This document shows positions 1 through 64,000 of a stretch of DNA of 64,000 nt, piece after piece (position 1 is the stretch's first letter; each line of letters opens with the position of its first letter). The notes under the pieces are model-generated. The model saw only the letters and a program-made list of their open reading frames with translations. It was not told where the DNA came from and did no database searches. Source of the stretch: Serendipita indica DSM 11827 (taxonomy: Eukaryota; Basidiomycota; Agaricomycetes; Sebacinales; Serendipitaceae); assembly GCA_910890315.1 (NCBI GenBank), contig CAJVGD010000001.1, positions 1-64,000 of the forward strand. The letters run 5' to 3'. The position numbers were made by a program, and so were the translations under genes.

Positions 1-6
1 CTCTAG

Positions 7-3000
7 GCTATCAAAGATAACCAATATGCCTGGTCAGACCTCTTGCAGACCATTAGAGAACACACGAGGACGTTTCAACGACAACTAGATCAGCTAGGTA
101 TCAAAGATGTACTCGAAGAGTGCGAGGAATCTATCAAGGATCCACTTACAAACTATTCCATGTGTGTCCATCGTCGTCTGTTGGAAACAATCTCATCTCG
201 AACAGTACCCTCAAAGAGTTGATTGCCGAGATATGCGTTGATTCTGGTCTCGATGAATCCAAGTTTGACAAAGGTCTGACTTGGAAAGTACTGGTCCAGC
301 GCATCGGCACTACAAAGCTGGAAGCGGACACGATCAACGGATACAAGCAACGCCTGACGGACGCAAGGAACGAGTTGATGGTTCGTATTCCGCCTATAAG
401 AAGCGATCTAATACTGATCTTGTAATAGCGTGCTCTGATGCTCTATGTTACCGTCTCTGTTAGAGATACGGCGGAGCGGGACATATTGAAGGAACTCCAG
501 TCTAAACAACGCCAACGTCCGCAGGAATGCCAGCTGGGTACACGTGCGGAAATATTGGCCGAATGCGAAGCCTGGTCCAAAAACCCAGACGCTCCCAACG
601 TCCTGTGGATCAAAGCTGCACCAGGAGCGGGCAAGTCGACTATTGCGTCCACCTTGGTGACTAGGCTCGGTATCAAAACGACGCGTCTAGGATCAAGCTT
701 CTTCTTCAGTCGGCAGGAGACTGCGACTACGACTACTAGCACATTATGGCAAGGCATTGCGTATGACCTCGCGCGACATCCTACCATTCGCAAATACCTC
801 GCAGATAAAATGAAGAAGGAGAAGATTGACTTGACGACACCAAACGTGGACATTCTTTTCAAGCAATTGGTTGAAGTACCGTTGTCCAAAATCGGCAACC
901 TCTCACAGGACCAATCACCTGTGGTCATCATTGATGCATTGGACGAATGTGGTGGGCTGGCCGGCACACGATCGATCGAATTTCGACGACTTTTGCAAAC
1001 CCTCACTGCCTGGTCTCGTCTTCCAATCAGTTGCAAGTTGATCGTCACCAGTCGTGAGGAGGACGACATAGCGAGAATGTTCGCTCTCAACCCTCCATAT
1101 ACCATCGACCTACTCGCTACACAGGAGACAGTCAGCCAGTCCAAGCGAGACATTCAGGCATTCCTGACTGAGGAGCTTAGGAAGGTTGCTAGCAAGTATA
1201 CCATTCGATCCGTCGAATGGCCTCAAACAACGACTATCGAAGCCTTGGCAATCAAAGCTAATGGGCTATTCATCTGGGCCTCGACGGTGATAGAGTATCT
1301 CCGTGCTGGTAATCTGAGGAACTTTTGGAGGAGATTATAAAGGAAGACCGTGTTACAGGCATGGATTCACTCTACACTACAGTCCTCCAAACCGCGTTTC
1401 CCAATCCGAGGCCAACTCTGATGGAGGACATAAGAACAATTCTGGGCGGACTGGCTGTCGCCAAAGAGACTTTAGACATGAAAACGTTAACGAATCTCCT
1501 CGCAATGGATCCTTGGACGGTCGAACACATCTGTGGCGCACTACGACCGGTGCTGGAATTCGACGGAGGACTTCGGTTCCGCCACCAGTCATTTGTCGAC
1601 TTTTTTTTAAACCCAAATACGACATATTTGGTCCCTGGAATCACGACAGACACCTCCCACCGGATTCTTGCAGGCCAATGTCTACGGATAATGAAGGAGA
1701 GGCTACGATTCAATATCTGCGAGATCTCGTCATCCTATTTGCTCAATCAGGACATTTTGAGTGGACTGTCATCTATTGAGACCTACATTCCCCGCCATTT
1801 ACAGTATGCGTCGCGGTATTGGGTGGATCATTTGAATCTTCCAAGTGAGGAAACGATCACCCTCGTTCGATATGTTCTCAAGATTCACTTCCTTTCGTGG
1901 CTTGAGGTCGCAAGTTTATTTGGATGGACAGGGTACCGTCTATGCTTACGGCGTTGGCCGCATGGTTGAAGGTAAATCTAACACAGCCATAGACTGTTTG
2001 GTTGAAATTTCTTAGGAGAATGATATCGTCGAGTTGATATCGCAGCAGAGGACATGCGCCAGTTCACGGTGCACTTCATTGAGGTGATCTCACAAAGCGT
2101 GGCGGGCATCTACCTGTCGGCTTTACCATTATCGCCTGCGGTTTCGAAGGTGCATCAACAATACAGATATCAATACCCCAACACATTATTCGTCCACTCA
2201 GGTGGATATCAACGGTGGTCACCACTCCTTTTCATACTCCGCGGGCATACCGGGAGTGTGAATGCAGTTGCGTTCTCTCCAGATGGGCGGCGCGTTGTCT
2301 CTGGATCTGATGACCGAACGGTGCGTCTGTGGGATGTAGAAACGGGCGCACAGATTGGATCCCCGCTTGAAGGACATACAGATTATGTCCGCTCGGTTGC
2401 ATTCTCGCCAGACGGCCAGCGCATTGTCTCTGGATCTGATGACCGAACGGTGCGTCTGTGGGATGTAGAAACGGGCGCACAGATTGGATCCCCGCTTGAA
2501 GGACATACACATTATGTCCGCTCGGTTGCATTCTCGCCAGACGGCCAGCGCATTGTCTCTGGATCTGATGACCGAACGGTGCGTCTGTGGGATGTAGAAA
2601 CGGGCGCACAGATTGGATCCCCGCTTGAAGGACATACACATTATGTCCGCTCGGTTGCATTCTCGCCAGACGGCCAGCGCATTGTCTCTGGATCTGATGA
2701 CCGAACGGTGCGTCTGTGGGATGTAGAAACGGGCGCACAGATCGGATCCCCGCTTGAAGGACATACAGGCTCGGTTAATTCGGTTGCATTCTCGCCAGAC
2801 GGCCAGCGCATTGTCTCTGGATCTTCTGACCGAACGGTGCGTCTGTGGGATGTAGAAACGGGCGCACAGATTGGATCCCCGCTTGAAGGACATACAGGCT
2901 GGGTATGTCGGTTGCATTCTCGCCAGACGGCCAGCGCATTGTCTCTGGATCTGATGACCGAACGGTGCGTCTGTGGGATGTAGAAACGGGCGCACAGATT

Positions 3001-4303
3001 GGATCCCCGCTTGAAGGACATACAGGCTGCGGTTATGTCGGTTGCATTCTCGCCAGACGGCCAGCGCATTGTCTCTGGATCTTCTGACCGAACGGTGCGT
3101 CTGTGGGATGTAGAAACGGGCGCACAGATTGGATCCCCGCTTGAAGGACATACAGATTCTGTCCGCTCGGTTGCATTCTCGCCAGACGGCCAGCGCATTG
3201 TCTCTGGATCTGATGACCGAACGGTGCGTCTGTGGGATGTAGAAACGGGCGCACAGATTGGATCCCCGCTTGAAGGACATACAGATTATGTCTGGTCGGT
3301 TGCATTCTCGCCAGACGGCCAGCGCATTGTCTCTGGATCTTCTGACCGAACGGTGCGTCTGTGGGATGTAGAAACGGGCGCACATTGGATCCCCGCTTGA
3401 AGGACATACATTATGTCCACTCGGTTGCATTCTCGCCAGACGGCCAGCGCATTGTCTCTGGATCTTCTGACCGAACGGTGCGTCTGTGGGATGTAGAAAC
3501 GGGCGCACAGATCGGATCCCCGCTTGAAGGACATACAGGTGTCTGGTCGGTTGCATTCTCGCCAGACGGCCAGCGCATTGTCTCTGGATCTTCTGACCAA
3601 ACGGTGCGTCTGTGGGATGTAGAAACGGGCGCACAGATTGGATCCCCGCTTGAAGGACATACAGATTATGTCTGGTCGGTTGCATTCTCGCCAGACGGCC
3701 AGCGCATTGTCTCTGGATCTTCTGACCGAACGGTGCGTCTGTGGGATGTAGAAACGGGCGCACAGATTGGATCCCCGCTTGAAGGACATACAGGCTGGGT
3801 TATGTCGGTTGCATTCTCGCGAGACGGCCAGCGCATTGTCTCTGGATCTTCTGACCGAACGGTGCGTCTGTGGGATGTAGAAACCGGCGCACAGGTTGGG
3901 TCGCCGCTCGAGGGACACACGACTCCGGTTCACTCAGCCACATTCTCGCCAGATGGCCAGCACATTGCTTCCGGATCTGAAGACCGAACTATACGCATAA
4001 CGAATACCAGCGCCACAGAAGATAGTGTGCGTCCTATCGATCTGTAAATTTGTGACATTCTGATTTGTCTAGGTACATTCACTTCTAAATCAGTACTGCC
4101 GTGTGGGCGACGATGGATGGTTATTTGGTCCATCTAGCCAGCGACTCTTTTGGGTACCGCCTCCGTTTCGTGCTGGGATCGAGCGGCCAGGAGTTGGCAT
4201 CATAGGTCAAGTCCAGAGGCTGGGTGTCGATACAACTCAATTTGTGCACGGAGAAGAATGGACACGGGTGAAGGAAGGTGGAAAGATACCTGAAGATATC
4301 TGA
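7..4303 (+). pseudogene. NLR copy 1: NACHT-WD40 protein, 5' end outside window, frame broken
   Basis: This is a degraded member of the four-copy NACHT-WD40 (STAND/NLR) family. The window opens at the acceptor of its second exon (AG at 5-6). Exons by alignment with copy 4 are about 7-161, 206-1971, 2016-4047 and a C-terminal exon ending at 4303. The P-loop AAPGAGKST (about 617-643) and the Walker B-like IIDALDECGG (about 928-957) are present, followed by 14 WD40 blades and the C-terminal segment also found in copies 3 and 4. Compared with copy 4 the frame is broken at about 390-430, 1318, 1920, 2044, 2910, 3030 and 3384, so no full-length product is expected. WD40 NLRs in fungi sense non-self or pathogen signals; that role here is inference. 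Several breaks sit in WD40 blade junctions, so assembly error in the repeats cannot be excluded. Confidence 0.85.
2237..4045 (+). repeat. 14-unit 129-bp WD40 tandem repeat of NLR copy 1
   Basis: Fourteen units of 129 bp, each encoding one 43-residue WD40 blade, lie head to tail. Inner units are almost identical at the DNA level. They differ mainly in the codons after GHT (DY, HY, GS, GW, DS), in the residue two later (R, W, N, M), and in the residue before DRTVRL (D or S). The first and last blades are more diverged. Fourteen blades would make two seven-bladed propellers. The antisense strand is open over long stretches only because of the repeat. Confidence 0.9.
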
Positions 4304-4462
4304 AGGATGGGTAGTTGGGTTGTCTCTCGCCCCATCCTGTTCTCGACTGGCCGGTAAAACCTGTTGTAATACTTCCCGGCGTAGTGCCTGATCTCTATTC
4401 TAAACAAGTTCTCCTACGGATCTCCAGTACTGCCAGCGCATGATCCTGGGCTCGGCCCGCTC

Positions 4463-4855
4463 CACGAGCGGTATGACTATGGCCACCGCAGACACTCCTT
4501 CTGGCCCAAATGCATCCAATTCATCCCGTTTCCTTTCAGGTGCATTGCCACTCCCCTTTCTCTAAGCTTTCAGAGAGTTGCGACGTTTGTCCTGAACCAA
4601 GCCCTTGTTCTCTTCTCGACTCCTCAGGTATTTAGGACTGCGTCAAGACAATTAACGTTGACTTTCCTCCATTCTCTTCATCTCCAGAGAGTGCGTGTGA
4701 TTAGCGTTTCTCTGTCCAAAAGCATGGAATGACAGCCGGCACGAACAAATTATCACCTGCACCAAAAGCAGAGTGCATGCGCTTCAAACTCTGCAAACGC
4801 AAAGGTGGCAAGCCGGACACATCACTACACGTAGATCAACCATCTCATCGAGGAA
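4463..4855 (+). pseudogene. RFT1 5' fragment
   Basis: This stretch aligns with the start of the intact RFT1 gene of this window (20,919 downward on minus). It contains the same leader (CTCCACGAGCGGTA), the ATGGCCACCGCAGACACTCC start, and the regions for FVLNQAL and FSTPQVF, then the AAACGTAAAGGTGGCAAG-like linker. Small insertions and deletions break the frame, and it stops at about 4855 where ankyrin/asparaginase sequence takes over. It lies just after NLR copy 1, as the intact RFT1 lies just after NLR copy 3, so it marks a duplicated NLR-RFT1 segment. Confidence 0.8.
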
Positions 4856-4996
4856 GCTACAAGCCTGGGCACATCTAGGCGGCGCAGACGCAGAAGGTGG
4901 GTATGTTCGACTGGCCATCAAGCATGCACAGTCTGTAGGCGATCAGACTGCACTCCTCGTTTGGGGAAAAGTAGATTCTAGAAGTGAATCATGAAT
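4848..4996 (+). pseudogene. ASPG (asparaginase-ankyrin) 3' fragment
   Basis: The translation HLGGADAEGGYVRLAIKH and the following QSVGDQTALLVW match the last exon of the asparaginase-ankyrin gene at 31,719-33,249 (minus). Only the C-terminal ankyrin end is present, fused on its left to the RFT1 fragment. It sits about 250 bp before the exon 1 start of NLR copy 2, the same spacing as the asparaginase end before NLR copy 4. It is a passenger of the NLR duplication, not a gene. Confidence 0.8.
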
Positions 4997-5246
4997 TGGC
5001 GGTATACAGATATATCTCACGCTTGTAGTTCTTTGCTCTGTCTCACACTAGATCCATGCCACAACGCTTGGCTCTCGACACGTCGAAGAGACTGCAGAGT
5101 AAAACAACTGAGGTCCCGAAAATAATCGATAGTGTTTCTATCCTCAGAACAACCGGCCACCAAATCCTTGCATTATTAGGAGCGAGTGCCAAACTGTTTG
5201 GCCGCTCTATCTAGCTTCGACCACCCAACTTTTCGAGAATCCTACC

Positions 5247-6251
5247 ATGGATATAATCCATAAACTACGCAAGAAAGTTAAGAAAACTCAAGATACGATC
5301 TTGGCGCCCACCACGCCCAGTCCATCTACGAGCCTGAATAGTCAAAGCTAGTACGAAACTGCCGCTGCTGAACAAGATGGACCGTGATCAATACAACACA
5401 GCCGTTGAAGATACAATCTGTGGACGATGAACAATCTCCGGGCTCGAACCATCCAATGCGACGATCCAAAATGGACAGATGGCTCGCTCGTGTAGCCCTT
5501 ATGCTCAGCTTGACAAAAAGTGTTGCAGATGCTGCCGATTTTGCACCATTGAAGGGTGCCTGCGAAGCTGTTATCACAATTTTGGATTCCGTTCAGGTAG
5601 GTTTCAGATCCTATGCACTACTTGCGTTCTAAGAACACTCTAGGCTGTCAAAGACAATCAATACGCACTCTACACTACGGTCCTCCAAACTGCGTTTCCA
5701 AATCCAAAGCCAACTCTCCTGGAGGATATGAGAACTATTCTGGGCGTACTTGCTGTCGCTAAAGAGACTCTAGACATGAAAACCTTAACGGATCTCCTCG
5801 TAATGGATCCTTGGACGGTCGAATACATATGCAGTGCGCTACGGCCGGTGCTGGAATTTGACGGGGGACTTCGGTTCCGCCACCAGTCCTTTGTGGACTT
5901 TTTTTAAATCCAAATGCGACATATTTGGTCCCTGAATCACGGACAGACAATTCCCACCGGATTCTTACAGACCAATGTCTACGGATCATGAAGGAGAGGC
6001 TACGATTCAATATCTGCGAGATCTCATCATCCTATTTACTCAATCGGGATGTTTTGAATGGACTCTCATCTATCGAGACGTACATTCCCCGCCATTTACA
6101 GTATGCGTCGCGCTACTGGGTGGATCATCTACATTACACTCTCCCAAGTGAGAAAACGCTGCGCCTCATTCAATATGTTTTCAAGCTTCACTTCCTTTCG
6201 TGGCTTGAAGTCGCAAGCTTCCTAGGTTTTGTGGACGAGGGGCCGCCTTAG
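5247..6251 (+). pseudogene. NLR copy 2: internally deleted NLR remnant
   Basis: Exon 1 begins with MDIIHKLRKKVKKTQDT, as in copy 3, but carries frameshifts and stops after about residue 30. After the first intron the reading jumps from NQYA straight to LYTTVLQTAFPNPKPTL, so the rest of the N-terminal region and the whole NACHT core are missing. The remainder covers the winged-helix/helical region after NACHT and ends at about 6240 in FVDE, before any WD40 exon. It is clearly dead. Its nearest relative is copy 3 on the opposite strand. Confidence 0.88.
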
Positions 6252-6942
6252 GCGTAAATGTACAAGAGACTCGGCCATATCAGTACGTTCAGACTACTGC
6301 CGTGGTATTGCTGTCGTGTAATGCATGGACCGACCTCAGGTTCAACGGCCACTCAAATCGTCGACACCCCTCCTCTTCAGGCACTCGGCTGAAGCTTCTC
6401 AAAGTAGCACATTCGCCATCAAACAAGATCGTCATTGGCAAGATTTATGAACAAAAGAGGATTCAACAAACAAGGGGAGCGGAGACCGACATTCTAGAGC
6501 CAAGGGGCTGTAGTCGGAGGGAAGGAGGGAGATTCGGCGGGATGGAGATGAAGAACGACGTCAACGTCAGGAAGGGGAGGGGGGAAATTGACGGAGCGGA
6601 CGGAGAAGGGTAGACGATTCCAGGAGCAGGGAGACGCATACGTAGGGGACAAGATCCGAGTCAAAATGGGAACAAAGAACAAAATGTTGATGATTCAAGG
6701 TGTGTGCTGCCGTTGAGAGTGCAAGTACGTCTCTCGCGGCTGCCCATGAGAGAAGGCCAAATGAGCGCACACGTGTGTATAGGTTGAACAAACCGTCCCT
6801 GATCGAAGAAGCGAGGACGTCAAGATTGTCTCAAAAACAAGGACGAGACGATGAGATCTATTTGGTTGTCAATGGACAATTTCTCCCAGGTAGAGCAGTA
6901 AACTCACGAGTTTGCTGTATGTAGCGCTGCAGGGTTCCTCCT
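6252..6942. other. Intergenic, no supported gene
   Basis: After the copy 2 breakpoint I see no conserved coding sequence. There is a purine-rich stretch (about 6510-6670) and only short, low-complexity open frames. Confidence 0.6.
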
Positions 6943-7053
6943 TTAGGCAACCACGCACTGCGATCCACCTCCGGTACCGTCGTCTTGGTTCGTAGGGATT
7001 TCGACCTCGGGAGTCTCGAAGAAGACGGCAAGGATGTTGTTAAGAGATTCCAT
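6943..7053 (-). CDS. Lipopeptide mating pheromone precursor (CaaX), copy A
   Basis: A 36-codon single-exon gene. The product starts MESLNNILAVFF, continues ETPEVEIPTNQDD, and ends GTGGGSQCVVA followed by TAA. CVVA is a classical CaaX box: in basidiomycete pheromone precursors the cysteine is farnesylated, the last three residues are removed and the end is carboxymethylated, and an N-terminal cut releases a short peptide that is exported and read by a STE3-type receptor. The protein matches the product at 10,259-10,369 at most positions and in length. A C/T-rich leader and a TATA-like octamer about 110 bp upstream resemble those of the second copy. The N-terminal cut probably lies in the NQDDGTGGGSQ region, but the exact site is inference. 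Confidence 0.88.
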   Translation of the reverse strand: MESLNNILAVFFETPEVEIPTNQDDGTGGGSQCVVA

Positions 7054-7160
7054 TTGAAGGGTGGAGTACGCTGGCGCAGTGAGGATAGTCGGGAGAGTCG
7101 ACAGAGGAGAGGAGAAGAGAGTGCGGTTTGGTGACGATTTCGACTCTGGAGGAGCGGGTG

Positions 7161-7168
7161 TTATATGC
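7161..7168 (-). promoter_or_regulatory. TATA-like element of pheromone gene A
   Basis: On the minus strand the octamer GCATATAA lies 108 bp before the start codon. The same octamer stands 117 bp before the second pheromone gene. Between it and the ATG is a pyrimidine-rich leader. Confidence 0.6.
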
Positions 7169-10134
7169 TGCGACGGTCTACAAGAAGTTCCCGATTAGGA
7201 TGTTGCGGAGACCTTGGTTCGCTCTTGGGAGAAGCTAGCCTCTGGCCTTGAGGCCAGTGATCCGTGATGCCTAGCTCGCGTGGTTGGGTGGATGTCAGTG
7301 CCCCATCAAATTACACATCCGTTAGCACCGCGACCCTAGCTCGCGTATGAACACCTGCCGTTCGAAGACAGCCATGACATAGTGATCCCGGAGCAGACTG
7401 GGTAAAGGTGACGAGCAGTTGACCGTCAATGTTGCCAGAGGATGATTGTGATGAATATCGTATAGTTTCCTGTGGTTAACTGTCCGCTACTTGCGCGACA
7501 AGAGCGTACGAGTTGCAATCCTTCCAAATCGGGCCAACGCGCTAGTGTCGTCAACCCGCCGGCTGGCGCACGAATTCCAGCGCCATAGTTTGAAGATTCA
7601 AGCTGGCTTGTCCCTGGGATACAAGGTCCTTGTTCTCGATTGACAAAGTTGGACGGCCGAGCTCAGGGTGACATGATGGAGTTCGGCGGTGGAAATGGAG
7701 CAAAAATAACGAAGCCAGCTTCATTTGATATTTCGATGTGATTTGACGTGCGTATAGTTTCACCGTCCGCACCTCAGATTCGCTGGTTCCACCTGGTATT
7801 TTTGATGCGATCAAAGCTGTTCATAGATAAACCTTTCCGTCTGTCCTTGTAGTCGTAAAACGCTTTCTTCCTCCGGGCAGACCCCACAGCGAACAAACGT
7901 TGGAGACGTCGATGGATTCAGCAAGGTTCGAGCAAACTACAGCACCGACAGAAAACAAAGGTCGCCAAGAAAGTCTAGACTTGAGAGCGCGTTCGACTAC
8001 AAGAGCTGTCGAACGCAGTTAGACTCCAAGTCGACACGGAGGATCAATTGCACCCAAAGAGAACCCCTAATTGGCTCTCGTGCGAAGCGAGTGGGTCTTG
8101 AAATAGCTCTCCGCGCGTTCTCATAAAGTTCTGGTTGTGTCCTTCGTAGTTTTGCTTTCGCCCCTGCTAAAAGGACGTGGACGACACGGTAATAGATCTG
8201 TCTGTGCGGACACCATTGGAAGAACATTTCCCTTGGCTATGGATCTATGTTGGAATTGTCTCGTCCAAGTTTAAACAGCCATTCTCCCAGATAGCGATTC
8301 TACGTGCCGCGTCGTCGTCGTCGTCGGTATCGGTAGATCTGTCACGTCGAATAGGATCCCAACGATTGACCAATGTACCAACGCGACTCGGTCAAAGGCC
8401 AGATAGTCACTGGGGATCCCTATTCGAGGCTGGCGCTGCGCGTAGGGTGCTCTCACAATCGGATTCTAGGATGAATGCTTGTTCTGATCTTTTGGGCAGA
8501 GATTTCGCGACGTCTGCAAAAGAAGCCATCTCCGAGTCGGTTGGGGAGGGGAAGGAAACGCGGAGAGAGCGAGATTTACTCGAGCGGTATATACGTCCAA
8601 CCCAGCGTCCATATGGCGGCGCGCGAGTTGACTCAGGTCCAGGGCCGAGGATGGACAGTCCCGAGGGTTCCGCGTTTGGTTCCGTGTGAGTACTTCTTTC
8701 GGTCCGACGATGATAGCTACGCCCTGACAATCGTTAAATTTCAGAAAAATTGTGTCGCAAGGTAAAAGGATATACCTTTACACAATAGGTATGAGTTTGG
8801 TCTAATATTTGGAGGGCATGGCTCTGGATCGCATCCCCGACGAGTAGCGGGATTGCCATTTTTGGGCATTCCCTTGTACCCTCCCGCCACTCACCTGCTC
8901 TGCGACTTGTATCGAGGATTCACTATTCCGACGTGTCGCCAGCAAATCTCCTCTCACGAATCAGCTGCCGAATGTACCCATATAAGAGCTATACCGACGC
9001 GCTTCGGGATCGTCCACCTCACACCAAAGCGACTCGGATGCTTACACCTTTTGCGCCCTGTTCTGCACGCATCTTGCGACCAAGATAAGACCTTCCAAAT
9101 CATTTACCCTCCACAACGCCCGTACTAGCCAAGCCCTTAGTCCAGACTAATGGTCAGAGGCAAACACGCCACAGGAGAACAAGCAGAACACTACTCGGTT
9201 CGCGGTTAATGTGAGGTGGACTGCAGTCCGCCTAACATAGGGTTGCTGGCAGGCATCTGCAAGCGCGAGGTGGCATCCACATGATCAATCAATACGACGA
9301 AGAACAAGACATTGATCATCTACAAGGCATAGTCCAACTATTTCCAGTGGTGGCTTGTTTCTAGTCTACTATTCCAAAGTCCGACACCGTTCATGGCAGG
9401 TCGGCAGCAGGCAAAGTCCGTCATAACGGCTCGATGGACTCTAAAGTTTCTCCGGCGAGCAACGGGAACCTCTCTCACAACAGTTGCCCAATTCGACCGG
9501 AGATGGCACAGCCACTCGTTCCGTCTATTGCTTGGCCTCTGAAAAATTTGCTCGACGAAAAGGCGATTGTATCATTGGAACACTTCTATCAAACTATGAC
9601 CCTATGCTTCGGTCGACTTCCGCGCACGTTGGCCTCTGTCACTTGGCCAACCTTGTTCTCGCCATGGCTCGATCAAAAACCTGCTCAAAGGCCCGCAATT
9701 AATTAGCTTGGTAGTTTCAAACAGCTGACAGATCATGATTGCCCGTATGCTCGGAATTGAGGGCTCGCGACCTCTGACAGACGCGTTGATAGACTGAGTA
9801 TTAACCCCGGCCGCCCCGTCATTTCCGCATTCGTCTCTTTGTTTTTTGCAACCTCGCCAGAATTTTGCCAAAAAGTTTTGAAATCATCACGGCTGCAAAA
9901 TCACGTTCTATAAACTCGAAAGTATATCTGGAGCCAGCGCAGTCCCAGAGCGGCGCTCGGGCTGGGGTACGAAATGCAAGGCGCGAGTACAAGGGTGACA
10001 CTATGATCGCTTTTGTGTGAGAGGCTACGTGCCCCTCGTACTTTATTCCATGCGAGCGGAACATTGGAATTCTCGGATCATCCGGTGCCTGCGCTCTTCC
10101 CAACTTGGAACTCGTTGTCGCCCGTTGACAAAGT
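7169..10134. other. Long spacer between the two pheromone genes, no gene seen
   Basis: About 3 kb between divergent pheromone genes. I looked for a STE3-like seven-helix receptor and for further CaaX peptides on both strands and found neither. Open frames here (for example 8177-8689 plus, 9434-9706 plus) have no recognisable family or convincing splice structure. A GTC/GTCG trinucleotide run occurs near 8307-8322. Confidence 0.55.
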
Positions 10135-10142
10135 GCATATAA
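10135..10142 (+). promoter_or_regulatory. TATA-like element of pheromone gene B
   Basis: GCATATAA followed by ACCC, 117 bp before the start codon at 10,259, with a C/T-rich leader in between. It matches the element of pheromone gene A. Confidence 0.6.
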
Positions 10143-10258
10143 ACCCACCCCTCGTCGACCCAACGTTTCCTCACCGAGTCTCTGCACTCTCTACAGCCCT
10201 CCCGCCGCACCTCTCTCTCCTGCGTACTACGCCAGCGCAAATCCCCACCAGCCGACCA

Positions 10259-10369
10259 ATGGAGTCCTTCACCAACACCCTCGAGCTCCTCTTTGCCAGT
10301 CCCGAAGTCGAAATCCCGACTGAACAGGATGGCGGCACTGGTGGTGGGAATCAATGCGTTGTCGCGTAG
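10259..10369 (+). CDS. Lipopeptide mating pheromone precursor (CaaX), copy B
   Basis: A 36-codon single-exon gene starting MESFTNTLELLF, continuing ASPEVEIPTEQDG, and ending GTGGGNQCVVA then TAG. It shares MES, PEVEIPT, QD, GTGGG and CVVA with copy A (6943-7053, minus). Family knowledge predicts farnesylation of the cysteine, removal of VVA and carboxymethylation; the mature peptide is probably a glycine-rich C-terminal part. The start is chosen because both copies begin MES at the same distance from the CaaX box and both follow a strong TATA-like, pyrimidine-rich leader. A and B differ in the putative mature part (EQDG against NQDD, N against S), as expected for peptides of different specificity. 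Confidence 0.9.
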   Translation: MESFTNTLELLFASPEVEIPTEQDGGTGGGNQCVVA

Positions 10370-11048
10370 ATTGAGGTTCCCCGGCCAGCTCCTTCGTGCA
10401 TTTGTCTCTGTGCGTTTCCGTCCGCTCCTCTCTCGAGACCTGTATTCTGACATTTGAACTCCTGCAGCGCATCAGATCCTAGAACTCGCACTCATCCGCT
10501 GCCCCTCGCACCTTGAAGGTGGCTAGCGTTTCAAACAAACCCCCGCCGTCCTCCTCGATGGCACCCTCGTGTCCGCGGCGGTCTACACACCGCTCTGACG
10601 ATTTGTTCCATTTAGGACGTGCACTCGGCCCCTCCACTTTGGACGGTCTCGAGTGTTTCACGCTCCTCACCTTTTACACAACTTGGTTCTTCTTGGTTCT
10701 TCTTGGTTCTACCCCTTTTGATATCGGACCAGCGCTAGACTTATACGGATTCCGTTAGAAATAGTACAGCCCCCCCTTTCGTTTCTCTCTCTCACCTCTA
10801 TCTTCCTCCATCTACACTCCCTCAACTCCCCTTCGACTTCATCCCCGCATCCGACGCCAGTCCTAAAACACCCCCTTGGTTCTCCACGTTTTTGGTCGAC
10901 TCTGTCGCGCGTCCATGTATCTTTTGTTACTCATCAGTGTCTTCATGAAACATTCGTGCAACTTGCGCATTACTAGGCCTGCTGACTGAGCGTCGATGAG
11001 TGAATACATTCAGGACCTACGACTACATGACGTGCGATAAGAGGGCGA
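10370..11048. other. Intergenic after pheromone gene B
   Basis: No supported gene. It contains a short tandem repeat of the decamer TTGGTTCTTC (about 2.8 copies, 10,683-10,710) and pyrimidine-rich tracts (10,760-10,830). Confidence 0.6.
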
Positions 11049-12261
11049 TCAACATAGGTTGTAATGGTGCTCATCGAGCGTCGAAAAGAGAAGACCTTCC
11101 TCGATGAGTCGCTGAATTGCCGCCCTGTCAGCCAAGAGTCAGCATTGCGGACAAAGTTGCCAAGGAATGGACATACGCAAAGGCGTCAGCGGGATCTTCT
11201 CCCGTCTTGCTCGTCTCTTCGTTTACCAGTGGCTTGACGGCTTTGATGATTTGACGGACATGGTACCCCTCACTTGTCGGCGGATTGTCTTTGATGAAAC
11301 GAATGATGCCCCGGTCGAGAACTGCGAGGTGGGCGTACATTGAATCGACCTCGTTCGTCTGTCGACTAGTGCCTTGCCGCGAGTAATCCGACGCTGAAGC
11401 CCCGCCCGTCATCGGGGCTCCTAGACTCGATCCAGAACCATTCTATACGAGGGTATGAGAAGAACGCGTCGATAGAAGACGATGGGCTAAAACGTACAGG
11501 AGGACCAAATTTGGCGAGCATGGCCATTGCAATCGCCTCGGTGTAATGAAAGTAGGCTTCCATGGGATCATCCAAGGCTCGAACGATGATCGCATTGATA
11601 TGTCTCCTTTCTTGAAATGTCCGTATGGTACCTGTAATCTTGACAAACTTGTTCAAAAGACTATCCGGTGTGTCAGCGGCACCTAGAGTAGATAATGTAG
11701 CCTACGGAGATTCATCCGACTCCATATCCATCGAGTCGGTGCCCTTCGAGTCGTTCCAGTGGCGTGCCTCAATCTCTGCTGAGCCATCGTTGATTTTGTA
11801 GACGTCCGAGGTGGTCTGGGATGTATGGTTTATGATCTGACCTACGATAGAAATCTGTATTGGGGAGTTTTGAGCCTGCACAAGGATCTCTATAGAAATT
11901 AACAGACCATGGAGAGCGTGACGCCGTCGAGCGTATAATCGGTCTCGGTATGTGATCCTTGCTCAGCTAAGAGTACTTGTCGAATGCTCAGCGGTCTCAG
12001 GGATTGGGTTTGTTTCTGTACGCGTTGAACACTGAGCCCTCGACGAGCCTGGCTCTACAACACGATGACCAACAACGACTCACGCGTTCAGTACCAGCTC
12101 CATGCGGAGATCCTTGACTAGCATATCCACCAGGCGAGTTGTTGCTGAGAAACCCGCCGCCGCCGCCTGAATAGTAAGGACCTTGGCTCCCAAAGCCTGC
12201 ACGTGGTCGTATACGATATGAGCGATCGATGTAGAGTGATATAAGGTGTATGCATACTCAT
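11049..12261 (-). CDS. RFA2: Replication protein A 32-kDa subunit
   Basis: Middle subunit of the heterotrimeric single-stranded DNA binding protein RPA, needed in replication, repair and recombination. Seven exons can be joined in frame to 299 residues: 12,261-12,258, 12,196-12,084, 12,015-11,908, 11,875-11,706, 11,660-11,498, 11,442-11,177 and 11,124-11,049. The N-terminus is Gly/Ser/Tyr-rich (MSFGSQGPYYSGGGGGF), as in RPA32. The OB fold follows, with LSIRQVL, ISIVGQI and the family signature KITGTIRTFQERRHINA, then a C-terminal winged-helix domain ending QRLIEEGLLFSTLDEHHYNL. The first coding exon holds only ATG and one more base; every intron has GT and AG ends. It is divergent from the NCE101-like gene. 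Confidence 0.92.
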
Positions 12262-12420
12262 TTTTAAACAATCTGATGGTGTGGCGGAGACAAAGTCAAA
12301 GGGCGCTCGCTGGGGTCTCGACGAGACACGACGCGGTGCTTCAACTCCGCCATCTCAAGACGATGCCACTGCTGGGCCGGTACGGCATATATATAACACT
12401 TCAAGGATTACAAGCTAATA

Positions 12421-12777
12421 ATGCATAGCTTTCTTGACCCACTTCTCGGCGTATTCACAGGAGTTCTCGCCTTTCAGCTTCGTCAAAACGACGTCAGGTA
12501 TGCTCCTCCAGAGGAAGAGCGCCTGTCAAGTCTAGTTCGATGGAAATATAATCAGTGGAGAGAACACCGAGCCAAGCAGAGCGAAATCAACGACGACGAG
12601 GTTTGGACGGCGGCTCTCAAGTCGGTTAGCGAGTCAAAATCGGTAAAATTGTTCTTGGAGGATTCGATACAAAGATTAAGAATACCCTCCAGAAACACTG
12701 ACGTCTCTTTCCACCCGTCACAGTGGATACTCGTGTCGAATGTGGGCATCTACACTTCTATAGACACCTTGTGCTGA
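12421..12777 (+). CDS. NCE101-like small membrane protein
   Basis: A 118-residue open frame starting MHSFLDPLLGVFTGVLAF, followed by a charged segment with PPEEERLSSLVRWKYNQW. The order DPL, a glycine-containing hydrophobic segment, then L..L.R.K..W matches non-classical export protein 1 (Nce101), a small single-pass protein linked to non-classical secretion in yeast. Nce101 is usually 50-80 residues, so the part after about residue 55 (acidic and Ser-rich) is either a lineage extension or an unspliced 3' part. A TATATATAA run ends only about 25 bp before the ATG, so the true start is not certain. Confidence 0.5.
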   Translation: MHSFLDPLLGVFTGVLAFQLRQNDVRYAPPEEERLSSLVRWKYNQWREHRAKQSEINDDEVWTAALKSVSESKSVKLFLEDSIQRLRIPSRNTDVSFHPSQWILVSNVGIYTSIDTLC

Positions 12778-12990
12778 TATCTTGCTTCTTGGAGTTAGTA
12801 TCACCCCCTCGTGACTTATCCTCGGGTCGTTTGGTATATCTTTCTACTTCATTCACCACGAGCTCCATACTTGCTGTAATAAGGTTATAAATTCGAGTTG
12901 ATTCAATCTAATCCATGTAAACCATTGGTCGCGAGTGGTCATCTCGCGTTCCCTCCGCCACGCCGCGCGTTGAACCAGACACTCGAACCC

Positions 12991-15900
12991 ATGTCATTGG
13001 AGACATCTTCATTTTTTGAGAGTCCTGTGAAAGACGCGTCTGAACTTCCTTCCGCTCCGGCGCTGGATGCTAGCAATTTCTTCGGGGATCCGGTCGAGCC
13101 AGCACTCAAGTTTCGAGACAATCAAGATGCATTAACAGATGCAACAAGTCCCAATACTACTGCAGCCACGCCAGCTCCCAGTGACGGATGGATCGTAGAG
13201 GACACAGACGAACCGGAAGGTAAAATCCACCATACCCTGCGACAACGTATCATTTAACTGACTTGGTTCTAAGATTATGTTGCTCCTGACGGAAATATGC
13301 CTGAAGAGGACGCAATAAATGAGCCAACGGAAGAGCCCATCTACCAACCACCCGTAATGGCGCGAAACTTTGACGGAAAACTCGTAGTCATACGCAAGAA
13401 GAGGAAATCTACTCGAACGGTGAATAGACCGTGCAGATCTCTTGATTCCTTTGACCACGTCCAGTCAGTTTCCATTTCCGAACCGAAAGACGCCATTTCA
13501 AAACTGGTGACCGTTCGAACTCACAAGATTATGGAACAACTGGCGAAAGAGACGGCTCAGCGACTCGACCTCGAATCGTGAGTGCTCGAATGATATTGAA
13601 CCCCTTTGAATGACATGCTATAAGAGAGCCAACCACATCCACGTCAAAGATCAAGTCACTCGAGGTTGAGGAAACTCTATGGACGGACAAATACCGGCCT
13701 AGGCACTTTACTGATCTGCTCGGCGACGAGGTTACGTGCATTCAAGCACTAGAAGCATCCATTCTTACTTCATACAGAGGGTTCACCGTGATACGATGTT
13801 GTGGGTTAAAGAGTGGGATGCTTGCGTTTTCCCGGAAAAGATGGTTGGAAGGAGGAAGAAGCAGGCCAAAGAAGGAGAAGAGGTACGAGGCTCTGTTCCA
13901 TCTCTCCGATGGAGGCGACTGAGCATCTTATAGCAATTTGCCTATCAAGACGAATATCATCGACCTCGAGAAAAAGCTCGTTACCCTTCGTCTGACTGGA
14001 AGCACAGACTAACGCCTTAACAGATCCTCCTTCTCTCCGGCCCACCTGGACTGGGAAAGACGACTTTGGCCCACGTAGTAGCCCGTCAAGCGGGCTATGC
14101 TGTCATGGAGATCAACGCTAGGTAAGATTGCGCGAAGCACGGCAATTTGCACCTAATTCATGCAGTGATGCTCGGTCTGGTGCCACAATAGATGAGCGGA
14201 TACGACCAGTGCTAGAAGCAGGGACCAAGGTCGGAGGCAGTAAACCAGTGCTCGTTGTCATCGACGAAATTGATGGCGCCACGGGAGGTGGAGACAATGT
14301 GAGGACTTCTTTGGCCCTTTGCTCCAACACTCATCAGCTGTACAGACGATTGGATTCGTACAAAGGTTACTCTCGATGACCATTGACAAACCGAAGAAAA
14401 GTAAGTCGTCTTTTGCCCATTTGAATTAGATTATGCTGAGTGGATAGCCCGTTCGAGAAACCAAAAAGACACGCGTAGGCCTCTTCTTCGGCCAATCATC
14501 TGCATTTGCAACGACCTCTATGCCGCCTCGTTAGCCAAACTGCGCCCGGTCTCGCGAATTGTCCGTTTCCAGCCACCTGCGCCGGTACACCTGGTCAAGC
14601 GATTGAAAGAAATATGTGAAATGGAAGATCTTCGTGCAGACTCGAGAAGTTTGACGGCGCTGGTCGGCGCAAGTCAAGGGGACATGAGGGGTTGTTTGAA
14701 CACGCTACAAGTGAGATTCTACATGCTCAAAAAGCTTCATTGACAAGCCTCGCAAATAGTTGCTGAAAGCAAAACACTCCGAGATTACAGAACCCATCGT
14801 TCGTCGGGCGACGATGGGCATGAAAGAATCAGAGGGGTCCTTCATGGACGTTCTTACCGACATCTTTACGCCTCTCTCGAGATCACGCGTGAAGGATATG
14901 GGACTCACGTCGGAAGAGGAGCAAAAGTATGTTCATCGTTTGAACCGGTCAATCGAATCAACTGGAGCCGTGGACAAGGTGGCACTCGGTAGCGTTTCCC
15001 TTCGGCCTGGTGGCAATTCTAACCAAATTTTCAGCGTGCTTCGAACATTACCTTAACTATCGCATACACGACGCAGATTTCAAAGCCTACGAAAAGGCTC
15101 TTCGATGGCTAGCTACATACGACCATTTCACAAGTGGGATGTGGCAAGATAGGGAATACTCTATTACGCCTTATATCGGATACTCACTCATTGCATTTCA
15201 TCCTACGTTTGCAACAAAGGGTGGGCCCAAATTGGAGCGCCCAAAGGCGGACTGGGAAGTAAGACCACAATCAGTTCCCGGGTCAGGCTCTCAATTTGAC
15301 ATAGGCATATCAAAGGCAAAAGACTTACGAAGAAGTTTATCGCACTCTCCAAAGAAACGTTCTCGGGGAACCTGGGATTGGTGGAGCCAGTAAAGCGGCA
15401 GCTCGTTATCGTCACCTCGTCGCCAATGGAACTCTTCAACTCGAATTTGCGCCACTCCTCAATCGGATCATATCACCGCCTCTCAAACCAGTTAGTCGTC
15501 CATTCAATCTAGGGCCGTCGATAACTCTACGGATAGGTGAACAAACAAGTGATAAAGCCCGAAGAACGGCTGCTTATGTCACGAGTCGTCGAAATCATGG
15601 TTACCCTAGACCTACATTTTATTCAAGAAAAGCAAGAGGATGGAACCCTGGTATATCGGCTGGATCCGTAAGCAGGATGACGGCCAAGGTTGCCAAATAT
15701 TGAGCTCTTTTTAGACCTATCGACGCCTTTGTAACTTATGACGAGAAACGGGCCGCAGACATTGCCGTCTCGAGATATGCCACTCGACATCTCATCGCAG
15801 CGGAAATCGACGCTCAGGTCATAGAGCGACAAGCAGAGGCACTCGAGGAGACTAGTAAATCCAAGGCATCACACTTTTTTGGCAAGTAAGTGGTCACCCC

Positions 15901-16274
15901 CGAGTCTCCATGGCGTGCTCAAGAGGGAAAGATCTGCAACAGTTGTAACAGATGACACCGGCTCGAGCCCCGTGAAAGGGAGCCATGAACAAGAAGCATC
16001 GTCTCCTCTTGTCGCGAGTAGGAAGCGCAAGAGGGAGGAGCAGGAAATGGACATTGCTGACAAGGTGCGTTTACCCCATACCTCGTTATGCGGGACTAAT
16101 GAAGAATAGTCTCCCGTGGACTTCTTTGGAAGATTGATCGCTCCGACGCAGATACAGGCGGATGGATCGCAAGGTTTGGTCCCAACTCGGCCCTTCAAGG
16201 TCACCTATAAGTATACGGAGGGAATGAGTGCTGCAGTTCGCAAACCTGTCAAGATGATATCTCTCCTTGATTAG
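12991..16274 (+). CDS. CTF18: Chromosome transmission fidelity protein 18 (alternative RFC large subunit)
   Basis: Large subunit of the Ctf18-RFC clamp loader, which loads PCNA at forks and supports sister-chromatid cohesion and the replication checkpoint. Clear parts in order: [20 protein letters not shown] (exon 13,625-13,730 joined to 13,778), [10 protein letters not shown], Walker [17 protein letters not shown] (about 14,036-14,085), [15 protein letters not shown] (sensor region), Walker [12 protein letters not shown] (14,251-14,283), [18 protein letters not shown] (about 14,500-14,550), and the C-terminal VDFFGRLI ... [18 protein letters not shown]. About a dozen short introns interrupt it; total length is roughly 850-900 residues. 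The junction before ILLLSGPPG lacks a clean GT donor and may use GC. The start at 12,991 gives [13 protein letters not shown]; an in-frame ATG lies at 12,898. Confidence 0.9.
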
Positions 16275-16371
16275 TAGGATTATCCTTGTGCCTTCGTACC
16301 ACCACCATAAACCGCTCCTTAAACCCGACTACATTGGCCGTCCAAACACGCTACGCATATTAGAGTCATAG

Positions 16372-18813
16372 ATGACTCTCTTTGTTCCAAAGTTCTCATT
16401 AGAGGAGACACTTGCTGGTCAGAAGAGCCAGCAGCGGCGGTTAGATCTGCTCGAATGCATCCATAGGCGTGAGGGGGATGACGCGTCGTTCGCAAGCGCA
16501 AAATCTCTCAATAAACTCAAAGAAGAATACAATTTCATTGTCGAGGACCAAATCAGTTCTCAGAAAGGGCCATTCTCGGACCCTCTTCAATGCTTTCCAC
16601 CAGAACTATTTGTCCTGCTTGTACAGGAAGTAATCTCTCGTAGAAGCGGGACGTCTGTAAAGGACCTTCTTATGCTCTCATTACTGAACTCCTATTGGCG
16701 AGAGGCCGTCGTTTCAGAACCTTCGTTCTGGAGGGATGTGTGTATAGGACCAGGACTAGACGAGTCGGATATCGAGGATAGACTCAGAGTGGGACTCTAT
16801 CTCTCGGGAAACCAACCCCTCAATCTGTCGATTGATCACCCGGTCCGTGATTGGAGCTATCTACTGGAAATCCTACGTCCGCATCTCAAACGCGTTCAAA
16901 ATCTAGTCATATGGCCACCTTCATCGACGAAGTTGGACGAAGAGGCGGATGTGGGCGATCCTACCGTGGGCCAGGTGCTCCTTTCCCTTGGCCCGCTGCC
17001 AAACCTAAAGAGGCTCGAGTTGGAAAGCAGATATCACGTAGAGTTTGACGCGTTTCTGCAATTTCTGGATCATACTCCAGTTATTCGGAGCATCAGTGGA
17101 GATCATATCTCACCTCGTATGCTGGAGCATGAGCACCTTGCTCAGCTCGAAAAGGTCCAGACATGCGCCAGTATCAAGCAGCTCCCTTATACGCTTTCTA
17201 GGTTTCCTCGCCTGACGAGTCTCATTGTAGATGACCCAGCGGGAGACTGGTCGACTGATGAGGACGAATCGTACTACAAACCTACGAAAACAGTCGCGAC
17301 TGAAGCCGAGAAACTATCTCTATCGTCACTTATGACTTTGGAGTACCGACAAAGCGAATATATATCGCTCCCAGTGCTTATACAAATCAGTCCTCAACTT
17401 TATCACCTTGACCTGAGATTACAATGGCAATTGCTTGCCACTCTGATGCCACTCCTCGAACAACTTGGTAATTTGGAGTACTTGGGACTAGTTATGACCC
17501 GTACAAAAGGTCCGGAGGATATATTTGACCTTGACGGAACACGATCTTTTCCCACATTGAAGACTTTTACTTTCTATCAATCGGAAGAAGACCACTCGGA
17601 CAATCTGGCCCAGCTCTTCACCCTCCTCGTTGGATCGAACCTGCGTAAAGTGACTATAAGCGTGGATAAGGCAGAAATAATCCCGTTGGCATTTCTTGCA
17701 ACTCTAGAGGATCTACGGCACCTCTCACTGAAGCTACCTCTGGCAACAAACCTCGGCGGATTGGAGAGGATCCAAGCGCGGGTGCTCGAGTACCTCGAGC
17801 TTAGTATTCCTCTATCCATCATCAGCCCCCTAGTCTCGAGCATGGAGTGCCCCAAATTGGTCTCGTTGGAATTGAGATCGCCAACCAACGACTGGGAGCC
17901 CCAATCATCACTCTATACTTTCCCTCCGAACGCTTTACCAAGTCTATTCTCCATTGAATGGGGACTTACGGGCCTTCGATGGGACGTGACAAAATTCACG
18001 TCACTAAAGATAATTCAGTTCAGAGAGGAGGACCTTAATCAAGTCAGTGAGTTCTGCGTGAACATGATCCTTCATCCAAAGGACTGCCCTGCACTAGAGC
18101 AGCTGCAGTTTGCCCAGTACCCGGAATGGGACCTCCTCTTTATCATGCTCGAACGTCGAAACTTTCTACCAGATACATCGATTTCCGCCATCAAACTTGT
18201 GTCCATGCCATCTTCGATGAACTTTCGCAACCGAAGATTCCTCACCGATGTTCTTCGGGGACGCTTCGCGCACAGAATGTCAAACGAGGAGCTTTCGCTT
18301 CCAGCTATCGGGAGACTCTATTTTGACTCTGATGTGTATGTATGGCGGTTGGTGAATCATGTCTATGCTTACATTGATTTTAGTCCAGGATGCCACCACT
18401 GCTGCATGTCGCTTCAATTCTGCAAAGAGGAGTTATTGAACACGGCCAGAAACAGACACCCTATTATGAAAGCCAACGCTCTGTCAGATTTTCGAAGCGC
18501 TGATCCACCATTGTCGCCCCAAGTTCGAGACTGGCTTTCTGGGCGAGCCGCTCGCTACACATTGTGGAACCAAATGGTCATAGCAGGACGCCACCAAGCT
18601 CGTGCGCCGTTGTGCGTGCGGCATGAGCTCGGATGGCGATACATCACGACAGGCTTTACATTTGCCGGTAAGCTTGAGGTCTCCCAAGCGTGCACGACAT
18701 TTATGCGTTTTGCAGATGTGCCCAGGATTACAGAATCATGGGAGATGACGGAGGAAGATGGTTCCGTGAAGAAAGATGTTATTGAGTGCAAACCAGATAT
18801 AGATATTATATAG
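16372..18813 (+). CDS. F-box/LRR-type protein, 813 residues
   Basis: Single-exon gene. Residues about 66-120 form an F-box-like segment (CFPPELFVLLVQEVI, then LLMLSLLNSYWREAV and PSFWRDV), of the type that binds Skp1 in SCF ubiquitin ligases. Before it is a helical segment with RRLDLLECIHRREGDD and LNKLKEEYNFI. After it come degenerate leucine-rich repeats typical of the large agaricomycete F-box families. The substrate is unknown. It is convergent with RFT1, with only about 10 bp between the stop codons. Confidence 0.8.
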   Translation: MTLFVPKFSLEETLAGQKSQQRRLDLLECIHRREGDDASFASAKSLNKLKEEYNFIVEDQISSQKGPFSDPLQCFPPELFVLLVQEVISRRSGTSVKDLLMLSLLNSYWREAVVSEPSFWRDVCIGPGLDESDIEDRLRVGLYLSGNQPLNLSIDHPVRDWSYLLEILRPHLKRVQNLVIWPPSSTKLDEEADVGDPTVGQVLLSLGPLPNLKRLELESRYHVEFDAFLQFLDHTPVIRSISGDHISPRMLEHEHLAQLEKVQTCASIKQLPYTLSRFPRLTSLIVDDPAGDWSTDEDESYYKPTKTVATEAEKLSLSSLMTLEYRQSEYISLPVLIQISPQLYHLDLRLQWQLLATLMPLLEQLGNLEYLGLVMTRTKGPEDIFDLDGTRSFPTLKTFTFYQSEEDHSDNLAQLFTLLVGSNLRKVTISVDKAEIIPLAFLATLEDLRHLSLKLPLATNLGGLERIQARVLEYLELSIPLSIISPLVSSMECPKLVSLELRSPTNDWEPQSSLYTFPPNALPSLFSIEWGLTGLRWDVTKFTSLKIIQFREEDLNQVSEFCVNMILHPKDCPALEQLQFAQYPEWDLLFIMLERRNFLPDTSISAIKLVSMPSSMNFRNRRFLTDVLRGRFAHRMSNEELSLPAIGRLYFDSDVYVWRLVNHVYAYIDFSPGCHHCCMSLQFCKEELLNTARNRHPIMKANALSDFRSADPPLSPQVRDWLSGRAARYTLWNQMVIAGRHQARAPLCVRHELGWRYITTGFTFAGKLEVSQACTTFMRFADVPRITESWEMTEEDGSVKKDVIECKPDIDII

Positions 18814-18822
18814 GGGTGGCGA

Positions 18823-20919
18823 CTATTTACGCCGCATGGCAGAAAAGAGCCTGAGGATTTGTGATCTTTGTGACCTGAATGCCTCTAGCAGGCAGATTAG
18901 ACCACACACTCCGCCGACGGCAACATGCATGACCTGCTTCTTAAGAGAGTCCCAGTTTTTAGCGTCTTGAAGGAACAGATTGGAGTGGAGGTCGTGGCGA
19001 TCTTGGGATTGTCGGATGACCTCACGCGAGATCATGAACACGAGAAGAACAGTCCAAGGTGGAAGTATCTCTCCAATCGAGATACCCTTCGGGGCCTGGG
19101 CTATCGCAGAGTCGGTGGGTACCACTCCCTTCGCATTCTTATCACCTTCTGTCTTGGATGGCTTGACGCCGCGATTCCATATGCGATTGAACCACTGATC
19201 CGCGAACCAAAGCGCCCAGCCAGCACGCATGCCTAGACTGAGGGTATTTGCCGCGACTAATCCGGCATCCCCTTGTCCTAGCTTTTCGCAGAATAGCCAA
19301 ACGAATAAGCCGAAGGATATACTGGTAACGAACAGCCAGCGCGCTTGCCTCTTCACGTCGTTGGCCGACATGACGCTGAAGGCAAACGCTTCCACGATGC
19401 CGTTGATGGACATCATTGGAAGGTAGTATGCATAGGCTTGTAAAATTGATGGAGCGGACGTGGCAAGGTACTTCTTGGGAAGAAAGTGTGCAAGAAGAGT
19501 TGGAAGATATGGTGGAAGGAATACCACGAGAATAAGGAGCACGTGAATTTGAACGCGAAGGAGTGAGTGAAGTGTTGCCGATGACTGTCGTAGAGCCATC
19601 TGCTGCTCTGATGTGAGTGGGTTTTTTATTTCTGGTTCCTTGTCGCTCGCTTTTTCCGACTGAACAGCGACGGGTTTCGCCTTCTTCGTATTATCTTGGT
19701 CTTCTTCGATGGTGCAAACGGCAAGCGTCTTAGAGAAGAAGACCCTTGTAATCTCCTCCACAGGTTGAAAGAGGAGACGAGCCACCAGAGAACCTTTTTC
19801 ATTATAAGTTTGAATCATGATGCATCACGCTGTCGTACCGTAGTTAGAGGCGACCGCGTAACCTCCCTGATCTGCGAGTTTGCTGATCCGTGAAACAGCA
19901 AATTTATCCCCCTCCGTTAGAAGATGTTTGATAAAGGACTGCAGGGTCATTGAAAAAGCCAAACGAAGAAGCACCGGATCAAAGAGCATCCTCTTAGCGC
20001 TACAAGGCAGTGAGCTTTACATAAAAGTAGGCAAAAACGAGATCGCTCACTGCCCCTTGTCGATCATGGTAATTGATTTGGGCCACCAGCGCCATTCCGA
20101 TGATCGCTTCATGTACGTCCACAAGTAAATGACAAAGACAAAGAACCCATAACTGAGTTGGCCGAGAGAAAAGGCCAAGAGACCCCATTCATTTCCGCCA
20201 CCAGGTGTCTTTTCACCAGCAGGATGAAGTCGCTCTGCCACGACGAGAATACCTACAGTAATAGCGGCACGGGAGACGACGCCGGCTGCTTCGCTGCGAA
20301 CACGAGCGGTAAAGTTCAGCTCCTGCTGTGCGAGAATATACATCGGTTCTGCAGCCAATTGCAACATTGCCGATGCTGTATATATGAGGATGGAGAGTCG
20401 AAAATGCGGTTGAGCACTTGATTCTGGTGACGCCGTCCAGATGTATGCCATTGGGAGGACCAATGACAAACAGAGGCCAAAAAGAACGGGTAAGGTTGCT
20501 ATATTCGAGCTGAGGACGTCTGCAGAAGCTTTATGCGTCGATAGTTGATCCGCTTGTGGTGATGTGTCCGCCTTGCCACCTTTACGTTTGTGCAACTTGG
20601 AAGGTGTAGAATCTATTTTAGGAGAAGAGGTTATTTCATTCGTCTCGGGCGTCGTTTCATCCTTCTTGTCTGTTGAACGGAGGAGCGCTAACCGCACGCC
20701 CTCTCTGGAGATGAAGAGGATGGAAGAAAGTAAAAGTTCGAATTGGATTGACGCGGTCCCAAACACCTGAGGTGTCGAAAAGCGCACAAGGGCCTGGTTC
20801 AGGACAAAGGTCGCGACTCGGGTCAAAACTTGGAGCAAGACGAGTGACGAAGCACCCGAAAGGAAACGGAATGCATTGGGTGCATTTGGAGCAGAAGAAG
20901 GAGTGTCTGCGGTGGCCAT
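18823..20919 (-). CDS. RFT1: Oligosaccharide translocation protein RFT1
   Basis: Multi-pass ER membrane protein of the MOP flippase superfamily, needed to supply Man5GlcNAc2-PP-dolichol for N-glycosylation (its exact flippase role is debated). Three exons join in frame to 666 residues: 20,919-20,051, 19,999-19,839 and 19,793-18,823, with introns of 51 and 45 bp. Family motifs: FLSGASSLVLLQVLTRVATF, FISREGVRLALLR, LAAEPMYILAQQEL, LTEGDKFAVSRISRLADQGG, NYGSLVARLLFQPVEE, and AYAYYLPMMSINGIVEAFAF. A basic, Ser/Thr-rich insertion lies after the third helix region. The start at 20,919 (MATADTPSS) fits the family; upstream in-frame codons are leader. NLR copy 3 ends about 230 bp before it. Confidence 0.95.
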
Positions 20920-21151
20920 GGTCCTACCGCTCGTGGAGAGGAAGGGACCAAGGGATGCGCTGGCGTTGAACTCCCAGGCTGTCCACCAGCGACTAAGGAT
21001 ACGTCGAGGGGCCCACGTACAAGAGAGATAGTGCCATGTCGGGAAACAAGTAGATGTATTACAACAAGGAGCGGCCAGTCGACAACAGATCCAAAGAGGC
21101 CGCAAATATGTCGCTGAACCTACTTGCTTTGAACTCGTAGCGACATATAAT

Positions 21152-24100
21152 CTAATCATCTGTTCCTATGACATCTTCGGGAATCGTCCCACCGTCCTTC
21201 ACTCGCGTCCACTCTTCTCCGTGCACAAATTGGGTTGTATCGACACTCAACCTCTGGACCCGGCCTATGATACGAACTCCTGGTCGCTCAAGCCCGTCAC
21301 GAAACTGAGGCGGGATCCAACAGAGTCGTTGACCATTTGGACCCAACAACCATCCATCATTGCCCACCCGACAGTAACGATTTGGGATTGGATGCGTCTA
21401 GACAAATTAGTATATTACCAAATGTTGCATCGATAATACGCACAGATCCTTCTGTTGTGATGTTCCATATACGTATCGTCGTGTCGACTGATCCAGAAAT
21501 AATATGTCGGCCATCCTGAGAAAATACCACCGAGTGGACCCAAGCCGTATGTCCTTCGAGCGGTAATCCAATCTGAATCCCTGTTTCTACGTCCCATAGA
21601 CGCACTGTCTGGTCATAGGATCCGGAAACAAGGCGCCGACCATCTGGCGAGAAAGCGACTGAGGTAACGAAACGCGCATGTCCTCCCAGCGGGGATCCAA
21701 TTTGCGCCCCCGTCTCGACATCCCACAGGCGTATTGTCCTGTCATCAGATCCAGAAATAACGGTTTGACCGTCAGGCGAAAATGCGACCAACCGAACCCA
21801 ATTTTTATGTCCTTCGAGTGGTGACCCTATTTGTGCGCCTGTATCTACATCCCACAGGCGCACCGTGGTATCAGAGGATCCAGAAACAACGCGATGGCCG
21901 TCTGGCGAGAAAGCGACCGAATTAACGGAACGCTTGTGACCTTGGAGCGGGGGTCCAATCTGTATCCCCGTCTCTAAATTCCACAGCCGCACTGTTTGAT
22001 CATCGGATCCAGAGACAATTTGGCTGCCGTCGGGCGAGAATGCGACAGACATAACCCAACTGGTATGGCCTCTCAGCGGGGGTCCAATCTGTGCCTCCGT
22101 CTCTATATCCCAAAGCCTTACCGTTCTGTCGTAGGATCCAGAAGCAATACGGCGGCTATCTGGCGAGAATGTGACCGACGTAACCCGATCTATGTGGCCT
22201 TTTAATGGTGACCCAATCTGTGCCCCCGTCTCCACATCCCATAGACGCACTGTTTGATCGCTAGATCCAGAAACAATGCGGTCGCTATCTCGTGAGAGAG
22301 CAACCGAGTTAACCCAACTCGTATGGCCTTGGAGCGGCGACATAATCTGCGTGTCTGACTCTACATCCCACAGCCGCGCTGTTGCGTCATCAGATCCAGA
22401 GACAATCTGGCGACCATCTGGCGAGAATGCGACCGAGTTGATACAGTTCGTGTGGCCTTCAAGTGGCGATCCAATCTGCGCGCCCGTCTTTATATCCCAC
22501 AGATGAACCGTTCCTTCTTCGCATCCAGACACGACCAAGCGGCCGTCTGGGGAGAATGCGACCGACGTGACGCTACTTGTGTGGCCTTCGAGCGGGGATC
22601 CAATCTGTGCACCCATTTCTACATTCCACAAACGCACCGTTTGATCACTAGATCCAGAAACGATATGGTGGCCCTCTGGCTCGAATGCGAGCGCCATAAC
22701 CCAGCCTGTGTGCCCTCCAAATGCCAATCCAATTTGCGCGCCTGTCTCCCCATCCCACAGACGCATCGTTCTATCATCGGATCCGGAGGCGATTCGGTGA
22801 CCAGCCGGCGCAAATGCGACTGAGTTGACGGAGCCCACGTGGCCCTCGAGTGGACCTCCAATCTGTGCACCCGTTTCTGCATTCCATAGACGTATTGTCT
22901 TGTCACGAGATCCAGAAACAACGCGTTGGCCGTCTGGCGAGAATGCGACCGATATAACCCAATCTGCATGTCCTTCGAGTGGCATTCCAATTTGCGCACC
23001 TGTATCTACATCCCATAGACGTATTGTTCTGTCATAGGATCCGGAGACGATGCTGCGACCATCTGGCGAGAATGCGACTGAGCAGACCATACCCGCATGT
23101 CCCCTGAGCGGCAATCCAACCTGTGCGCCTGTGTCTACATCCCACAGACGCAGCGTCTCATCATCAGATCCAGAGACGACTCGGTGGCCAGCCGGCGAAA
23201 ATGCGACGGCACCCACAGCACTAGTATGGCCGCGAAGCATGAAACGGAGTGGTGACCACCGTTGATATCCACCTGCATGAATGAGAAGTGTACTTGGATA
23301 CTGACGGTGGTACCTCTGGCGCACCTCGGATCGTGGAGGAGACAACGGTAAAGCCGAGAGGTAGATACCGGGGACGCTTTGCGAGATCACCTCGATAAAG
23401 TGTACGGTGAACTGGCGCATGTCCTCTGCAAGTGATACCAGATCGAGGCTACCATTCACCTAAAAGAAATCAATCAACCAGTCTTTGGTCGCATTAAAAG
23501 TTACCTTCAGCCACGCGCACGAGGCAATAAGCATAGAGGGGACCTCGTCCACAAAACTTAGGAAGCTTGCGACTTCAAGCCACGAAAGGAAGTGAAGCTT
23601 GAAAACATATTGAATGAGGCGCAGCGTTTTCTCACTTGGGAGAGTGTAATGTAGATGATCCGCCCAGTAGCGCGACGCATACTGTAAATGGCGGGGAATG
23701 TACGTCTCGATAGATGAGAGTCCATTCAAAACATCCCGATTGAGTAAATAGGATGATGAGATCTCGCAGATATTGAATCGTAGCCTCTCCTTCATGATCC
23801 GTAGACATTGGTCTGCAAGAATCCGGTGGGAGGTGTCTGTCGATTCCAGGGACCATTTGGATTTAAAAAAAGTCCACAAAGGACTGGTCCCGTCAAATTC
23901 CAGCACCGGCCGTAGCGCACTGCATATGTATTCGACCGTCCAAGGATCCATTACGAGGAGATCCGTTAAGGTTTTCATGTCTAGAGTCTCTTTAGCGACA
24001 GCAAGTACGCCCAGAATAGTTCTTATATCCTCCAGGAGAGTTGGCTTTGGATTTGGAAACGCAGTTTGGAGGACCGTAGTGTAGAGTGCGTTCATGCCTG

Positions 24101-25844
24101 TAACATGATCCTCCTTTAAGATCTCCTCTAAAAGTTCCCTCGGATTACCAGCACGGAGATACTCTATCACCGTCGAGGCCCAGATAAATAGCCCATTGGC
24201 CTTGATCGCCAAGGCTTCGATAGTCGTTGTTTGAGGCCATTCAATGGATCCTATGGTGAACCTTGTGGCAATCTTCCTAAGCTCCTCAGTCAGGAGTGCC
24301 TGAATGTCTCGTTTGGACTGGCTGACTGTCTCCTGTGTAGCGAGCAGGTCGATAGTATGCGGAGGGTTGAGAGCAAACATCCTCGCTATTTCGTCCTCCT
24401 CGCGACTGGTTACGATCAACTTACAGTTGGTTGGAAGACGAGACCAGGCGGCGAGGGTTTGCAGAAGTTGTCGAAATTCAGTTGATCGCGCGCCGACCAG
24501 TCCACCACACTCGTCCAATGCATCAATGATGATCAGAGGTGATTGTTCCTGCGAGAGGTTGCCGATTTTGGACAACGGCATTTCAATCAATTGCTGAAAA
24601 AGAATGTCGATATTCGGTGTCGTCAAGTCAATCTCCTCGTTCCTCATCTTATCCGCGAGGTATTTGCGAATGGTAGGATGTCGCGCAAGGTCGTACGCAA
24701 TCCCCTGCCACAGTGCGCTAGCAGTCGTAGTTGCGGTCTCTTGTCGACGGAAGAAGAAGCTTGATCCTAGACGCGTCTTTTTGATGCCGAGTGTAGTCAC
24801 CAAGGTAGAGGCAATGGTCGACTTGCCCGCTCCTGGTGCAGCTTTGATCCAGAGGACGTTCGGAGAGTCTGGGTTTTTGGACCAGGCTTCGCATTCAGCC
24901 AATATTTCTGCACGTGTACCCGACTGGCATTCCTGCGGACGTTGGCGTTGTTTGGATTGGAGTTCCTTCAATATGTCCCTCTCCGCCGTAGCTCTAACAG
25001 ACACGGTGACATAGAGCATCAGAGCATGCTGGAACAGAATAAGCTTTGGAGCATGTCTTCCACGCGGAATACGAACCATCAACTCGTTCCTTGCGTCCGT
25101 TAGGCGTTGCCTGTATCCGTTGATCGTGTCCGCCTCCAGCTTTGTAGTGCCTATGCGCTGAACCAGTAGTTTCCAAGTGAGACCTTTGTCAAACTCGGAT
25201 TCATCGAGCCCAGAATCTACGCATATCTCGGCCATCAACTCTTTGAGGGTACTATTCGAGGTGAGACTGTGTCCAATGGACGATGATGGACACACATGGA
25301 GTAGTTTGTAAGTGGATCCTTGATAGATTCCTCGCACTCTTCGAGTACATCTTTGATACCTAGCTGATCTAGTTGTCGTTGAAACGTCCTCGTGTGCTCT
25401 TTAATGGTCTGCAGGAGCTCTGACCAGGCGTATTGATTGTCTTTGATAGCCTAGAGTGTTCTTAGAACGCATGTAGTGCATCGGATCTGAAACCTACCTG
25501 AACGGAATCCAAAATTGTGATAACAGCTTCGCAGGCACCCTTCAATGGTGCAAAATCGGCAGCATCTGCAACACTTTTGTCAAGCTGAGCATAAGAGCTA
25601 CACGAGCGAGCCATCTGTCCATTTTGGATCGTCGCATTGGATGGTTCGAGCCCGGAGATTGTTCATCGTCCACAGATTGTATCTTCAACGGCTGTGTTGT
25701 AGTGATCACAGGTCCATCTTGTTCAGCAGCAGACGGTTCCGTACTAGCTTTGACTAGGCTCGTAGATGGACTGGGCGTGGTGGGCGCCAAGATCGTATCT
25801 TGAGTTTTCTTAACTTTCTTGCGTAGTTTATGGATTATATCCAT
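21152..25844 (-). CDS. NLR copy 3: NACHT-WD40 protein with diverged 14-blade repeat; one exon-1 frameshift
   Basis: Best-preserved family member. Exons by inspection: 25,844-25,498, 25,450-25,296, 25,251-23,505, 23,459 to about 21,420, and a C-terminal exon ending at 21,152. Exon 1 encodes a basic start (MDIIHKLRKKVKKTQDT) and the SKMDRWLARVALMLSL helix. NACHT has AAPGAGKSTIAS, IIDALDECGG and LIVTSREED. The 700-codon WD40 exon is fully open with 14 distinct blades. In exon 1 near 25,577 it has four A where copies 2 and 4 have five, which shifts the frame; this is either a true lesion or a homopolymer error. Relative to the others, a deletion around FDG...SPLWTFFK removes the GLRFRHQSF segment in frame. 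The last splice site is unresolved. By family analogy it would be an intracellular receptor oligomerising on ligand. Confidence 0.8.
21430..23245 (-). repeat. 14 diverged WD40 blades of NLR copy 3
   Basis: Fourteen consecutive 43-residue blades, each with GH near the start, SVAFSPDG and an RLWD-type end, but differing from one another at many positions (for example REGH/QGHK starts, SGSYDRT, SGCEEGT, SGSVDTT). This contrasts with the nearly identical units in copies 1 and 4. The count equals two propellers of seven. Confidence 0.88.
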
Positions 25845-26089
25845 GGTAGGATTCTCGAAAAGTTGGGTGGTCGAAGCTAGATAGAGCGGCCAAACAGTTT
25901 GGCACTCGCTCCTAATAATGCAAGGATTTGGTGGCCGGTTGTTCTGAGGATAGAAACACTATCGATCGTTTTCGGGATCTCAGTTGTTTTACTCTGCAGT
26001 CTCTTCGACGTGTCGAGAGCCAAGCGTTGTGGCATGGATCTAGTGTGAGACAGAGCAAAGAACTACAAGCGTGAGATATATCTGTATAC

Positions 26090-26157
26090 CGCCAATTCAT
26101 GATTCACTTCGAGAATTTACTTTTCACCAAACGAGGAGTGCAGTCTGGATTATGCGC
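26090..26157 (-). pseudogene. ASPG C-terminal scrap before NLR copy 3
   Basis: A short stretch matching the last codons of the asparaginase-ankyrin gene (CAGACTGCACTCCTCGTTTGG) lies directly against sequence that normally follows the 3' end of NLR copies 1 and 4 (from about 26,157 on). It marks a deletion junction between copies 4 and 3. Confidence 0.7.
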
Positions 26158-26289
26158 TGGCAGTACTGGAGATCCGTAGGAGAACTTGCTTAGAATAGAG
26201 ATCAGGCACTACGCCGGGAAGTATTACAACAGGTTTTACCGGCCAGTCGAGAATAGGATGGGGCGAGAGACAACCCAACTACCCATCCT

Positions 26290-29200
26290 TCAGATATCTT
26301 CAGGTATCTTTCCACCTTCCTTCACCCGTGTCCATTCTTCTCCGTGCACAAATTGAGTTGTATCGACACCCAGCCTCTGGACTTGACCCATGATGCCAAC
26401 TCCTGGCCGCTCGATCCCAGCACGAAACGGAGGCGGTACCCAAAAGAGTCGCTGGCTAGATGGACCAAATAACCATCCATCGTCGCCCACCCGGCAGTAC
26501 TGATTTAGAAGTGAATGTACCTAGACAAATCAGAATGTCACAAATTTACAGATCGATAGGACGCACACTATCTTCTGTGGCGCTGGTATTCGTTATGCGT
26601 ATAGTTCGGTCTTCAGATCCGGAAGCAATGTGCTGGCGATCTGGCGAGAATGCGGCTGAGTAAACCGGAGTCGTGTGTCCTTCAAGCGGGGATCCAATCT
26701 GTGCGCCCGTTTCTACATCCCACAGACGCACCGTTCGGTCATCAGATCCAGAGACAATGCGCTGGCCGTCTGGCGAGAATGCAACCGACATAACCCAGCC
26801 TGTATGTCCTTCAAGCGGGGATCCAATCTGTGCGCCCGTTTCTACATCCCACAGACGCACCGTTCGGTCATCAGATCCAGAGACAATGCGCTGGCCGTCT
26901 GGCGAGAATGCAACCGAGCGGACATAATCTGTATGTCCTTCAAGCGGGGATCCAATCTGTGCGCCCGTTTCTACATCCCACAGACGCACCGTTCGGTCAT
27001 CAGATCCAGAGACAATGCGCTGGCCGTCTGGCGAGAATGCAACCGAGCGGACATAATGTGTATGTCCTTCAAGCGGGGATCCAATCTGTGCGCCCGTTTC
27101 TACATCCCACAGACGCACCGTTCGGTCAAAAGATCCAGAGACAATGCGCTGGCCGTCTGGCGAGAATGCAACCGAGCGGACATAATGTGTATGTCCTTCA
27201 AGCGGGGATCCAATCTGTGCGCCCGTTTCTACATCCCACAGACGCACCGTTCGGTCATCAGATCCAGAGACAATGCGCTGGCCGTCTGGCGAGAATGCAA
27301 CCGACCAGACATAATCTGTATGTCCTTCAAGCGGGGATCCAATCTGTGCGCCCGTTTCTACATCCCACAGACGCACCGTTCGGTCTTCAGATCCAGAGAC
27401 AATGCGCTGGCCGTCTGGCGAGAATGCAACCGACATAATAATCTGTATGTCCTTCAAGCGGGGATCCAATCTGTGCGCCCGTTTCTACATCCCACAGACG
27501 CACCGTTCGGTCAGAAGATCCAGAGACAATGCGCTGGCCGTCTGGCGAGAATGCAACCGACATAACCAAGCCTGTATGTCCTTCAAGCGGGGATCCAATC
27601 TGTGCGCCCGTTTCTACATCCCACAGACGCACCGTTCGGTCAGAAGATCCAGAGACAATGCGCTGGCCGTCTGGCGAGAATGCAACCGACATAACCCAGC
27701 CTGTATGTCCTTCAAGCGGGGATCCAATCTGTGCGCCCGTTTCTACATCCCACAGACGCACCGTTCGGTCAGAAGATCCAGAGACAATGCGCTGGCCGTC
27801 TGGCGAGAATGCAACCGAGCGGACATAATCTGTATGTCCTTCAAGCGGGGATCCAATCTGTGCGCCCGTTTCTACATCCCACAGACGCACCGTTCGGTCT
27901 TCAGATCCAGAGACAATGCGCTGGCCGTCTGGCGAGAATGCAACCGAGCGGACATAATCTGTATGTCCTTCAAGCGGGGATCCAATCTGTGCGCCCGTTT
28001 CTACATCCCACAGACGCACCGTTCGGTCATCAGATCCAGAGACAATGCGCTGGCCGTCTGGCGAGAATGCAACCGAGCGGACATAATGTGTATGTCCTTC
28101 AAGCGGGGATCCAATCTGTGCGCCCGTTTCTACATCCCACAGACGCACCGTTCGGTCAAAAGATCCAGAGACAATGCGCTGGCCGTCTGGCGAGAATGCA
28201 ACCGAGCGGACATAATGTGTATGTCCTTCAAGCGGGGATCCAATCTGTGCGCCCGTTTCTACATCCCACAGACGCACCGTTCGGTCATCAGATCCAGAGA
28301 CAATGCGCTGGCCGTCTGGCGAGAATGCAACCGAGCGGACATAATGTGTATGTCCTTCAAGCGGGGATCCAATCTGTGCGCCCGTTTCTACATCCCACAG
28401 ACGCACCGTTCGGTCAAAAGATCCAGAGACAATGCGCTGGCCGTCTGGCGAGAATGCAACCGAGCGGACATAATGTGTATGTCCTTCAAGCGGGGATCCA
28501 ATCTGTGCGCCCGTTTCTACATCCCACAGACGCACCGTTCGGTCATCAGATCCAGAGACAATGCGCTGGCCGTCTGGCGAGAATGACCGATCTGGAAGCG
28601 GATCCGAATGCAAAATCCAGATCAATTGGTCATAACCGTTCGGTCATCAGATCCAGAGATTCAAGTCTGGCGAGATGGCGAGACATCATATGTCCTTCAA
28701 GCGGGGATCCAATCTGTGCGCCCGTTTCTACATCCCACAGACGCACCGTTCGGTCAGAAGATCCAGAGACAACGCGCCGCCCATCTGGAGAGAACGCAAC
28801 TGCATTCACACTCCCGGTATGCCCGCGGAGTATGAAAAGGAGTGGTGACCACCGTTGATATCCACCTGAGTGGACGAACAATGTGTTGGGGTATTGATAT
28901 CTGTATTGTTGATGCACCTTCGAAACCGCAGGCGATAATGGTAAAGCCGACAGGTAGATGCCCGCCACGCTTTGTGAGATCACCTCAATGAAGTGCACCG
29001 TGAACTGGCGCATGTCCTCTGCGAGCGATATCAACTCGACAATATCATTCTCCTAAGAAATTTCAACCAAACAGTCTATGGCTGTGTTAGATTTACCTTC
29101 AACCATGCGGCCAACGCCGTAAGCATAGACGGTACCCTGTCCACAATCCGTAATAAACTTGCGACCTCAAGCCACGAAAGGAAGTGAATCTTGAGAACAT

Positions 29201-31488
29201 ATCGAACGAGGGTGATCGTTTCCTCACTTGGAAGATTCAAATGATCCACCCAATACCGCGACGCATACTGTAAATGGCGGGGAATGTAGGTCTCAATAGA
29301 TGAAAGTCCACTCAAAATGTCCTGATTGAGCAAATAGGATGACGAGATCTCGCAGATATTGAATCGTAGCCCCTCCTTCATGATCCGTAGACATTGGCCT
29401 GCAAGAATCCGGTGGGAGGTGTCTGTCGTGATTCCAGGGACCAAATATGTCATATTTGGGTTTAAAAAAAAGTCGACAAATGACTGGTGGCGGAACCGAA
29501 GTCCTCCGTCGAATTCCAGCACCGGTCGTAGTGCGCCACAGATGTGTTCGACCGTCCAAGGATCCATTGCGAGGAGATTCGTTAACGTTTTCATGTCTAA
29601 AGTCTCTTTGGCGACAGCCAATCCGCCCAGAATTGTTCTTATGTCCTCCATCAGAGTTGGCCTCGGATTGGGAAACGCGGTTTGGAGGACTGTAGTGTAG
29701 AGTGAATCCATGCCTGTAACACGGTCTTCCTTTATAATCTCCTCCAAAAGTTCCCTCGGATTACCAGCACGGAGATACTCTATCACCGTCGAGGCCCAGA
29801 TGAATAGCCCATTAGCTTTGATTGCCAAGGCTTCGATAGTCGTTGTTTGAGGCCATTCGACGGATCGAATGGTATACTTGCTAGCAACCTTCCTAAGCTC
29901 CTCAGTCAGGAATGCCTGAATGTCTCGCTTGGACTGGCTGACTGTCTCCTGTGTAGCGAGTAGGTCGATGGTATGTGGAGGGTTGAGAGCGAACATCCTC
30001 GCTATATCGTCCTCCTCACGACTGGTCACGATCAACTTGCAACTGGTTGGAAGACGAGACCAGGCAGTGAGGGTTTGCAAAAGTTGCCGAAATTCCGTCG
30101 ATCGCGTGCCGACCAGTCCACCACATTCGTCCAATGCATCAATGATGACCACAGGTAATTGGTCCTGTGAAAGGTTGCCGATTTTGGACAACGGCTTTTC
30201 AACCAACTGCTGAAAAAGAATGTCGATATTCGGTGTCGTCAAGTCAATCTCCTCGTTCCTCATCTTATCCGCGAGGTATTTGCGAATGGTAGGATGTCGC
30301 GCAAGGTCATACGCAATCCCCTGCCACAGTGCGCTAGCAGTTGTAGTTGCGGTCTCTTGTCGACGGAAGAAGAAGCTCGATCCTAGACGCGTCTTTTTGA
30401 TGCCGAGTGTAGTCACCAAGGTGGACGCAATGGTCGATTTGCCCGCTCCTGGTGCAGCTTTGATCCAGAGGACGTTCGGAGCGTCTGGGTTTTTGGACCA
30501 GGCTTCGCATTCAGCCAATATTTCCGCACGTGTACCCGGCTGGCATTCCTGCGGACGTTGTCGTTGTTTAGATTGGAGTTCCTTCAATATGTCCCTCTCC
30601 GCCGTAGCTCTAACAGACACGGTAACATAGAGAATCAGAGCATGCTGGAACAGAATAAGCTTTGGGCCGCATCTTCCAAGTGGAATACGAACCATCAACT
30701 CGTCCCTTGCGTCCGTCAGGCGTTGCTTGTATCCATTGATCGTGTCCGCTTCCAGCTTTGTAGTACCGATACGTTGGACCAGTATTTTCCAAGTCAGACC
30801 CTTATCAAACTCGGATTCATCGAGACCAGAATCGACGCATATCTCGGCTATCAACTCTTTGAGGGTACTATTCGAGATGAGATTGTGTCCAACAGACGAC
30901 GATGGACACACATGGAGTAGTTTGTGAGTGGATCCTTGATAGATTCCTCGCACTCTTCGAGTACATTTTTGATACCTAGCTGATCTAGTTGTCTTTGAAA
31001 CGTCCTCGTGTGTTCTCTAATGGTCTGCAAGAGGTCTGACCAGGCATATTGGTTATCTTTGATAGCCTAGAGTATTCTTAGAGTACATATAGTGATCAAG
31101 CTTTGAAATCTACCTGAATGGAATCCAGAATTGTCACAACAGCTTCGCAGGCTCCTTTCAATGGTGCAAACTCGGCAGCATCCGCAATGCTTTTTGTCAA
31201 GCTGAGCATGAGAGCTACACGAGCAAGCCATCTGTCCATTTTGGATCGTCGTATCTGTTCATGATCCGGGCTCTGCGGAGATTGTTGATCGGTCGCAGAT
31301 TGTGTCGTCGATAATGCTGATGTGGTGACTACGGATTGTTGACCAGATGGACCTTGTTCAACAACAGGCGGTGCGACGATCCTCGTGCTGGCTTGGATCA
31401 GACTCGCAGATGCACCAGACGTAGTGGGGGTCAAGGTGGTAACCTGAGTCTTCTTAGATTTTTTGCGTATTTTACGGAATATATCCAT
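26290..31488 (-). pseudogene. NLR copy 4: intact N-terminal/NACHT half, WD40 exon broken
   Basis: Exons: 31,488-31,114 (MDIFRKIRKKSKKTQ start), 31,066-30,912, 30,867-29,097, 29,052 to about 26,546, and a C-terminal exon ending at 26,290. The first three exons splice in frame to 767 codons and contain SKMDRWLARVALMLSL, the P-loop AAPGAGKSTIAS, VVIIDALDECGG and the helical region ending AAWLK. The WD40 exon is open for its first blade, then is scrambled at about 28,586-28,695 and shifts frame again at about 27,435. A truncated NACHT protein with one blade could still be made. The C-terminal exon (GDDGWLFGPSSQRLFW) is nearly identical to that of copy 1. It lies about 230 bp after the asparaginase gene in the same direction. 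Confidence 0.85.
26555..28836 (-). repeat. About 17-unit 129-bp WD40 repeat of NLR copy 4
   Basis: About 17 units of 129 bp, nearly identical. The variable codons after GHT read DY, HY, GW, GL, GS or TP, followed at the second next position by R, W or M; the residue before DRTVRL is D, F, S or E. Blocks such as HY-F, HY-D alternate, suggesting amplification of two-blade units. The count differs from the 14 of copies 1 and 3. Confidence 0.85.
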
Positions 31489-31718
31489 CGTAGGATTTAT
31501 GAAAGACAATCGGCTGGTCGAGGCGAAAGCAGGTTGACACTCTCTTTCCCCCCAGTTCTTCCGATGATAGAGCCACTATCAATAATCTCAGATCTCAGTC
31601 GTTGTACTCTGCAGTCTCTACGTGTTGTTGCATGGATCTTGTACGTGACAGAAACAACAGAACAAAGAACTACAAAGGTGAGAGAGATCTCTGTATATCG
31701 TAAATTCATAATTCCCTT

Positions 31719-33249
31719 CTAGGAGCCTACTTTTCGCCAAACGAGAAGCGCAGTCTGATCGCCTACAGACTGTGCATGCTTGATAGCCAGTCGCACATAC
31801 CCACCTTCCACATCTGCACCGCCTAGATGTGCTCCAGCTTGTAGCAGCGAGTCAACTATAGAGCCGTGGCTGTGACGAGCGGCCTACTAAGAGTTAGTTA
31901 GCCCCTAACCGCTCCCAAGCGTACGCACATAGTAAAGTGCAGTATGGTCCAGAGAATCTCGTATATGAACCAATGCTCCAGCTTCCAGTAATACTTGCGC
32001 ACACTTGACGCTCCCATTAAGCGCAGCAACATGCAATGGCGTTCTGCCGGACGCAATATCAAGGCAATTGGCGATTCCTCCTTTGACAAGGCTCCTATTG
32101 CTGCTGCTGATAGGGAAGCTTTCCGTCACCCCCATCTCTTCCATTGGCGTTTGAGGGTCAATGACGGGGGAGGTGGTTTTGGTCTCGGATATGCCTAGGC
32201 AGAATTTGAGCGTCTCCACGTCGTCCTTTGCTACGGCTAGGTGAACAAGGAATGGATATAGAGCCGCTTCGGCGGTTGCCGTTTCCGATGCGGTGTTGGA
32301 CCATGAACTCGCCGCTTCGCGAGCAGATTTGGAGAGTGCGACGGTAGCTCCTAGCAGCGTCAAGGAATGTGCTGGCTTGGGCCGTTCTTCTGCGTTTCGA
32401 GGAGGCGCAATACGAACGGAGGGCACAAGACTTTGAGGCGCAGATAATCTTGTGATGTGATTCAGAAGATTTCCGAAAGACTCTGGCGTCCTCGCTGAAT
32501 TGTTGGCGACAGAGAACGAGCTGGATGCCTGAACGGCGTGGCTTGTTCGAAGGGTCAATTCTCCGCGCAATGGAATCGACATTAGCGCATGCACTTGTGA
32601 CGTAGACAACCTTTCTGGTTTCGAGAGTAGATATGCGAGTTTTGCAAGAGCGCACTGTTATGTGCTCCAGCACCTGTTGGACAATCGAAGGGTGGTCATA
32701 TCTCCGCCCGAGGCGACTCCAGCTGCTTGAAGAGTCCGTCCAGTTTCGTAAGCGTCGGATACGCTTCCTTTGGCACATTGAGAAATAGCGACAATAATCA
32801 CACCCCGTTCACATGCCGCTTTCATTGCGTCCATAAGGTCGGCACGCTGAGGAGCGTTACCGGCTCCGAATGTCTCGAGTACAACACCTTGTACTGGAGG
32901 AGCAAGAAACGCTTTGACAGTTGCTGCGGTGATGCCCGGAAACAGGCGTAGTGTAGCTGTGTCCATTAATATAAGTAAGATGCTTTTGTTGAGGACTTGC
33001 CAACATTGGGGCACATTTCTAATCAACCGTGAGCAAAAACCTGATTCAAATCGACAAACTGACGTTTATGAGCTTTGAATGCGCGCTGGCTGATGGGGCG
33101 CACAACGTCCGCCCAGTTGATTTCAATATCAATTCCGACTCAGCGAGTGTCAGCAACGTAGCGGTGTCGAGTGTGGACGTACCTTTAGCTAATGGGAGGA
33201 AATTGGGACTGTCAAAGGCGTCAAAGTCCGAGGATGAGACTTTGGACAC
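31719..33249 (-). pseudogene. L-asparaginase (type I)-ankyrin protein, 5'-truncated
   Basis: Matches the C-terminal two thirds of the asparaginase/60-kDa lysophospholipase family: VSSSDFDAFDSPNFLPLA, an intron at 33,027-32,957, LRLFPGITAATVKAFL, GVVLETFGAGNAP, GVASGGDM, then ankyrin repeats (ASGRTPLHVAALNGSVKC, ALYYAARHSHGSIVDSLL) and the end WRKVGS. The N-terminal half with the catalytic threonines is absent: upstream of 33,250 there is unrelated sequence and then the F-box gene on the other strand. Between GGDMTT and ALAKLAYLLSK about 12 extra codons include an in-frame TAA, with no good intron borders. It is therefore probably inactive as an asparaginase. Fragments of the same gene accompany NLR copies 2 and 3. 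Confidence 0.8.
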
Positions 33250-33444
33250 TCAAGCCCGGTCAAGCTTCGCCGCCCGTACAAGGTTTTTGCTATATTTCCG
33301 ACATACAGCGAAAGGTTTCCGACACGCCAGCAATACGACGCTTAGGTTTAGCACCCTAAAATTTGAGTCGAATTTGGTGTGAGGAAGATGACTATTCCCT
33401 GGTTCGACCCTACCATATCCAGCGTCTATTTCCCCTCAGCCACA

Positions 33445-35120
33445 ATGTCGTCCGCAAGTGCAATCTTCCAGATTGTAGATCTTGTTGACTTGATCTGCGA
33501 TCATGCTACTATACGAGGCTATCAGGATACGTTGGTAAACCAAAGTTGGTTCGCGTCCTTCGCCCGAATCAACAAAATATGTGCAACACCAGCACTTCAG
33601 GTGCTATGGAGAAATATATATGGGTACAATAAGATCATGAGCCTCGTCAGAGTCGCTTCGGATAACAAAATACACTCTCGAACAACCCGGGTGAATGCAA
33701 AGGTGAGCGTCGGTGCAAGTCTCCACAGTATCACACTGACGATCAATGGTAGACGGATGCGGGATACGAGCGGTTCTTTTTCTACACCGATATGATTCAA
33801 TCCTTGCGGCCATACGAATATGGCGAGAACTTTCGGGAGTGGGTTGAGCTCCTTGGCCAAATAAAAGCACGACATCCTACTCGGACGCTGTTCGCAAGCT
33901 TGCGGCATGTTTCTGTGCACAATTCGTACATCTCCGAGGCAGGAAGCGGAAACTATGGCTGGTTAATGGGCATTAACGCCGCCCAAATCACAGATATCGC
34001 TATTCTAGACATCAATGAGACAATGGTGGCACAGCTTATCTCTCTCGTCGCTCGCTTTACAAACCTCGAATCGCTCGTGATCATGCCCACGCTACAATGG
34101 AAAAGGAATGGTGAGCCCCTGATCAAAGCATTACCAAAATTGAAAAAATTGGTCCTCCATCCACACTCGAATCATCTCCCCGGAATCCTGGCCAGTATAC
34201 CTGCCTGCCCTCAACTCGACGCACTCGATATCTGGTTGACGCATATTACGTGGAAAATCAGCTCAGAGATCGAAACCCCGCAGTCGACATCATTGGCTCA
34301 CCGTTCGTCGGAGGAGCGAATGTTGAACCTCAAGCTCACAAACAGCACCCTCGAACTCGTTCCGGAGCTTCTATCTCATCTAACCCCTCGGCATATTCGC
34401 TATACCACATTGGAGCTCCTCCTCCCCTCCAGTATGACCGGCCCACACCTGTCCGTAACAGGCGTCGTCGACCCCACATCCGGGATATTCCGAACAGCTA
34501 TCGAGAGCATTTCCGTGGAGTGTCCACTTCTTACTTCGCTCACTATCATTAGCGAAGCGCCCTTCGCCTCGAGACTTCCCTCACGCAAAGCGTGCGGCGC
34601 CGATACCCTAAAGTCGCTATCAACGTTGGGGCGCCTACGAAAAATCAATCTTAGGATGAACTTTCTCCAAGTTGTGACGCAATCGTTGCTAGACTCGTTC
34701 GCCGAGTCGTTGCCGAATCTAGAGTATTGCTACCTTAGCCCCCTAGTCAATGGGATGGAAGAAGACTATAGCCGTGTCTACTCGCTTGACGGCACTGCTG
34801 GAATTCCCAGCTCAGGCTGGGTCTCTATTGACAATGTAGCCAAGTTTACGTCCAAACTCCCCCATTTGCGGATACTTGGCCTGACTTTGGGAAACTTATC
34901 CGTAGGATCCCCTGAAGAACACTGGCCGTCCTCTACGACTCTCAAGGTACTGGATATTGGGAGTACAGATGCGGAGAAAGAACGCGAGTTCAGAAGCTAT
35001 ATTTCTGTAGCCTTTCCTTACCTCGATAGCCTGTTCTTGGAGCCGTGGTATGTGCCTCCACCGATAAAGCCGGACATTCAGCTTTCCATGCCTCGCGAGC
35101 AGTCGCCTATCTGGTTCTAG
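33445..35120 (+). CDS. F-box/LRR-like protein
   Basis: Two exons, 33,445-33,702 and 33,753-35,120, join in frame through a 50-bp GT-AG intron to 541 residues. The N-terminal part (IFQIVDLVDLICDHA, WFASFARINKIC, ALQVLWRNIYGY) resembles the degenerate F-box of agaricomycete F-box proteins; the rest has leucine-rich spacing (SLRHVSVHNS, LESLVIMPTLQ, LKKLVLHPHS). An upstream in-frame ATG at 33,388 would add 19 residues. Function unknown beyond a likely SCF adaptor role. Confidence 0.72.
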
Positions 35121-35301
35121 GTCTAGAGCGACCACAGCAGCCCACGATCCCATTGCCAGTCTCGGCTGCTGCAATTGCGCTAGTGAGATTTTGATTCTAG
35201 AGTGGTAATATAGTGCTCCTGTAGATGAAGAATGTATTATCGACGGGTATATTCAGAGGCTCCTTAGGCTGACCATTGGCCGCACAACTTGACTTCTAAC
35301 C

Positions 35302-36841
35302 ATGTCGAGGGTTTCCCATGGTGGTGCGTCAGAGGGGACCAAAATCTTACCTCCTGACAATCTGAATATCCTGGACACTACAGAGACTGTTCTGGACTCC
35401 CAAAGACGGACGGCGCCACCTATCTGCCGGCTTCCAACCGAAGTCCTCATCATGATCTTCGAATACAGTCATCAATTCTCTCCTTTCGAAGCTCCTTGGC
35501 TTTTGAGCGGCATTTGTCGTCTGTTTCGACGCATTCTCCTTAATACGCCAACCGTATGGAGCTCCTTGGAGCTGAGTCCTGCAGCGCCAGGTCCAACAAA
35601 CCCAGGACCAGATATAATGAAACTCTGGCTCTCAAGGTGTGGCGGCGTTCCCGGGAAAGTCAACATCAGTCTCCCGCCTTGGGCGCCAGCTGCCGCTATC
35701 GAGGCAGTTTGCGCCAACACCATTCCAATCCGTTTCCTTGCCTTCTTCGATCACTCAAAGTTTCTTCTCAATGAGTTCCCTCATCTAGAGGAGCTTCGAC
35801 TTGGTTCGGCAATGTTTTGCAGTACGGAGCGCCTACGTGGCAGACGAACGGATCCTTGGACGATGATGATGACAAACTTGCTCCCTCCTGCGGAGACAGA
35901 ACGTCGTTGTCTCTTGGATCAATCACGGTTCCCCAAACTGCGTCGGCTTCACCTTCATTCGCCATGTTTCAGTACTATGGGACGCATATCGCAATCCAAG
36001 GGTTTCCCACCTTTAGAGCAACTATGTATACACGCACTAGGAGACGGTTGGGGCGACATCGTCCGTCCTTGTGCATCAAGCTTGGTCAAACTCAGCGTTC
36101 GATTCGAAAAGCTCGACGTAATTCCGGCTATAGAATCACTCGGAATGATCAAACTCCCTCAACTCACACACCTCTCCTTCATATGCTCTTCAGTGGTAGA
36201 TTGGAGACAATGCAACGTTCCAACATTTGTGACTCCCAGGTTGGAGTATTACATGCAAGAGGATTTCCTCAACTCTGTATTAATCCACAAAGACGTTTCC
36301 AACGTGAAAACCCTGGTCATCCACGGCTTTTTTATAGGAGAGTGGGATAGGTTTCCTTCACTGGAGACACTCGAATTACATCAATCAAAGCTGCAAACGG
36401 AGTCCACTTGTAGGGAACTAGTGACCAACCCAGCCCTCTGTCCCAACTTCGAGTTCCTTAAAGTTCACAGACCTCGCAGCGAACAGAATGACAAAAATCC
36501 TTGGCCTGATTTCTTTGAGAACCGGACGAACACAAGTAAGAAGAGAATCATCTGTAACATCGATGTCCAGGCATCGTATCGATCCGGTGAGTCGCAGAGG
36601 GCGCAGACGCCACCGCTAATAGATTCACAAGTGCTACACATACAACATGTGCGATAAAAACATGCACTTGAACTCCAATCACTATGAGGAGGTCTTTTAC
36701 ACTGATAATGACCTAGACAACGGCGACCTGTTCGGGTGGGACGATTATTATGAACCACATTATTCCTGGGAAGACTCGGATTTTAGTGGAGTGGACTACC
36801 TCGAAGATGAAGATGACTACTATGTTCAGGATGACTTATAG
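35302..36841 (+). CDS. F-box protein with acidic tail
   Basis: The N-terminal region has CRLPTEVLIMIFEYSHQF and LLSGICRLFRRILLNTPTVWSSLEL, a clear fungal F-box, followed by leucine-rich repeats (HLEELRLG, LRRLHLHS, LTHLSFI). Reading on, the frame closes at 36,657. A 58-bp GT-AG intron (36,631-36,688) would keep the frame and add a very acidic, tyrosine-rich tail (YTDNDLDNGDLFGWDDYYEP and DEDDYYVQDDL), giving 493 residues. The multiple-of-three fit supports that model, but without transcripts it stays an inference. Confidence 0.75.
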
Positions 36842-37805
36842 GTGGGTGTACAATACTCTGATCGTTATTCCTACTGACACCTAGAAAAGCGTCTTTGCCC
36901 TTCTCTGTACTGGTTGATTTGCCTCTTTCATAGAGAAGACATCAATTATTGCAAAATCCCGAGCTTATGCACCTGACTACATTTCAGCGGAGTTTCGCAC
37001 ATTAGACACAGATTCTACAACACGAGAGTCGGACTTCAGTCTATCTGAGCTCTGAAACCGCAGCACAACGGACTCGCCGCCTTATGAGCCCTCAAGTGAC
37101 CTGCTCGAAGCCAAGCAAGAGACAAGGCGGTTTTGGTCAGGGTGGGAGATTCTGATACAGTCCCTCTCAGTGACGTAGCCCACAATGCGATACCAGACCT
37201 GCCCAAAACACTCAAACAGTCGAAATTTGGCATATAGAAACCCCCATTGCGGGTGGCGGTCGACCGCCACCCGACCACCCAGCGAGTCATGAGTCCAAGT
37301 GACATAATCTAAGCGACTCATCCATAGCGTTCTAATTTCCATCCAGAAGCATGAGGTGAGCACACTCATTAGGCTTGCCGTTTAGCCAGGGACATTCAAG
37401 AAACCAGCCTAGCTGAGGAAAAATTTACATCGAAGTGTCCAATTCGACTCGTGTACGAGTGTGAAAACCCTCGGTCGACCGAACCCCGACAACTTCCTTT
37501 CCCCTGGCACTTTTTTGGACTAGGCCGGTGGGTTGAGAGATCATGTCTCAGTTCCTACGCCTTGCTTCAGGCTTCGCTGAACTGGCTGGGCGATTTGTTT
37601 GGCTTGACCGGTCCCACCGGTATCTTCTTCCGTACAATGCCTTTGCCACCAACATCGAGTCAAAGACGGATCTCAAATGTTCTCCTCGGTCGAAACTCAC
37701 CGTCCAGGGAATGGGGAGGATACTCTTGGGGAGACCATTTCCATATAACAAGACAATAAACCCGCGGAGGATTGCCAGACTTTCCCCCCCTTTTGCCTCT
37801 GCGAA
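36842..37805. other. Intergenic region with a palindrome
   Basis: No supported gene in about 960 bp. Open frames on the minus strand around 37,036-37,369 have no recognisable family. It contains the 24-bp palindrome listed separately. Confidence 0.55.
37250..37273. repeat. Perfect 24-bp palindrome
   Basis: The twelve bases CGGGTGGCGGTC are followed at once by their reverse complement GACCGCCACCCG, with no spacer. A GC-rich perfect palindrome of this length could be a protein-binding site or the tip of a hairpin; nothing else in the flanks identifies it. Confidence 0.85.
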
Positions 37806-39946
37806 ATGAGCGTATCCAAAGCGGATTCCCCTTCGGACGATGGCTCCGCGAAAGGTGTCATCTCGCCTCCTTATTCGCGGACGACCACTCTCGTTGCCAG
37901 TCCCGGCAGCCCCCTCACCCCGCGGGGAGATGTCGTCGTCCACCGTCACTACTGGAGAGTAGCCAGTGCATTTTTTTGCTTCTTTGCTATTGGATGGGGT
38001 GATGCTGGTCAGTGCTTTGCTGATTAGGGAACGACTCCTGACCGGTTCCCAGCTACCGGTGTAATCCTCCCAGACTTTCAAGCTACCTTCCACTTGAACT
38101 TTATCATGGCATCGATGCTGTTCATGACCGGATCCGTTGGGTGCGTCTACGAGAATTCAATGTTTAATAGCTTATGTTTTGAGATTAGCTATGCACTCGC
38201 TACATTTATTGTTGAACCCGTAGCGCACGTTCTTGGAAAGTTCAAGTTGTCTGCTGAGCGATCTGGTGTACCGGCGGTATTCACTCGAGACGCCACTGGC
38301 TATTCCGTCTCTCAAGGCCGATACCTCAGTCTCTTCTTCTTTGGCATCCTGCACTGCATCTACTTTATGGTGTCAGCATGTTCCCCTCACTACTATGGCG
38401 TGCTTATTGCCTTCTTCATCGGTGGCATTGGAAAGAGTATATTAATTGGTGGGTCCCTTGTTCGCTTCGCATCATCAAACTCATTTTTCTCCCAGCACAA
38501 TTGTTTGTTTGTCTATACGCTCGTTTCTCATTTGACCAAGTCTTTAGCAATGTATACTGGACCACCAATCCCAGATGCAACGGCATAGCTCTCTTGCACG
38601 GAACCTACGGTAACTCCCACGTCTATGTACTCCGATCATGCTTAATCATCGAGTAGGTGTAGGCGCATTTGTATCACCACTCGTCAGTCAAACTATGCGA
38701 GCCCACAAGTTTCCTTGGCGAGGCTTCTTCTGGGTTTCGCTCGGACTTGCTGTATGCAACGTTTTCTTCATCCTTTTCGCGTTCCGCACGACTCCAGAAG
38801 AGTTTGCAACCGAAAAAGGCCTTTCCGTGGCTTCGAAAGCACTCTCACAAGAGAATCATAAGCAAGACGATATCGAAACGGGTTCAGGTCAAGGAGGCGA
38901 TTCCAAGCGAGGCAAGCTCCTCTATCCTTGCCTGATGTCGCTTATGTCGTGCAGGAATGTGGGCTATCATATGTACCCCGTATGTCTGGGTGATTGCGAC
39001 GGTGCTGGGAACATATCAGGGAGCCGAAACGATTGCGCAGGGATTCATCGTCTCTTTCCTTCTGAGAGAACGCGTGCGTCTGATTCATTGTTCAAGGGGC
39101 ACTATTAACTCTTCACAGCACGCGGATCCCAACTCAGTGGGCTATGTAGCAAGTGGTAAGTCAGAGGTCCCTGAATTAATGAACTGATTCTCATTGTCGT
39201 AGGCTTCTGGGGTGGGCTTGCCCTTGGGCGCGTCATCTGGGGTATAGTGGGACCCAGGTTCTCCCAAAGAGTCAAGATTCACTATGTCAACTACATGCTG
39301 TAAGTCCAAAGCTGCTTAAAGCCCCTTCTTACGTTTCTGTAGAGGTTCGTGGATCGATGGATCCTTATTCTGTACTGAATCTCTCTATTCTAGCCTTGGG
39401 CATGGTATTCCACGTCATCATCTGGAGGGTGAATAGCGTGATTGTCGACGCTGTCACTGTGTCTTTATTGGGACTACTAGCAGGTCCCATTTTCCCTTTG
39501 GTGCTGGACATTGCGACCTCCAGACAGAAGCCTGGAGTAAGTGCTTCCCTTCGCGTGTACTTATTTCTCATCCCTATCTAGGAGTCAACCGCCCTTCCAG
39601 TATTCTCCCCGGATGTACAATTGACCGCGTTGGCTATTGGGTACGAGCTCTCCAAAGTAGACTTCTAAAGGCTGACTTGCCTAGCTCATCAGTAGGTGCT
39701 ATGGGTGGAGGTAAGACCTGTCCCCACTCTGAAGTGTTAATCCTTATCCCTTTGTAGCGACATTCTCTTTGACTGCAGGCATTGTCGCAAACAAGCATGG
39801 AGCCTTTGCCGTCGAGCCGGTGAGTATCAAGTTCTCCGAAATGATTACCATCTGATGGCCCCTCGTAGCTTGCAATGGCAACGCTCATGTTCGTCTTCTG
39901 CTTCTGGGTGGGCACCCAGATAGTTTGCAAAATTGTTCGCAAGTGA
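37806..39946 (+). CDS. MFS transporter, BSC6/fucose-permease-like
   Basis: Multi-exon major facilitator protein of the plasma or organelle membrane; substrate unknown. Exons that splice in frame include 37,806-38,007, 38,053-38,140 and one from 38,189. Landmarks: an acidic/Ser-rich cytoplasmic start (MSVSKADSPSDDGSAK), FFAIGWGDA-ATGVILPDFQ (first helix), IGGIGKSILI, NGIALLHGTYGVGAFVSPLV (a hallmark of this fungal subfamily), WGGLALGRVIWG, VTVSLLGLLAGPIFPLVLDI and a last helix ending WVGTQIVCKIVRK. All introns are short. The two halves fit a 12-helix MFS fold. Confidence 0.82.
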
Positions 39947-40101
39947 ATGCGAATCAAACATCCAAAAACTCTCTACTTGAGTTGTACATTTCGTTATATA
40001 GCAATAGAACGTGCGTTGGCTGGCAAAATAAATTGTGGCTCCCACTTGGCTTGCATCTTGGACCCCGCCGTGCCGGCGTTGACGACGGATTACGATAGTT
40101 A

Positions 40102-42444
40102 ATGTCCAGAATCCCAGTTCCGACGCACAATCAGAATACAATGGCATTTCCTGACCGAGCTCTCTCTCCAACTCCCAAGCACCAAAGCTCTGTGACACTT
40201 TCAACAGTGTCGAGCTCGAACACGGACACGCGCAAGAAGCAGAGCAAGAGGGATGAGGTGCACAAAACTCTTAGAATGCGTTTGCTGAGCTGATTTCTCT
40301 CTCCAATTGCTCGTTCCGCGTGCAATTGTCTGGGCTTGGGTACATTAGGCCATTCGCAAAAAGATAGAATCCGAGTTGGCGCGAAAGCGAACTATTTCGA
40401 CGACCGTCTCAAAGCACAACAAGAAGGGAAAATCTGCTGCAAAGGGAACTGTCGCAGCCCTCAAACCGAGCCAGGCGTTGACCGTACCAGACAACATGAC
40501 CGTCGCAGACGCGAGCCAACTTTGCGCCGCCAAGCGCACCGACTGCGTTCTCGTCGTCGACGAGGAAGAAGGTCTTAGTGGAATTTTCACGGCGAAGGAT
40601 TTGGCGTTCCGCGTAAGCCTCCCGAGCTCCTTTGAATGCCAGCCGACCGACCGTGTGTTTGAACAGGTTACAGCAATGGGACTTGATCCCCGTACTACGC
40701 TCGTTAGTACGATTATGACACCGAATCCCATGGTAAGACGGTCTCCCTTCAGTCTTGCGGCGTTTACTGACGCCAAATGCTAGGTCACCCGGGACACTAC
40801 GAGCGCCACAGAAGCTTTGCAACTCATGGTCCAACGAGGATTTCGACATCTTGTGAGCATTATCATTCTGTGAATCTTGCACTACTGACGAACTCTCAGC
40901 CAGTCTGCAACGATGACGGTAATGTCGTAGGTTTGCTCGACATCACCAAAGTCTTTCACGAGGCGCTGGATAAAATAGAGCGCGGGTCCTCCGCATCTCA
41001 AAAGCTCTACTCTGCCTTGGAGAGCGTTCAGACGGAACTCGATGGGGTCGCGTCCAACCCTCAGGCTGCAGCAATGATGGCATTTGTGGAGAGTCTTCGT
41101 GATAAGACTGCTTTACCCGATCTTTCGACGGTCATGGACTCGCGGACGCAGCCGGCGACCGTGGGCCCGAGGACAACTGTTCGCGATGCGGCCAGACTCA
41201 TGAAGGAGAACCGAACGACTGCTGTCTGTGTTATGGAAGGTGGTGCAAATACCGCTGGTCAGCCCACTGGTGCTCCGGCAAAGATTGCCGGCATTTTCAC
41301 TAGCAAGGATATCGTCCTCCGTGTCATTGCGGCCGGGCTAGACCCTGGCAGATGCAGCGTTGTTCGTGTCATGACGCCTCATCCCGATGTCGCACCACCC
41401 AGCATGACTATCCAGGACGCACTCAAGAAGATGTACAGTATGTCCTTCTCATCTCAGTAGTAGTCAATGTCTCATTAGCCTCTAGATGGTCACTATCTCA
41501 ATCTACCTGTTGTCGAGTCGGATGGTCGTCTTGTAGCCATCATCGACGTCTTGAAGCTCACGTATGCGACGCTCGAGCAGGTGAGCTCAATTCTCCCGTT
41601 GGGGTTGGCTTGACCTGACACTTTCAAGATGAACGCCCTCGCAGACGCTAGTCAACCAGAGCAAGAAGGTGGACCGATGTGGGGACGCTTCTTCGAATCC
41701 ATTGGACACGACGACAACGACTCTGTCGTTTCTGGATCCCATATCCTTCGCGAGGTGACATCCCCAGGCTATAACATGTCCATGTCAGAGGTGCATCCCA
41801 ACGACAGCGCATCAATGGTCGACGATGAATCAGAAATGCCTGGAGCCCATGCTGCCATGTCCTCTGTATCAAAGGACAACGTTGCACCTCCACCAGTGGA
41901 TGACGGAACCTACGTCTTCAAGTTTAGCACGCCATCTGGTCGTACACACCGCTTCCAATCTCGGAAGGATGACTACGAGCACTTGCGCGAGATTGTCGCT
42001 GGAAAGCTAGCCACGGATCCATTCTTCACCGAATACGCACCTCCTGAGGGTGGAGTACCGCGCGATCCACTCGACTTTCAGATCATGTACAAGGACAGCG
42101 ATGGAGATGTGGTCGTAATGACGAGTGACACAGACGTCTCTGACTCTGTCGCCGTCGCTCGCAAAGGAGGCTCGGATAGGGTAGTTCTTACGCTTCAGGG
42201 TGGCAAGGGATGGTCTCTCGACGACCCGAGTGCAGCGGCGGCAGCGGAAGAGGCTGCGCGGAAACTCAAAGATGATGCTGAACGCGCCGAAGCTGCGGCT
42301 GCAGAGCCAAAGGCCAAGAGCGTACACTTTGATGCTGGAGATGACATCTTTGGTATTCCGCGGGACCTGGTGCTCCCAGCGAGTCTCGGTGCTCTTGCTG
42401 TGGTCATTATTGCCGTGTTCACAATTCACCGTCTGAGTGATTAG
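40102..42444 (+). CDS. CBS and PB1 domain protein with C-terminal membrane anchor
   Basis: Seven exons (40,102-40,257, 40,349-40,612, 40,667-40,732, 40,784-40,852, 40,900-41,437, 41,486-41,580 and 41,629-42,444) join in frame to 667 residues. Two pairs of CBS motifs are visible: ALTVPDNMTVADASQLC / GIFTAKDLAFR with GFRHLPVCNDDGNVVGLLDI, and PATVGPRTTVRDAARLM / GIFTSKDIVLRV with YLNLPVVESDGRLVAIIDV. A PB1 domain follows (TYVFKFSTPSGRTHRFQ ... DGDVVVMTSDTDVSDSV), then an Ala/Glu-rich helix and a final hydrophobic anchor (LVLPASLGALAVVIIAVF). This order matches fungal MUG70-like CBS-PB1 proteins. CBS pairs commonly bind adenosine nucleotides; the partner is unknown. Confidence 0.88.
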
Positions 42445-42557
42445 CCATGCATATGTCTCATATTTTTGGTTATTAGACTTATACAATTTATGCCGTTTTA
42501 TGCCATTCGTCGATGTTGACCATTGGTGAATAATCTTGGCCTCCGACCGCACTCGGC

Positions 42558-44014
42558 ATGGAGGAGCCGTCAGCCTCGCCGCAACAGCCCCGGCCTCGGG
42601 AAGGTCGCCAATGTCGGATATGTCTTGCTGGCCCCGAAGAGGAGGCGACTTTGGGTAGAATGATTCGGCCATGTAAATGCAAAGGCAGCATCAAGTAATT
42701 CGTGTACTTTCATGTCGTTGGTACAGAGAGCTGACCGCGTTCTCATAGATATGTTCATGTCAGTTGCATTAATACATGGAGAAAGCATGGCCAGGGCGAC
42801 TCGTTCTGGTCGTGTCCGCAGTGCGGCCATCAATACAACCTCGCTCGAACACGAATTGTGGGACTTTCTACATCTCCATGCAAGTTTCATCTCTTGTATC
42901 TGCTGCTGGATACTAATTATGGCCAATAGGGGCCCTTGTGACGACAACTTTGGTCCTCTTCTTCACCCTCGTCTTTGCCTCTTCATTCGTCGTGTCCTTC
43001 TTCCTCCCAGAACTTGCAGATCCTTCTATTGTCGTCCCTCAACCTGAACCAGACGTTATAGGATGGTACAGCCCGATCAATATCGCGTCCGAGCTCATCC
43101 AAGATACTGTCCGTGCATTCGCCGACGTCAGCACGCCGCAGAGCGTACTCGAAGCGCATAAGAGAGATATGCTGCGGAACGTCGAGGACCCGAGTATATG
43201 GGGAATGTTCAAGCGTCGGGTACCAGTCTCGTTCTTTCAAAAGGACAAGCGTGCGCGAGCGCCGCGGGTGAGGAGGAGAGACCCGAGAACACCCTATTCT
43301 CCGTCGGAAGAAGGCCCACAGATCACGATATGGGCCCGCCTGCTCAGAAAGTTTATGCTGGGTCTGTCGCTTGTTGGCATCATTTCGTTTCTAAAGTAAG
43401 TTGACTTTCGAGGTTGTATGATTATCTAACCTATATTTAGTCTCCTCTTTACACTGTCGCTGTTCGGCCCGCTACAAATAGTTAGGGCCCGGTGGACGCG
43501 CGGTGGGCGTCGTGAACCGGCAAACATTCGAGACATTGGAACAATCTTAATTGTAAGCAGCCTTATACTTTTCCTCTTGAACCCTCTCTGATTCCAATAG
43601 GTCATTTTCGTCCTGATCGGAGTGGCACGGTTTGTGTTATAAGTGATTCACTGAAATTAAACTAACGATCAACCCAGTGCACTTTATGGGGTATACTTTG
43701 GGACGAAGAAGCTGGCCAAATTTGTGTTGCTCAAAGCGGAGAATGCAATATTGGAAGTGCAAGATGATTCTGACGACGACGAAGAGGTTGAAGAGCCCAC
43801 AACGAAACGAGAACCAGAGACTGCGACAGACGAGACTGGTGAACAGATCAACGTCGAAACGCATGCGGTGGCTCAGGGGTCGTCTGAACAGGGTCGGGCC
43901 ACCAGACGACCCAACGCGATTAAGATTAACGATGCACGGGCTCGTCATGCAGAAGATGACTTTGGCGATGAGCTGCCGACGACGCCTGGGGGATGGAACG
44001 AGGAGTGGCTATAG
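42558..44014 (+). CDS. RING-CH (MARCH-type) membrane E3 ubiquitin ligase
   Basis: Six exons (42,558-42,694, 42,749-42,879, 42,930-43,395, 43,441-43,552, 43,601-43,629, 43,678-44,014) give 403 residues. The N-terminus holds a complete C4HC3 RING-CH finger: CRICLAGPEEE, CKCKGSIK, VHVSCINTW and WSCPQCGH. Several hydrophobic segments follow (TTTLVLFFTLVFASSFVVSF, FMLGLSLVGIISFL, VIFVLIGVARALYG), then an acidic tail. This is the layout of MARCH/Doa10-type ligases that ubiquitinate membrane proteins; at 403 residues it is much shorter than Doa10. The second intron begins GCAAGT, a GC-AG intron, the only choice that keeps the frame. Confidence 0.88.
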
Positions 44015-44211
44015 CCGTGCACAGTTTTTTTATATATGTATTCTTTCCAACTTTGTGTTTATCCCAGTTTTCTTTGCCGCGGTAATCAGTCATTGCCTTG
44101 CCGCAGATTGGGTGAGCGGGGTTTCGGCTTCTTTCTCCTCTTCCACTTTCTGCCTTTTGGCACTCGGGCTCGCGAAAAAAACATAGAGATTATTATTGGT
44201 GCTTGAACATA

Positions 44212-44974
44212 ATGGTGTCTTTCTTTTCGCAGTCTTTTTATTACGAGTAGGTCGCCTGCTGCCTGCCACTACTCGACGGCTAACGACAAACGATTTGTAG
44301 CCACCCATGGACGTTGGTGCACATGGGAGTCTGGAGAAAATATCCTAATCCTCAATCTGCGCACGTCGTTTCTGTCGAGTGAGTCCTCTGCGAGTTCCCC
44401 AGCACGTGAATTATGCTCAAGCCGTCTTGCAGCGTTTTGGACCGCACCGTCGACCCTTCAACAGGCATTGTACGCACAGAGAGAGTGATTGGTTGCACAC
44501 AAAAAGCCCCGCGATGGGTAGTAAAGGTCAGCTTGGTTCTCCGTGGTAGTCCGAACGGCACACGCTGACGGTTCTACGCCTCTCTTCGTCGTCAACAATC
44601 TCGAATATTGAACGGGTGTCAAAATACAGATATTAGGAGGCACAACAGACGCCTACGTACGCGAAGTTTCGCATTTGGATCCACGGACGGGGGAAACGCA
44701 CGTTACCTCTGTCAATCTCAGCCTCTCCCAGTACCTCACCGTCCTCGAGCACATCTCGTACAAGCCATGTCCGACTATGCCCACCCAGCGGACCCTCTTT
44801 ACGCAGACGGCCGAGATTCAGGCCAGGATTGCGGGTTGGAGACCACTCCAGGAACGTTTCGAGCTCTGGTCATTGGAGACGTTTAACAAGAATGCGCAAA
44901 AGGGTCGAGAAGGCTTTGAGCACGTCTTGAGCCTACTTCGGGAGAGCCGACGCCAAGGTCGGCTCGAGCAATAG
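44212..44974 (+). CDS. PRELI/MSF1 domain protein (Ups/PRELID-like)
   Basis: Four exons (44,212-44,246, 44,301-44,378, 44,433-44,517, 44,630-44,974) join to 180 residues. The start MVSFFSQSFYYDHPW and then LVHMGVWRKYPNPQSAHVVS, VDVLDRTVDPSTGIVRTERV, VREVSHLDPRTGETHVTSVN and LFTQTAEIQARI is the PRELI domain in canonical order. Family members shuttle phosphatidic acid or phosphatidylserine across the mitochondrial intermembrane space with Mdm35. HPW and KYPNP place it nearest the Ups2/PRELID3 (slowmo) branch, but the exact paralogue is not certain. Confidence 0.88.
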
Positions 44975-45179
44975 ACAATACCCTTCCTTGCTCCATCTTC
45001 ATGACTTCCTTTCTCCTTTGCATCTATAGATCACGCTCGCTCACACGACGCTTCCACACGCATCAAAAAGCGCTCACTAGCGCGCCTCTGTACCTCCTAC
45101 ATAGACATCGCGTTATCCACTTGTTTTTGCTTTACAATCGACGCCCAACGTTAGTGTGTGGAACGGTGTCTGCAATCTA

Positions 45180-45392
45180 GAATTCCATCGTCGCAACGGA
45201 CGGTTACATACAACAGTACAACGGCGTCGATGCCGTGAATGAAACTACAGAGGGCGGTCTCCTATGGAATGGTCCAGGAATGCGAGTCCGTGATGATGAG
45301 TGCGTTTCTCGGATACAAAACCGGTTGATTGCCTTGGAGAATCGGTCTCCAAAGGAAACGCAGTCGTCCACCTCTTCTAAAAACCGATTATA
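45180..45392 (+). other. Orphan open frame, possible 3' exon
   Basis: After a plausible acceptor (CAATCTAG at 45,172-45,179) a 70-codon frame is open to TAA and has coding-like composition: GYIQQYNGVDAVNETTEG, LLWNGPGMRVRDDECVSRIQ, NRLIALENRS. No start codon or upstream exon in the same phase could be assigned with confidence; a basic frame starting near 45,000 (MTSFLLCIYRSRSLTRRFHT) does not splice to it in phase. It may be a small unannotated gene. The rest of 44,975-45,757 looks non-coding. Confidence 0.25.
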
Positions 45393-45757
45393 ATGTAAGG
45401 GTTGAGAGTATATAACGAGCGTATTAGCGGGTAACCTGATAGAGTATATCCGTCCGCGGGGGTGATGATAACGAGTGGCGCATTACTGGTGCTGGCCCAT
45501 GGTCGACAAAGTTGGATTGCCAAATGAAAACGTGAGACGAGAAAAGAGTGTGTCTTGAGGTGAGACCTTGAACGGTGAAAACGATTGAAAAGAAACGACA
45601 GTGGTAAAGACAGTGGTAAGCCGGCGTCGAGTGTAGCTGCACACACGCCGAGATGACTATAAGGATGATAGGGTATGATAGGCCAAGGTTTGAGACCTAT
45701 TAGCCGAAAACGTCGTGAGAGGATGGTGCAAAGGTGAGTTTGGTCGTAAGAGTGCGA

Positions 45758-47502
45758 TTACATTCGCGGTCCGAACCAAGAAGAGGAGCTGCTATTGCTA
45801 GCAGCGCTTCGATGGGTCGGAGTGTTCTTGTCAAGGGATCCTGCCATATGCGCGGTGGGACGGCCCATGCCAAACTTTATAGGCTGAGCGCGGGATTTGT
45901 CTCCGATGAACCTATTTCCAGAGGACTTGTCTCCCGCCGTGTTGATCTCCAAGGTAGCAAGAACGTGGTCAGATCTGGTGCGCTTGGACTTTTTCGTTCC
46001 ACGCCTGGGACGAGGATCGGGGCGTGGCCCTCCCTTTCTCAACCCTCCAAAGACAGTGATGATCGTTCCTCGAGCGCCTGCCTTCTGAACTTGGAGCGTC
46101 ATCAAGTCCTCCTCGTCGACAAAGAGACGCAATGGCCATGGAATCCCAGAAAGGTTGGGCACGTGCTTGTCAATTCGTTGTTCCCGCATGATGGCGACAT
46201 AGTGATCCGGAGTGAATCCAGCACCTCGGAGAGACGAATGGAGATGAGGTTCCTATGAAAGGGTTAGGCGCGACCACGAGAGGGCTGAGAACAAACCTCT
46301 CCCTCTGCAATCGCCTTGAGGATACGCATGATGTAGGACTTGTCGTTTTCATTCGTTACGCCGACCTCCCCAAGTTTGGCTGAGTCGAGGCTCAGACGTT
46401 CGTCCCAGTTCATGTTCGAGAGGAGCCTTGCACTCCGTGGAAGCTCCAAGCCATTTGATTCGAGCCAGTTGTTCCAATTAAATCCAGATGCGAGAAAGGC
46501 GGGGGCCAAGGTTGAGATAATGACCTCGGAGGGCATCTCTGGAATCTTTGTGAGGACAGTCTTGTATGCTTCCTCGGTTACGGGTTCGACAGTAGCTGCC
46601 GTCTCTGCGGTAGTGTCCTCGCTGGGTTCGCAATGGCCTTCGTTGCGTCGCTGTTCGGGTGATACCTTGCGCGTGAGTTCCTCCTGCCACGTCAAGCCTT
46701 TATTTTCCTTTGCCGTGAGGCTTGTGGATTGATATGGTGTCCAGTTGATGGGTCCTCGCATGTCCAGGGACGTCGGATGACGGTAATGGGGGAGCTCGCC
46801 CTTGAGCAAGACCTCTAACTCTTCAACACGCTTCTGAGCTCTAGAGTAATTGAAAAGGAGCTTCTCCTTGTCCTCTAGAGATTGCTGGTAGGCACCCGTC
46901 AGGCGAGCCACCTCCGCATCTGCGGAACGAAGACGCTGCGTGGTCGCGTTGAGCTGATGCTGAAGGGTGCGGATCGCCTCATGGAGGCTCTCGTTCAGCG
47001 ACGCAGACTTGCCGGAGTGGCAGCCCCAGAGAGATCCACTAAAGCTCGACGTGAGGGGGGCCGACTTGAGGGCGGGCTCAACGGAAGAAGAGACGACCGT
47101 CAACGAGAGGTTCTTTCGCGTCTGCTTGGAGATGACTGGGGAAAAAGGCAAGCTATGGGCACCATGAGCGGGCGAGGCCTCATCGTCGCCGAGTGAGCCC
47201 CGCCGGGAGAAATCATACTCGGTCTCGGTCGATTTAGAGATGCTTTCGAACAGAGGGACGAAGCGACTCTTTGGAGGCGGCGTGAGCTGACGGGGCGGGA
47301 ACGATGGTTCGGGGTAGGTGATGTAGCCGCTCGTCGACTTGCGAACATCGAGGCTCGTGTTCGGAGTGAGAATCCCACTGGGGGTGTTGGAGAGTAAGTT
47401 TAGTTCCGAAAGAGGCGTCAACGGCGAGCTTGAAGACGAACTCGAGCTCGTCGGGGGGATCGACGTCGTAAGCGATGGGAGCGTGAAGCGAGAATAAGCC
47501 AT
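45758..47502 (-). CDS. Ser/Pro-rich coiled-coil protein, unknown function
   Basis: Two exons (47,502-46,297 and 46,252-45,758) join in frame through a 44-bp intron to 566 residues. The N-terminal 170 residues are Ser/Pro/Thr-rich and probably disordered (PPTSSSSSSSSPLTPLSE). A coiled coil follows at about residues 180-240 (LHEAIRTLQHQLNATTQRLR, DAEVARLTGAYQQSLEDKEK). Then comes an acidic linker and a folded-looking region (WNNWLESNGLELPRSARLL, WDERLSLDSAKLGEVGV), and a basic tail with PRPDPRPRRGTKKSKRTR. I do not recognise a family. Confidence 0.72.
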
Positions 47503-49034
47503 GGCGGTACAAGGTGAAAACAAGAGAATAAAGTGGATAAAGTGGCAGTAGAAACCTCTAGGGGGTGTGTCCGCTGCGTCAAAAGGCCCTTTGTTCGTGC
47601 CGTTGTCGCGGTCGTAAGAGTCGATAGACGAAGCGAATCGAGGCCTGTAAACTCTGCTTTAGTCTGCAAGAATCGAGAGGCTCGCCGCTGTGCGCTTGGA
47701 CAAGAGGGGCGCGGGACGTACAAGTAAACGAAGTGGGCGGGTCCAAGAAGTGGCAGGCGGCTTCACTCGGACGGCGTCGTCTAGCGGGGCATACAGAATC
47801 CAGACTTTTGCAAACCATTTGCAAGTTGGCCTTCTTCTTTGCCAAAGCGTCGACCGCCATTTGCCATTTGGTGTCGGAGAAGCAGCCCAATTCAGTCTCA
47901 CTAGAAGGCGCGCATTTCACTCTTAAACTGAATCCTGGAAAATCCAGAGAGGTTCGAAATACGATTGGCGATAATGAAACGATACATGCAGCCTTTCCAG
48001 GTACCCAGACGTTGCCGTCGCCCGCTTACACCCCACTGACAGTTCCCTCCGTCGAGTTCGGTAACGAGCCGTGTACCTGTCGCGTAGGTAGCAGAAAGCC
48101 CAAAAATTTAACTCTTTCCCAGGTATTGTAGTCATCCCCGAGGTTTTCAATGAGTATGGTACCTTGACCCGAGGATTGCACCCGCGGGTCCCCATGGTGG
48201 GAATTGTGTGATGAACGTCGATCCTTTGGCAGATGTCTGAATCTTTTTTCCCGTAGAGGAGAAATCGCCGAGGGTCGTTCACCCATCCAAAACTGTCGTA
48301 AAGCTTTTCGCTTCCGAGGCGCTCGCAATCTGTGGAAAGAAGAGTGAGACATTCGGAGCCTGGTACGGTGTTCATTCACCTTGACAATGCAAAGGCATTT
48401 CATTCGGCCGTGGCTTTGATGCCTCCGTACCGACTGGCTAGACACCTTGCATACTGTCGTGCGCCGCATTCATAGCTCTAAGAGTAGACGGACCATACCA
48501 ATCAGCACTAGGGCCAGACCCCCCTGTCTGCGAAACGGACATTCAATCAAAGCGGAAGGCCATGTCAAGGTTGGCTGCGGTGCTCCGCTAGAGATTACTT
48601 TGTTAGAAGAAGAAACGGACTTTTTTCGTAAACTCCTGCGGTAGGTACTTGTTGTATATCACGGCGCGCCCGCCCTTCCGTCCCCGAACACAGCAAGGGC
48701 TTGGGACGACGACAACCCGCAGAGATCACAGTACGAGTTATATTTCCGCAGCGAAAGCAATGCTGTTGTTCCGTGTATACGTGTACTTGGGAACAATGTC
48801 GTTCGCTTCTCATTGCCGTCGTCTAGTGATTGATGATAAATGATGACTGGAGAAGGCATTGTAATCATGTGTACTGCGCTTGTTTCGGCAGACTTGTCGT
48901 CGTCGTCGTCGTTGTCCTCATTTAGTCCACGGCCACATATAGAGTCGGTGTCCAAAGTACACCTTGCTCCCGACTACATCTTCCTGCCCCTCGGGCGCCT
49001 CCCTTCTCTCCTTGTACAGCCTTTGGATGCAATT
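47503..49034. other. Intergenic between divergent genes, no gene seen
   Basis: About 1.5 kb between two divergent genes. Open frames of 100-150 codons on both strands overlap each other and show no family features or splice pattern. A GTC trinucleotide run occurs at about 48,896-48,915. Confidence 0.5.
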
Positions 49035-50545
49035 ATGACAGCTGTAGATGCAGCAACAATGCCTCTCACTCTCAAGACGAAGCAGAGCCGTCGGTTTCGA
49101 CCAAGTGCAACCGAGGTCAGCGCCCGAAACAGTCGACGTTTAAGCCTGCTCACCATGGATTTTCATAGTCATTTGTGATTGTAAAGCCTCCTCCAACAGT
49201 CTCACAGCATCATCCGCTCAATCTCCAGATCCAATACATCCCGCCTGGAGCGGAAGGCCAACGCCGAAAGGCAAGCTCATCATCAGACTCGGAGTCATCT
49301 AGTAGCAAATCTTCGAGTCGAAATGGACGTATTGTTCCTCTTTACAACTTGCACACCCACTCGCATGGCCTCCTTGCAAATGTAATCTGTGACGCTGGAA
49401 CGGATGACAAGATTGCCAAGTTTCATAAGCATGGTATCGAAATCGTCTCTGTTGGTGTGTTCGCTCCAGTGGAAACTTGGAGTAGCGGGTCGTCATTAGC
49501 CGCCGAGGATCTGCCCTCTGCCACTCGAAATTCCAGCTTCATTGACGTACCCTCGCTCCTAACGGATAATACCAGCGAATCCATACCATCACCACAGGCC
49601 ACGAGACGGTTCCTGGGCAAGCTGTTCAGCAAGCAACAGCAGCAACAGCAGACTACTGCCCCCGAACCCCCGCCGACACCAACCTCGCCCGACTATCATC
49701 CTCAATTTGCGCTTGCTCCCGTGCTTGGCACGGTCCCGACGCTCCTTTCTCGGACGTTGCCACCCGTGGGCCGAGCCATCTCGCATACCTGGTTGTGCAA
49801 GAAATGGTGCAAAGAGGGAGATGAGAATTGGCTCACACAAGCACTCAATATTACGAGCCAAGATAGATGTGGGGTAGATATTCGCATCGAATGGGCGAGA
49901 GCGACCAACAAACGCGACGGCGGTCCATCGAGGCAGGCCTCGTTGGCCAACCTACAGGCAGAGGACCTCGAAGTTCCCCCAGTGCCTTCCGTCCAGTCCT
50001 CGAGCACAGAGGAACTGCGAGGCCGATCTAGTTTCAACTTGGCTATTCCGCCGTCGCCACTCTTTGGGCGACGCAAAGGATCGAGTGGGAGCGCTTCCAT
50101 GACGAGAATGTCTGGAATGTCCGATCTAGAAGACGATTCTGATCCAGAGGACTCTGAAGTTCCCTGGGTTTGCACCGTCGTGATTCGACCAGGCAAAACG
50201 TCTGGCTCGACCTCTCCATCAGCACCGCTACCGCCCACAGCAACTCGAGCAAAGTCTCGAGGTACACCTCTCCGTTTCAAAGTAGCGTCGCTCGCACCTG
50301 CACCCCATCATCCAAAAGTCGTTGCACAGCTCAAGATGCAATACCCTCTTCCCGATGTCGACTTGCTCGACGCAGTCATCCTCCCTCGAGAGGGTCTGCC
50401 AGGCGCGCCGGAAACGCAGCCTGTTGGGAAGCATATTCTCACCGCCGAGGAGATCAAGGACATTGTGTGCTCGACCGTGCTCTGGGTCGTCGTCCGAGAG
50501 GGCTTTAGCGGCCTCTCCAAAAAGACGAAACCGCGCCATTCTTGA
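49035..50545 (+). CDS. Hypothetical protein, conserved-looking, Ser-rich
   Basis: A small first exon (49,035-49,115, MTAVDAATMPLTLKTKQSRR) joins through a GT-AG intron to 49,169-50,545, giving 485 residues. The body begins SFVIVKPPPTVSQHHPLNLQ and IQYIPPGAE, has long Ser-rich and poly-Gln stretches (SKQQQQQQTT) and globular-looking parts (WLCKKWCKEGDENWLTQAL, VDIRIEWARA, VPWVCTVVIR, LKMQYPLPDVDLLDAVILP, IKDIVCSTVLWVVVREGF). I do not recognise a domain. The open frame of 459 codons and clean splice support a real gene. Confidence 0.72.
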
Positions 50546-50833
50546 TTTCCGTTTCCTTTATTCGGGATATTTCATTTTGTTTTCATCTCGGTCACCAACA
50601 GCCTTCCCCCCTTATTCGGACCTTTTTTTCGTTACAGAAACTCCTCTTCATCTTCCGGACAATTACCTTAGACTCTATCATCTTGGTCACCTCATATGTT
50701 TCATTAGCCCACTGTATTTGTGTTTCCATAAACCTCCGTTGCGCTGTCACACCGCCCAGTTCTCAGCACCTGTAAGATATCGAGGGGTGAATGATATGTA
50801 TACAGATTGATAAGTTAGTAACGCGACGGACAA

Positions 50834-51609
50834 TCAATCCTTGGCCTCCCAACTGACACCGCAACCACATCCCGAACCTTTCGCTTGTGGGTTATCGACC
50901 ACTCGAAAACTGGAACCAATAAGTTCGGTCGCAAAATCCAAAGTGGCGCCCTTGAGGAGCCCCATTGATACGGCGTCGATGACCACGTTTGATGGCATGA
51001 GACTGGGGTGTCGAAAGACGCTATATAGAATGTCATTGAAAATGAGATTGAGGTGACCATGATCAACTCACTAGTCGTCGGGTTCTTGTTTTGATGTGAG
51101 TTCCATCTTGTATTGATAACCATGGCATCCTCCGGACTCTACAGACACACGGAGCGCGATGTCCTTGTCGTTTTCTCGCATTGAAATGCTTCGAAGTTGC
51201 TGCAAAGTCGCCGGAAGCGAACGATTTGTCAGGGTGCATCAATAGAAGGATATTCGACATTTGAAAGAAGATATCCCAATGTAAAACGGGATAATAAGGT
51301 GCTTATATGGGGTTTAAAGTGGCTTCTACCTACCTCTGCAGCGCGCGGTGTAATGTCCAACGCGGCTTCGTCGGTTTGTGGGAGCGCTTCGGGGTCGAGA
51401 TCGAGGTCTTGCAAGTCCTTGACGGTCGGAGCTCTCACTCGAACCGCATGCGTCTCAGACGACAATGGCTCAGCCGCCAAAGAGACGGCGAACCGCCGAG
51501 GGGGCATTCGTAGACCACGGGCGCTCATTCGAAGAGTCGGAAGCAGTCTAGTCGCTTGTGAGGTTTGGGAAACCAGCCGCAGATGGGCGCCGAGTCTCGG
51601 GAGTGCCAT
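50834..51609 (-). CDS. ISA2: Mitochondrial iron-sulfur assembly protein ISA2 (HesB/IscA family)
   Basis: Three exons (51,609-51,334, 51,199-51,072, 51,020-50,834) join to 196 residues. The N-terminus MALPRLGAHLRLVSQTSQ and ARGLRMPPRRFAV is basic and serine-rich, as in a mitochondrial presequence. The A-type domain shows LRVSVESGGCHGYQYKMEL, VVIDAVSMGLLKGATLDF and the C-terminal GSGCGVSW, giving the three family cysteines. With ISA1 and IBA57 such proteins mature [4Fe-4S] proteins in mitochondria. The sequence favours ISA2 over ISA1 (ESGGCHGYQY), though this is by recall. An in-frame ATG at 51,642 would add 11 residues. Confidence 0.9.
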
Positions 51610-51642
51610 TATGGTTTGGATCAAGGTGGAGGCTGGTGGCAA

Positions 51643-52783
51643 GTGTTGATAGAATAAAATTAAAAAAACCCCGCCTAAATAATTTATCCCATTGGAGTTA
51701 TTGTGCTAGTAATTAAGCTGAGCCGCGGACTTTGGATAGCTCGCCTGCTGTTCGCTCCCCTGAGAGCGGCGACACTCAAATCGGTTACTGAAGCCAGCCC
51801 GAAATGACAACCTCTGTGCACGTGAGCTGTTGACGCTCGGCCCACGGGATCGGTTTTGTCAGAGTATACTCAATGGCTAGTTGTCAGACTCTAGAGGTGT
51901 GAGTTTCCAGCGCTGATCTTGCTTGCATCCTACCAGCACAGTGGACGAGCGCCAGTACAGTACGTGATTGTGGCGCCATCTCAGTTCTCCGTCGGCGGGC
52001 CACAGTCGCTGGAAGATCCGGTTTCCCCAAACACTCGTTAGAATATGGGCGGTTTCGTCGCATAACAGATCCAGGTCAGTGGATTTCCATTCAAGATATC
52101 GAGCTAACAGTTGGCCATAACTCTGGCTGTCATCTTGAGCCCACGTTGTCGGTCCAGAATCAGGCTAGCGACAGCCACAAATACAATTCTAGGCGTCGTT
52201 ATTTCATCTGTCCGTGACCTTTTTTTGTCGCTCAAACTTGCGGTTCCTACCGCTGTTTCTTTGAACGAGTTTGGGGATACTCACGACTGAAACCATATCA
52301 AAGCGAATTATCAAATACCTCGAGTTAACTACTATTCAGTCAGGGTGGCAATCCACATGGTGTTTGTTCACCTTTTACCTTTTGATGATACACATGTGTG
52401 CAATGTGATCCAACGCAATCATTGGATCCTTTGGGTGCAACCAAAGGCAACAGGAAGTGCACATTACTGTGAAGTGTAATATCACAGGACATTCGGACAG
52501 AACCAGGATCGACATCGTTTAGAGAGGAGGTGCGACCAAGAGTCGACCAAATCAAACAAAGTGTTGTTAATGAAACTAAGAGTGACCAAAGTATGCCTGA
52601 TTACCTGCGGACTGTGCTCCAAATGGCCTATAGCCTCGACCAAAGTCACACCCTGGATTAGACATCGACCTAGGGCCATATAACTGGGACCCGACTCCTC
52701 ATCACTGCTCTAGGTTGGCTTTAAAGATTACGAAAGATTGTGGCGTCCAACTTGGCTCCGACCTCCACAAGGTACTCGTCATT
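51643..52783. other. Intergenic between ISA2 and MED6, no gene seen
   Basis: About 1.1 kb separating the divergent ISA2 and MED6 genes. No conserved frame was found. Shared and separate promoters must lie here, but no motif stands out. Confidence 0.5.
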
Positions 52784-54133
52784 ATGGCCACCGACAGCGA
52801 GTTTTACCCCAAGGATGATCACAGTTGGAAGACATGGATGTTCCAAGAATACTTGCAGGCACGTCGAGCAAGACACGGCCCGGCGAGCGCTACTCACATT
52901 TCAAGCAATAGGTCAGAGGACCGCTGACGGAAGAAAACGTGATGGAGTACTTTGAAGAATCATTTTTGTTTGACAGAAGCAGCAACAATAATGTATTGCG
53001 CATGCAAACGCAACACGCGGACCCAAATTCACGAATGAGCAGAATCGAGACGGAAAACGAGCTCAAGTTGGTCTTTATTTTTGATGTGGAGATGTATCTA
53101 ATGAACGTGTAGGCAATTTACGGGCATGGAATACGCCCTCGTTCACGCCCAGCCTCCTCTTTTCGTGATTCAACAACGCCATCGCCTATCTCCGACAGAA
53201 GGTAACACTTTGTGAATTTGGATACGCTTGGTACTAATCTGCGCTTCTAGTTCGCCCAACAGCCGTCTACTTTATCTTGAACAATGTCCTGTACTCTGGG
53301 CCTGACCTTTACACGTTACTATCGACGAAATTGGTGTGCCAATGATAATGTAATCACACTAATGGCTAATATTTTAGACGAATGCACTCAATATGATTCA
53401 GGGCTCGCTCGACATCTTACGAGCCGCTCGGCCAGACTATACCCCTCGAATAGGCCACGTTTGGCCAATTATCGACGAGCCCACGAATAAGACTGGGACG
53501 AGCAAGGCCCAACAGCCAGCACGGCAGGGCTCCCTCGTGCCAGGCACTCCGATGGACATAAGTGGGGGCAGCCAACCCATCAAAGGGCACGACCCTTCAC
53601 AGATGGGCACTAAACGAGATGGAGCTGGAGCACATGGGAACGAAGGTGCTGGAACGACCGAAGAAGAAAACGAGATGAACCAGATATGGGATCCATTCGC
53701 GGTTGCGTTGCAGTCTCTACGCTTCGATATGGAAAAGAAGCGACATGCCGCAATACAAGCTGCTGAACAACAGCAGCAGCTCGTTGGGGCGTCTGGTTCG
53801 GGTTCAAGCTTTGCCGCGGCAGCAGGTGCCGGCGGGATTGGTCCTTTGTCAACAACAGGCGCACCGACGACGGGTTTGGGGGACGATGCACGCGCAGGCA
53901 TCGGTGCTGGAACGCGTTCGACGACGTTGGGCCCCGACGCAAGGAGCTCACTAGTCACCGGCCCGTTGGGTTCGACTACTTCTGGTGGAGGAGGACAGAT
54001 CCCTGGTGGCAGTGGCGCCGCTAGATTCACTGTCCCGACCGCGGATGGGCCTTCATCGAGCGCGAGGCTCAAGGGAGTTCCTGGTCCACCGGGAAAACCG
54101 GGTCAAGGCAAGAAAAAACAACGTCGTGAGTAG
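52784..54133 (+). CDS. MED6: Mediator of RNA polymerase II transcription subunit 6
   Basis: Head-module subunit of Mediator. Five exons (52,784-52,858, 52,912-53,066, 53,113-53,201, 53,251-53,333, 53,378-54,133) join in frame to 385 residues. Family landmarks: GPLTEENVMEYFEES, FLFDRSSNNNVLRMQT, FTGMEYALVHAQPPLFVIQQ, HRLSPTEV-RPTAVYFILNNVLY, SGPDLYTLLSTKLTNAL. The C-terminal half is low-complexity (Gly/Ala/Ser/Gln) and ends in a basic PGQGKKKQRR. The first intron appears to start GC (CAG|GCACGT), because no GT donor keeps the frame. Confidence 0.88.
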
Positions 54134-55197
54134 TCTCGTGCTCATTGGAATGAACACACGGATATGTGTGATCGACTGTCAGACGGCGAGCTGACCGTCA
54201 TCAGGTGTCGAAAAACAGGCACTAAAACAAAGCGGCTCAAAAAGCTCGCTACCAACACCGATTTAGCAAGTTTGTCCGCGCGGACAATGCGCCGTCCCGG
54301 GAAAACGACCCGTATCGACCGCGAGGATAAGTGGGTCCGCGTATTCATTCAGGCCGATAACCTACACGAGACAACTTGATACACGCGAACCATGCTAATG
54401 GATTTGATTAAAATCCCTGGTTCCTTCTAACCCTCACGTGGCCTATGAGCCAAGACGATGCACAAGAGGTCAGACGAGATTGCTATTAGTCAACGAAACA
54501 GATGTAGCGAATTGGTGAATCTGCCGTGCAACCATGACGCGGCGATCCAAGAGAGACAGGGGATTATACGAGGACGGGCTAGCGAAAAGCAATCAGGCGT
54601 CGTAACCACCTAGCTCGGCACCATAATCCCAGAGGGAGAAAACTGTTCTAGTCAACTAGACTGAGAGCCGCAGAATGCGTCCCTGAGGAGACAGTGATGG
54701 AGAGTCGTAGCGGCGACTGCGCAAAGGCCATTATACGATATGTATAGCGGAGGAGACATGGATTACGAGAGGTTACGCGAGAGCGGATGGTTTGGGGGGT
54801 GATGCATGGCGGGGAGAATACAGACGGCGCATGCTCAAGACGTTTTGGGGACAAGAATCAATCACACCGTCTTGGGATGGGCAAAGGATAAAGAAGACAT
54901 GAATCGGTGTTGTCGAAATGGATACGTGAGCTAGATGAGTTTGCCTATATCGTCCGCGAGAATGTGCGAGAGGGGGAAAGGCATCCGATTATCGTGAATG
55001 CGTTGAGTACGTGTGTACGTGGGAAAGCCAGGGCGAATCCTTGAAGTCGGTCATTTGCAAGACGTGATTGATATGATATGGTATAATCAGTGGGGCCATA
55101 GTGATGATGGTTGTAGATAGACGTCGGAGGGTGGTTGATGTGGTGATGGGCCACAGATAGGCACCAAGTGAGTTGGTGTGTACATTCTGATTTGAGA
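54134..55197. other. Intergenic between convergent genes, no gene seen
   Basis: About 1 kb between the ends of MED6 and the DHA2 transporter. A short basic frame at 54,164-54,379 has no family features. Confidence 0.5.
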
Positions 55198-58100
55198 TTA
55201 TGCTTCTGGTATCCGTTGGCTGGTCGAACAGGGTGCCGAATCAAGGCTAGCGTGTGAGGCGTTGATGGGGAGGACCAGCATATGCGCTTCTGGTGGTTGA
55301 GACGAACCATCTTGGAGCGTCGTAGAGGTGCCGTCGGACACAGTCGACTTGGTGTCCTCTTCGTCCTCTTCTCTCAGCGAAAGAGAGGCTCGTTTAGTGT
55401 CATCGTGAGATATACGTCGGCACTTGTCCTCATCCATGGACATGCGTTTTCGCTTGCCATCGACGGAAATCCGTAGCGATTTGGCGTCGACGGAGACGCG
55501 AATCGAGCCGCCGTCTGTTGAGATACGAATCGCTTTTGTGTCATTCATGGAAAGAGTTGCCTTTTCATCGCTACCGGTCGTGGAGGCAGAACAGCTAGCG
55601 ATAGTGATCTCCTTTTCCTCGATGCCTTTCTCTGGGTCGCTTGTGGAGCCACTAGTGCCTGGTTTGGTGTGGGATGCGTGATGTCTGACACGGAGGAAGA
55701 GGGATATCTGAGATGACAGGTGAGCCCGCAACGCTTAGGGCTCAGCGGGAGGATTACGCACCAGCAGCGCTACGCCAAGGCAGGGTGTGCATGCGATCCA
55801 TACGCACTGGATGACGGGAAGACTATTAGCAAACGGCGACCGAACAGCGAGCTGTAACGCACGGAAACAGATGCCGAGATTGCACTCAAGACTTGCTGGC
55901 GCAGCTCGACGGGTTGAATATGCACGAGCGAGCGAAGGTCGATGTGAAGCGGGTTCTCGGACAGTGAGAGGTACGCCTCTGGTTTACGCGCAACCCAGTT
56001 GCTGTCAAAGACCGCACCAGCGACGGACTAAAATCGTCAGACGGTCAGCAAATACGTCCTCTTCAAGCCAGACAGGCCAACTCACCAGTCCCGTGGTCGT
56101 CCCAATGAAACGAACGAGGAAGAATGCTCCCGTTGCCTGTGCCAGGTCTCGTCTCGGGAGTGAGTTCGTGACAACCTGGAAGGGCGTATGGAAGAGGATG
56201 CCGATCCCGACACCGGCTATGAGTGGGTAGACCTCCTGTATCACAATGCCAGAGCGTTCGTTGAGGGTGATCATGAGACCTGTGACATGTCGCGAGGGAC
56301 AAATGAAAGATGATTGTCAGCTCGACATTTCAAGAACGAAATCAAATAGAAGGGTAGAGCGCAAGGACCAAAAAGGACAAAAGCCAATGAACCAGAGGAA
56401 ACGGTGGTCAGAATCAGAGAGAGGGGCAACCCAAATCCACCCGGAGCGAGATCGTCGGAGATTTGGAACACCGAAAGACAGCCAGGGGGTGGATGTATCG
56501 CTAGCATGTCGAGATAACAGAGCAGAGGTTATCATATAATGACAGTAATGAGTTATCTCACCCGCCTAGGCCATGGAGGGGGGCAAGGGGATGCATAGCC
56601 AGCGTACTGGCGTTTGTGGCAGCGTATTTGCGCGCGCTCCAATCTCAATCACGAGAGACCAGATCCGTTGGACGGGTCGTGATAAGATGGCCGAGATTCG
56701 ACAGTAAACGTGCAAACGGTGACGAGCGCTTGGCTGTTTCACTTCGATCAAATTGGCGAATGCTGATGGGGGATAGTTGTTTTCCTGTGAAAAGTATAGG
56801 GATGTGCAAAGAGGATAATGAAAAGGGTAGCGAGGAGGACGAGCAGACCCCGCAATATAATCCATGGACCGCAAGTCCATTCAACTCCACAAGTTGGAGC
56901 GAACTGCACTGGATATGGAGATCCCAATCCGCACCGGCTGGTTTATAGATACGAATTAAGTAGTGGTGGGGTTGGCTAGTGGTGAATGGGAGACGACGAG
57001 AGAGGAGGCAAGCGATGACGACAAGATGGAGTCAATGGGGCGCATGAACCCGTGAAAGGTGTCATGGGAGCACACTGAGACGCAGGGATTGGCGATTGGA
57101 CGGATATGGATAGTGGCTGGGTGGGAGGTAGGCCAGAGTTGCCAGAACGGCTATCTGCCGCACAAGCTAGACGAAATCACCCCAACACCTCGTCGTATAC
57201 ACATCGAGTGTGAGTTGCCAATCCGACGAGGCGGGCCGATAGCCTGATTTCGGGTGGAAAGAATATTCGACACACAATGGGATGTGGGGGTGACCGCCTC
57301 ATCCGAAGCGGAAGATACACGAAACAATCACGGGAGCGGGGGCAAGGACGGAATTGACTCACCATACCCAATGACGCTGAGTAACAAGCCCGTGACCATG
57401 GCCAGTTTAAGCGTTCGGTCAATCCAGTGCTGACCTTTCCTCCAGCTGATTAGCCAAGCCGTCGGTATCGTCACGAGGGCGGCACCAAGCGAGAAGGGGA
57501 GGACTTGCATGCCGGCGACGAGAGGGCTGGTTCCATGCAACGCCTGATAGTAGAGCGGAATGTAGTATGTGCCTGCTGTGAATGCAAAATTGTGCAAGAT
57601 GGAGATTGCAAGCGTGCTGACGACGGTGAGTTGCTTGAAAATGCCCGATGGGATCAATGCTTCATGCGCGTACTCGGTCGTACTCAAGTACGACTCGTAG
57701 ACGCCTGCAAGGATGAGAGAAATTCCACCGGATATGAGGAGTCCAAGCGTGCGTGGAGACGTCCAACTGTTGTAGCCCGCAAAGGAAAAGCCGATAACGA
57801 GCACGGACGTTCCGCCCATCAAAAGGAACCTGAGAGTCGACGCCAATGAGATCCGGATAGGGTTCGAGATTTGCAACTCACAGCCCAATGTAGTCAAAGG
57901 TGCGATATGCCTGCTTGAACACTTCGCGTCTTGTCCGAGTGTCTTCTGAACCATCTGGAAGTCTGCGAACGAGCTGAATTTGTCGAAGAAAGTACCATGC
58001 AACCGTAAGAGCTGCAAGACCGATTGGGATATTGATAAAGACTGTTCAGAGGGCTCGAGAGTCAGCCCAGTCGATGACTGTACGAGGTGCGATGGACACT

Positions 58101-59749
58101 CACAAGCCCATCGCCACGAGACCTTGCCTGATAGATCATACAGGGCATAGGCATAATATCCAATTCGTATCATCCATCAAAATAAAGGGGAGGCGAGGGC
58201 CATTGATTGAACCGATAATTGTTGGCCGAAACAACGGAAACCCGGGGCGGGTTAGTTTTGACGATGATAGTTGCCAAAGGCAGGCGCCGTGATTTGGACG
58301 GAAATGGAAGGTGGTCAAGGGAGGTGCGGTCGGGCAGAAACCCGAGTAGTGAGGTCGGAAGACAAGCCCAGGGCACGTATTGGTCGAGCGAGCCATGGGC
58401 AAATACAGTTGTCGGTGTGATGCAGCAGGCAATAGGTCCCCCAAAAGAGTCAAAAGGAGTGATGTTTGAGCGAGCCGAGTTCGCGTGCAACGGAGAGGAA
58501 GTTGACGGATGCAAAGACGGGCGTCAGTATATGACAGTTATTGACGGCATTCAAGAGAATGTCAAGGGAAGGAGAAGATGGTTCCCATCAACCGCTCCCG
58601 CAGCTCACTTGAGTGGCAGGTCGGGGCCAGCGCACAACGGGAGCGCGACAAATGTGTAGATAAAGCGAATGTAGAATGGAGGAGGATGCCGAAACGGGAG
58701 AGAAGGAGCTCACCTGTGAACAGGCCACCGAGGATTGGACCAGCAACCGCAGAAGCACTCCAGGTAACACTGAGGGCTTGAGACCACTTGGCATGGGTGC
58801 CTGGTGGGACAATGTCTGTGGTTAGTACCCAGACGCTATTGACGATGCCACCGCCTCCAATGCCGGAGAGCGCGCGGGAGAGAATAAGGAAGCGCATGCT
58901 CTGGCGATAGGAACGAGGCGAACAGATGAATGGTGATGGCCGGGGGTCACAGTCAGAGATCCAGATCTACTACAACTCAGGGAGCAACTCACCTGCGCAG
59001 CGCCGCACAGGGCAGACCCAATGAGGAAGATGATCGTGCTGGCATAGATGACCGGCTACAGCGTCGTCATCGTTGGAATTATCATCAATCAGGTGGTCAG
59101 TCACGAGTATAGATGCACAGGATGCTGCTCACCCTTCTCCCAAATATATCGGCAAGCTTGCCATATAGAGGCTGAAATGCCGTCTGCGTGAGTAGATATG
59201 CAACCGGAACCCATGCGTATTCATTCTGCGACCCGTGGAGCTCGGCGACAATTGTAGGTAAACTCGTCGATACAATCGTCTGGGGACAGCGGTCAGTGGC
59301 ATGCGAGCTGTGCGGGAACGAACACGGACCGCGTCGCTGGTAGCCAGAAACTGATTGACCATCAATCTAGAATACGAAAGGACACGTGTCAGAAATGTAA
59401 ATCAAAGGGGAGTGAACCGGGGCCGTACGCGATCACGATGCAGAGCGTTGTTCGGAAAGGGAGTGGTGTCTCGAGCGTCTCCGAGCTTGCACCGACCATC
59501 TTTCCCCTTGTCTTTGTCGCTTGAGGCGCCTTGAGTGAGATGGGAGCTGAAAGGGAGCGTACAGAGACGCGTGTTAGAAACGAGCAGGGAGGTGTAGACG
59601 ACAAAGACGAACAGTTTGCACGCGTCGTCGTCGTGCTGTGAAGTGTGGAATCGTCTTGCGGGAGCATCGTCGACGCGTTTGAGACTGGCGAGGCTGTCGG
59701 TGGCAAAGACGATGGCAATTCGGATCGTTGGTCTTGAGGAGACGTCATG
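55198..59749 (-). CDS. DHA2-type MFS multidrug transporter (14 helices) with two long introns
   Basis: Drug:H+ antiporter-2 type carrier, probably in the plasma membrane. Order of clear pieces on the minus strand: MTSPQDQRSELPSSLPPTAS start; MVNQFLATSDA-TIVSTSLPTIVAELHG; WVPVAYLLTQTAFQPLYGKL and ADIFGR (motif A region); PVIYASTIIFLIGSALCG; FLILSRALSGIGGGGIVNSV (58,894 down); VTWSASAVAGPILGGLF (motif C type); KVSWRWAFFINIPIGLAAL; FAFTAGTYYIPLYYQALHG; GIGILFHTPFQVVTNSLPRR; GAFFLVRFIGTTTG; and a last helix VWIACTPCLGVALLISLF. A hydrophilic tail follows with repeated R-[IVM]-S-x-D units (IRISTDGG, IRVSVDAK, LRISVDGK, KRMSMDED). Two introns are far longer than the genome norm. Substrate unknown. 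Confidence 0.85.
56280..57362 (-). other. 1,083-bp intron in the DHA2 transporter gene
   Basis: Donor GTGAGT after LLLSVIGYG and acceptor CACAG before GLMITLNERSG; the splice restores the frame. Other introns in the window are mostly 43-70 bp. No recognisable coding sequence or transposon ends were seen inside. Confidence 0.78.
58128..58713 (-). other. 586-bp intron in the DHA2 transporter gene
   Basis: Donor GTGAGC after GGLFT and acceptor ATCAG before GKVSWRWAF; joining gives the family stretch GGLFTGKVSWRW. It is the second long intron of the same gene. Confidence 0.78.
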
Positions 59750-61162
59750 ATCAAGTTCGAGACACGAGAATGAAGCGTTCTGGGCGTCAAACGGCGCGTT
59801 GTTGCGACCTGGCGGACGCGGGGGAGAACAGGAAGCAGGTGACGGGTGGCTTGGACGCGCAGGCTCGTCTTTGACAGCGTCTTGAACGACGAGCAACGCC
59901 AACTGGAGAAAGGACGAGTTGAGAACGAGACCAAGGATGGGACGACGCTTGGAAGACAGACGCGGACGGGGGGGGAATTTGGGACAGATCCTTTGGCGAC
60001 TAGGCTATCTTATTTAGTGTCCTAGCGGCCGTTAGAGGCTTTTAACGGCACACTCCACCATTTAGCCTTTTTTCTCGAAACAGGAAAAACAATAATTATA
60101 ATTATTTTATTATTTATATTTTCTGTTTTCCCCTCTCCGCTTCCCATATCCAAATCCGCCCTGTCTCTTCTGCACGCGTAATGCTTTTCTATCTTCTCAA
60201 TGTTTTCCTCTTCATTTACGTATCAAGGGCCCGCCAACTGCGCGGGCCTAGCCAAGTTTGGAAAGCGTTTCGACAGTCGCCTCCCCCTCGAGGACCACAA
60301 TTCGAATGGTATGCTGGTGGCTGACGATGCGAATGACGCACTCCAAACATTCCAACGCGATCCAGACGAGCCCGCTTCGGGTGTGTGCCCAGGACAAGCA
60401 CGCGGAGACTAACACGTACGAGGACGGGCGTCTAGAAGTGATATTCGTCTATTACTCCCTATGCTACATTCTTGCTGGCCTCTGCAGAGGAGCAGCCAAG
60501 ATCCGAGTTCGGCAGAGGTCGTCGTCCGGTCCCACCGGTGATAACAAATCGCAGCAATCATCAACGGACCGAGTAGATGATCAGGTTGGGGGGTTATCTA
60601 TACGGCATAATTTCATGCCAGTCCGACGCCCAGGTGCAAACCCCGAGTACGCCATCAGGACCCAAGGGCAGATGACCGTTTTGTGCGCCAAATTGGAACG
60701 CATAAACACATCATCCAACCAGCATGATTGTCGAACCGGTCGAGCCAGCAGGCCAGGCCAAGGATATTGCACAGCCCAGCAATTCGATGCATTCAAACGA
60801 AATGAATGTGTCGACCCGTTGAGCAAAAAAAATGTCGCAGACAGCGATCGGGTGCGTTAGCCACCACCAACCAGCCGGGTCCACATTCCCAAGTCACCCG
60901 ACCCATCCAACAAGCGCGCACACAGATTCGTATCGCCCCCGCACACACACATACAGATGTGCGAGTGTGATGACAACCCACAGGTGTCCAATGTCCGTCA
61001 AGGTCAATTAGGTCGTACCCCGCCACGACCCCCGCCATCCAACGACCCGTTTAGTCCAAATGAGCAAAGAGGGGTGAACGTGATTCCGAAGAGTGGGGAT
61101 TGAGTTGTCCATTAATAATTTGTCGTAAATTAGGCGTAGATACCGTCGTAATATGAGTTCGA
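59750..61162. other. Intergenic, includes an A+T-rich tract
   Basis: No supported gene in about 1.4 kb. An A+T-rich tract with runs of AATAATTATAATTATT type lies at about 60,085-60,125, next to pyrimidine-rich sequence. A CA dinucleotide run is at about 60,940-60,955. Confidence 0.5.
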
Positions 61163-63582
61163 TCATTGCAAGCCAAGAATATCCTTCAGCCTCGTCCAAG
61201 CATTTGACAAGATTCCTCCTCCGTCGTCTGAACATAACACCAGCCAATATAGGGGCAAGATGCCGTCAGAATCGACGTCGAGAGGAGCACCCCTCCCTCC
61301 TCCGCCCGCCATTCCTCCTCGCGTGCAAGAGAAAATGGGCAGAAAGGAAGAGAGAGACGGAGCCATAGGGAATTTCAAAACAACGCACCGTTGCCCTTCT
61401 TACTGCTACCGCTCCCATCATCGTTTTCTTTCGGCGTGGCGCCTGATCTCTCCTGCCGAGTCGAGCCGCCGTCCGCTCCGCGTGACGGGCTCGAAGAGGC
61501 GCTCGTTGTTTTGGACGATCCTGAACCGGTCGTCTGTTCACTCGACTTCGTTGACTTTCCCTCTACGTCGTCTGCATACTGTTGGAATAACTCCCGTTGA
61601 CGAGCAGTAAGCGATCTGCAACCGGCCCGAAAGTTGTGTCAGTTTCCAGAAAAAAAAACAAACAGGAACAGAAACGGGAGATGGACGGTGGCGTAAGGAG
61701 CGGCGTAGCCTGAAAGTTAAGTCCCAGCTAATGAGGCCGAAATAAAGTTATCTTCGCGAGCTGATCACGGGCTCTCAGGAAAAAAAGCCAAACGGTCGCG
61801 GCGAGCTGCCACACCGATGGTATGAGCCTGGTGTTTCGGTGCCGCGTGGCGAATCCAGGTTATTATTTTTTAGACCAGCCACTCGCTGGAGGCGGATAGG
61901 AAACGAGGCAGGTCCTCCTCGAACCAGGAAGCCGCAGGCAAAACAAGGAAGAAAGGTATCAAGGGACGAAAAGGAGCAGGTGACTGACCGAGGTATCTGA
62001 ACACGGAACGAAACAAACAGGTCCCCCTTGCCTCGCTCCATTACGGCAGGCATTCCGCGCCCCCTAAGCACAACATCATCTCCAGGCTGGGTGCCGGGTG
62101 CGACGCGGAGATGTATATCCCCATCGAGGGTCGGGACGCGCACTTGGCCGCCCAAGACCGCCGTTTGAAGCGGAATCGATACGTCGTGATAGAGATGAGC
62201 ACCTTGACGTCGGAAATGAGGTGAAGATGTAACGTTGATGCGGACTAAAAGATCCCCAGGGCGCCCCCCTTGCGACATTGCCGCGTCTCCTTCGCCTGCG
62301 ACACGGATCGTCATGCCATCCTCAATCCCTGTTCAATAACGGCTGTCAGCGATATGAAATACACGGATATTGAGACGTGGGGATGAATGGGCGTGGGCAT
62401 GTGGGGAGCAATATGACACCCGTCATTTCTTGCTTAGTGCAAGAGATAAGCTTGCGAGAAATCGAGCTAATCTCGTTGGAGGTTGGCTCCACCCGGGTGT
62501 ATCCGTCCGAAACCGGTTTACATACCTGCGGGAACGTTTACTTCGACCTGCTTCCTGTGTTTCACTTTTCCAACGCCTCCACAGTCCCTGCATTCTGATC
62601 CTCGCGGGATTGTCGATCCAGAACCGTTACAAGCTGGACATGCGCTTCTCATCTGGAAGCCAGAGTTGAGGACAAATGCCTGTTGACCGGTGCCCTTGCA
62701 TCGAGGACATTGCGACCGCCTTGTACCCTGCTTCAACCCGGAACCAGAGCAAGTTCCACAATCTTCTACCGCGGAAATGTTGACCGTCTTGACTGTTCCC
62801 CGAGCCGCTTCCATAAACGAAATGGTCACAGACGTTTCGAGGTCGTCCCCTCGCCGACCGGACATTCCAAAAAAGTCGTTCAGCATATCACCCATAGTCC
62901 TTCCAGCACCACCATGTGCGCCTCCAAAGTCAAACGGTCCACCAGTAAACGGATTTTGGGCACCCGCAAATGGGTTCTCGCCAAAGCCTGGTTGCTGAGA
63001 GGCTTCTCCATAAGTATCGTATGCCTTTCGTTTACTTTCATCGCTCAAGGTCTATCGGGTTGCGTTAGACGGCTCATTTGACATACAGTAAGTACCGACC
63101 TCGTAAGCAGTCTGAATCTCCAGAAAACGTTCCTTTGATGCTGGATCCTTGTTCGTGTCGGGGTGATACTTTTTGGCAAGCTAATGGGTTCATACCAGTC
63201 AGCAACAGACGAGTCAGTGTCTAAACCTGGACAAACCTGAAAGTACGCCTTTTTTATATCGTTGGCCGACGCGTCCTTTTGAACTCCCAAGACTTCATAG
63301 GGGTTTTTGCGCACCGCCGCGGACGAATGAAAGCCTCGCTGTTGCACAAACGTTGAACAGTTTTTCCAACGTGACGCGGCGCGTCGCAAGAAGGAAATGA
63401 CATACTCTAGAGTGTCTAACAAGTAATTTTGCGTGTGCATACGATGTTGATTTCACTGTCCCGGGCCGGTATGGCTGAGTCGTGAATCTTCGGCGACAGG
63501 ACGCGATGGCTGCTCGCTGTTTTGAGCAGCTCACTACAGCATGACGAGTGATATTTGCAGGGGATAAGATGTTTGCCTTCAT
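61163..63582 (-). CDS. MDJ1: Mitochondrial DnaJ/Hsp40 co-chaperone (MDJ1-like)
   Basis: Type I J-protein that would stimulate mitochondrial Hsp70. Exon 1 (from 63,582, [16 protein letters not shown] ... [15 protein letters not shown]) is a basic presequence; after an intron comes [19 protein letters not shown]. The J domain has [20 protein letters not shown], with the HPD motif. A Gly/Phe-rich segment follows ([19 protein letters not shown]), then four CxxCxGxG zinc repeats ([32 protein letters not shown]) and the substrate-binding domain ([28 protein letters not shown]). A Ser/Lys-rich tail reaches the final [17 protein letters not shown] after a probable last intron ending near 61,230. Introns are short. 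Confidence 0.9.
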
Positions 63583-63664
63583 GCGCGTCGACCAAGATTG
63601 GTTTGCCAGCCGTGGTTACGTTCAAACTTCTTGGCCTCTACCACCACCACTCTTTTCCAGCGGG

Positions 63665-64000
63665 ATGAGTGCGGGCAATATTGCCGATTCGTCTGCGATA
63701 ACTTCTACGACTTCATCTTCTACTACGTCTACTACGTATACAACGTCTACAGCCTCAGTTACTAGGACTATATCCACAAGATTCGCTAGCAGCTCTAGCA
63801 GTAGCTTTCCTACCATTCTTACAGAACCGCCTTCAACTTACAGTAGCACTCTCTCTGGAAACCTCTACACCGTATCCGCCGGCAACAGGCCGGTCATAGC
63901 GACCTTGCAGACCTCCGATATCACCTACTGTGCACCAGCTACCGTCTCTTGGGAAGGTGGAAATGGCCCATGGACCATCCGAGTATGTAGCCAATACTCA
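63665..64000 (+). CDS. Ser/Thr-rich protein, 5' part only
   Basis: Open from ATG at 63,665 to the window end, so the 3' end is missing. It begins MSAGNIADSSAITSTTSSST, a long Ser/Thr tract likely to be O-glycosylated if secreted, then LSGNLYTVSAGNRPVIATLQ and ITYCAPATVSWEGG, which resembles wall-linked or plasma-membrane fungal proteins with an extracellular Ser-rich domain and a beta-rich unit (GGNGPWTIRV). No signal peptide is evident at this start; an in-frame ATG at 63,569 overlaps the MDJ1 first exon. Function unknown. Confidence 0.5.
   Translation, partial: MSAGNIADSSAITSTTSSSTTSTTYTTSTASVTRTISTRFASSSSSSFPTILTEPPSTYSSTLSGNLYTVSAGNRPVIATLQTSDITYCAPATVSWEGGNGPWTIRVCSQYS

Follow-up and report, generated by a model that had tools for sequence, protein, structure and literature searches.

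The window, that is the first 64,000 nucleotides of contig CAJVGD010000001.1 of Serendipita indica DSM 11827 (C1:1-64000), contains a divergent pair of 36-codon ORFs that are probably (at roughly 0.77 by our estimate) real genes for short farnesylated peptides of the kind known from Agaricomycetes as non-mating-type pheromone-like precursors. That they are pheromone-type CaaX precursor genes is well supported by the family to which they belong, the constraint on their sequences, their gene anatomy and published precedent. This kind of gene is already known and ordinary; what is new, and useful, is a newly listed family in the Sebacinales. The two genes and the elements proposed around them are:

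6943..7053, minus strand: coding sequence of precursor 1, 36 codons, ending in CVVA and a stop codon
10259..10369, plus strand: coding sequence of precursor 2, 36 codons, ending in CVVA and a stop codon
7161..7166, minus strand: putative TATA-like box of precursor 1, ATATAA, a consensus match 113 bp upstream of the ATG
10137..10143, plus strand: putative TATA-like box of precursor 2, ATATAAA, a consensus match 122 bp upstream of the ATG
6858..6907, minus strand: predicted 3' UTR intron of precursor 1, 50 nt, with consensus donor, branch and acceptor
10410..10467, plus strand: predicted 3' UTR intron of precursor 2, 58 nt, with consensus donor, branch and acceptor

The original prediction proposed two 36-codon genes on opposite strands, both ending in a CaaX box, and ORFs that begin with ATG and end in CVVA-stop lie exactly there, head to head, with their ATGs 3.2 kb apart. 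It also called them near-identical paralogues; the relationship is clear, since precursor 2 as a protein query against the genome finds the pair as sole matches at E <= 10 (E = 8.7e-11), but at 25 of 36 identical residues (69%) they are not near-identical. BLASTN between the two loci yields a single aligned stretch of 111 bp, equal to the coding region, with 69% identity. When the flanks are forced into alignment, identity is 51% over the 120 bp upstream, 41% over the 200 bp downstream and 47% far upstream; CGCCAGCG near the ATG is common to both genes. The 34 nucleotide differences are distributed as 5, 7 and 22 over codon positions 1, 2 and 3 (chi-square p = 0.0005), and pN is 0.17 against a pS of 0.79, with dS saturated; differences placed mostly at third positions are the mark of a protein under constraint. 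The likely mature peptides differ, as had been anticipated, at two of the last nine residues up to the cysteine (D/G and S/N); the tails before the CaaX box read GTGGGSQC and GTGGGNQC, with 4 and 5 glycines in the 12 residues ending at the cysteine. Neither precursor matches any Pfam family.

A repeat or transposon origin was rejected, as the 3.65 kb around the pair have no genome match other than that of the two genes to each other, in a search that leaves out simple repeats and very frequent words. Neither Rfam, run on 5500-11500 at gathering thresholds, nor a bacterial-code tRNA scan of the window returned anything. Elsewhere in the window, a Pfam scan of 20 of the listed ORFs located three NACHT/NPHP3_N ORFs (429-1337, plus strand; 23463-25400 and 29079-31016, both minus strand) that are 86-91% alike when aligned, two of them with WD40 arrays alongside (21360-23459 and 26549-28643, minus strand); judged by sequence, these are NLR-like tandem genes.

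The pair belongs to a larger family in its own genome (24.7 Mb in 55 contigs). A DNA pattern for CVVA followed by a stop codon occurs 35 times genome-wide, against 18 occurrences of the reversed control pattern, and when all 35 were read, 13 proved to be intact single-exon precursors of the same type, 35-43 aa long and of common build (majority pattern MEFF..L..F....T.E.....D....G.G....CVVA). Together with one member that has a predicted intron, the family numbers 14, a lower bound for a search that covered CVVA ends:

C1:6943 and C1:10259: the window pair
C5:10993, C5:14452 and C5:18553: intact single-exon precursors
C7:11874: intact single-exon precursor
C13:901321 and C13:903566: intact single-exon precursors
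C16:471107, C16:472736 and C16:475315: intact single-exon precursors
C40:687065 and C40:2151037: intact single-exon precursors
C1:265263-265455, minus strand: predicted two-exon precursor, family-like, 43 aa with a CVVA end if the predicted 61-nt intron is spliced
C5:452: outside the count of 14, a frame-broken copy at the beginning of contig C5, where the surrounding stretch is 89% identical to that of the C7 copy

Another match, C40:226429, belongs to the end of a Ras-superfamily GTPase gene; among the remaining 19, five end in TGG and so lack a stop, and the rest are unlike the family by eye. For two matches, C40:367013 and C44:1319162, the reading took in only some 190 bp of upstream sequence; the latter allows a doubtful one-intron model that is unlike the family, and 2% of random window positions yield some model. 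Pfam gives one weak Mfa1 match (E 0.01) among the 13 single-exon members and none for C13:901321, which lies beside receptor genes; a Pfam pheromone match was therefore not treated as defining.

The family is scattered and in part clustered, with three precursors within 4.2 kb at C16:471107-475329. The frame-broken copy lies at the edge of C5, in a 2-kb stretch that C5:1-1966 shares at 89% identity with C7 around 11874; the two stretches are perhaps alleles of the heterokaryon. S. indica is described as heterokaryotic, with two HD loci that are allelic, and sexual reproduction was not detected in it (PMC3192844). Nine of the 13 single-exon genes lie less than 20 kb from a contig end (two on C1, three on C5, one on C7 and three on C16). 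A subtelomeric placement is not claimed, because TTAGGG and CCCTAA are both absent from the terminal 300 bp of C5, C7 and C16 and from the terminal 2 kb of C1, because C5 and C7 share the 2-kb stretch, and because the genes are clustered.

Gene anatomy lends further weight to the family. A TATA-like box between -165 and -90 is present in seven of the 11 members with 600 bp upstream and absent from the other four, compared with 2.9% of random 81-mers from the window; the pattern was widened after its first version, TATAWA, had missed precursor 1 (the narrow form finds six of 11). Six of the 11 genes for which 300 bp of downstream sequence are available have an intron-like stretch in the 3' UTR, which in the pair begins 36 and 41 nt past the stop codons; such a stretch occurs in 3.2% of random 180-mers, and mononucleotide shuffles give an expectation of 0.38. 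As the intron pattern was written after the window pair had been seen, the fair count leaves the pair out and stands at four of the nine remaining genes (binomial p = 1e-4). A looser pattern selects the same six genes (4.7% of random stretches, 0.53 expected). The six genes with the pattern all belong to the nine that have no receptor next to them; the other three of these nine fail it, as do both C13 genes. The controls for box and intron are random window DNA that was not chosen to resemble gene ends, and family members, being related, do not count as independent trials. ACAAAG elements, which we take to be the pheromone response element of Ustilago, occur inconsistently upstream of some members.

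The closest published counterparts are the non-mating-type precursors of Agaricus, Coprinopsis and Laccaria, which share with the pair a short ORF, a CaaX end, a glycine-rich tail and a scattered location away from receptor genes (PMC8305134). Agaricus bisporus possesses four scattered pheromone-like precursor genes with G-rich tails, at least three of them expressed and with a 3' UTR intron that was seen in transcripts, whereas that of the pair is predicted by consensus; the start of the pair, methionine, an acidic residue, serine and F/L, is comparable to the published MDS/AF motif (PMC8305134). The glycine-rich tails, the scattering and the predicted 3' UTR intron thus match the published non-mating-type precursors, and this makes a pheromone-type precursor well supported. 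The resemblance is incomplete in three respects. At 36 aa the pair is shorter than the 44-54 aa of the non-mating-type precursors (PMC8305134) and the usual 40-100 aa (PMC5100862, PMC8686365), PMC8686365 also giving generally more than 20. The tails share the glycine run of GGGSGNGAYC (Coprinopsis) and GGGSGNNAYC (Laccaria) without their AYC, in a comparison with the printed consensus rather than an alignment; only three of the four Agaricus tails resemble these peptides (PMC8305134), so the consensus tail is not strictly defining. Since the tails of the pair are off that consensus, we term the genes 'of that kind' and not 'orthologous'. Finally, the rule of a charged dipeptide 10-15 residues before the C-terminus (PMC5100862, PMC8305134) is followed weakly or not at all, unlike in the non-mating-type precursors: precursor 1 has DD at residues 24-25, and in precursor 2 the charges of E-Q-D are not adjacent.

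The original prediction called the CaaX box typical of basidiomycete mating pheromones; for a mating role of this pair the positions of the receptors give no support. An exon-wise search for STE3 (PF02076), whose counts are lower bounds, gave the following matches:

C1:274037 and C1:568191
C13:903985 and C13:910050
C36:71658
C40:232169
C43:169670

Because C36:62000-81999 and C43:160000-170345 are one locus assembled twice (99.4% identity over 10 kb), these amount to six distinct STE3 genes; three further matches on C16 are weak (E 0.006-0.12). Three of the 14 family members lie within 9 kb of STE3 genes. Two of them, on C13, sit 0.3 and 2.5 kb from the first C13 STE3 match, and as two STE3 genes here adjoin two CVVA precursors (901-911 kb), this is likely to be a P/R locus. 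The third, C1:265263, is 8.6 kb from C1:274037, and C1 265-275 kb is possibly a second pheromone-receptor locus on the contig of the window. The window pair and nine other members have no STE3 match nearby: the exon-wise search found none in the window, on C5 or on C7. On C16, at least 76 kb separate the precursors from the weak matches, and on C40 at least 450 kb separate them from C40:232169. Seven homeodomain (PF00046) matches fall on C2 (two), C11, C12, C13 (745688), C19 and C40, and none on C1.

The pair could still consist of mating-type pheromones proper that act on receptors of the C13 locus, of the C1 265-275 kb locus or of alleles of these, and are placed away from them. The shared CVVA box would fit, being the same as in the precursors beside STE3 genes, as would the two STE3 genes on the same contig, 264 and 558 kb from the pair, one of them with a predicted precursor at 8.6 kb. 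The MAT-B (P/R) precursors, for which we take phb of Rhizopogon (PMC5473757) and the three receptor-linked genes of this genome, share with the pair a CaaX end and an acidic residue after the initial methionine, and in Rhizopogon about half were missed by annotation. Genes of the MAT-B type lie 0.3-8.6 kb from STE3 matches, however, whereas the pair is not located in a receptor-pheromone cassette, its nearest STE3 match (C1:274037) being 264 kb off; the C13 genes lack the 3' UTR intron pattern and the predicted intron of C1:265263 is inside the coding sequence, whereas those of the pair are in the 3' UTR. The pair locus is present once in the assembly and without a divergent second form. This agrees with a non-mating role but could also result from collapse of the assembly. 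The linked tails end in IYC, LWC and LYC and those of the pair in SQC and NQC, but this is no clean split, since six of the 11 non-linked precursors also have an aromatic residue among the last 12 and C13:901321, with two glycines, equals three non-linked ones. We regard this reading as unlikely; 'pheromone-type' stands, carried by family, constraint, anatomy and precedent, and 'mating' is not supported, with the nearest receptor so distant and receptor-linked CVVA precursors elsewhere.

Less probable again, and in our view quite improbable, is that the pair makes short prenylated peptides with a non-signalling role in the cell or represents relics of a formerly secreted family. The missing charged cleavage pair of precursor 2 and the frame-broken copy at the start of C5 would agree with this; that the proteins are constrained and the gene anatomy is shared speaks against relics. 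It is very unlikely indeed that the ORFs are chance frames or the CaaX ends of longer prenylated proteins, for example Ras-superfamily GTPases, as four CVVA, CVVV, CVVT and CSVA ORFs near the C40 STE3 gene turned out to be, since the window ORFs begin with ATG at the family start position, the frames upstream hold nothing GTPase-like by eye and BLASTN similarity stops at the ORF.

Those four ORFs (C40:226429-229868) had been candidates for a second pheromone cluster and were rejected because the frames immediately before them have Pfam Ras matches (E 6e-10 to 7e-12); four Ras-superfamily GTPase genes, each with a CaaX end, stand there in tandem, 2-6 kb away from a STE3 match. They came from a CaaX scan of 16 rows, which also held four family members (two on C13 and the window pair) and eight ORFs dropped as unlike the family by eye: C36:64863, C1:564378, C13:915533, window 54142 and four at C40:235096-238801. 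The last four are repeated, near-identical short MTSEWL/MTAEWL ORFs (MTSEWLSQRLASLCIPQSNCLVI type) beside a STE3 match, and C37:78137 has a similar tail.

Returning to the pheromone-like precursors, such short genes were expected to escape automatic annotation, and the protein searches fit this. A protein search with a family profile gave five proteins at E <= 10 among 14 candidates, all from S. indica DSM 11827: PIIN_07385 (C7), PIIN_09274, PIIN_09273 and PIIN_09272 (C16) and PIIN_00191 (C13:901321). Four are letter-identical to full-length family members; the fifth, PIIN_09272, is a shortened version of another (25 residues against a 38-residue ORF in the genome) and probably carries a wrong start. 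PIIN_00191, near two STE3 genes, is named Pheromone in UniRef. These matches place the window in S. indica (Piriformospora indica) or something extremely near to it, as does a phosphate transporter exon of this genome that agrees with PDB entry 7sp5, the P. indica transporter, in 248 of 253 residues and differs from it at the exon edges. The proposed search for known precursors thus recovered relatives within S. indica, and none outside it in the same two protein-set searches. Neither of these, one with a lengthened query and one with the family profile, returned the window pair; as the former needs three shared 5-residue words and the latter uses at most 100 words from 13 sequences, absence from the protein set is likely, not proved. 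In Rhizopogon, pipelines miss about half of such genes (PMC5473757). The literature searched held no report on these genes as S. indica or Serendipita pheromones, receptors or mating-type genes and none on the five PIIN locus tags; the portions of PMC8686365 at hand contain nothing on S. indica pheromones, and the word 'pheromone' is absent from the main text of the genome paper (PMC3192844).

Fungal a-factor-type pheromones follow an established chain of farnesylation, trimming, methylation, N-terminal clipping, export and STE3 binding. By analogy, each gene of the pair would be transcribed from its TATA-like box into a short mRNA, with an intron in the 3' UTR, and yield a 36-aa precursor; the cysteine of CVVA would be farnesylated, VVA removed and the cysteine carboxymethylated, and the acidic N-terminal part would be clipped near residues 22-25. 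The product may be a glycine-rich lipopeptide of about 9-13 residues that is exported and acts on a STE3-type receptor encoded elsewhere. Domain matches for ICMT and prenyltransferase are present in the genome and are permissive only, as eukaryotes need both for other proteins too. According to PMC8305134, it is unknown whether mushroom STE3-like receptors of the non-mating kind bind any pheromone.

The pair adds genes that are apparently missing from public annotation. A bolder proposal, which we advance tentatively and consider on the whole unlikely, is that S. indica maintains under constraint a scattered repertoire of roughly a dozen glycine-rich, farnesylated peptides with functions other than mate choice, possibly in self-recognition, in hyphal fusion, on non-mating STE3 receptors or even towards the plant root. 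S. indica, a root endophyte of an early-branching order, can be cultivated, and with no fewer than 14 precursors and six distinct STE3 genes it would offer a tractable system in which to test ligand-receptor pairs.
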